From a virus, in the IMG/VR virus record IMGVR_UViG_3300048912_000036, positions 1-32,235 of that record: a DNA stretch of 32,235 nucleotides; one strand, written 5' to 3'. Both the position numbers and the translations under genes were made by a program. The notes under the pieces are model-generated. The model saw only the letters and a program-made list of their open reading frames with translations, was not told the origin of the DNA and did not search any database. This document shows positions 1 to 32,235 of the stretch, piece after piece; the first letter of the stretch is position 1; every line of letters starts with the position of its first letter.

Positions 1-1220
1 CCTTTCGTGCCGAGATAGTCGTAAAGACCTTGCGCAACAGCTTTCAGTGCGCCGGTTTTGTCACCCATGTCTTCAAGTTGCCTAATGTGGGCAAGCTGCG
101 CCGACGATAAAAAGTGTAAGCTGCTATTCAGCGTTTTCGCGTATTGCGTCGGCCCTGTCGCCATCGTGTCGAACGATTTTACGACATCTTCGGCGCTTTG
201 GCCGGTGTATTCGGCCATCAACAGTGCGGACGCCGCTAATTGGCCGATTTGGTCTTTCTGGAATTTACCTGATGCCGCCAATTGCATTACTACTGCCTTT
301 GATGCGCCGATACTTACGTGCGCGGTTTCGGCCGCAGCTTTGGAAATTTGCTGAAAGCCGGTGTAGGTGATACCGGCATATCCATTGGTAATTTTCAGCG
401 CGTTATTAAATGCCGCCTGTTCTTTCGACGCGGCGTTAAGTGCAATCGCATAGATGCCCACAGTAGCGGCAATGGCTCCTATGATCGCCCCGGTCGGGCC
501 GATCAGTCGGGCGAACGTCATAATCGTCCCTTTGATACCGCCAAACGCCTGCGTGACTTGTCCACCCTGTTGCATAAGGATGGTGAACGGCGACATACCC
601 GTCGATAACGACGCCGCCACATCGTTAATCGTGTATTGGATCGTTAGCATTTGCATGCGGGTTAGGCCGGTTGTTTGGTTCAACTGTTGCATGACCCGAT
701 TATGTACTTGCGCCCCTTGGGCTGCGCGCACCTGCGACTGTCCGACACGCTGCGTTGCCAATTCGGCGCGAGCCTGGGCCGCTGCTGTTCGTTGCGTTTC
801 GGTTGCCAAACGTTGCTGTTCAGTTGCTAGTTGGGCCGCGACGCGTTGCGCTTGGCTTTGCTGGGTTTGCGTGCGAGCCGTAGCAGTTGAAAGCTGTTGT
901 TGCGCAAGCTGGGCTTTTGCTACCGCTTCGGCCGTGCGTTGAGTTTCGGTGGCAAGTTTTTGCTGTTGGACGGCAAGGCGTGCCGACGCTTCTTGCATGC
1001 GCGTTTGTGCAATTTGCGCTCGCGTTGTCGCGGTCGCGTTTTGCGTCAAGGCCTGATTCAAACGCGATACGGCGCTAACGTCGATTCGCGCTAATTCGTC
1101 TTTCAGGCTTTTTACCGCAGCGTACGCCCCGCGCGATTCCTGCGCAATCATTTTTAGCTTGTTGCTAACTTCGGGGCTGATTTTGTCAGCTATTTCAATA
1201 TCATATCGTTCTTGTGTCAT
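1..1220 (-). CDS. Tail tape measure protein (N-terminal part, cut by window edge)
   Basis: The protein sets tail length and is threaded inside the tail tube. About 406 codons are visible from ATG 1220, which has a good ribosome site (AGGGG). The frame runs open to base 1, so the C-terminus lies outside the window. Residues about 50-165 form a Gln/Ala/Thr-rich coiled coil with a near-duplicated stretch (KLATETQRTAEA and RLATETQRTAAA). After it comes the MQQGGQVTQAFGG segment typical of lambda-like tape measures (TMP_2 type), then a hydrophobic Gly/Ile/Ala-rich stretch. The tail chaperone genes just upstream are the usual neighbours. The family call is firm; total length is unknown. Confidence 0.88.
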   Translation of the reverse strand, partial: MTQERYDIEIADKISPEVSNKLKMIAQESRGAYAAVKSLKDELARIDVSAVSRLNQALTQNATATTRAQIAQTRMQEASARLAVQQQKLATETQRTAEAVAKAQLAQQQLSTATARTQTQQSQAQRVAAQLATEQQRLATETQRTAAAQARAELATQRVGQSQVRAAQGAQVHNRVMQQLNQTTGLTRMQMLTIQYTINDVAASLSTGMSPFTILMQQGGQVTQAFGGIKGTIMTFARLIGPTGAIIGAIAATVGIYAIALNAASKEQAAFNNALKITNGYAGITYTGFQQISKAAAETAHVSIGASKAVVMQLAASGKFQKDQIGQLAASALLMAEYTGQSAEDVVKSFDTMATGPTQYAKTLNSSLHFLSSAQLAHIRQLEDMGDKTGALKAVAQGLYDYLGTK

Positions 1221-1221
1221 T

Positions 1222-1650
1222 TCAACCCCTGTTTAGCAATGTCTTACGCCGCGCCCTTAAAATCGCAGCTTCGATGAATCCGGCCGGCGCTTGTCGCGAC
1301 GAACCCTGATTCAATTCGATGATGTAAGCGGCAAGGTTACTGATAAAAATTGACTGGCCGGGCTTTTTGGCTGCCAGATTCCGTTTCGCAGCGGCAATTG
1401 TAGCATTCCGCGAATAAACATAGGTGGAGCCCATAGTACCCGGCATCCAGGGCGGGATGTCTGTCGCAACGGGTGTGCCTAAAGCAACTTGCCAGTTCGA
1501 CAGGGCTTCAGACGTGTCGACCGGCGTATCGTTCGCCAGTTCTATTACAATTTGCTGGGCAAAAGAAACGGCGCGTTGGCTGTTAGCTTTCGCTAATTCC
1601 TTTTCGCGCCGTTCTATATCTTTCGCCAAATCTAATAGGCTTTTACCCAT
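1222..1650 (-). CDS. HK97 gp10-like tail completion / minor tail protein
   Basis: A 142-residue protein. The N-terminal third is a charged helix, followed by TPVDTSEALSNW and, near the C-terminus, a YIIELNQGSSRQAPAGFIEAA segment (residues about 110-130). The 'VDT..A..NW' and 'Y...L..GSS.QAPAG' pattern is seen in HK97 gp10-like / lambda Z-like tail completion proteins, which help close the tail tube or neck. The start ATG overlaps the stop of the preceding frame (TAATG), so translation is coupled. The position is odd: such genes normally sit beside the connector and tail terminator genes, here 4-5 kb upstream. A minor tail protein of another type remains possible. Confidence 0.55.
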   Translation of the reverse strand: MGKSLLDLAKDIERREKELAKANSQRAVSFAQQIVIELANDTPVDTSEALSNWQVALGTPVATDIPPWMPGTMGSTYVYSRNATIAAAKRNLAAKKPGQSIFISNLAAYIIELNQGSSRQAPAGFIEAAILRARRKTLLNRG

Positions 1651-1964
1651 TATTTTTGACCCTTGTTTTTCGCTGCAATTTTCTTTAAATGTTCATTATC
1701 CATTCGACGAATTATGTAAATTAAATCGTCTTTTTGCTCGTCGTCTAAATCACATTCTTTTGCGTACTCTACGATGCAGCTTCGCGGGATTGGGGTCGGC
1801 GCTAGTGCATGCGTTCGTTCTGCGTCAAGATCGAAAAACGCGTCTAAGTAAAACTGCAACCCGGTTTGAAGCGTCGGAGCATTCGCAATGCGGTCGGGCA
1901 ATGGTTCACGCGCTCGCATCGCTTGCCGTGCGATGTTCTGTTCTATCGGCCCCATTTCGAGCAT
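1650..1964 (-). CDS. Tail assembly chaperone, T-like extension (probably made only as frameshift fusion)
   Basis: A 104-residue open frame counted from its first ATG at 1964. The frame is open back to the slippery site at 1985-1991, and no ribosome site precedes 1964. It is therefore most likely translated as the C-terminal part of a fusion with the frame at 1982-2428, as lambda G is extended to GT. A -1 shift gives a fusion of about 259 residues spanning 1650-2428. The middle, with RERTHALAPTPIPRS-like spacing (R-x-H-A-L...PIP) and an acidic, helical C-terminus, fits tail assembly chaperones. Such proteins bind the tape measure protein encoded next and keep it soluble during tail assembly. 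Confidence 0.68.
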   Translation of the reverse strand: MLEMGPIEQNIARQAMRAREPLPDRIANAPTLQTGLQFYLDAFFDLDAERTHALAPTPIPRSCIVEYAKECDLDDEQKDDLIYIIRRMDNEHLKKIAAKNKGQK

Positions 1965-1981
1965 ATAAAACAGAACTTCGA

Positions 1982-2428
1982 TTAGTTTTTTGCTTCGATC
2001 TCCAGGGCTTCGTCACGAAACAGCGCGACGCGACGCGAATCCGCAACGAGGTCGTCATACAGTTCCGGCAAGCGCACGAACAGCTTTTCAGCGTTTTCTT
2101 TGCTGAAAGGTGCCAGTGTTGCGGCGTCAGAAACTTCGCCGGTAATGTCCGACAGCGGGACATTTTCCCATCCGTTCAGACAACCGCCGATAAACGCTTG
2201 CATGTAGATTTGATCGGCGACGGATGGCGACAGGGTTTCCAGTTCGATTGCACGACGATGCGGTTTGGACAGATTGTCCAGCAATGTCGAATAGCGCCTG
2301 TTAGCCTTGCCGGATCGCGATAGGTTGAAAGCGATTTCGCCTTTATTGGTTTCATTTACGCCTTTGACGACGCGCACGCCTTTGGTTTCTTTTTCGACGT
2401 TGGTTTTGTACGATGCGGAAAGTGACAT
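1982..2428 (-). CDS. Tail assembly chaperone, G-like
   Basis: A 148-residue soluble protein with a ribosome site (AGGATATTGAA) before ATG 2428. It lies between the tail tube gene and the tape measure, the usual place for the abundant short tail chaperone. The N-terminus is polar and basic (KETKGVRVVKGVNETNKGE); the middle is helical, and the C-terminal residues EAKN coincide with the slippery heptamer. It likely acts in the cytoplasm on the tape measure protein, with a minor share of ribosomes producing the longer fusion. The call rests on position plus the frameshift signal more than on residue identity. Confidence 0.75.
   Translation of the reverse strand: MSLSASYKTNVEKETKGVRVVKGVNETNKGEIAFNLSRSGKANRRYSTLLDNLSKPHRRAIELETLSPSVADQIYMQAFIGGCLNGWENVPLSDITGEVSDAATLAPFSKENAEKLFVRLPELYDDLVADSRRVALFRDEALEIEAKN
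1985..1991 (-). other. Programmed -1 ribosomal frameshift site (A_AAA_AAC)
   Basis: Read on the minus strand, the last codons of the upstream chaperone are GCA AAA AAC TAA. The heptamer A AAA AAC therefore sits in the correct zero-frame phase, directly before the stop. After slipping back one base, reading continues CTA ATC GAA GTT CTG TTT TAT ATG straight into the downstream chaperone frame with no stop. The gene order (chaperone, shift, extension, tape measure) matches the lambda G/GT arrangement. Confidence 0.82.
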
Positions 2429-2453
2429 TTCAATATCCTAGTTATGGTTGAAT

Positions 2454-2473
2454 GGGCCGGGGTTAGCCGGCCC
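2454..2473 (-). other. GC-rich hairpin after the tail tube gene
   Basis: Stem GGGCCGG/CCGGCCC (2454-2460 with 2467-2473) with a six-base loop in the gap between the tail tube stop and the chaperone start. No T-run follows on the transcribed strand, so it looks like a weak attenuator or an RNA 3'-end protector rather than a full terminator. Confidence 0.55.
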
Positions 2474-2482
2474 GGTGCTACA

Positions 2483-4024
2483 TTACGACGGCATGCCCAC
2501 AGTGGGTAGGTACGGGAAGTGCGAAAGGCCCAGCGTGAAACCGTATTTATTTGCCGATGCGGCGCTGTCGACCGGGATCATGATCGCGTTGTCTTTTTCG
2601 ACGCTGACTCGTCCGCCCGCGAGCGTGATAAGCGGCATGTCGACGACGAACCCGGCGTTCAGTTGCGACGCAATCAGGTTGAAAGACACGTCGGCATTGT
2701 TGCGCACGGCTTGAACCGCTGCGATAGTTTGGAAGTACGGCGAAAGACTTCCGCTAACTTCGAAGTCAGCGGCCGAAGTGTCGAAACCGCCGAGAACGCC
2801 GATAGCCTTATTGGCTTTCACGCCGTTGTTGATGACGATCTTCGCTTCGGTGACGTAACCAAACAGCGGCGACGATTGGCCCAGGATCGCGACGCGTTGT
2901 CGGAAGATGTCCGACGACGTGTTGTAAGCTTCTTCGCCGGGGGCTGAAACTCGCGTGCCGGCTTTTACGCCTTGCGTGCCGGTGCGGGTTTGTTCGTCGA
3001 GTGCGACGAACGTCAGATCGACGTTGATTTTATCGGTTTGCGGAACGTTAATCGTCAGCTCATTCGGAACAGCGCCGACGAGAACTTGCGATTGCGTACC
3101 GGAACCGTCATCGCCGAGTTGCCGTTCGACTTGATACGAACGGCGTTTAATTAGCGAACGAACGTTTTCGTTCTTCAGGAACGTGCCGAAGAAGACACGA
3201 ATTGTTTTCGTTGCACCGGCATCCGTGAGCGGGGCGCCGGTAAATTCTTCCAGCGTGATCGATTTCGCGGCGATGGAAGAAATACGTCCATAAAACGGCG
3301 TTCCCGTTGCGAACTTTTCGGCGGCACCGTCGCCGCCGACGAACAACCATTCGCCCAAGTTAAGTCCCATCGTCGTAAGGTCGGCGGCGGTTACGGCCAA
3401 GGTCGCGACGGTTCCGTTTACGGTCAACGTTGCGTCGCCCGCTGCGAATTGCCAGCCGACCGCGTGAAGCTTTGCGGCGGCGGGCGGGGAAGCTTCGACG
3501 GTTAGACCGCCAACAGTTACGCTACCGGCCGCGCTTGCCGTGACCAGTTTCAGGCCGTTGTTGCCCGAGTTGGTGAACCCGCTTGCCAAGATCAGATGGT
3601 TCGCCAGGAACGAGCCCAAGCCCGACGCGGCGTTGTATTTGGTTGCGTCGGCGCTGGTGATCGTGACGCCAACCGCGCCGGTAATCGGGGCGGTCGTCGG
3701 TTTCTGGCGTGCGTCGGCGAAGAAGAAGCCTTGCAGCAGCCGGGTAAGGTTCGATTGCGTCAAGTCTTGATTCAACCCGCCCGATGCGTCCAGATCGGTC
3801 GTCGAACCTTTCCGGCGCTGGCGGTCGCCGCTAATCGGCGCGCGTGCGACGGTTGTAATGTTCGAACCGTAGTCGCTGTAGGAGTTCGGCTCCAGGCCGT
3901 ACCATACGGCCTGGGTTTCGTCGCTAACGCCGTTCGTAACTACGCCCGGCAGAACTTTAAGCGATGATTCTTCAGCGTACGCGGCCGAAGTGATGTTACT
4001 GTCAATCTTATTCGGAGTCGTCAT
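2483..4024 (-). CDS. Major tail tube protein
   Basis: A 513-residue protein with a strong ribosome site (AAAGGGG) at ATG 4024. It polymerises as the tail tube around the tape measure. The N-terminal region (EESSLKVLPG...WYGLEPNSYSDYG...ISGDRQRRKGS) and the C-terminal region (VERQLGDD...VPNELTINVPQ...INVDLTFVALDEQTRTG) match the large tail tube proteins of siphoviruses such as chi-like phages. Between them, residues about 115-280 hold two related segments, each with a '...GLG.(F/W)L....L..' core and a closing 'TV/TLE' strand, likely inserted surface domains. It is flanked by the tail terminator upstream and chaperones downstream. The gene ends on one TGCCCACA copy (2494). Confidence 0.85.
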   Translation of the reverse strand: MTTPNKIDSNITSAAYAEESSLKVLPGVVTNGVSDETQAVWYGLEPNSYSDYGSNITTVARAPISGDRQRRKGSTTDLDASGGLNQDLTQSNLTRLLQGFFFADARQKPTTAPITGAVGVTITSADATKYNAASGLGSFLANHLILASGFTNSGNNGLKLVTASAAGSVTVGGLTVEASPPAAAKLHAVGWQFAAGDATLTVNGTVATLAVTAADLTTMGLNLGEWLFVGGDGAAEKFATGTPFYGRISSIAAKSITLEEFTGAPLTDAGATKTIRVFFGTFLKNENVRSLIKRRSYQVERQLGDDGSGTQSQVLVGAVPNELTINVPQTDKINVDLTFVALDEQTRTGTQGVKAGTRVSAPGEEAYNTSSDIFRQRVAILGQSSPLFGYVTEAKIVINNGVKANKAIGVLGGFDTSAADFEVSGSLSPYFQTIAAVQAVRNNADVSFNLIASQLNAGFVVDMPLITLAGGRVSVEKDNAIMIPVDSAASANKYGFTLGLSHFPYLPTVGMPS

Positions 4025-4035
4025 ATGTGCCCCTT

Positions 4036-4491
4036 TTACCCTAATTCGTCGTATTCAAATTCGGCCACGACGTTAAACCGTATTGCGCTGTTTTCGGGCG
4101 GCAATTCCTGTACGCGGGCGTTACGGAACGTAACTTTACCCGAAGAAAGACGTTTACGGAAAGCATTTTTAAACAGGGTCGCTAAATCACCGCCCTTTTC
4201 GTTCGCCGTAACGTCGTATTGTGGGCAAAATAGCTGAACGTAAACCAAACCTGTTACCGTAAACAGCCGCAAGTTATCTTCGCTGACGTTGCCGCTTAAT
4301 GCTTTCTGATGTTCGTCGGCCGTGACCGTGGATGCGCGGCCCCAATAAATAGACGAATCCGGCGTATTAGTTTCAACGCCGGGCCATACCATGTTGAAGT
4401 TATTGGCCGAAATAATCGTAGCTGCATCAGGTAAGACCGAACGAATTCGCCCGAATATTTCATCGATTGCGGCTTTGCGTGTTGTGCTCAT
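4036..4491 (-). CDS. Tail terminator protein
   Basis: A 151-residue protein expected to cap the tail tube at the head-proximal end. It starts with a helix (AAIDEIFGRIRSVLP), then a beta-rich middle with VTGLVYVQLFCPQYDV, then a helix with Lys/Arg (LATLFKNAFRKRL) and a final FNVVAEFEYDELG strand. This order fits DUF4128-type phage tail terminators. ATG 4491 overlaps the TGA of the upstream gene (ATGA). Its place between the head closure gene and the tail tube gene supports the role. Confidence 0.72.
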   Translation of the reverse strand: MSTTRKAAIDEIFGRIRSVLPDAATIISANNFNMVWPGVETNTPDSSIYWGRASTVTADEHQKALSGNVSEDNLRLFTVTGLVYVQLFCPQYDVTANEKGGDLATLFKNAFRKRLSSGKVTFRNARVQELPPENSAIRFNVVAEFEYDELG

Positions 4492-4847
4492 AACGTTAAA
4501 TCGATGTAATACATGATGGCTTGACCGTTGGGCGATAGCGGCCGAATCTTTGAAACGTTAAGCGTTTTATTGCCGCGAACTACGAAGTCTTTTAACGACG
4601 GTTCGAAATCAACGGCGTGCATGATACAGTTTTTCATAACCGTCGTTTGAACTTCACCGCTTTTGTCGTAGCTTGTAACCTCGTCGGTAAACAAGATCGA
4701 AACGTCGGTCTCTGTAACGGCAACGCCGGTCGGACGCCAGGGTGTCGTGCTGTCTTCGGCCGCGCCTACCGACCGCCATACGACGGATTCGCCGGCCGCT
4801 TCAATATCGGCTTTTGCCGATGCCATTTCGTTGTCGTAAATGCCCAC
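4488..4847 (-). CDS. Head closure / neck protein
   Basis: The frame is open to an ATG at 4907, but that start would overlap the upstream gene by 59 bases. The GTG at 4847, one base after the upstream TAA, gives a protein beginning (M)GIYDNEMASAKADIEAAG. This 'YD.E...A...I...GE.V.W' opening is typical of small phage head closure proteins, so GTG 4847 is preferred (119 residues); ATG 4826 is a further option. It should sit between the connector and the tail terminator in the neck. The GTG lies inside one TGCCCACA copy. Confidence 0.62.
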   Translation of the reverse strand: MGIYDNEMASAKADIEAAGESVVWRSVGAAEDSTTPWRPTGVAVTETDVSILFTDEVTSYDKSGEVQTTVMKNCIMHAVDFEPSLKDFVVRGNKTLNVSKIRPLSPNGQAIMYYIDLTL

Positions 4848-4848
4848 A

Positions 4849-5340
4849 TTACACCCGCACGGTGGATAAGGTCCATTCACCGCCGCTTGTCTTGAACAGC
4901 GGTTCAAGCAACGAATCGACAGCCGGGATAGAAGGGCCGTACGACGGTTCGAAATATTCGGTTTCCATCGGGCCGACCTTTTTACGTTTGATTCGGTCGC
5001 TTACAGCGTGCAAATCGACGCCCGACGCGAGTTCAATAACCAGCCTGCATTGCGCGTCTTTAAGTAATTTCGGAATTGCGGTCGCGTCGATTGGGAATCC
5101 GTCGATATAAACGTCTTCGCGAGGGAACTGCAACGATTGCGCAATCGATACTTTCGATCCTTGGTAGTTGCTTCGTTTCGACTCCAAATAATCGGTTGCG
5201 CTTACGATCAGAAATTCGATTTCAGGGTCGGTGTTATCGAATGTGATTCCGCGCGCACTGGCAAATGCGCGCACGTCACTCGTCGTCACATACGAATTTG
5301 CATCTTCGATGATTGATCCGTCTTCGATAATGATTGTCAT
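4849..5340 (-). CDS. Head-tail connector (adaptor) protein, DnaT-like fold
   Basis: A 163-residue protein with a ribosome site (AAAGGCAGAG) at ATG 5340. The sequence ANSYVTTSDVRAFASARG, then DPEIEFLIVSATDYLES and LQFPRED, follows the 'ANSY......A......G......(D)E..L..AT.YL....W.R' plan. Phage proteins with this plan are often labelled DnaT-like ssDNA-binding; in structural operons they act as head-tail adaptors on the portal ring. The location between the fibre-like cassette and the head closure gene supports the adaptor reading over a replication role. Confidence 0.72.
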   Translation of the reverse strand: MTIIIEDGSIIEDANSYVTTSDVRAFASARGITFDNTDPEIEFLIVSATDYLESKRSNYQGSKVSIAQSLQFPREDVYIDGFPIDATAIPKLLKDAQCRLVIELASGVDLHAVSDRIKRKKVGPMETEYFEPSYGPSIPAVDSLLEPLFKTSGGEWTLSTVRV

Positions 5341-5383
5341 ACTCTGCCTTTTAAAGCTTGAATTCTAACAGGAAATACGGAAC

Positions 5384-6064
5384 TTATCGAATCGTAGTCG
5401 CTTTAATGACGCGCGGGCTTTTACGAATTATTCGAGGGAACGTAGCTTTTAGCGTTAATCGCAATCCTGAAGCAACGTATTGATACGCCGAAGCCGTGGA
5501 CGTTCCGTATGAATGACCGGCACTTGAACGAATCATTTGCGTAATCGCGATTGAATATACACCGTTAACCGAAATGCCTAAACCTGTCGCAATTCTGATT
5601 CCGCACCCGGTCAAACTAGCTACGCCACTTGCCATGCCAACTGTGCTACGAATAGCGCGACCAATACCCAGCATAGTCGAAGCACCAAAAGCTGAGCCCT
5701 GCGCGCTTTTATAATTTCCGCTTGACGTACCGTAAACGTCAGACGAAGCGTACGTATTTGCAATGCTGACGGCAATTCGTCCGCCAACTGCATTTGCCGC
5801 ACTTGCACCGTAATCAACAGCCGTCGCAACAGCGATTCGTCGCCCTAAACCTGTCGATATTGAGTTTGCCGAAGCTACACCGATTGTAAGCGCGATGCGT
5901 TGCCCAATTAAGGCGGACGATGCAGCTGACGTAACAACTCCGACAGCTTTAGCGATACAGCGCCCGACGCCAATTGCAATCGAAGAACCGTTGATTACAC
6001 CAACTGTCGAACCAACGTCAAATGCCCCGCTATCAAATGCCCCGCTATCAAATGCGCTTGCCAT
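5384..6064 (-). CDS. Virion-associated repeat protein (about nine 20-residue repeats)
   Basis: A 226-residue Gly/Ala/Ser/Ile-rich protein, family not recognised. After an N-terminal FDSGAFDSGAFD stretch it consists of roughly nine units of 20 residues (21 once) with the pattern (V/I)G(V/M)xxxxSxxxxGxGxRIAxx, for example VGVVTSAASSALIGQRIALT and IGVASANSISTGLGRRIAVA. The exact period and the alternating small and branched residues suggest a beta-solenoid or fibrous rod. The last 25 residues are basic (RIIRKSPRVIKATTIR). Its start overlaps the upstream stop (TAATG). The setting suggests a virion surface or fibre component; no function can be assigned. Confidence 0.7.
   Translation of the reverse strand: MASAFDSGAFDSGAFDVGSTVGVINGSSIAIGVGRCIAKAVGVVTSAASSALIGQRIALTIGVASANSISTGLGRRIAVATAVDYGASAANAVGGRIAVSIANTYASSDVYGTSSGNYKSAQGSAFGASTMLGIGRAIRSTVGMASGVASLTGCGIRIATGLGISVNGVYSIAITQMIRSSAGHSYGTSTASAYQYVASGLRLTLKATFPRIIRKSPRVIKATTIR
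6018..6055. repeat. 15-bp tandem repeat in the start of the repeat-protein gene
   Basis: The unit TCAAATGCCCCGCTA is present two and a half times in direct tandem. It encodes the repeated Phe-Asp-Ser-Gly-Ala segment at the N-terminus of the minus-strand gene and could vary in copy number by slippage. Confidence 0.75.
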
Positions 6065-6438
6065 TAGAGAGTGACCGCCAATTCAAACACAGCTTGACGG
6101 CTATCGTCGTCGATTCGTAACGATGCGCATAACGACAGAATTAGCGGATCGTCAGACACGAAAACTGGTGCGCGTTGCCATCCCATGCGCACAAGAATAT
6201 CAGGGGAAGCGTTGGCCGCAGCGTCGACCGTTTCAAGCATTCCGTTTCGGTCGAGCGCTTGAATAAGTTGCCACGATGTGACGTAAATGCTAGGGTGGGC
6301 CGGGCCGTCATCCACGATCTGCGGGCCGTTTCCCTGCGCGAGCCATGCGGCGTACGCCTCGTATTCGGGGGTGCTGTCGTCGAGAGGGATTACCGTATCC
6401 CCAAGTTTCAGGACGCCGGCACTTGTCAACGTGTACAT
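6064..6438 (-). CDS. Small virion-associated protein with fibre-assembly-like N-terminus
   Basis: A 124-residue protein of uncertain role. The N-terminal part (IPLDDSTPEYEAYAAWLAQG, then NGPQIVDD) resembles the 'EY.AY.AWLA.GN.P' box of short phage tail-fibre-associated proteins. The C-terminal half (MGWQRAPVFVSDDPLILSL) resembles small structural proteins encoded beside fibres. It overlaps or abuts its neighbours, consistent with one operon. It probably pairs with the 312-residue protein upstream or the repeat protein downstream. Confidence 0.5.
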   Translation of the reverse strand: MYTLTSAGVLKLGDTVIPLDDSTPEYEAYAAWLAQGNGPQIVDDGPAHPSIYVTSWQLIQALDRNGMLETVDAAANASPDILVRMGWQRAPVFVSDDPLILSLCASLRIDDDSRQAVFELAVTL

Positions 6439-6440
6439 GA

Positions 6441-7379
6441 TCAGGAATCCGTTTCGATATATAGCGACATAATGTCGATGGTGATTACCTGGGCACTTGC
6501 GCCAGCTACGACGTTATATTGTGGATGCATCAGCGTGTTCGAGGCCGGGATGTCGGACGTGAACGTACCTGATGCGAAATCACCGGTGTTCACCCGCGTA
6601 ACAGCCCACTTGACGGTTGTTGAATTTGGCGGAACGTACATCACAAGTTCGTACACGTCGACGCTTTGCGTCGTGCATGGGAAGTTCGCGCCCAGGTCAG
6701 TTTTCGTGGCCGTCCCAGTACCGTCGTTGCTGAAGATTGACCAGTTCGTATCCCCGCCGTCATAGCCGATACCGATGATGTTTACCGCCGATGATGGATT
6801 GATTGCCCCCAACGCGCCGGTTCCCGCCACCATGCCGACAAATGCGCGACCGTCAGTGATTGCGGCGGAATTTGCGATACCGAAGCGGCTGATGTAATGA
6901 AATCCGCCCATACCGGCTGACGCGCCAAAGAAAAACTGCGCGCTGCTCGGTTTTACGGTGTAGCTCGAATTTGAACTAGCACCGGTCGAAAAGCTTACGC
7001 GCCGTATGCTTTGAAAAAGATTCGTGGTTGAGACGTTCTTTGAATTGCCGGTTTGCGCTGGCGGTAGCATTCCAACTGCGGTCAGAGTCGTGCCGTTACC
7101 GCTCGGGATCCAGTATGCAGATCTACCTCGCCCGATATGCGGTTGAAGCGCGGCGACGAGACCATCGCTGCCGATCACGGCGGGCAAGGCTCGACCGGCG
7201 AGACTACGTGCGAACAGCCCAAGCTTGCCGGAAGCGGGCGACGACGGAACGTCGGTGCGGGTCGCCATCGTCACGCCATCGGAATCAATGACGTGATCGG
7301 CGTTCCAGTCATCGCCGCCGACTTTACTTGAGTCGGACGACGCGCCCGCCGCCGATGTTTTAGCATGCTTGAGGGTCAC
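6441..7379 (-). CDS. Fibre-like virion protein
   Basis: A 312-residue protein starting at GTG 7379 (GGAAG eight bases upstream). The N-terminus carries KTSAAGASSDSSKVGGDDWN followed by ADHV; 'S.V...DWNA.H' is a common opening of phage fibre and spike proteins. The centre (PASGKLGLFARSLAGRALP) recurs in fibre-like virion proteins. The rest is Gly/Ser/Thr-rich and predicted beta-rich without cysteine pairs or an obvious enzyme motif. It may bind a receptor or decorate the capsid. Its place between capsid and connector genes argues for head-bound fibres, but this is inference. Confidence 0.6.
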   Translation of the reverse strand: MTLKHAKTSAAGASSDSSKVGGDDWNADHVIDSDGVTMATRTDVPSSPASGKLGLFARSLAGRALPAVIGSDGLVAALQPHIGRGRSAYWIPSGNGTTLTAVGMLPPAQTGNSKNVSTTNLFQSIRRVSFSTGASSNSSYTVKPSSAQFFFGASAGMGGFHYISRFGIANSAAITDGRAFVGMVAGTGALGAINPSSAVNIIGIGYDGGDTNWSIFSNDGTGTATKTDLGANFPCTTQSVDVYELVMYVPPNSTTVKWAVTRVNTGDFASGTFTSDIPASNTLMHPQYNVVAGASAQVITIDIMSLYIETDS

Positions 7380-7382
7380 GGT

Positions 7383-7823
7383 TTAGTCTTCCGTCACGGT
7401 GGATTCTTTAGCAATACGCGGGATGGTGCCCACAGTCATGGCGATGTTCGGCGTGATGGCGCCGGAATACAGGCGCTTGCCCGCACCGCTCGCGGCCGTG
7501 CCGATGGCCCAATGCGTGATATCCGAACCCGGTGATGCCGTACACGCGGGGAAGTCTTGATCTGCGACCGGGCTTACGCTGTTACCCGTTACGGTGAAAC
7601 CACCCGTCGTACGTGCGACAGCTTTTCGCGCATAGCCGGTGTACGCCGTTTCGTTTGTGGTTTGGTCGCCGGTTTCGCCGGGGTCGCCGACATGCAACGA
7701 CAGATACAAACTACCCGCCGCTGCGCTCGGTTGCAATCCGCTTGCGTCGCCAATACCGGCGATTGCGGTATTGTTGAACACGAGTTTCATCCAATCGTTT
7801 TCGAAAGTGTCAGATTTGCTCAT
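7383..7823 (-). CDS. Virion structural protein (fibre/decoration-type)
   Basis: A 146-residue beta-rich protein with a ribosome site (GGGGTCG) at ATG 7823. The stretch YLSLHVGDPGETGDQTTNE followed by AYTGYARKAVAR matches a widespread family of small phage structural proteins with 'LHT.DPG..G.Q..NE..YTGYAR'. They lie near tail fibre or capsid genes; their exact place in the virion is not settled. It precedes the 312-residue fibre-like gene by three bases and is likely co-translated. Confidence 0.6.
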   Translation of the reverse strand: MSKSDTFENDWMKLVFNNTAIAGIGDASGLQPSAAAGSLYLSLHVGDPGETGDQTTNETAYTGYARKAVARTTGGFTVTGNSVSPVADQDFPACTASPGSDITHWAIGTAASGAGKRLYSGAITPNIAMTVGTIPRIAKESTVTED

Positions 7824-7835
7824 TTTCGACCCCGA

Positions 7836-8222
7836 TTAGGTGTTAGCGGTCCAGCCCGCGGCGGCAGGTTGCGGCGCCGGGGCGGATTTGGCTTTGCCGG
7901 TCGGTTGAGCGGCCGGGGCGTCAACGACGGTTTCGCGGGCTTGCGCTGCGGCTTGTGCGTTCTGGCGAGCCTTCGACAGCCGTTCTGAGTTTGCGTCCAT
8001 ATACGCTTCGATAGCCTTGCTGGCTTCAGGGTACGCTTCGGCGTACCTGGCCGGCACCACACCTGCGACACCGTCACATTCTTCCAGCGCGCCGGCATGG
8101 TCGCCGAATTCGGCGTTGCGGAACCTGACGTTGGGGCCGAACTGCATTGCTTCGGCCTGTTCTTCTTCGGTAGGGACGGCAGTTGCGATAAAAAACAGAA
8201 TTACGGGAAACTTTTTGAGCAT
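7836..8222 (-). CDS. Hypothetical structural-module protein, Ala/Pro-rich tail
   Basis: A 128-residue protein, family not recognised. It opens with a short hydrophobic stretch (LKKFPVILFFIATAVP), then a mixed domain with MQFGPNVRFRNAEFGDHAG, and ends in a low-complexity Ala/Gln/Pro tail (residues about 85-128). The hydrophobic start looks more like a beta-strand than a signal peptide, as there is no clear cleavage site. Encoded directly after the major capsid gene, it could be a head decoration or stabilisation protein; that is inference from position only. Confidence 0.5.
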   Translation of the reverse strand: MLKKFPVILFFIATAVPTEEEQAEAMQFGPNVRFRNAEFGDHAGALEECDGVAGVVPARYAEAYPEASKAIEAYMDANSERLSKARQNAQAAAQARETVVDAPAAQPTGKAKSAPAPQPAAAGWTANT

Positions 8223-8252
8223 GATTACCTCAGAATATAATGGTCGATACGA

Positions 8253-8276
8253 ATACGGGGCCGTTAAGCCCCGTAT
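8253..8276 (-). other. GC-rich hairpin after the major capsid gene
   Basis: Nine-bp perfect stem ATACGGGGC/GCCCCGTAT with a six-base loop in the gap downstream of the capsid stop. The T-run expected of a full terminator is missing, so attenuation or mRNA protection is more likely. Confidence 0.6.
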
Positions 8277-8298
8277 GTTAGATCGCTACTGCGGCTGA

Positions 8299-9264
8299 TT
8301 AGTTGGATTTCAGCAGAACGCCGGCAAGGTCTTTGTTGTCGGTTACGATCTTGTCCCAGTTCGTAGCCGTCGCCAGTGCCGCGTCATTCGGCGACTTGCC
8401 GCCGTTCGTCTTGTCCCACGTGAAGCCCTTGATGCCGAGTTGGTACGACCATTCAGCCTGGAACGTGCGCTTGATATTCTCGTCGCCGTTCGTCGTTTGG
8501 ATGTTGTCGGTATAGTCGTTGTTCTGATGAACTTCCAGACCGCCCGGCGCGAGACCCAGCGTGTAATACACGTTCGGCGTGCCGGCCACGACGAGACCCG
8601 GCGCATCGGTCACGACGAACAGCCGGCCGAACGGGTCGGATACGACGTTGATGGTGCCGTATTTGAACAGGTTCGCGGCGTTGGCGATGGCGGCGCCGTA
8701 GAAGTCGGCCATACCCTTCGAATGCATGACCCATACGGCGATGTCGCCGGAACGGTCGCCGAACTTGAACGCCGTGTTGTTCAGGGCGGTCGCGTTGACG
8801 GTTTTCACCGTGTCGGCTGTTGCGTCGTAGATGATGGCCGATTGGCCGGAAAGTGCGACGCGACCGGCCGTCAGTGCCGTGTTGAGCATGTCGGCCATGG
8901 TATCGATGGCCAGTTGTTGACCCATTGCGGCGGCTGCGACTTCGGGATTCATTTGAATCCATTTGAACTGGCCGGGGTCGAGTTCGACAGGCGGCGTGCC
9001 GGCTGCAACCTTCACCATCGCATCGGAGATATGCGCCAGCTTTTTAGACGATACGGCGCCCGAGCCATATGCGTTACGACGGCGAACCAGACCGCTGATT
9101 TTTTGGAAGAACGCGACTTCGTTAAAGTCGCCTTGATGGGCTGCGGATTGCAGGACGATTGCGCCGTTCGATGCTGCGTTGAACAGATCGATTTGTTGAC
9201 GCAGCACTTCGGTAGAAGTGCTGTACAGTTGTTCGGAAAATACTGCAAGATCGGAAAGTGCCAC
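8299..9264 (-). CDS. Major capsid protein
   Basis: A 321-residue HK97-fold capsid protein of the gp13-like type (recalled family). The start is GTG 9264 with a strong ribosome site (AAAGGGG). Family-like features are the N-terminal helix (FSEQLYSTSTEVLRQQIDLF), a middle with AVWVMHSKGMADFYGAAIAN, a beta segment with GRLFVVTDAPGL and a C-terminal EWSYQLGIKGFTWD strand. It follows the scaffold gene by 14 bases and is followed by a stable hairpin. No delta-domain-sized N-terminal extension is present, consistent with a separate scaffold. Confidence 0.85.
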   Translation of the reverse strand: MALSDLAVFSEQLYSTSTEVLRQQIDLFNAASNGAIVLQSAAHQGDFNEVAFFQKISGLVRRRNAYGSGAVSSKKLAHISDAMVKVAAGTPPVELDPGQFKWIQMNPEVAAAAMGQQLAIDTMADMLNTALTAGRVALSGQSAIIYDATADTVKTVNATALNNTAFKFGDRSGDIAVWVMHSKGMADFYGAAIANAANLFKYGTINVVSDPFGRLFVVTDAPGLVVAGTPNVYYTLGLAPGGLEVHQNNDYTDNIQTTNGDENIKRTFQAEWSYQLGIKGFTWDKTNGGKSPNDAALATATNWDKIVTDNKDLAGVLLKSN

Positions 9265-9278
9265 GATGAACCCCTTTA

Positions 9279-9986
9279 TTAAGCGTTAGCCGATTCACGT
9301 TGCGTTTTCATGTATTCCGCCAGTTGGGGCGGCGACATTTTCGCAAGGTTTGTCTGCTGATTGTTTTGGTTTTGCGCGTTGGGATTCCCGTTGCTAGCAA
9401 AGTTCGGTTTGCCGGCATTGCCGCCCGAAGCTTTACTACCGATAATGATACTAGAAAAATCCTTGTTGGCAACAAATTCTTGCTTCAAATCATCCAGACT
9501 CGCCGCCGAAACTTTGCCGGCACCGTCGAGAATGCGCAACGTCGGTGCGTCGCCTTCCAGATCGGCCGACAGCCGGGCGCGAATATGCGGCAACAGCAGT
9601 TTCGGTGACGTGCTGATTTCGGACGCGATACGCATTGCTTCGCCGTTAATCATGGTTTCGCGAACGTGCGTTTCCAGCTTCGCGACACGAGCCTGATATT
9701 GCGCTTCGGTTTCGCCGTGTTTCTTCTTCCAGCTTTCCTCCAGCGTTTTAATGTCCTTGTGACGGTCGCCTGCCGACGCCGCCAGTTCGTCACGTTCGGT
9801 CTTGATCGTGGTATTTTCGCTGGTCAGGTCGTCGACTTGCTTTTTCAGGCGGGCGTTTGCGCGCTCCAGTTCGCCGGCATCATCCGTGTCGAGGAAATAC
9901 GCGCCGTCTTTTTCTTTGTATTCAGCTTTCAGTGCGTCGTTAAGCGCGTCGAACGCCGCCTTATCAATCTTTCGTTTCAGTGCCAT
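9279..9986 (-). CDS. Capsid scaffolding protein
   Basis: A 235-residue protein. Residues about 40-125 form a charged coiled coil (ELERANARLKKQVDDLTSEN, KTLEESWKKKHGETEAQYQA), followed by a small helical domain and a Gly/Asn/Gln-rich linker (about 185-215). It ends in a helical C-terminus (MSPPQLAEYMKTQRES) that would contact capsid subunits. Coiled coil plus C-terminal capsid-binding helix directly upstream of the capsid gene is the standard scaffold plan. A ribosome site (AAGGGA) precedes ATG 9986. No protease gene is seen nearby. Confidence 0.72.
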   Translation of the reverse strand: MALKRKIDKAAFDALNDALKAEYKEKDGAYFLDTDDAGELERANARLKKQVDDLTSENTTIKTERDELAASAGDRHKDIKTLEESWKKKHGETEAQYQARVAKLETHVRETMINGEAMRIASEISTSPKLLLPHIRARLSADLEGDAPTLRILDGAGKVSAASLDDLKQEFVANKDFSSIIIGSKASGGNAGKPNFASNGNPNAQNQNNQQTNLAKMSPPQLAEYMKTQRESANA

Positions 9987-10022
9987 TTTCGGGATTCCCT
10001 TTTAATTTAAGTTAAGCATTGC

Positions 10023-11126
10023 TTAACGTTTCAACATAAGATTCAGTTTGTTTGCGAATTGTTCGACAGACAAAGGCTTATCACTTTCGAACTTCGGCAT
10101 ATCGCTTGCCTTTAAATCGCCGCTGCGCAAGGCGTCGGCTTTTCCAGCGCCAAGTATATCATTCTGAACGGCAATCGGTTGATTTTTAGCAAAATCATAA
10201 AACGATTTCGGCGGGTCGCTGGGGTCGTCATCGACAGGAACCGTTTTGCTACGACACCGAATGTGGGCAGGCGGTAGCGGGCCTTCGCCGTAACGATATT
10301 TTTTGCCATCGCGACTACGGCAAATATCGGTTGTGTTTCGATCCAATACCGAGACCCATTGATATCTTTCGTAATATTGCGATGCAATCCCGGCTTGAAC
10401 CGTGCTGGAAACGTGTTGTAAAACCGTGTCAAGTACGGCACCCGCTTGACCAAAGACGCGGTTTAATTGCCCGTCGCGCCGATTCGCTTCGGTTGAACCT
10501 TGTATTTCGGCTAAGACTTCTTTCACGGTTGATTTGTTGGCGTATCCTTTTGTTACGATGTTTTCGATTGACTTGGACGCCGACGCCACGAAGCCTTGCA
10601 GAAACGGCATTACGTTCAGACCGTTAGCGGGGATCGGTGCGCCAACAATTGATGCCCACATGCGGGCCGCTCCGTCCTTCCCAGGCTTCAGGGCGGCAAG
10701 ACCCAACAGGCCGGCACTGAGCGCCAAACGCCCGGCTATATGGTCGGCATGGGCTTCGTCGTTGACCGGCGCGGGCGGTTCGTCGGCTGAGGCGTCGGCT
10801 TCAAGCGCCAGGGTTGCGAAAATCGATTTCGATACCTTTCGGTCGGCTTGCATGAACGCTTTAAGTTGCTCGACGATTTCGACAAGGTACGCGCTATAAA
10901 CGCGGTTCTGCGTTGCTCGCACTTCACGAAGGAATAGCATTAATTGGGCCTTAGTCATTTGATCGAACGTATCGAATTTCATATCCACGAACAGATATTT
11001 CAATTCTTTGTTCAGTTCGATTAAGACTTTATTAAAGGCGTTCAACTGGAACGCCTTTACGCCTTCAAGGTAAATTTGATGCCGTGTTAGAACATCAAGC
11101 AAACGTTGTTGGCTGCGCGGCATCAT
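10023..11126 (-). CDS. MuF-like minor head protein
   Basis: A 367-residue protein with the phage Mu F-like domain at residues about 257-292: WVSVLDRNTTDICRSRDG, then GPLPPAHIRCRS. The conserved Cys, His and Cys in this box are all present. The N-terminal half is helical and likely contacts the portal. Such proteins are packaged in the head in small numbers and are needed for assembly or ejection. ATG 11126 overlaps the portal TGA (ATGA), giving coupled translation. The tail beyond the MuF box (to 367) carries no recognisable toxin domain. Confidence 0.85.
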   Translation of the reverse strand: MMPRSQQRLLDVLTRHQIYLEGVKAFQLNAFNKVLIELNKELKYLFVDMKFDTFDQMTKAQLMLFLREVRATQNRVYSAYLVEIVEQLKAFMQADRKVSKSIFATLALEADASADEPPAPVNDEAHADHIAGRLALSAGLLGLAALKPGKDGAARMWASIVGAPIPANGLNVMPFLQGFVASASKSIENIVTKGYANKSTVKEVLAEIQGSTEANRRDGQLNRVFGQAGAVLDTVLQHVSSTVQAGIASQYYERYQWVSVLDRNTTDICRSRDGKKYRYGEGPLPPAHIRCRSKTVPVDDDPSDPPKSFYDFAKNQPIAVQNDILGAGKADALRSGDLKASDMPKFESDKPLSVEQFANKLNLMLKR

Positions 11127-12598
11127 TGACCCCCGGCGCCAGCATTAGAAGCCGGGTCGGCCGCGCTTGTCGCCGCGATACGATCCGCTTCAAGGTTAAT
11201 CGCGGCTTGCTGTTCTTCTTCGATAGCTGCCTTTGCCACGTTATCGTCAAGAGTTGCAACGCCGGCTTTACGTAGTTGCGAACGCATTTCTTCGAACGTA
11301 ATAGCGCCGCCTTGCCATTCTTTGATGAGTTGTGAGCGTTCGTCGGGCTTCATGCGTGCGATGTCGAAATCGGTGTTAAGTTCGCACTTGATTCCCGTCG
11401 GGCTAATACCTTCGAACAGGGCGCACCATTCAAGCGCCCATTTGTACGCGGCTGCAACGTTCTTTGCAACCGACGACAGAATGGACGTTTGCGCCATGTT
11501 GTCTTGACTTGCCTCCGTTGCGGTACGCTGGACGCTTTGTTCTTCGACGACTTTTGCGCCGAGTGCGACCATTAGTTTTTCTTTGTGTTGCATCGCTTCG
11601 AACGCCGTTGTATTCGGCTGAACTTGAAGCAATCCGGCCGAAGCGTTGACCGGCAACGGAATCCCGCCGCGCGAGCCCATCGCCAATTTGCCTTTGAGTA
11701 CGTCCTTTACCCATTCTTGGGTAAGACCCGCCGCCCATACGGTAGGCTGTCCGACGATAAAGCAAAGTTCTTCATAGTCAGCGCTATTACGAAAGTGCGC
11801 GACGTTAACCGACGCTAACGCGCCCATTACAGGCGTTTGCGGGTCAAAATCGTTTTTACCTGCGTCGATAAATCGGAATGGAATTTCGCCGAACGTGTTA
11901 CCGCTTGCATCAGTTGGCGTGTACGCTTCTTTAACGGTGTACGTTGCCCCGCCGTCTTTGCGCCAGATTTGAACCGTATAAACACCGTCGACAATACGCA
12001 GTTCGCGGTATTGGTCTTCGAACCGTTTTTCGAAACCGTCGTCGTAATACTTGTGTTTCTCGCGTAGAACGACCAATGACGCTATGATCTTTGCGCCAAC
12101 GCTAATTATGTCCCAATTGATAATATCAAGCGGGCCGTACGTTTTAAGCGTGGCTCGGTATTTTCCCGAATCTTTGTCTTTGCGACTGATGCCACCGTGC
12201 GGGGCTGCTGGATAATCGACCAATAGGCCGCTACGATTGAATGCCAGAACTTGCCCGCAGCTTTCTTTCTGCGATTGGGTCATGGTCATACCTGAACCGT
12301 CGGCATCATTTACGATGATTTGCAATGCGGCCGGAACTTCTACGACCGGATCACGCGCGAAGATTTGACCGACAAAACCGGCGTGCGTTTGCTGGGTCGC
12401 TCCGTAAAATACGGCACGTTCGCGATAAGCCTTGTATCGTGCGACGTTTTCTTTACTTGCATCATCGGGGTTAGGCATGGGTAGGTATTTAACTCCCGCC
12501 TTTTTAATCGCTTCTTCGCCCGCTAGCGCGTCGATAATCTTTTGATATAACGGTTTAAGGTCGGCGACTTCTTTTCGTACGTATGCTACGTTAGGCAT
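11123..12598 (-). CDS. Portal protein (DUF4055 type)
   Basis: The portal ring protein, through which DNA is packaged and ejected. The frame is open to 12688, but ATG 12598 is chosen because it has a perfect ribosome site (AAAGGGG) and gives the expected N-terminus (MPNVAYVRKEVADLKPLYQK); length 491 residues. DUF4055-like features are YLPMPNPDD, YRERAVFYGATQQTHAGFVG and the later EIPFRFIDAG. The C-terminal third is helical and charged (EEEQQAAINLEADRIAATS). Its position between large terminase and MuF protein is standard. Confidence 0.88.
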   Translation of the reverse strand: MPNVAYVRKEVADLKPLYQKIIDALAGEEAIKKAGVKYLPMPNPDDASKENVARYKAYRERAVFYGATQQTHAGFVGQIFARDPVVEVPAALQIIVNDADGSGMTMTQSQKESCGQVLAFNRSGLLVDYPAAPHGGISRKDKDSGKYRATLKTYGPLDIINWDIISVGAKIIASLVVLREKHKYYDDGFEKRFEDQYRELRIVDGVYTVQIWRKDGGATYTVKEAYTPTDASGNTFGEIPFRFIDAGKNDFDPQTPVMGALASVNVAHFRNSADYEELCFIVGQPTVWAAGLTQEWVKDVLKGKLAMGSRGGIPLPVNASAGLLQVQPNTTAFEAMQHKEKLMVALGAKVVEEQSVQRTATEASQDNMAQTSILSSVAKNVAAAYKWALEWCALFEGISPTGIKCELNTDFDIARMKPDERSQLIKEWQGGAITFEEMRSQLRKAGVATLDDNVAKAAIEEEQQAAINLEADRIAATSAADPASNAGAGGQ

Positions 12599-12611
12599 AT
12601 TGGCCCCTTTA

Positions 12612-14201
12612 TTATGTTGCGAAACTAATTTCAAGCGATGTTGCAATATGATTGTTACCGGCCAATACGCGATACTTGACCATATCAAACGCGTGCGTTT
12701 CCGCGCTGTCGTCTACTTCGTCCGGCTTATCTTCGTCGCGCGGCAAGTTCGGGATAATGGCAATTGAAGCCCGGCAATTATCCATGAAATACAGGCCGGG
12801 CAGTTCGCCCCGGCAAGAATTTTGTAAGCGGTCGCGCATAAGTTGTAAACCTATGGCGTTCGACCCAGGGGCTTTGTTTGATTTCGTCCAGCGTATGCCG
12901 CGATCCGCCATCATCTTTTCAATCGTATCTACGGATACGTCGTTGACGTTCGATATTTGGTTGTCGGCGGGGCCGGGCAACGGTTGCTTTTGAATCCATC
13001 CGTTCGCCATCATAACGATTTCGCGGTCTTTTATGCCGTCGGCGATATCGCGGGCCGACATTTTCAAACCTACGTTAGTTCCAATTTCTTTTGTGCCGTA
13101 CCATTCGGCCAATTGCACAAGCGTTCCAGGCGGCGGGCAAAATGCGTCACCGTTCTGTAATGTCGCTTCTTCGCCGTTCGCTTCCGCCCACCATCCGACG
13201 CTAAATGGATGCGTAGACCCCCAATCAAACGAACGATCAAGACGCCAGGAATACGGCACGTAGAAGCGCGGCTTTACGTGGATATGCTTATGCCAAACAT
13301 CATCGAACGCCCCGCCTGTCACCACGTCCCAATCGCCGTACAGCCATGCTCGCTTAAGGTTCGGGTCGTCGATACTTTCAAGTTCGGCGACATATTCGGG
13401 CGAAAGGTAAATATTTTCACGGTACGAACCGAAGATCGCAACTTGCGTCTTAATTACGATTTCTTCTTGTTGCGTGCGCGGGTTGAATACCGGGATTTCT
13501 TTCTTTACGACTACGCCGCTAGACGCCGGATCAATGAAGCGACGTTTCACCCAATTGTGACCGGGGCCATTCGGGTTAGTCGTGCTGAATACTTCAAGCG
13601 GAATTTCCGGCAACGGCTTTCCGTCGTGCGTCAAGTAGGCGCCAGTTTTAGGATTCTTCGGGGTGTGCTTTTCGGGTACGAACGAAGAACGATTCGTCGA
13701 CATCATTTTATCGTAGAGATACGATGTTGCCTGTTTCGTTAATTCGTTCCATCCGATGAACGGGTATTCGTGGCCGTGAAATTGGTCGTAATCACCTGGG
13801 CGTTTCGCATGCCTAAACAGCAGTTCTTCGCCGGTCGGCCAAACCCATTTGTATTCACTAGCGCTGCTAAGAAACTTCGCTCCGTCGTTGAACTTCGAAA
13901 AGAAACGCTTTGACTGTGCGACCAAATCGCCCAGGTTCTTAAATTCTTTGTCTAGGATAATGCCGCGCCAGTACGCACCGTACCCGATGCCCACATTGCG
14001 GCGGAATCGCATAAGCTGGGTGATAGTTTTACCGGGGCCGCGTGCGCCGTGATACAGCGTATGCGAACAGCGCGTGTCCAACGCCAATTCTTGCGAACTG
14101 CCGGGGATAGGCTCCCAAACGGTATTAACTTCGACACTAAGTTTTTTCTTAGACTGTAGAAGTTCGTCACGCGTTTTAATGTGCGACGGGTTTAGCTGCA
14201 T
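12612..14201 (-). CDS. terL: Terminase large subunit
   Basis: The packaging ATPase and nuclease, 529 residues. The Walker A-type loop is HGARGPGKT (about 51-59), the Walker B region ends FIGWNE (about 148-153), and STTNPNGPGH near 206-215 fits the coupling motif. The RuvC-like nuclease domain begins with RSFDWGSTHPF, whose Asp (about 326) is the likely first metal ligand; a further acidic cluster DEDKPDEVDDSAETHAFD lies near the C-terminus. ATG 14201 lies inside the end of the small terminase gene (26-base overlap), implying coupled translation. Confidence 0.92.
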   Translation of the reverse strand: MQLNPSHIKTRDELLQSKKKLSVEVNTVWEPIPGSSQELALDTRCSHTLYHGARGPGKTITQLMRFRRNVGIGYGAYWRGIILDKEFKNLGDLVAQSKRFFSKFNDGAKFLSSASEYKWVWPTGEELLFRHAKRPGDYDQFHGHEYPFIGWNELTKQATSYLYDKMMSTNRSSFVPEKHTPKNPKTGAYLTHDGKPLPEIPLEVFSTTNPNGPGHNWVKRRFIDPASSGVVVKKEIPVFNPRTQQEEIVIKTQVAIFGSYRENIYLSPEYVAELESIDDPNLKRAWLYGDWDVVTGGAFDDVWHKHIHVKPRFYVPYSWRLDRSFDWGSTHPFSVGWWAEANGEEATLQNGDAFCPPPGTLVQLAEWYGTKEIGTNVGLKMSARDIADGIKDREIVMMANGWIQKQPLPGPADNQISNVNDVSVDTIEKMMADRGIRWTKSNKAPGSNAIGLQLMRDRLQNSCRGELPGLYFMDNCRASIAIIPNLPRDEDKPDEVDDSAETHAFDMVKYRVLAGNNHIATSLEISFAT

Positions 14202-14667
14202 TTTCGATCAACACTTCTTGTTGGCGGCGCAGCTTTTCGGCCCATTGCTCATTGGTGCCATGATCGCGGACGATCATAACGTTGTTTGCCTGAATGTTCG
14301 TAGTTCCTTCGCCGGCCGCGTCTTTTGGCTTTTCGATAAAGCCGCGCAACGATGAATAGAACTTCAACATTTCTAAGCGGTCTTTATCTTCCATTGGGCG
14401 TTCAGCCGTAGCCAAATCCCAAACCTTGCGGGCGACTTCGGCTTTCGATGGCAAGCCGAACATTTCACCGTCATCGTCAAGAATGCGTTGTTTCTCGGCG
14501 CATACTAACGGATCGTTGATCCAGTGCGATGCAACGTACAGTGCGCGGCCCGTATCGGTGCCGAAGACTTCTAGCCCGGCTTTGAATGGATCGTTAGGAA
14601 ACCGCAGCATTGCGGCGGCGAACTTTAATTTAAGTTCGTCTTCGTTTTGAATGATTAGTTCTGACAT
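14176..14667 (-). CDS. terS: Terminase small subunit (probable)
   Basis: A 163-residue protein encoded immediately upstream of the large subunit, where it would recognise packaging DNA. The N-terminal region contains FAAAMLRFPNDPFKAGLEVF and a helical segment suited to a DNA-binding domain. The middle (EVARKVWDLATAERPMEDKD) resembles other phage small terminases. The start ATG has no ribosome site: it directly follows the T-run of a terminator hairpin. Either translation is leaderless or inefficient, or the leader is remodelled. The functional call rests mainly on position. Confidence 0.7.
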   Translation of the reverse strand: MSELIIQNEDELKLKFAAAMLRFPNDPFKAGLEVFGTDTGRALYVASHWINDPLVCAEKQRILDDDGEMFGLPSKAEVARKVWDLATAERPMEDKDRLEMLKFYSSLRGFIEKPKDAAGEGTTNIQANNVMIVRDHGTNEQWAEKLRRQQEVLIENAAKPVAH

Positions 14668-14715
14668 AAAAGAAAACCGCGCTGTACGTTGAAATTAATC
14701 AACAGTATAGCGCGG
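14668..14715 (-). terminator. Rho-independent terminator abutting the terS start codon
   Basis: On the minus strand the stem CCGCGCTATACTGTTGA / TCAACGTACAGCGCGG (14699-14715 with 14677-14692, one mismatch and one bulge) has an ATTAA-type loop and is followed by TTTTCTTTT and then the terS ATG at 14667. It would stop leftward transcripts from the lysis genes before they enter the head genes, unless antitermination occurs. Confidence 0.8.
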
Positions 14716-14743
14716 CTTCGTTCCCCGAGGCAAATTGTTACGG

Positions 14744-15034
14744 TCACAATCGGGGCTTTTCTTTCGGCCTGTCGGCGGTCGTTTGTTCCTTCAGCAATGA
14801 TGCCGGTTGCGCCGGGGCTGCACAAACCGTCATATAGGTTTCATTGTGGGCAAGGATTTGACGCGCCGTTTCGTCGGTCAGTACGTCCGATTTGCTAATG
14901 AAAATTGGTGCCGCCCATTTGCAACCCGTATCAATTACAACAGGCGTTGGCGGCGGTTTAATCTCGCGACCATCGATCGCGCAAGCGGTCAGCAGCAGAA
15001 CCGACAGGCATACGGATAACATCAGATTGTACAT
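14744..15034 (-). CDS. Outer-membrane spanin lipoprotein (Rz1-like)
   Basis: A 96-residue protein with a signal peptide and lipobox (residues about 6-18, ending LLLTAC), so it should be lipidated and sorted to the outer membrane. A periplasmic part with Cys residues (DTGCKWA, TVCAAP) and a Pro/Lys-rich end follows. It pairs with the inner spanin to fuse the inner and outer membranes at the last step of lysis. Its 5' part lies inside the 3' end of the inner spanin gene in another frame (77-base overlap), as in many Rz/Rz1 pairs. Its length is above that of lambda Rz1. Confidence 0.75.
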   Translation of the reverse strand: MYNLMLSVCLSVLLLTACAIDGREIKPPPTPVVIDTGCKWAAPIFISKSDVLTDETARQILAHNETYMTVCAAPAQPASLLKEQTTADRPKEKPRL

Positions 15035-15227
15035 TCGATTTGCTTTCGATTACTGCGGTTTCGTGTTCGGCTTCGGCAATGACGCGGGTGTTTTCCACGG
15101 CCTGGGCCTGGGTTTGTTTCGTTTGCGCGACGACTTCGGCGTTAGTGTTTGCATCCTTTCGACCCTTGAAATATACAGCAATTACACCAACGATTGCAAG
15201 CAATATGCCCACAAGTGACCCGCTCAT
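14958..15227 (-). CDS. Inner-membrane spanin (Rz-like)
   Basis: An 89-residue protein with one N-terminal membrane segment (about 3-19, GSLVGILLAIVGVIAVYF) followed by a charged coiled-coil periplasmic domain rich in Ala, Glu, Gln and Thr. This is the layout of an inner-membrane spanin, although it is shorter than lambda Rz. ATG 15227 overlaps the endolysin stop (ATGA). The outer spanin starts inside its 3' end. A TGCCCACA copy encodes part of the membrane segment. Confidence 0.7.
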   Translation of the reverse strand: MSGSLVGILLAIVGVIAVYFKGRKDANTNAEVVAQTKQTQAQAVENTRVIAEAEHETAVIESKSNVQSDVIRMPVGSAADRLRDRWSRD

Positions 15228-15721
15228 GATATGAATCCCCCATTCCTACGGTAATACAAAACCAAAACTTCAAGGCTGTTTTCGTGCTGGCCGTAACCCG
15301 CGCCGTGTAACGAAGCCCAAATGCTATTGCATTTTTCGACAGCTACGTCAAAACGACCGGCTTTGATATCGTCCAGTGCTTTGCGTTCTTTGATCTGCTG
15401 CACGGCGATAATGTCTTGTGATTCGGGGCTGAAATCCGGCAACTTCAACTGTTCTTTGTATGCGTCGTAATAACGGCCAAGCAACTGATAACGCCCCGCC
15501 GCCGTTGAGTAGTTGTGGATTTTTTCAATCCAGACCTTGACTTTTGGATGCGATGCGTAAGTGGGGAACAACGTCGGCTGATTCGCAGTACTGCCGACAA
15601 TAACGTTGTACCCGTCGTCGCTTTTGCGCAGTAATGCCGGGCCGATTTCCGATAGCGCGATCATATCCAAAAACGCGGCAACGTTTTGACCGCCGATGCG
15701 GTTCGGGTCAATCCTTGGCAT
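15224..15721 (-). CDS. Endolysin, lambda R-like transglycosylase
   Basis: A 165-residue muralytic enzyme that cleaves the glycan strands of peptidoglycan. The match to lambda R runs the length of the protein: FLDMIALSE (catalytic Glu about 25), DDGYNVIVGS, AAGRYQLLGRYYDAYKEQL, DFSPESQDIIAVQQIKERKA and NSIWASLHGAGYGQ. There is no signal peptide, so release depends on a holin, and holin candidates are encoded directly upstream. It overlaps the 75-residue gene by 14 bases. Confidence 0.92.
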   Translation of the reverse strand: MPRIDPNRIGGQNVAAFLDMIALSEIGPALLRKSDDGYNVIVGSTANQPTLFPTYASHPKVKVWIEKIHNYSTAAGRYQLLGRYYDAYKEQLKLPDFSPESQDIIAVQQIKERKALDDIKAGRFDVAVEKCNSIWASLHGAGYGQHENSLEVLVLYYRRNGGFIS

Positions 15722-15935
15722 TTTCTTCTTTTCCGCCCTGTTTCAACAGGCGTACGATTACGCCTAGAACAAGCATTGCGATGCTAATTTTGTTCAGCAG
15801 ATCGGGCGGGATTGCCGCTTTCAGTTCGGCGGGCGCTTCCAAATATGCCGTAAGAACCACGGCACCCCATGCCATGATATGCATGCTGAACCATTTGTAA
15901 GCCTTGCGCCAGTCTTCGACAAGTTGAATTTTCAT
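15708..15935 (-). CDS. Holin (two membrane segments)
   Basis: A 75-residue protein with hydrophobic segments at about 17-33 (SMHIMAWGAVVLTAYLE) and 48-63 (NKISIAMLVLGVIVRLL), an amphipathic N-terminus and a charged C-terminal tail (KQGGKEENAKD). Size, topology and position directly before the endolysin make it the best class II holin candidate. The ribosome site GGGGTGAA precedes ATG 15935, which overlaps the upstream stop. Confidence 0.8.
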   Translation of the reverse strand: MKIQLVEDWRKAYKWFSMHIMAWGAVVLTAYLEAPAELKAAIPPDLLNKISIAMLVLGVIVRLLKQGGKEENAKD

Positions 15936-16303
15936 TTCACCCCCGATTGCGGTTGATAGCGGGCAGATTCACCCTGTTTGATGACGTATTCAACAAGTGA
16001 CAGTCGCGTTTCGCGGGCTTGCCCTTGCGCTTTGATTTCGTTAATTGAGTTAAGCAGCCAGCCGATTGCGCCGACGGATATGACGGCGCCGGCCCCGATA
16101 ACTTTCCAGATATGCGCGTGAATCGCCACAGTTTGCGACAACCCGTTTACTTTTGCGTCTTGATCGTCAATACGTTGCGACATACGATCATTGAGCGTGT
16201 CGATTGAATCTTGCATACGTTTAAATTGCCGCGACATTTCGTCGAATTTTTCGACTAGCACGGCAACTTGTATCGGGTTGATTTGTTGTTCTGCGGTTGA
16301 CAC
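15932..16303 (-). CDS. Coiled-coil membrane protein of the lysis cassette
   Basis: A 123-residue protein starting at GTG 16303. Residues about 15-60 are a charged helix (VEKFDEMSRQFKRMQDSIDT and on), followed by a single membrane segment at about 66-84 (WKVIGAGAVISVGAIGWLL) and a charged C-terminal helix. This layout resembles XhlA-type lysis accessory proteins or antiholins. It is the first gene of the lysis cassette and overlaps the holin. Whether it modulates or assists the holin is unknown. Confidence 0.6.
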   Translation of the reverse strand: MSTAEQQINPIQVAVLVEKFDEMSRQFKRMQDSIDTLNDRMSQRIDDQDAKVNGLSQTVAIHAHIWKVIGAGAVISVGAIGWLLNSINEIKAQGQARETRLSLVEYVIKQGESARYQPQSGVK

Positions 16304-16355
16304 GTTTTGCGCTTGGGAAATGTTCAGAATTAGCGCATGTTAACTTGATCTGAGG

Positions 16356-16386
16356 CAAAAGAAAAGCCCCGCAGAGGGGCGGGGCT
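16356..16386 (-). terminator. Rho-independent terminator downstream of the 267-residue gene
   Basis: Stem AGCCCCGC/GCGGGGCT (16379-16386 with 16365-16372), loop of six, followed on the minus strand by TTTTCTTTT. It separates the gene at 16453-17256 from the lysis cassette. Confidence 0.88.
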
Positions 16387-16452
16387 GGTTTGGCATGGGA
16401 AGGTATCGCGGGGGCTACAATCGGCCCGCTTGGGGCCGATCCTGGGCCGGGC

Positions 16453-17256
16453 TTAGGCAGTGCGCCACACGCGCGCACCCTTGCCGCGACCTTGGGCCGT
16501 TTCGTCGACCGGGCGCACCATGAAAACGCGGGTGTTCTGCATCTTCGGCACGGTCGCGGTTTCCACTTGGCCGGTCTTGATGTACGAGCCGTCTTCGCCC
16601 TTGACGCGCTTGCCGCCTTCGTCGGTCTTGTAGACGTGACGGGTGACGGTTTCGGTTTCGCCCGGCACTTCGACGGCGTAACGTGCGGTCGCGCTGGAAA
16701 CGGTCGAAGCCAGGGATTTCGCCGGGTTCGGGTTGTCGTCGGTCGCCGGGACGAAGAACGATTGACCCGGTTGCAGCGCGTCGAACGGGTATTTCTCGCC
16801 ACCGACGCGGCGTTTCGAACCAGACGGCGGCGGGATATCGTTGTCGATTGCGAACGACGATGCGGTGACGGCCAGGGTTGCGGCGGACATGGTTGCGACG
16901 TTTTGGTTCATGTTGCTGTTTCCTTCGGTTTCGGATTGGTTGTTGATAACGACGGCGCCGGAATTGGCGGCATCGTTTGCGGCATCGGCTTCGCTGTTTT
17001 CGTCTTTCGGCAGTGCCGCGACGTACGCCACGCCGTCGGCAGTGGCTCGCGTTGCGACTTCGCCGGCATCATTCTTCAGTGCGTTGTTTACCTCGATCAG
17101 ACCGGAAACGAGCATCGCCGCATTGTCTTCGCCTTTGGTGTAGATGAAACTATTAGCGTTGGTTGCGGTGACGATCCGGTTCAGCAGATCGACATTAAAG
17201 GCCGGTTTAACTGCGGAAGCGGTCTTGTCCGATGCGCGGCGTTTTGCGGTTGCCAT
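16453..17256 (-). CDS. Hypothetical 267-residue protein in a single-gene transcription unit
   Basis: Family not firmly recognised. The N-terminal part (about 1-115) is Lys/Ala/Asn-rich, with LNRIVTATNANSFIYTKGED. A segment with MNQN at about residue 115 could be a second start. The C-terminal domain (about 150-267) begins KYPFDALQPGQSFFVPATDD and continues with ATARYAVEVPG, recalling a small domain found in several phage proteins ('YPF..L..GQSFFVP'). The gene has its own strong promoter (17314-17342), a good ribosome site (GGAG) and its own terminator. Its GC-richer, regular codon use suggests high expression. Role unknown. Confidence 0.7.
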   Translation of the reverse strand: MATAKRRASDKTASAVKPAFNVDLLNRIVTATNANSFIYTKGEDNAAMLVSGLIEVNNALKNDAGEVATRATADGVAYVAALPKDENSEADAANDAANSGAVVINNQSETEGNSNMNQNVATMSAATLAVTASSFAIDNDIPPPSGSKRRVGGEKYPFDALQPGQSFFVPATDDNPNPAKSLASTVSSATARYAVEVPGETETVTRHVYKTDEGGKRVKGEDGSYIKTGQVETATVPKMQNTRVFMVRPVDETAQGRGKGARVWRTA

Positions 17257-17313
17257 GTTCGTTACTCCAATCAGGTTTAGGTTTGAACTACGTTTGTTTG
17301 CTGCGATGTGTGA

Positions 17314-17342
17314 ATCTTAAGGCGTCTTAAAATGTTCGTCAA
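17314..17342 (-). promoter_or_regulatory. Sigma70-type promoter for the 267-residue gene
   Basis: On the minus strand TTGACG, a 17-base spacer, then TAAGAT. The predicted start of transcription is near 17307, about 50 bases before ATG 17256. Confidence 0.78.
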
Positions 17343-17356
17343 CAACTTTCGCAAAA

Positions 17357-17509
17357 TTATTTCGTGAAGTAGCCGACAACAAACGACACGGCGACGACAA
17401 GCGCGACCGTTTTAACAAAACGGCGAGTCATGCGCGCTTGATACGCCTGTTCCGACTCGCCTTCATACGGGCCAAAGTTCCAATACCAATTCAATAGTTT
17501 GTCAAGCAT
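17357..17509 (-). CDS. Small membrane protein, 50 residues
   Basis: ATG 17509 with a ribosome site (AGGATC just upstream is weak; GAG and TTAGGA lie nearby). The product starts MLDKLLNWYWNFGPYEGESE, continues with a short basic stretch (RMTRR) and ends in one membrane segment at about 31-48 (FVKTVALVVAVSFVVGYF). The layout, with cytoplasmic N-terminus and C-terminal anchor, is that of a small tail-anchored protein. It lies between the zinc protein and the promoter of the 267-residue gene, and a TGCCCACA copy lies 20 bases upstream of its start. Function unknown. Confidence 0.6.
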   Translation of the reverse strand: MLDKLLNWYWNFGPYEGESEQAYQARMTRRFVKTVALVVAVSFVVGYFTK

Positions 17510-17552
17510 GATCCTAACTCTCTATGGATGCCCACATGCTAGCGGGCCATGG

Positions 17553-17939
17553 TTACAGGGCTTCAACGTACCGAATGGCGGTCGCGGTCGGAACTTCGCC
17601 AGTGCCGCCGCATAGGTCGCAAGGTTTGCCGTCGAGTACACAGCGACCATTACACGACGGGCAGTGAACGTAACCCGAATGCGTACCGCCTTCGCCGAAG
17701 TATCCAGGCAATACAAGATTGGGATTGCCGCCCGCTGCGATGTACCCGCGAATGTACTGCGCGATTTCTAGTACGCCCATTTCGCCGCCGCAGTTCATAC
17801 ATACGGCCTTTGCGCCGAACATGATTGCAAACGCTTCGGGGTCGTAACGATGCAGCGTGCAGCCGTCCAGTTTGATGCGATTGATCTTCGCACGCTTGAA
17901 CAGATTACGCTGAATGTTTGGCATGTCGACTTGACTCAT
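17553..17939 (-). CDS. DnaJ-type zinc protein, possible late antiterminator (Q-like)
   Basis: A 128-residue protein with cysteines at about 47/50 (CMNC) and a DnaJ-like cluster at 93-110 (CPSCNGRC, then CDLCGGTG), so it should bind one or two zinc ions. Several lambdoid Q antiterminators and phage late regulators carry a similar CxxCxGxG arrangement and sit just upstream of the lysis genes, as here. The two terminators downstream (16356-16386, 14668-14715) would need such a factor. The Q role is inference; a simple zinc-ribbon accessory protein is the alternative. ATG 17939 overlaps the upstream stop. Confidence 0.5.
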   Translation of the reverse strand: MSQVDMPNIQRNLFKRAKINRIKLDGCTLHRYDPEAFAIMFGAKAVCMNCGGEMGVLEIAQYIRGYIAAGGNPNLVLPGYFGEGGTHSGYVHCPSCNGRCVLDGKPCDLCGGTGEVPTATAIRYVEAL

Positions 17940-18343
17940 TTCGGGCTCTTATGAAGTTGGTTTAATACGAACAGGAACGGGTCGTTAGGGTTCTTGCCTT
18001 TTTCTTTTGCACGGCGTCTTGCCCGTTCAAGGTTCAATGCGGGGCGATGCTTCAAATAATACCTGCTGTGCAGTTCTTTAGATTCGAACGGCCCAGGTTT
18101 CCCCGCGTCTTCGCCTGGGCCATACGTCCATACGGCCATCCAATACGCCCGTTTAAAACCTGGGCGCTCGTTGCGAACATAGCTGTGTATGTGGGCAAGC
18201 CCGGCCTTTCTAAGACGCCGCATAGTATGACGCACGGCATTTTCATTACAGCCCATCTTATCGGCCAGCACGTAAATATCGGACGGCCCCAGCAACTTTA
18301 GCAGTGCCAGGGCCATGTCTTTAAGTTCGTTTCGTTTTGTCAT
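17936..18343 (-). CDS. Winged-helix DNA-binding protein
   Basis: A 135-residue basic protein. Residues about 8-60 read as a helix-turn-helix: ALALLKLLGPSDIYVLADKM, then NENAVRHTMRRLRKAGLAHI, with AHIHSYV as the wing. This plan (ARSR/MarR-like or replication-protein-like winged helix) is common in phage regulators. The C-terminal half is rich in Arg and Lys (LERARRRAKEKGKNPNDPF) and may bind nucleic acid. It overlaps both neighbours by four bases, so it is made with the zinc protein; the pair could regulate late genes. Confidence 0.6.
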   Translation of the reverse strand: MTKRNELKDMALALLKLLGPSDIYVLADKMGCNENAVRHTMRRLRKAGLAHIHSYVRNERPGFKRAYWMAVWTYGPGEDAGKPGPFESKELHSRYYLKHRPALNLERARRRAKEKGKNPNDPFLFVLNQLHKSPK

Positions 18344-18594
18344 TTCGCGTGTTTGTCGATATACGCTTGAATGGCGTTTTCGATTTCTTGGGCTTCGCCG
18401 CTTTCTTCCAGGTCGGCATAGAACCAGTATCCGAACGCTTCGCCGCTACTGCGGTTGATTGCGTCCCAATCTTCGAAGGTTGTACGCACGCCGGGCCCGT
18501 CAGTTTCGTCCGGTTCAAAGACGGTGAAGCGAATAGTTACGTCCAAGCCATGAACGGTCATCGGAAAAGAACCGTCGTATCGAGTCAAGACCAT
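18340..18594 (-). CDS. Hypothetical early protein, 84 residues
   Basis: The frame is open to ATG 18711, but ATG 18594 is chosen: it has a clear ribosome site (AGGGG) and lies just downstream of a promoter at 18627-18656. The protein starts MVLTRYDGSFPMTVHGLDVT and has a beta-rich N-half, then EDWDAINRSSGEAFGYWF and a charged C-terminal helix. No family recognised and no metal or catalytic motif is seen. Confidence 0.6.
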   Translation of the reverse strand: MVLTRYDGSFPMTVHGLDVTIRFTVFEPDETDGPGVRTTFEDWDAINRSSGEAFGYWFYADLEESGEAQEIENAIQAYIDKHAK

Positions 18595-18626
18595 TTCAGA
18601 ACCCCTGATAGTTGTTTGATGGCTCG

Positions 18627-18656
18627 ATAATACGACGGTTCTTTGATCTACGTCAA
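18627..18656 (-). promoter_or_regulatory. Sigma70-type promoter upstream of the 84-residue gene
   Basis: On the minus strand TTGACG, an 18-base spacer, then TATTAT; the initial transcribed region reads ...CCATC as at the other early promoters. Predicted start near 18620. Confidence 0.68.
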
Positions 18657-19132
18657 GCCTTTTTGTGCTTTTCAATAAATTTCCTAGCTTCGTCCCATGC
18701 TTGCCCGTCATCGTTCTTCATTACGTCTTCCAACCGTGCGATTGCTGTTTGCAAAGGATCACCGCAAATATCATTAAGCATATCGCGCAACGCCCATACG
18801 GCCGGTTTGTCGAACGTTACGACCGTGGCTCTATTACGCGCGTTAAGGCCGTACGGCATTTCTTCAGTCCAAAACGTTAGCCAGTCGCCACCCTTTTGCG
18901 CCTGGGCCTTGAATTCCATTCGCCCCTTAACATCCAACTTCCAGCTAATTTTATGGCCGTCGTCGACTACGTTAAGTTCAATTACATTAGGGCTTTCTAC
19001 GCGGATTACACTTTGAGCCATGTTATTCTCCAATAATTTACGAATGATGAACGTTATTTCGCTAGGGCTGATAAGTTCGGATACGGCCAGCCCCAGGACG
19101 AACAGTAACACTAAATCAAGGTACTTTTTCAT
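18653..19132 (-). CDS. Hypothetical early protein with possible dual start (membrane-anchored and soluble forms)
   Basis: The long form (159 residues, ATG 19132) starts with a hydrophobic segment (LDLVLLFVLGLAVSELI, about 5-21) that could anchor it in the membrane. It follows the promoter at 19171-19199 by about 30 bases but has a weak ribosome site. An internal ATG at 19021 (MAQSVIRVESPNVIELNVVD) has a strong ribosome site (GGAG, 8 bases upstream) and would give a soluble 122-residue form. The C-terminal part contains PAVWALRDMLNDICGDPLQT and a charged helix. Family not recognised. Confidence 0.6.
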   Translation of the reverse strand: MKKYLDLVLLFVLGLAVSELISPSEITFIIRKLLENNMAQSVIRVESPNVIELNVVDDGHKISWKLDVKGRMEFKAQAQKGGDWLTFWTEEMPYGLNARNRATVVTFDKPAVWALRDMLNDICGDPLQTAIARLEDVMKNDDGQAWDEARKFIEKHKKA

Positions 19133-19165
19133 TCGCGAAACACTACACCCGGTTAGTTGTTGATG

Positions 19166-19206
19166 TACGAACTATACTACGAACTGAATTACGATGCAAG
19201 CTACGA
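19166..19206 (-). promoter_or_regulatory. Early promoter overlaid by a 12-bp-phased TCGTA array
   Basis: The promoter on the minus strand (19171-19199) is TTGCAT, 17 bases, TATAGT. TCGTA (TACGA on the + strand) occurs at 19166, 19178, 19190 and 19202, a spacing of exactly 12 each time, interleaved with the -35 and -10 boxes. This looks like an operator array. Confidence 0.7.
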
Positions 19207-19698
19207 CGACAAATATTTTTGAAGTACGTCAGCAGCTTCGCGCCATGAATAGCAAACGACCCATCCGAACCCCTGGGCCTTTACGAAATCGCGGAATTCT
19301 TCTTGCTTGTCGCTTAAACCGCCCTTGCTATCGGCGCGCTTCGGTTTCTCTGCGGGCTTCTTCATTTCGATGTACAGGCCCGGCCATACGCCACGGCGCA
19401 CCGGCAAGAACGTATCGGCTACGCCCGGTTTGACGCCTTCGGCTTTCATCATGCCGCCCTGAATGCGTGCGCTTTTGGCCGTGTCACCGCGCGAACCGCC
19501 GTTCGGAATAGCATGAAACCATTCAAGTTCGGGTACAGCCTTGGTGACTCCGTAACGTTCGGCGTTTTCAAAGCTGGCGTATGCCGCCATGTCGTTCGCA
19601 GCTTCGAACCCGCGATTCTTCGCCATTGCGCACCAACAGAACAAAGCGGCTTGGTGCGAATGTTCGTTGCCAGCCTTCGCTAGTTGTTCAGGGTTCAT
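19201..19698 (-). CDS. VRR-NUC nuclease
   Basis: A PD-(D/E)XK-family nuclease of the VRR-NUC type. The sequence PNGGSRGDTAKSARIQGGMM, then GVKPGVADTFLP and GLYIEMKKP, shows the expected Asp (VAD) and Glu-x-Lys (EMK) active-site residues. Phage VRR-NUC proteins are small stand-alone domains linked to replication or recombination, possibly acting on branched DNA. The frame opens at GTG 19719, but ATG 19698 is chosen because it has the only nearby purine-rich ribosome site and a smaller overlap with the upstream gene. Length is 165 residues with this start. Confidence 0.85.
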   Translation of the reverse strand: MNPEQLAKAGNEHSHQAALFCWCAMAKNRGFEAANDMAAYASFENAERYGVTKAVPELEWFHAIPNGGSRGDTAKSARIQGGMMKAEGVKPGVADTFLPVRRGVWPGLYIEMKKPAEKPKRADSKGGLSDKQEEFRDFVKAQGFGWVVCYSWREAADVLQKYLSS

Positions 19699-19999
19699 TT
19701 TTAGCTTCGAATTTTTCACATTTTGTATTGTTAAAAGGAAAGCTCTTTAGGTTAGATACACCACTACGTACATCGCATTCGCGTTCATACCAAAATACAT
19801 GCGGCATTTCCCAGCTTTCCTCTTGCCTCACGCAACTATAATGCTTGCAGTTGCCGCAACTTTTCACCGGCTGTTCAGTGTTCATTAATTCGACGGCTAT
19901 AACTTCGTACAGTACGTAGCGTTGATCGCCGTCAGTGTTCTTTATTATGTCGGCTACAATCTCAGCGGCGTGCGCCAGTTGATCGTGGTTACGTTTCAT
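19688..19999 (-). CDS. Small cysteine-rich early protein
   Basis: A 103-residue protein with a strong ribosome site (AAGGAG) at ATG 19999. The N-terminal half is helical (NHDQLAHAAEIVADIIKNTD). The C-terminal half carries cysteines at about 48, 51, 56, 75 and 94 (CGNCKHYSC ... CDVRSG ... KCEKFE), a spacing that suggests a zinc site and is seen in many small phage proteins of unknown role. It overlaps the nuclease gene downstream and the 88-residue gene upstream. Confidence 0.6.
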   Translation of the reverse strand: MKRNHDQLAHAAEIVADIIKNTDGDQRYVLYEVIAVELMNTEQPVKSCGNCKHYSCVRQEESWEMPHVFWYERECDVRSGVSNLKSFPFNNTKCEKFEAKNEP

Positions 20000-20255
20000 C
20001 TTCGATTCTCCTTATAACCATTTGTTCAAGTTTGCGTTGCCCCAAGCATAGCAACAAGTGCGCTTTGTCCGACGTGCCCGCACCCAAGTGGCAAACATCG
20101 ATCTTTCCAGCCTGTACGACAAGTGTTACGGCATGGGCTTCGCCGAATTCGCCGCCTTCGATTTGGTCGGCGATAATCCGAAGCGTCGCGGGTATGTCGC
20201 GACTGTTCGAATTATACAGGGTCTTTACTTCTGCAAGTTTGACCTTATCGTCCAT
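19989..20255 (-). CDS. Hypothetical early protein, 88 residues
   Basis: The frame is open to ATG 20282, but ATG 20255 is chosen because it overlaps the upstream TAA (TAATG) and gives MDDKVKLAEVKTLYNSNSRD. The segment IPATLRIIADQIEGGEFGEA with HAVTLVV and HLGAGTSDKAHLLLCLGQRK follows a pattern of common small phage proteins ('L..IAD.IE.GE.G......V..V......V...G'). Their function is unknown. It is coupled to both neighbours. Confidence 0.55.
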   Translation of the reverse strand: MDDKVKLAEVKTLYNSNSRDIPATLRIIADQIEGGEFGEAHAVTLVVQAGKIDVCHLGAGTSDKAHLLLCLGQRKLEQMVIRRIEDET

Positions 20256-20647
20256 TATTCGCCCATACATTCGCCGTTGCATTCACGTACACCACAATGC
20301 AAGCACGGCGTACGTTTGACCGCATGTGATTCTTTTGAGCACGGTGCGAATGTTGAGCGCTTGTCAAACGCCACACGCACGCGCGCTAACACGTTGTCTT
20401 GCGACAGGTGTTTAATGTCGTAATCGATTGCCAAGACGTTGCGAGCATGAGCCAGGGCGACGGCGTGTTGCAGATTCGCCAGCAACAAGTTTTGCGCCTG
20501 AACAGGCGCGCTCGACGGGTCGCGCAACCTATAACCCCGATCAAGGTCAACGCGTGTTGCGGCTTCAAGCGCTCGAATCGCATCGTCACGACGTTCACTC
20601 GTGACGATCAATTCCAACAGCGCTGCTTTGATTGCTGATTCACTCAT
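20255..20647 (-). CDS. Hypothetical early protein with C-terminal zinc-type cysteines
   Basis: A 130-residue protein. The N-terminal two thirds are helical (IKAALLELIVTSERRDDAIR, then LLLANLQHAVALAHARNVLA). The C-terminus has cysteines at about 115, 118, 123 and 127 (CLHCGVRECNGEC), likely a zinc knuckle. ATG 20647 overlaps the upstream stop (ATGA). Family not recognised. Confidence 0.55.
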   Translation of the reverse strand: MSESAIKAALLELIVTSERRDDAIRALEAATRVDLDRGYRLRDPSSAPVQAQNLLLANLQHAVALAHARNVLAIDYDIKHLSQDNVLARVRVAFDKRSTFAPCSKESHAVKRTPCLHCGVRECNGECMGE

Positions 20648-20928
20648 TTCTTCAACCTTTCGATAAGTTCGGTGACGTTTCCATTATACACCTTTTTCAC
20701 CGAGTTGCTTTTACCGTTACGTATTGAATACTTTCCGGTAGTCGGCCATACGTCAGCTACGACGTGACCGTTGCTGTTGCACACGCGAAGATGTACGCCG
20801 TTATTGTTCGTTGCCCATGCGTACCCAGCCAGGTGCAAGTCGTATTGCGCTTCGGCAATCTGCATCGTCGGTTCCGGTTTCCATGGCGCATACTTGAACG
20901 GCGATTTGAAGTTGAGTTCATCCATCAC
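20644..20928 (-). CDS. Hypothetical early protein, 94 residues
   Basis: A protein starting MMDELNFKSPFKYAPWKPEP with a ribosome site (AAAGG). The middle and end (GYAWATNNNGVHLRVCNSNG, HVVADVWPTTGKYSI, then a Lys-rich helix) suggest a small alpha/beta fold. No family or catalytic motif recognised. Nine bases separate it from the upstream C2H2 protein gene. Confidence 0.55.
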   Translation of the reverse strand: MMDELNFKSPFKYAPWKPEPTMQIAEAQYDLHLAGYAWATNNNGVHLRVCNSNGHVVADVWPTTGKYSIRNGKSNSVKKVYNGNVTELIERLKK

Positions 20929-20936
20929 TTAGACCT

Positions 20937-21290
20937 TTACGATTTAAACCATGTCGTTGGTTGATGCTTCGCCCGAATGTGCATCTTGATTCCGTTCACC
21001 CCGCCTACCATTTTGCCGCAATGCGGACACGACACTTTGATTTCGGCACCGTGATTCGTATAGCCGGGTCCATACTTAGACCAAGTCGACGCAACAGATT
21101 TCGGCGGTCGAAACTGTTTGTAAATCGTTTTGAATGCATCATAGTCATTGTCGGTGCATTCACGTTCGTATGCGTCACCTCGCGAAAAGCTCATGATCCC
21201 TTCGGCCAAATTCAAAGCGTCTAACGCTTTGGCTAATTGGGCTTTGAGTTCTTCGATTTTCTTATCTTCAGGCGTTTGAAACGTCGTCAT
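20937..21290 (-). CDS. C2H2-type zinc-finger protein
   Basis: The frame is open to 21320, but ATG 21290 has a strong ribosome site (AAGGGG) and is chosen (117 residues). The N-terminal third is a coiled coil (EDKKIEELKAQLAKALDALN). The C-terminus holds a classic finger: CPHCGKMVGGVNGIKMHIRA then KH, with Cys88, Cys91, His104 and His109 (CX2C-X12-HX4H). Such fingers are unusual in phage proteins and suggest DNA or RNA binding. The target is unknown. Confidence 0.65.
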   Translation of the reverse strand: MTTFQTPEDKKIEELKAQLAKALDALNLAEGIMSFSRGDAYERECTDNDYDAFKTIYKQFRPPKSVASTWSKYGPGYTNHGAEIKVSCPHCGKMVGGVNGIKMHIRAKHQPTTWFKS

Positions 21291-21300
21291 GTCTGACCCC

Positions 21301-21516
21301 TTACAGAAACTTAATTTCATCCGACAGACCCAGCGCCCGCACCGCAGCCTTACGACGATTCATCGCCGTTACGGACGGCGCGCTGCGCATCCAAATATCG
21401 GCGCTGCTCTGCGAATACGCCTTATCAATCGGCATAAACACTTTGATACGCGCCGCTTCGATTACTTCATTCTTATTGAGTTCGACCGTCACCGAACCGA
21501 TTTGCACTTTGATCAT
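21301..21516 (-). CDS. Hypothetical early protein, 71 residues
   Basis: A basic protein with a strong ribosome site (AAAAGGGG) at ATG 21516. A beta-hairpin start (IKVQIGSVTVELNKNEVIEA) is followed by a helix and a basic segment (AMNRRKAAVRALGL). The overall look is of a small nucleic-acid or protein-binding factor. Family not recognised. Confidence 0.5.
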   Translation of the reverse strand: MIKVQIGSVTVELNKNEVIEAARIKVFMPIDKAYSQSSADIWMRSAPSVTAMNRRKAAVRALGLSDEIKFL

Positions 21517-21561
21517 TTGCGACCCCTTTTACGATAGTACGCCCGTCGAAGCGGGTGTGAG

Positions 21562-21966
21562 TTAGTGTTTAGAAACTTGATTATAAATCTGCGCGACTGC
21601 TTCATTGTAATCAATACCTCTAGGTTCGTGTAGCTCGGCTATCGATTCGCGAATGTAATCACAGTACACTTCGTTGTCTGCGTTTCGTTCCAAGCAACGA
21701 TTCAAACGTGCGCGTTCTTCGATTAGAAATTCTTCGGCTAATTTTACAGCGTATGCCTCATCTTCACGCAAACCTGTGAACTGATTTGCCGGCAATACGA
21801 GCACACGAAAGTTAGCGCCTAACGATTCGCCTAACATTTCGCCGGTTTCAGAGTCGCGAAGGGTTGCACGTTTCTTGCCCCACGACTCAACAACCATGTC
21901 GCGAAAAGTAAACGTACCCTTGTTGTCCCAATTCGCAAATTTTACGACTAAGTCGCCCTTTTTCAT
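21562..21966 (-). CDS. Hypothetical early protein with SH3-like N-terminus
   Basis: A 134-residue protein. The N-terminal half (KKGDLVVKFANWDNKGTFTF, then VVESWGKKRATLRDSETGEM) has the strand spacing of a small barrel. The C-terminal half is acidic and helical (YAVKLAEEFLIEERARLNRC). A ribosome site (AAAGGGTGG) precedes ATG 21966. A 15-codon leader frame ends on this start, and a strong promoter with an operator-like array lies 50-80 bases upstream. Probably the first main gene of an early operon. Function unknown. Confidence 0.6.
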   Translation of the reverse strand: MKKGDLVVKFANWDNKGTFTFRDMVVESWGKKRATLRDSETGEMLGESLGANFRVLVLPANQFTGLREDEAYAVKLAEEFLIEERARLNRCLERNADNEVYCDYIRESIAELHEPRGIDYNEAVAQIYNQVSKH

Positions 21967-22010
21967 GATTCCACCCTTTCATCGTTCACTTCGCCAAATG
22001 CGCCGTTCAT
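21963..22010 (-). CDS. Possible 15-residue leader peptide
   Basis: ATG 22010 opens a 15-codon frame (MNGAFGEVNDERVES) whose TGA overlaps the ATG of the downstream gene (ATGA). The predicted transcription start from the promoter at 22018-22046 falls at about 22011, so the peptide would be leaderless. It may couple or tune translation of the 134-residue gene. Very short, hence uncertain. Confidence 0.3.
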   Translation of the reverse strand: MNGAFGEVNDERVES

Positions 22011-22017
22011 GTGTTGA

Positions 22018-22064
22018 ATCATATACGACGCAAACTACGATGTCAAGTACGAAGTTAAAAACGA
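22018..22064 (-). promoter_or_regulatory. Strong early promoter overlaid by a 12-bp-phased TCGTA array
   Basis: The promoter on the minus strand (22018-22046) is TTGACA, 17 bases, TATGAT, close to consensus. TCGTA on the same strand occurs at 22024, 22036 and 22048, with TCGTT at 22060 (left-edge + coordinates), exactly 12 bases apart. The -35 and -10 hexamers fall between the repeats, so a bound protein would block RNA polymerase. Confidence 0.8.
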
Positions 22065-22273
22065 TGCGAACACGAACGACACTGATATTCGTGCGACTTC
22101 GGTTCTTCGATAGCTAGGCTGTGGCACTTCGGGCATTCGAAGTCGGCCTTTAGCAACGCTACGAACCTGCGAAGGCATGCCCACATGGTTCGCGCCAGCC
22201 AGGGCACGACTGTCAGCAAACCTAGCGCGTACATCACGGTCAGCAGCCCGAACAAAAGAAGGTTCGTATTCAT
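22055..22273 (-). CDS. Small membrane protein with zinc ribbon
   Basis: A 72-residue protein. Residues about 4-27 are hydrophobic (NLLLFGLLTVMYALGLLTVV) and should span the inner membrane. The C-terminal half holds CPKC (47, 50) and CRSC (65, 68), a zinc-ribbon arrangement facing the cytoplasm if the N-terminus is outside. The start overlaps the stop of the upstream gene (ATGA). Its role is unknown; a host-takeover or membrane-recruitment factor would fit an early gene. Confidence 0.6.
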   Translation of the reverse strand: MNTNLLLFGLLTVMYALGLLTVVPWLARTMWACLRRFVALLKADFECPKCHSLAIEEPKSHEYQCRSCSHRF

Positions 22274-22584
22274 GCCGCATCTTTCAACATAACCGTCGGA
22301 AGTTCGAACGTATCCAGGGCGACGCGTTCACCGAACCACACGTTAAGCACAAGGCCGACCATCGGCCCCGCCTGGGCGTCGACGGCGCGCGGCCGGTCAA
22401 TGATCTTCACCACGGCTCGATAGCAGCAGCGCGCGGCGCCCCAACCCGTCTCACGCAGGTGCAAGATATCGCCAACTTCGTAACGTTCGCTTGCCGGTCG
22501 CAACATCGCTACGTAGTCACATTCGTCGTAATTTACGATTGCTTCATACAACTGTTTGTTTACGTCAATTTGATGTGTTTTCAA
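22270..22584 (-). CDS. DUF3850/ASCH-like small protein
   Basis: A 104-residue protein starting at TTG 22584 with an AGGGA ribosome site. KTHQIDVNKQLYEAIVNYDE then YEVGDILHLRETG and YRAVVKIIDRPRA follow the plan of DUF3850 proteins in the PUA/ASCH group ('H.LKI...YF.AI......E.R.....VGD.L.LRE'), which are thought to bind RNA or modified nucleotides. The charged loop is slightly changed. The fold call is moderate. Confidence 0.5.
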   Translation of the reverse strand: MKTHQIDVNKQLYEAIVNYDECDYVAMLRPASERYEVGDILHLRETGWGAARCCYRAVVKIIDRPRAVDAQAGPMVGLVLNVWFGERVALDTFELPTVMLKDAA

Positions 22585-22609
22585 TTGTTATAGTCCCTAG
22601 TTTAGTATG

Positions 22610-22834
22610 TTACACAGCTTGCAGCTTTGCGGCGATGTATTCGACAGTTTCCATAACATCGATTGCCCAAAACTTGTTAGACGCGTGATCGTCAAGCCAT
22701 ATAGTGGAACGCAAGCCTCGTCGGTTCGGCTCCTTTTCTTCGACGTATGAAATTCGTTCAGAATTTACGATCATCTTTTCAACCTGTATTTCAGGGTCGT
22801 CTTCATCAGAACCCCAGCTTACGCACAAGAACAT
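22610..22834 (-). CDS. Hypothetical early protein, 74 residues
   Basis: The frame is open to a GTG at 22867. ATG 22834 is preferred for its GGGG ribosome site and gives MFLCVSWGSDEDDPEIQVEK. The remainder (MIVNSERISYVEEKEPNRRG, then STIWLDDHASNKFWAIDVME) is a small beta-rich protein with a C-terminal helix. Family not recognised. Its leader contains a TGCCCACA copy (22861), and upstream is the AT-rich inverted array. Confidence 0.55.
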   Translation of the reverse strand: MFLCVSWGSDEDDPEIQVEKMIVNSERISYVEEKEPNRRGLRSTIWLDDHASNKFWAIDVMETVEYIAAKLQAV

Positions 22835-22861
22835 TGTAAGACCCCATATTTCGTTAAGCAT

Positions 22862-22875
22862 GCCCACATTACGCC
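22862..22875. repeat. 14-bp extended copy of the octamer (partner at 27445-27458)
   Basis: GCCCACATTACGCC is present here and at 27445-27458. Both copies lie in non-coding DNA and are followed by TTCG three bases later, about 19 of 22 identical over a longer span. They are the most extended pair of the TGCCCACA family. Confidence 0.75.
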
Positions 22876-22909
22876 GTGTTCGATGATGCTTCAGGCCCGG
22901 CGACAGCCT

Positions 22910-23127
22910 GTTATATAGTCGTTAGATAAAAGTTAGATACCTAAGTCATTGATTTTATTAGTGTTATATATGTTATATAAGTTATATAGTATTACTGTAA
23001 TTGGTCTTATATTGGTACTATGGGTTTTGGTTAGGTTTTTCCCTTTTTCTTATATAACCATATAACACGTATAACATGTTTAAAATCAAGGACTTAGCCG
23101 TATAACACCCATATAACGCTATATAAC
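22910..23127. repeat. AT-rich, mirror-symmetric iteron array: candidate replication origin
   Basis: Six GTTATA/GTTAGA repeats on the left start at 22910, 22921, 22932, 22963, 22972 and 22981. Six inverted TATAAC repeats on the right end at 23058, 23066, 23075, 23106, 23117 and 23127. The spacing is mirrored (11, 11, 31, 9, 9 and 8, 9, 31, 11, 10). In each 31-base gap lies an arm of a 17-bp inverted repeat, CTAAGTCATTGATTTTA (22941-22957) against its near-perfect complement at 23081-23097 (one mismatch). The core (22990-23049) is T-rich. It adjoins the 3' end of the replication protein gene. Confidence 0.75.
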
Positions 23128-23157
23128 ACGACGGCCCAGGTTAGGACCATCGTACTG

Positions 23158-25512
23158 TCATTCGAATCCAAACGACTCAACCTGTGCAATGCCGTAGCAT
23201 ACGCCGTTGAATTCGTACTTCTTCATAACATCGGACGGCAGCAGTTGCACGATGTCACCTTGAGCCTTCAAAGTTTCCAACGCGCGCTTGATTGCATTCG
23301 TCGAACCAATCCTATCATTGCGGAAAGCAGCGAAGCTTGACAGAACTTGCACGATGTAGCGATGTGGTATAACGCGGTCGGCGTGCATGCGCTTTTTGAT
23401 CTTGTACTTTTCGATGCTGGCGAAGTCTTTAAGCACGTAGTTACGAAACGCCTTGATGACTTCGTCGGCCTGTTTCGTTTCCGCCGTTTCTACACCGATG
23501 TCGCCACGTTCGAAGCGTTTAAGCAAGTTGCGAACATCAGCAACAATTAAGTTCGTAGCCCATGTCGCAACGTCAGCCGAAATAACCGGATCGTACGGGT
23601 TAACGCCGACCGCGATCAACGCCGCCAGTTTCAATGCCTTAATGTGGGCACGGTTCCAAAGCTGGACGACAACCTCTTGCGTATCGTTGTTTCGCATTTG
23701 GTCGTCGCAATGCAAGTTGAATTCTTTGAACATCGCATCGGCTTCTTCGCTGTAGCGTACGCCGACGGTTTTGTTTGCGTTGTTCAACATTGCAGCGTGC
23801 GCGCATAGCGTCGCCATTTTATGAACCAGTTCGTCGGACGGTTTGATGCGCGTATGATGTTCGTTTAGTTCAGGGCGTTTGCCGTAGTATTCAATGATGG
23901 TAAAGCGAGGCAACAAACCTTCTGCAATCATGCTTTCGTCCAACGCTTCGTAGAACTTTTCGGGCGTCGATTCGCCGAGCATTGTAAAGGCCGGGGCTAA
24001 CACGGCTTCGGTGTTCTTTTCGCGGTCGCTGTAGATGCTTGGGCGCAATACGTTACCTTCGCCCGATTTGTTGTACAAGTCGAGCAACATACGACGAAGC
24101 CCCAGCATGTGCGGTGGCGCATTCCAGGCTGACAACTGTTTAAGATACAAGCCGAATTCGCCCATGAGCGAAACGAACGATTTCGATTGCTTGCCCATGT
24201 ACTTTGTGAGCGCTTGGGGCGATGCGATTTCAGCCGGGCCGATAAAATCTACTGCGGCGGGAACGGTGCGTGTTACGGCACCGATCAACTTGTCTATGCC
24301 TTTTGCAATCGCTTCCTTGCCGGTGCCGGTGCGGGCCAGCAGCAGCACGTATTGATTGACGCCGGTCCCTGATACGTTGTACGCACGCCCACATACGCCC
24401 GCCATCAGGCCGATAGCACCAGCAAGGGCGATTTCGGGCACAGGGCGCGGTGCGGCTTCATAGATGAACCGGGCGATTTCGCCGATGAGCCCAGGTGGCA
24501 CGCTATATATAGGGTTCGACGGCTGCGGGTCGACGACCTGGGGCGCGGGCGGGGCTTCTACCTGGGGAACGTACTGCGGTTCGTCCGGTACGCTGTAGAC
24601 CTGTGCGGCTTGTTGGGCCTCTTGCATACGTGCGCGTTCGATAGCTTCTTCGACTTGAATTCGCAAATGGTCAATATCGACGGGCGGCAACAGCCGGTCG
24701 AATGACTTATTAATCATGTAATCGATGTACGGCGTACCGCGAATCGTCGTTTGTTTGTCGCGGGCGCCTAACGGCGAAGCCTTGAAAATGCGGCTGATTT
24801 GTTCGCGGCTTTGCGTGTAGAAAGCGACAACGTTGATAAACGCTAAGTCGGCTTCGGATTGCGACGGGTAATGTTGATGCCATTGCCCGGCTAACAGGGC
24901 TTGAAATTTCGAACCATTCGCCGCATTGCAAGCCCGTTGCAGAATCGCTTGGTCTTCTTCGGTTTGCGGTGCGTTGCCGGTGTACATGATCGTTTCGGCG
25001 CGCTTGCCGATTTGATCCCAAAGCACGTTAAGCAGTTCGTGATATTCGACAATCGGTGACGCCCTGAATACATTACCCGTCATCGTCATAAAACGCGCCG
25101 ACGAATACACTTCAACGAAACTACGTTTACGACCCGACGGAATCGAACCCTTGACGATGATATGTAAGCCCTTTTCGCTTGGGCTTCGTTCTGCGTAGCT
25201 TACGAAGTTGTCGAAGATTTTTTGTTGCTTCGATACTGCGTCGGCGTCGCCGTGTGCGTCGTCCAAGTCGATAAAGCCGAACGGGTCATTGTTCGTCAGC
25301 ACGAAGCCGATGCCTGCGAACCATCCCGACGCCGCAGCCTCGATGGCTTGTTCGAATGAACCCCATGTTGAAGGATCGGAAACGCTCGCGTGTCTACCCG
25401 TATGCGGGCCATACGGGACTTTCTTCGGTTTGTCTTTACCCGGTTCTTCTTCGTACCGCCATACGACCCATTGCGCGTATTGGCGCATTTCGAACGGTAT
25501 GTTTTCGTACAC
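23158..25512 (-). CDS. PrimPol-helicase replication protein (DUF3987-type ATPase)
   Basis: A 784-residue replication protein starting at GTG 25512 (ribosome site AAGGCG). The N-terminal primase-polymerase domain has a DxD pair in FIDLDD (82, 84) and SxxGxH in SEKGLH (112-117), the metal and nucleotide-binding residues of archaeo-eukaryotic primases. A Pro/Gln-rich linker (about 305-340) leads to a DUF3987-type ATPase whose P-loop is ARTGTGKE (393-400), with Glu where Ser/Thr is usual. The final segment has a winged-helix look. It likely primes and unwinds DNA at the neighbouring origin-like array. Three bases separate it from the HTH gene. Confidence 0.85.
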   Translation of the reverse strand: MYENIPFEMRQYAQWVVWRYEEEPGKDKPKKVPYGPHTGRHASVSDPSTWGSFEQAIEAAASGWFAGIGFVLTNNDPFGFIDLDDAHGDADAVSKQQKIFDNFVSYAERSPSEKGLHIIVKGSIPSGRKRSFVEVYSSARFMTMTGNVFRASPIVEYHELLNVLWDQIGKRAETIMYTGNAPQTEEDQAILQRACNAANGSKFQALLAGQWHQHYPSQSEADLAFINVVAFYTQSREQISRIFKASPLGARDKQTTIRGTPYIDYMINKSFDRLLPPVDIDHLRIQVEEAIERARMQEAQQAAQVYSVPDEPQYVPQVEAPPAPQVVDPQPSNPIYSVPPGLIGEIARFIYEAAPRPVPEIALAGAIGLMAGVCGRAYNVSGTGVNQYVLLLARTGTGKEAIAKGIDKLIGAVTRTVPAAVDFIGPAEIASPQALTKYMGKQSKSFVSLMGEFGLYLKQLSAWNAPPHMLGLRRMLLDLYNKSGEGNVLRPSIYSDREKNTEAVLAPAFTMLGESTPEKFYEALDESMIAEGLLPRFTIIEYYGKRPELNEHHTRIKPSDELVHKMATLCAHAAMLNNANKTVGVRYSEEADAMFKEFNLHCDDQMRNNDTQEVVVQLWNRAHIKALKLAALIAVGVNPYDPVISADVATWATNLIVADVRNLLKRFERGDIGVETAETKQADEVIKAFRNYVLKDFASIEKYKIKKRMHADRVIPHRYIVQVLSSFAAFRNDRIGSTNAIKRALETLKAQGDIVQLLPSDVMKKYEFNGVCYGIAQVESFGFE

Positions 25513-25515
25513 TGT

Positions 25516-25719
25516 TTACGCCTTCAGCAACGGTTGTTTAGTCAAAAATTCAAATACCGTTTGAACGCGGTTTACGCCTGGGTCGATAATTTTTCCTTGA
25601 ACAAGCATCTTCAACCAACCTTCGGGAATTTCAGTTGCTTTTGCAATGTCTTTCAGTTGAAGCGATGCCGGGCGGTTCTTCAAAAGTTCGATGGTTCTAT
25701 CGCGTAATTTTGTTGTCAT
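25516..25719 (-). CDS. Small HTH regulator
   Basis: A 67-residue protein with a Cro/XRE-like helix-turn-helix at about 20-45 (LQLKDIAKATEIPEGWLKML). It is the first leftward gene beside the divergent control region, where phage repressors or Cro-type proteins are normally found. No ribosome site is visible before ATG 25719: the bases upstream are all A and T. It may therefore be leaderless. It could be a candidate ligand of one of the repeat families described here, but that is inference. Confidence 0.6.
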   Translation of the reverse strand: MTTKLRDRTIELLKNRPASLQLKDIAKATEIPEGWLKMLVQGKIIDPGVNRVQTVFEFLTKQPLLKA

Positions 25720-25897
25720 AATATAAATTTATTGCGTTGAGTCAAGCAAACAGGTTGCATCCTACATCGTTGTTCCGTTTTCCTCAAGAAAATTATTTCA
25801 CACAAAAGCCTTGCGTTTGGGCATTTGTTCCGTTACGCTTCGTTCCTGTCGAGAAACGATCTTGACCACGATTAACTAAACCTGGGATGCCCACACT
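25720..25897. promoter_or_regulatory. Divergent control region between left and right arms
   Basis: 178 bases between two divergent genes. A 10-bp direct repeat TTGTTCCGTT occurs at 25770 and 25825, 55 bases apart. AACGA and CACGA at 25855 and 25867 are 12 bases apart, as in the early promoter arrays. Leftward, TTGACT and TATTAT with a 16-base spacer run into the HTH start codon. Rightward, TTGTTC with a 16-base spacer and ATTATT (25770-25797) is a weak candidate. A TGCCCACA copy (25888-25895) ends two bases before the rightward ATG. Confidence 0.5.
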
Positions 25898-26851
25898 ATG
25901 ACCGATATGAAAAACCGCCGTACCGCATGGGAATGCAAGATCGGTAGTATTAACGGCGTGACTGTTCCGCCGTGCGCCGACGCACCGATGCGCGCAGCAG
26001 TTCAAGACGCATTCAGAAACGTAACCGGCGAAGAAGCGCAAGTAACGTTTAGCGGCTGGGGTGCAGAGTTCACGCCGCAAGAAATCGCCGTAATCAAGAA
26101 CGACGGCAGTTGGCCCGCTGAAGTTCCGACTTTCGACTACGTCGCCGAAGCAAACGTAACTGCGTCGCATGAGTGGCACGGCGAAATGGTCAACTTCTTT
26201 TTCTTTAAGGCCGTACTTACGAACGCCATCGGTGCTTTACAAGTTCTGGACAAGTACAAAAAGACGCTGTTCTACGGTCGTGATACCGGCTTGCCGATGC
26301 CGGATCGTGTCGAAAGCATGGCAAACATGCTCGCAACTTCGACCGAACACCAGATCGTGCATGCAATCATCGGTTCCGCCACCGAAGCCGGCGAAAAACT
26401 GGAACAACTCTACGCATGGGCGACTGGTAAAATCAAACACTTCGATAAGATCAATCTCGTCGAAGAAACCGGCGATGGTCAATGGTACGACGCATTGCTG
26501 GCCGACGCACTCGGCGTAACGTTCGACGAAATCCAGCGTATCAACATCGCGAAGTTGCGCGCACGTTACAAAGACAAGTTCGATGCGTTCGACGCGAACA
26601 ACCGTGAACTGGAGTTCGAACGCGGAGTACTGGAAGTCGGCGCCGGTCTTACGTCGATCGCACATGACCAAGCCGCAGCCGCCGTTACCGGCTTGCCCGG
26701 CCTGTTCGATCCGCTGCCCGGCACGATGATGTTCGGCGAGCGCAAAGCCCATGCCGCAACGGTCGCTGCCGGCGTCGAAGCTTTCCGCAAGGAATGTCAA
26801 CCTGCCGAGCACGTATGGCCGGGCGCATCGCTTCAATCTAACGAAAAATAA
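25898..26851 (+). CDS. MazG-like nucleoside triphosphate pyrophosphohydrolase with extra N-terminal domain
   Basis: A 317-residue protein. The C-terminal half shows the all-alpha pyrophosphohydrolase motifs: ExxE in EAGE (163-166), ExxD in ETGD (190-193), then QWYDALLADALG and NIAKLRARYKDKFDAFDANN, R, ending with ER. These enzymes hydrolyse (d)NTPs to monophosphates and in phages adjust nucleotide pools. The N-terminal 90 residues (ECKIGSINGVTVPPCADAPM, then EEAQVTFSGWGAEFTPQE) form a separate domain often encoded in phages, here fused. The start is next to an octamer copy and lacks a close ribosome site. Confidence 0.75.
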   Translation: MTDMKNRRTAWECKIGSINGVTVPPCADAPMRAAVQDAFRNVTGEEAQVTFSGWGAEFTPQEIAVIKNDGSWPAEVPTFDYVAEANVTASHEWHGEMVNFFFFKAVLTNAIGALQVLDKYKKTLFYGRDTGLPMPDRVESMANMLATSTEHQIVHAIIGSATEAGEKLEQLYAWATGKIKHFDKINLVEETGDGQWYDALLADALGVTFDEIQRINIAKLRARYKDKFDAFDANNRELEFERGVLEVGAGLTSIAHDQAAAAVTGLPGLFDPLPGTMMFGERKAHAATVAAGVEAFRKECQPAEHVWPGASLQSNEK

Positions 26852-26854
26852 TAG

Positions 26855-26883
26855 TTGCATCGTAGCGTTCGACGTAGTATTAT
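26855..26883 (+). promoter_or_regulatory. Rightward promoter with operator-like inverted repeat
   Basis: TTGCAT, 17 bases, TATTAT, with a predicted start near 26890 for the genes from 26939. The spacer opens with TCGTAGCGTTC, and an exact inverted copy (GAACGCTACGA) lies at 26897-26907, flanking the -10 box and start site. TTGCATCGTA is shared with the leftward promoter at 19199. Confidence 0.72.
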
Positions 26884-26938
26884 TTGAACCATCGTAGAAC
26901 GCTACGAAACAACCAACAACTTTGAAAGGGGTTTCATT

Positions 26939-27442
26939 ATGGAAAATCTGTCAGTCAATGCAGGCTGGACCGGCGCACCGAAAAAAGCAATGACCGTCGA
27001 AGAACGCGACGCGCTGTTGAACAAATGGCTTGCCGCGCAACAAGCCTTGGTGAAGGCGAAAGACGAAGAAGCGAAGTTGCGCGCCCAGGTCGTTAGCGAC
27101 ATTATCCAGGCCAAGCCGGGCGAAAAAGGTACGCGTAACTACGAACTGAACGCCGGGTACAAGCTGAAAGCCGTCTTGAAGCTGAATTACAAGCTGAACA
27201 ACGACGAAGTAGATAACACGCTTGACCGTATCGAACGCATCGGCGAAGAAGGCAAGTTCATTGCCGAACGACTGGTAAAGTTCAAGCCCGAACTGTCGGT
27301 TACGGAGTACAACACGATTTCGGAACGCGCCGCCAACGGCGACAGCACGGCGAAGAAGATCATTGCCGAGCTGAACAAGATTCTTACCATTTCCGACGCT
27401 ACGCCGTCGCTTGAATTGGTCGAACCGAAAGCCAAGAAGTAA
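26939..27442 (+). CDS. DUF7173-like phage recombination-module protein
   Basis: A 167-residue protein with a strong ribosome site (AAAGGGG). It starts with a helical region (EERDALLNKWLAAQQALVKA), then GTRNYELNAGYKLKAVLKLN and a YKLNND segment, and ends IAELNKILTISDATPSLELV. This plan matches proteins often encoded next to Sak4-like ATPases and DUF669 proteins in siphoviruses, where their role is unknown. First gene of the rightward operon after the promoter at 26855. Confidence 0.62.
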   Translation: MENLSVNAGWTGAPKKAMTVEERDALLNKWLAAQQALVKAKDEEAKLRAQVVSDIIQAKPGEKGTRNYELNAGYKLKAVLKLNYKLNNDEVDNTLDRIERIGEEGKFIAERLVKFKPELSVTEYNTISERAANGDSTAKKIIAELNKILTISDATPSLELVEPKAKK

Positions 27443-27484
27443 TAGCCCACATTACGCCAGGTTCGCGCCGGGCCATTCCTAAAC

Positions 27485-28165
27485 ATGAACGTAACTAAAG
27501 AACTGAAACCGGCGTCATCGTTCGCGCAGCAATTCGGCGTCAAAGCCTTGCTGTTCGGCGGGCCGGGTATGGGTAAAACTCCGTTGCTGAACACGGCCCC
27601 GCGCCCGGTTCTGTTGGCGGTCGAACCCGGCTTGCTGTCGATGCGGGGTTCGAATATCCCGACGTTCGAAGCGTTCAACAACTACGCACGAATCGAAGGC
27701 TTCTTCGAATGGCTGTTCAACAGCGCCGAAGCAAAGCAATTTGACACTGTGGGTATTGACAGCATTTCGCAAATCGCGGAAATTGTTTTGGCCGAACGGC
27801 TGGCGAAGAACAAAGACCCGCGTAAAGCGTACGGCGAAATGTCGCAAAAGCTGATGGAATATGCAAACGGCCTGTACTTCATGCAGAATAAGCATGCGTA
27901 TTTGATCGCGAAACAAACATCGGCCGACGAGAACGGAGCTATTCGAAAGAAGCCGTATTTCCCCGGTCAAGACTTGAACGTAAAGATTCCGCATCTTTAC
28001 GACGAAATTTTGCACTTGGGTAAAGCAATGATCCCAGCCATGGGCGAACAAATCGCTATTCGAACAAAAGAAACGTTCGAAATCATGGCCCGTGACCGTT
28101 CCGGCAAGTGCGCCGAACTGGAACCGCCGAACTTGGGCCAACTGTTCCAAAAGATCATGCAGTAA
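27485..28165 (+). CDS. Sak4-like RecA-fold ATPase (recombinase)
   Basis: A 226-residue RecA-fold ATPase. Walker A is GGPGMGKT (25-32) and Walker B ends FDTVGIDS (86-93). The core domain without a DNA-binding N-terminal extension fits the Sak4 group of phage single-strand annealing recombinases (AAA_24 / phage nucleotide-binding family), which work with a partner SSB. The DUF669 gene follows, as expected. No good ribosome site precedes ATG 27485; the gap holds an octamer-family copy. Confidence 0.78.
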   Translation: MNVTKELKPASSFAQQFGVKALLFGGPGMGKTPLLNTAPRPVLLAVEPGLLSMRGSNIPTFEAFNNYARIEGFFEWLFNSAEAKQFDTVGIDSISQIAEIVLAERLAKNKDPRKAYGEMSQKLMEYANGLYFMQNKHAYLIAKQTSADENGAIRKKPYFPGQDLNVKIPHLYDEILHLGKAMIPAMGEQIAIRTKETFEIMARDRSGKCAELEPPNLGQLFQKIMQ

Positions 28166-28221
28166 TCGGCGAAACGATACCGCCATTTAAAGTTATCGTA
28201 ACCTGATAGAGAAAGCATCAA

Positions 28222-28959
28222 ATGCCAGCACTTCAACAACCGTTCAACTCCTCACAGTTCGACCCCGCGACCGGCTTTTCGCAACTGCCCGTCGGCGAAC
28301 ATCCCGTTATCATCGTCGCTTCGTCCATCGACGGCAACAAGAACCAGACCGGCGGATATGTCAAACTGAGCGTCAAAGCCATTGACGGCCCGGCAAACGG
28401 CCTGTCGATGGATTGGCGTTTGAATTTGTACAACGCATCGCAGAAAGCCGCCGAAATCGCGCATCGTCAACTGTCGGCGATTTGCCATGCTGTTGGTGTT
28501 CCGGCGTTCCAGCAAACTGAAGAACTGCACGGCAAACCGTTCGTCGTCATCGTCCAGCCGCAAAAGGAAGATGACAAGTACAACGAAATTTCCGGCTGCA
28601 AGTACATCAACGGGGAACAGATCAAGCCTGGGCAATACGGCGTCGCGGGCGGTCAAGCCCCGGTGCAGGGCGGCGCATGGGGCGGTCAACCGCAAGGCCA
28701 ACAGCAACCGCAAGCCCAGCAGCCGCAAGGTGCATGGGGCGGTGCGCAGGCCCAGGGCCAGCCACAACAGCCGCCCCAGCAACAACCGCAGCAGCCCGCC
28801 CAAGGTCAACCGGCTTGGGGTGGCTCGCCCCAGGGTCAACAGCAGCCGCAGCAGCAAACGGGCGGTCAAGCCTGGGGCGGCGCACCCGCAGCCAACAACG
28901 GCGCCGGCCAGTGGCAACAGGGTCAACAGCAGCCCGGCAATAAACCGGCCTGGGGTTAA
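28222..28959 (+). CDS. DUF669-type ssDNA-binding protein candidate with Gln/Gly-rich tail
   Basis: A 245-residue protein. The N-terminal domain (about 1-140: FDPATGFSQLPVGEHPVIIV, GGYVKLSVKAIDGPANGLSM, NLYNASQKAAEIAHRQLSAI) is DUF669-like and beta-rich. The C-terminal 100 residues are Gln/Gly/Pro-rich with five AWG repeats, ending KPAWG. Disordered Gly/Gln tails are typical of SSB proteins, but the usual acidic tip is missing. It probably coats ssDNA and partners the ATPase encoded upstream. A strong terminator follows the stop. Confidence 0.7.
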   Translation: MPALQQPFNSSQFDPATGFSQLPVGEHPVIIVASSIDGNKNQTGGYVKLSVKAIDGPANGLSMDWRLNLYNASQKAAEIAHRQLSAICHAVGVPAFQQTEELHGKPFVVIVQPQKEDDKYNEISGCKYINGEQIKPGQYGVAGGQAPVQGGAWGGQPQGQQQPQAQQPQGAWGGAQAQGQPQQPPQQQPQQPAQGQPAWGGSPQGQQQPQQQTGGQAWGGAPAANNGAGQWQQGQQQPGNKPAWG

Positions 28960-28984
28960 TCCGGCGTCGTAATTATCGGCAATT

Positions 28985-29015
28985 AAATAGCGGGCTTCGG
29001 CCCGCTATTTTTAAG
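28985..29015 (+). terminator. Strong rho-independent terminator
   Basis: Perfect 11-bp stem AAATAGCGGGC/GCCCGCTATTT with a TTCG tetraloop (28985-29010), followed by TTTAAG. It closes the 26939-28959 operon. Confidence 0.92.
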
Positions 29016-29027
29016 AACAAGTAAAAT

Positions 29028-29543
29028 ATGCTTCGCAATCCAAAACGAATTAGTAGTTTACTGCCGAACCCTTCGAACTGCGATAACTGCGGTTCAATGA
29101 ACATTCGTTACACGACCAACGACGTAATTTACGGTCGCGTATTTGGCGAGTGGCCCCAATGCTGGTTTTGTGATGATTGCCGCGCGTCCGTCGGTTGTCA
29201 TCCCCAAACTACGCACCCGCTTGGGCGAATGGCCGACCGAGCAACAAAGAAGCTTCGTAACGATGCGCACAAAGTTTTTGACGTGCTTTGGTCGTCTGGT
29301 CTTATGACACGCGACCGTGCTTACGTTTGGCTTGCCAATGAACTTAACATAGAAGCAGAACAAGCCCATATCGCATTACTTAACAAGGAACAGTTAAAAC
29401 AGGTAATCGAGGCAAGCAAAGTATTCTTTGACGAACGCCAAAACATCATAGACCGTCGGAAAGCAAAACGTAATGAAAAACACCGAAACGAAAACAACCG
29501 AGAACGCCAACGAATCGCACTGCGAAAGCGTACCGGAAAATAA
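29028..29543 (+). CDS. DUF3268-type zinc-finger protein
   Basis: A 171-residue protein. CDNC (18, 21) and CWFCDDC (45, 48, 51), with a further Cys at 57, give a zinc-binding N-terminal domain; THPLGRMAD after it is characteristic of DUF3268 proteins. The middle is helical and the C-terminus is very basic (RRKAKRNEKHRNENNRERQR). The domain is found in phage and mobile-element proteins with likely nucleic-acid roles. It lies beyond a terminator and overlaps the nuclease gene by 71 bases in another frame. Confidence 0.7.
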   Translation: MLRNPKRISSLLPNPSNCDNCGSMNIRYTTNDVIYGRVFGEWPQCWFCDDCRASVGCHPQTTHPLGRMADRATKKLRNDAHKVFDVLWSSGLMTRDRAYVWLANELNIEAEQAHIALLNKEQLKQVIEASKVFFDERQNIIDRRKAKRNEKHRNENNRERQRIALRKRTGK

Positions 29544-30459
29544 AGGCGTTCCCGCCGTCGATTTGTCGGCCCCAGGCGTTAAAAAGGCCGTCGCTCAACG
29601 TATTAAAGCTGACATCGATAAATATTGCGAAGTGACGTACGACGATGGGCACCGTACACACTTGGGCGCGTCGAAGATTGGCGAAGAATGCGCCCGTGCG
29701 TTATGGTATGGATTCCGATGGGTCAGCGCCGAAAAATTCAATGGTCGTATGCAACGCTTATTTCAACGCGGGCATCGTGAAGAAGCGTACGTGTTCGAAC
29801 ACTTGCGCGGCGCCGGATTCCAAATCTTCGAATTCGACGAATCGTTGCCGCTGAAAGACGGAAAGCCGCAGCAATACCGATTCAGTGCTGCATGTGGGCA
29901 TTTCGGCGGTTCACTCGACGCGGTTTGCAAGCTGCCTGCGCATTACAATATTGCCGAACCAATGCTCGTTAGCATCAAAACAAAAGCCACCGGAACAGGG
30001 TTTAATGAACTGTCAAGTGACGGTGTAAAGGTTGTAGCGCCTGTGCACTACGCCCAAGAATGCACTTACGGCCGCGCGTTCGGTTTGAAATACGCATTGT
30101 ATGTGTATAGGAATAAGAACGACGACGACCAACATATAGAAGTTGTCGAACTGGATCATAAACACGCCGAACAGCTGGAAATGAAAGCCGAACGTATCAT
30201 TTTCAGCCGCGAAGCGCCGCCGCGTATTTCCGAAAACCCGGCGTTCAAAACGTGCAAATTCTGTTGGTTCGGTAACGACAAGACCGGCATTTGTTTTAAA
30301 AAGCCTGGGCATACACCTATCGACCGAAATTGCCGTAGCTGCAAACACGCGGAGCCGGGCGAAAACAAGACTTGGCTTTGCACGAAATATCCTGAACGCG
30401 GGTCGATTCCGGTTGAAATTATTAAACACGGCTGCAACGAACACGAAAATATCGTATAG
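29473..30459 (+). CDS. PD-(D/E)XK exonuclease-like protein with altered active site
   Basis: A 328-residue protein related to phage RecB/Cas4-like nucleases. Seen are GASKIGEECARALWYGFRWV (66-84), the GSLDAV box with Asp149, and VKVVAPVHYAQECTYGRAFG with YVYRNKNDDDQHIEVVELD. The E-x-K box expected at 167-169 reads S-I-K, so the catalytic Glu is replaced by Ser. The C-terminal 70 residues carry about nine Cys (CKFC, CRSC and others) that could bind zinc or an Fe-S cluster. It may be an inactive or altered nuclease working with the recombinase. Confidence 0.75.
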   Translation: MKNTETKTTENANESHCESVPENKGVPAVDLSAPGVKKAVAQRIKADIDKYCEVTYDDGHRTHLGASKIGEECARALWYGFRWVSAEKFNGRMQRLFQRGHREEAYVFEHLRGAGFQIFEFDESLPLKDGKPQQYRFSAACGHFGGSLDAVCKLPAHYNIAEPMLVSIKTKATGTGFNELSSDGVKVVAPVHYAQECTYGRAFGLKYALYVYRNKNDDDQHIEVVELDHKHAEQLEMKAERIIFSREAPPRISENPAFKTCKFCWFGNDKTGICFKKPGHTPIDRNCRSCKHAEPGENKTWLCTKYPERGSIPVEIIKHGCNEHENIV

Positions 30460-30472
30460 CAAAAGGTTAATC

Positions 30473-31117
30473 ATGCAAGTAATTAAGATTGATAAAAAAA
30501 CAGCCGAAGAATTTGTAATTAAAAAGCATTATAGCAGACGAGCTTCTATTTTTTGGGAAGCGTTTGGGTTGATCGAATGGGGATCGTTGCAAGGTGTTTG
30601 TGTATTCGGGCAACCATCGCCGCCGATACAAAAACACGCTTTCAAGGATAGAAATTTTCGTTTGTTTGAATTAAGCCGCTTGGTGATTCAAACAAAAACT
30701 AAAAATGCAGCATCTTTTCTAGTGGCTAACTCTTTGCGAATGCTTGAAACGCCGTGTGCTGTAGTTTCGTACGCCGATATGGAACAATCACATTGCGGAA
30801 TTGTTTATCAGGCTACTAACTGGATTTACACAGGTGCCACAATCTCACACGATTCTTTGTACTTGGTAAACGGTGTCAGAACACACCCCATGACATTACG
30901 CGATATGGGAGTGACTGACCCTAAGCGATGGGCTAAAGAAAATAACATTCAAACCGTTAAACCAATGCAGAAACATCGCTACTTCCATCTATGCGGCAAT
31001 AAGTACGAAAAGCGAAGCATGTTAAGTAAGCTGGCATACGACGTTATAACCGATTATCCAAAATGCGATCAAAACCGCTATGACGACGGCCCGATATTGA
31101 CAAACTTTATCCGATAA
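30473..31117 (+). CDS. mom: Mom-like DNA adenine modification protein
   Basis: A 214-residue protein. Although the frame is open from 30413, ATG 30473 has a good ribosome site (AAAAGG). Family-like boxes are HYSRR (19-23), GVCVFGQPSPP, FELSRLVI (65-72), SYAD (99-102) and YQATNWIYTG (112-121), shared with the GNAT-fold Mom proteins. Mu Mom converts adenine to the N6-carbamoylmethyl form, protecting DNA from restriction. Whether this one makes the same base is unknown. The gene is visibly more AT-rich than its neighbours, suggesting recent acquisition. Confidence 0.78.
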   Translation: MQVIKIDKKTAEEFVIKKHYSRRASIFWEAFGLIEWGSLQGVCVFGQPSPPIQKHAFKDRNFRLFELSRLVIQTKTKNAASFLVANSLRMLETPCAVVSYADMEQSHCGIVYQATNWIYTGATISHDSLYLVNGVRTHPMTLRDMGVTDPKRWAKENNIQTVKPMQKHRYFHLCGNKYEKRSMLSKLAYDVITDYPKCDQNRYDDGPILTNFIR

Positions 31118-31120
31118 AAG

Positions 31121-32235
31121 ATGAAGCTGCGATATTACCAAGAGGGCGCGGTCCAAAGCGTTTTGGATTACTACTGTGATAACGGTGAACAGGCCGGAAA
31201 TACAATTGTTGCTATGCCCACAGGTACGGGCAAGTCTCCAACAATCGCCGGTCTTTTGATCCGACTCTATCAGGAATGGCCGGGACTTCGCGTTTTGAAT
31301 CTGACGCACGTTAAAGAGTTGATCGCGCAGAACGTCGAAAAGCTGCGGGTCATGTGGCCGACTGCGCCTGTCGGTATCTATTCGGCGGGCCTGGGTCAAC
31401 GCGACACAATGTTGCCGATTCTATTCGGCGGCGTGGCAAGTATCGTAAAAAGCGAAGCTATTCTGTCGCAACATTGGGACATAGGAATTATTGACGAATG
31501 CCATCTGTTAAGCCCTGAAGAAGATTCAATGTATCAAGTAATTGTTGCGGCCGTCATGGCACGCAACCCGCGCTTTAAGCTTATCGGCTTTACCGCAACG
31601 CCGTATCGACTGAAACAAGGATTGATTACCGACGGCGGTATTTTCAGCGATATTTGTTGCGATCTTACCGGCGTTGATGCGTTCAATCGATTCATCAACG
31701 AAGCGTATTTGTCGCCTTTGATCGCTAAGAAGACAGATGTTCAAATCGAAGCGTCGGAATTAAAGATTGTCGGCGGCGAGTATGCAACAAAACCGCTTGA
31801 AGCTGAAATCGATAGAATCATGGTTCCAGGGTTACGCGAAGTATGCGACCTGGGCCAGAACCGTCATAAATGGTTGATCTTTACGGCCGGCGTTGCAACT
31901 GCTGAACGCTGCGCCGAAATCTTGAATAGCTGGGGCGTTAGCGCGATGGCTGTTCACTCCAAGCTGAAGGGCTCCGAAAACGATAAGCGAATTGCCGCGC
32001 ATAAGGCCGGGCAGTTTCGCGCGCTTATCAACGTCGGCAAACTGACAACCGGATACGACGACCCAGGAATAGACCTAATCGCAGTATTTCGCAAGACGAC
32101 TTCGCCGGGCCTTTGGGTTCAAATTCTAGGGCGTGGGACGCGACCGCTGTATATGCCTGGGTTTGATCTTGAAACCGTCGAAGGCCGATTCGAAGCCATG
32201 TACGCCGGGCCTAAGCAAAACACGTTGGTTCTTGA
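31121..32235 (+). CDS. DExH-box superfamily 2 helicase (C-terminus cut by window end)
   Basis: About 371 codons are visible from ATG 31121, just after the mom stop; the frame is open at the window end. Motif I is AMPTGTGKS (31-39), motif II DECH (125-128), motif III TATP (158-161), then LINVGKLTTGYDDP (motif V region) and QILGRGTRP (motif VI). This is a SSL2/RadD-like or UvsW-like helicase that could remodel replication or recombination intermediates. An octamer copy encodes part of motif I (Met-Pro-Thr). Confidence 0.88.
   Translation, partial: MKLRYYQEGAVQSVLDYYCDNGEQAGNTIVAMPTGTGKSPTIAGLLIRLYQEWPGLRVLNLTHVKELIAQNVEKLRVMWPTAPVGIYSAGLGQRDTMLPILFGGVASIVKSEAILSQHWDIGIIDECHLLSPEEDSMYQVIVAAVMARNPRFKLIGFTATPYRLKQGLITDGGIFSDICCDLTGVDAFNRFINEAYLSPLIAKKTDVQIEASELKIVGGEYATKPLEAEIDRIMVPGLREVCDLGQNRHKWLIFTAGVATAERCAEILNSWGVSAMAVHSKLKGSENDKRIAAHKAGQFRALINVGKLTTGYDDPGIDLIAVFRKTTSPGLWVQILGRGTRPLYMPGFDLETVEGRFEAMYAGPKQNTLVL

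Follow-up and report, generated by a model that had tools for sequence, protein, structure and literature searches.

The mirror-symmetric array of short repeats at positions 22910–23127 of the window (the whole stretch of DNA that was analyzed, a linear virus record of 32,235 bases and an incomplete genome) is very probably the replication origin of a lytic siphovirus-type phage, with the winged helix of a PrimPol-helicase as the most likely initiator and with bending of the arms by IHF and a bidirectional start as proposed steps. Origin function, IHF binding, and repeat binding are inferred: the array lies far above chance and recurs behind primase genes in isolates with different hosts, and the precedents of SaPI, PICI, and pRN1 fit.

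The window derives from a lytic phage related to Septimatrevirus, Lokivirus, and Kilunavirus, and by DNA and protein similarity it is close to phage 73 (Septimatrevirus), Halfdan (Lokivirus), KL1 (Kilunavirus), and Pfeifenkraut; relatives infect Pseudomonas, Escherichia, Klebsiella, Acinetobacter, and other hosts. Besides the PrimPol-helicase, the replication block encodes a 67-aa HTH-like protein, a MazG-like protein, a Sak4-like annealing ATPase, an SSB, a Cas4-type exonuclease, and a helicase, and four complete relatives encode, according to their annotation, their own DNA polymerase, clamp, helicase, and SSB. The features of the window are the following.

1–14.7 kb: terminase, portal, head, and tail genes
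12612–14667: terminase genes, 8 kb from the array
14.7–22.9 kb: small genes
22910–22939, plus strand: three outer left repeats, GTTATATA at 22910 and GTTAGATA at 22921 and 22932, with 11-bp spacing
22941–22957, minus strand: left half of the 17-bp inverted pair, containing the IHF-consensus match AATCAATGACTTA (22942–22954, minus strand)
22963–22988, plus strand: three inner left repeats, GTTATATA at 22963, 22972, and 22981, with 9-bp spacing
22989–23050: T-rich core, 62 bp, 53% T, proposed site of melting and first priming
23026–23033, plus strand: TTTGGTTA, the published recognition 8-mer of NrS-1 PrimPol, which may be there by chance
23051–23075, minus strand: three inner right repeats, minus-strand starts at 23058, 23066, and 23075
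23081–23097, plus strand: right half of the 17-bp inverted pair, containing the IHF-consensus match AATCAAGGACTTA (23084–23096)
23099–23127, minus strand: three outer right repeats, minus-strand starts at 23106, 23117, and 23127
23.2–32.2 kb: replication block
23158–25512, minus strand: PrimPol-helicase gene, 784 aa, phrog_3022
23161–23499, minus strand: C-terminal winged-helix domain, residues 672–784, proposed reader of the repeats
25516–25719, minus strand: 67-aa HTH-like protein, its gene immediately preceding that of the PrimPol, alternative candidate for binding the repeats

The original prediction had described twelve GTTATA-type repeats in two inverted groups of six, and on re-measurement all coordinates agree and the mirrored spacings (11, 11, 31, 9, 9 versus 8, 9, 31, 11, 10) are exact. 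The hexamer GTTATA itself is intact in 10 of the 12 repeats, the exceptions being the GTTAGATA copies at 22921 and 22932. The 17-bp inverted pair said to carry one mismatch was found with a single A/C difference between its halves, and the T-rich center, put at about 60 bp, measures 62 bp with 33 T. The claimed adjacency to the PrimPol-helicase gene also holds, with 30 bp between the end of the array and the primase stop, as does the common direction of the flanking genes (ORFs 22610–22867 and 23158–25512, both on the minus strand). Of the 19 occurrences of GTTATA in the window, 10 fall within the 218 bases of the array, while 10.4 are expected for the window as a whole. The inverted 7-mer score of the array reaches 39, against 1.9 ± 1.8 with a maximum of 17 in 3000 dinucleotide shuffles, and the array is the strongest inverted-repeat place in the window (score 40, the next one scoring 13). 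Structure prediction, which had been proposed as a check, gives −33.4 kcal/mol for the array as single-stranded DNA and −15.3 ± 2.9 kcal/mol for shuffles, an excess that is to be expected of inverted repeats. The only match of the window to the DnaA box TTWTNCACA lies at 19712, outside the array. Cumulative GC skew has no clean switch at the array, either in the window or in the four complete relatives, and is uninformative here as an origin marker. The TTTGGTTA 8-mer in the core is one of two copies in the 32 kb and is not conserved in the relatives.

A point missed by the original prediction is that each half of the 17-bp pair contains a stretch that fits the IHF consensus WATCAANNNNTTR perfectly (Hales et al., as quoted in a passage of PMC4585315). 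Six matches occur in the whole window, with 1.0 expected, and two of them sit in the array. Altogether 12 exact matches were counted in a set of 13 arrays, identified by their position or symmetry, where shuffles predict 0.26, and outside the arrays the frequency is 0.02 per 250 bases. The middle four bases of the sites in these 13 arrays are TGAC, GGAC, GGGT, CGAC, TGCG, TCAC, or GGCT, with GAC favored; such variability is expected of IHF sites and, together with the consensus match, led us to reject the idea that the pair is a private phage motif, since the bases vary among independent arrays. In 69 primase-selected contigs, the density of the consensus is 1.90/kb near arrays and 0.147/kb elsewhere. 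When pairs of exact sites 90–200 bp apart were counted downstream of the primase in primase-selected loci, nine loci had convergent pairs, one had an everted pair, and two had direct pairs; this preference sinks into the background once one mismatch is allowed. The exact consensus is absent from the arrays of Halfdan, KP1, Lucius, and Axy18. On this sequence evidence, IHF would bind the window array at its two consensus sites.

The PrimPol-helicase, which is matched by 455 phage records, comprises an archaeo-eukaryotic primase domain related to that of NrS-1, a helix-bundle domain, a DUF3987 AAA+ helicase, and a predicted C-terminal winged helix. The DxD residues of archaeo-eukaryotic primases are invariant in the alignment (D82 and D84), and Foldseek matches the primase and helix-bundle domains to NrS-1 N300 with 28–30% identity. 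The full-length AlphaFold2 model matches NrS-1 N300 and, weakly, MCM helicases; its confidence is low (pLDDT 63.5), so that the MCM resemblance is a lead only. The C-terminal 130 residues fold with a pLDDT of 84, and VIA-align gives this domain Z values of 8–9 with winged-helix domains including the C-terminal domain of Mcm4 and archaeal Rpa2, MarR-type regulators scoring just below. A Foldseek search with the C-terminal domain alone returned no match with E below 0.001, winged-helix proteins predominating among the weak matches; the winged-helix assignment is based on this majority, on the model, and on the VIA-align values. Among 26–29 loci, similarity of the repeat words tracks similarity of the C-terminal domain (partial r 0.20–0.31, permutation p 0.002–0.030, several tests having been made, with control for the primase domain, the helicase, or the HTH protein). 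This co-variation is suggestive of the PrimPol winged helix as the reader, and the predicted domain is the most likely one to bind the repeats. In a clone of Pseudomonas phage PSV3 (L003:2995-5558), the annotation splits the primase into three consecutive ORFs, and in further PSV3 clones it comes in two to five tblastn pieces, which points to disruption or assembly problems.

The original prediction of an origin bound by an initiator is supported by conserved arrays behind homologous primases, a comparison that it had itself proposed and that proved positive both in isolates and in contigs selected by their primase. Phages infecting eight host genera have a mirrored array on the downstream side of the homologous gene. 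Halfdan carries its array, with the repeat TATAAGG, about 20 bp behind the primase stop, at about 30.36–30.60 kb of its sequence, and a distance of 20–50 bp is shared by Halfdan and five other loci (L018, L026, L028, L042, and L047). Lucius (TGTTGTA) and Axy18 (TTTTCGG) also have arrays directly behind the primase. In phage 73, KL1, QH3, LPPA15, Guyu, and Pfeifenkraut the distance is about 0.9–1.4 kb and in KP1 1.9 kb, the repeats of all seven being of the TATAAC/TATAATG type, and in RcHartney it is 3.2 kb. A blind dyad scan ranks the array first genome-wide in Halfdan and RcHartney, first in the loci of Lucius and Axy18, among the top three in KL1, and outside the top five in phage 73. More distant phages have inverted-repeat arrays directly behind the primase (VpKK5, AGGGAAAA) or upstream of it (CAjan, ATAGGGT; Acinetobacter phage W9, ATAGTA).

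So that the motif would play no part in the selection, the primase protein alone was used to retrieve 80 contigs, 69 of them with usable downstream sequence. The top dyad falls 0–300 bp behind the primase stop in 14 of the 69 (1.8 expected under uniform placement), and strong dyads are downstream of the primase in 20 of 24 cases; about half of the contigs have no clear array under the simple dyad scoring used. The repeat word differs between phages (GTTATAT, TTGGTAT, AATAGGA, TTTTCGG), and the layout and the IHF-like sites are often kept. In contig L347 the plan is identical to that of the window, with TAGGATAG repeats, CTAAGTGATTGATA, inner repeats, core, inverted inner repeats, TTTCAATGACTTAG, and inverted outer repeats, and the same plan appears with other words in L347 (AATAGGA), L325 (TTGGTAT), Axy18 (TTTTCGG), and Lucius (TGTTGTA). 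True Septimatrevirus phages have the array about 1 kb after the primase, in an interval that also holds a promoter and other repeats, so that a regulatory role is possible there. In phage 73 (L005:6400-6600) and KL1 (L006:6580-6790) the array also contains ATTGATTAAAAG repeats and has a TTGACA-type promoter at its far edge, possibly a second regulatory layer in the arrays of Septimatrevirus and Kilunavirus.

Arrays also occur beside unrelated replication proteins, as revealed by a scan of viral contigs for the motif TAAGTC.TTGAT. In contig L066 (1503-4321), an inverted array of the TTGTTACA/TGTTACA type that has the same flanking sites follows a Toprim-type primase of another family (phrog_35358) at a distance of 40 bp, suggesting that the layout is shared beyond PrimPol phages. 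Pairs of the motif in viral contigs are convergent in 59 cases (8 of which are one repeated tRNA-containing family), everted in 30, and direct in 51. The scan is thereby weakened as proof of a convergent-pair signature: clusters in other orientations occur in phage contigs, so that the motif alone does not define an origin, and the claim on orientation is restricted to the primase-selected loci because of these controls. Other elements were seen as well. Most of a set of 83 contigs, nearly all from Burkholderiales, carry a convergent AATCAANGACTTA pair about 161 bp apart, which in the contigs read (among them L131, L077, L104, and L141) surrounds the DnaA box TTATCCACA; in Ramlibacter terrae (L131:2410-2571) the pair lies between hemE and priA. 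This element resembles a chromosomal replication-control element. Elsewhere, five direct copies of TAAGTCATTGATT are spaced by 37–38 bp (L217:918-1081, L231:4365-4528, and L260:6471-6634) or by 54 bp (L223:1075-1305), with no obvious iterons.

A mechanism can be proposed from this layout. Both mirror-image sets of six repeats would be bound by an initiator of the phage, for which the C-terminal domain of the PrimPol-helicase, whose gene ends 30 bp from the array, is the likeliest candidate, and a dimer of host IHF on the site in each 31-bp gap would bend the arm so that outer and inner repeats meet. The two assemblies could then load or orient two helicase rings face to face across the T-rich core, which would melt, and the PrimPol domain would prime both strands for bidirectional extension with the phage polymerase, clamp, and SSB. 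Two facing assemblies and bidirectional forks are suggested by the mirrored sets with their proposed IHF bend in each arm. A broader proposal, to which we give somewhat less than an even chance, is that a single blueprint (outer repeats, IHF, inner repeats, core, inner repeats, IHF, outer repeats) serves the large family of lytic phages with NrS-1-type PrimPol/DUF3987 proteins: the word would be exchanged together with the winged helix, the host-IHF sites and the geometry would stay fixed, the whole would load two helicase rings (MCM-like by fold comparison) head to head, and the plan would also be used with unrelated primases.

The closest known counterparts of the window array are the origins of SaPIs and PICIs. 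In SaPIs, the Rep helicase acts through its C-terminal domain on iterons located just after its gene (PMC7581432), and the PICI origin, which supports plasmid replication, consists of two iteron sets flanking an AT-rich region (PMC6092414). The window array likewise lies immediately 3′ of the putative initiator gene and has an AT-rich region between two sets of short repeats; the C-terminal domain that acts on repeats in SaPIs has as its counterpart a predicted winged helix with a co-variation signal. In contrast to these islands, the array belongs to a lytic phage whose terminase, head, and tail genes are present in the window and whose relatives have their own polymerase; it is not carried by a phage-inducible integrated island, the relatives being complete phages with no annotated integrase. 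Its repeats are strictly mirrored, an IHF-consensus site interrupts each arm, and the candidate initiator combines an NrS-1-type PrimPol, a DUF3987 helicase, and a winged helix. For pRN1, a structured element, a stem-loop, is required directly behind the PrimPol-helicase gene, and phage BIP-1 possesses a similar stem-loop (PMC4234260). The window shares with them a PrimPol-helicase-winged-helix gene with a cis element directly behind it and a proposed bidirectional start; however, the element of pRN1 is one large stem-loop that lacks iterons, whereas the window has two mirrored repeat sets and IHF-like sites. For NrS-1, the proposed origin is a pair of 8-nt recognition sites at the center of the genome, one on each strand, the tail region of its PrimPol was reported as a new fold, and no iteron array is reported in these papers (PMC7102993, PMC8718748). 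The primase and helix-bundle domains of NrS-1 are homologous to those of the window protein, which differs in ending in a predicted winged helix. At iteron origins such as those of lambda O, R6K, and pSC101, an initiator encoded by the replicon binds the repeats next to an AT-rich melting region, and IHF helps at several of them. The window array has such repeat sets and such a region, but its repeat sets are inverted rather than direct, it has no DnaA box, and no gene for an initiator of the RepA, pi, or O type was seen.

Other readings of the array must be weighed. That the origin is read by the 67-aa HTH protein, with PrimPol recruited secondarily, is a possibility that we regard as doubtful but worth keeping in mind. 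The gene of this protein directly precedes that of the primase in most relatives, and the similarity of the protein correlates with the repeats after control for the C-terminal domain (r 0.21, p 0.043); the correlation of the C-terminal domain after control for the HTH protein is stronger (r 0.31, p 0.002), which speaks against the HTH protein as sole reader. Furthermore, several loci (L317, L330, and L332) have arrays and an unrelated small protein at that place, ribbon-helix-helix-like by eye, and the HTH gene's own promoter is devoid of repeats. The same small gene, preceding the primase in most relatives, would suit an operator array, at which a phage repressor or activator on the repeats controls the operon downstream of the primase and the symmetry reflects a DNA loop, as would the TTGACA-type promoter that follows the array in phages 73, KL1, and Halfdan and the extra ATTGATTAAAAG repeats of Septimatrevirus. 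We consider this improbable. On the needed strand, the window array and its immediate surroundings are free of promoter-like sites, which are fewer in the region than in shuffles; exact GTTATA is absent from the divergent promoter region of the HTH and MazG genes. A simple operator is weakened because the two-sided symmetry is conserved, even with flanking genes that point one way, and because the array recurs right behind the non-homologous primase of L066.

Equally improbable in our estimation is a structural origin of the pRN1/BIP-1 type, in which a large stem-loop or cruciform rather than the individual repeats would be recognized. The requirement of pRN1 and the stability of the predicted fold of the window array relative to shuffles agree with it, but the arms are just 73% complementary over 59 nt, their spacings differ by 1 bp, and what is repeated is a unit of 7–8 bp, in one orientation per arm and differing in many phages. 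Inverted repeats and IHF sites are also found at cos, att, and par sites. A role of the array as a packaging site (cos/pac), attachment site, or centromere is very improbable nevertheless, the terminase genes being 8 kb away and no integrase or Par gene being annotated in the four complete relatives.

To our knowledge, no origin has been mapped so far for the widespread family of phage replicases of the NrS-1-type PrimPol/DUF3987 kind. The array is a candidate of 220 bp amenable to tests in common laboratory phages, Halfdan on E. coli K-12 being one, and it bears on the statement that the layout of the PICI origin is unique to PICIs. It suggests a modular origin in which the recognition word changes and the architecture stays, and such an origin would permit tests of the co-evolution of initiator and origin, and of host IHF as a fixed, borrowed part.
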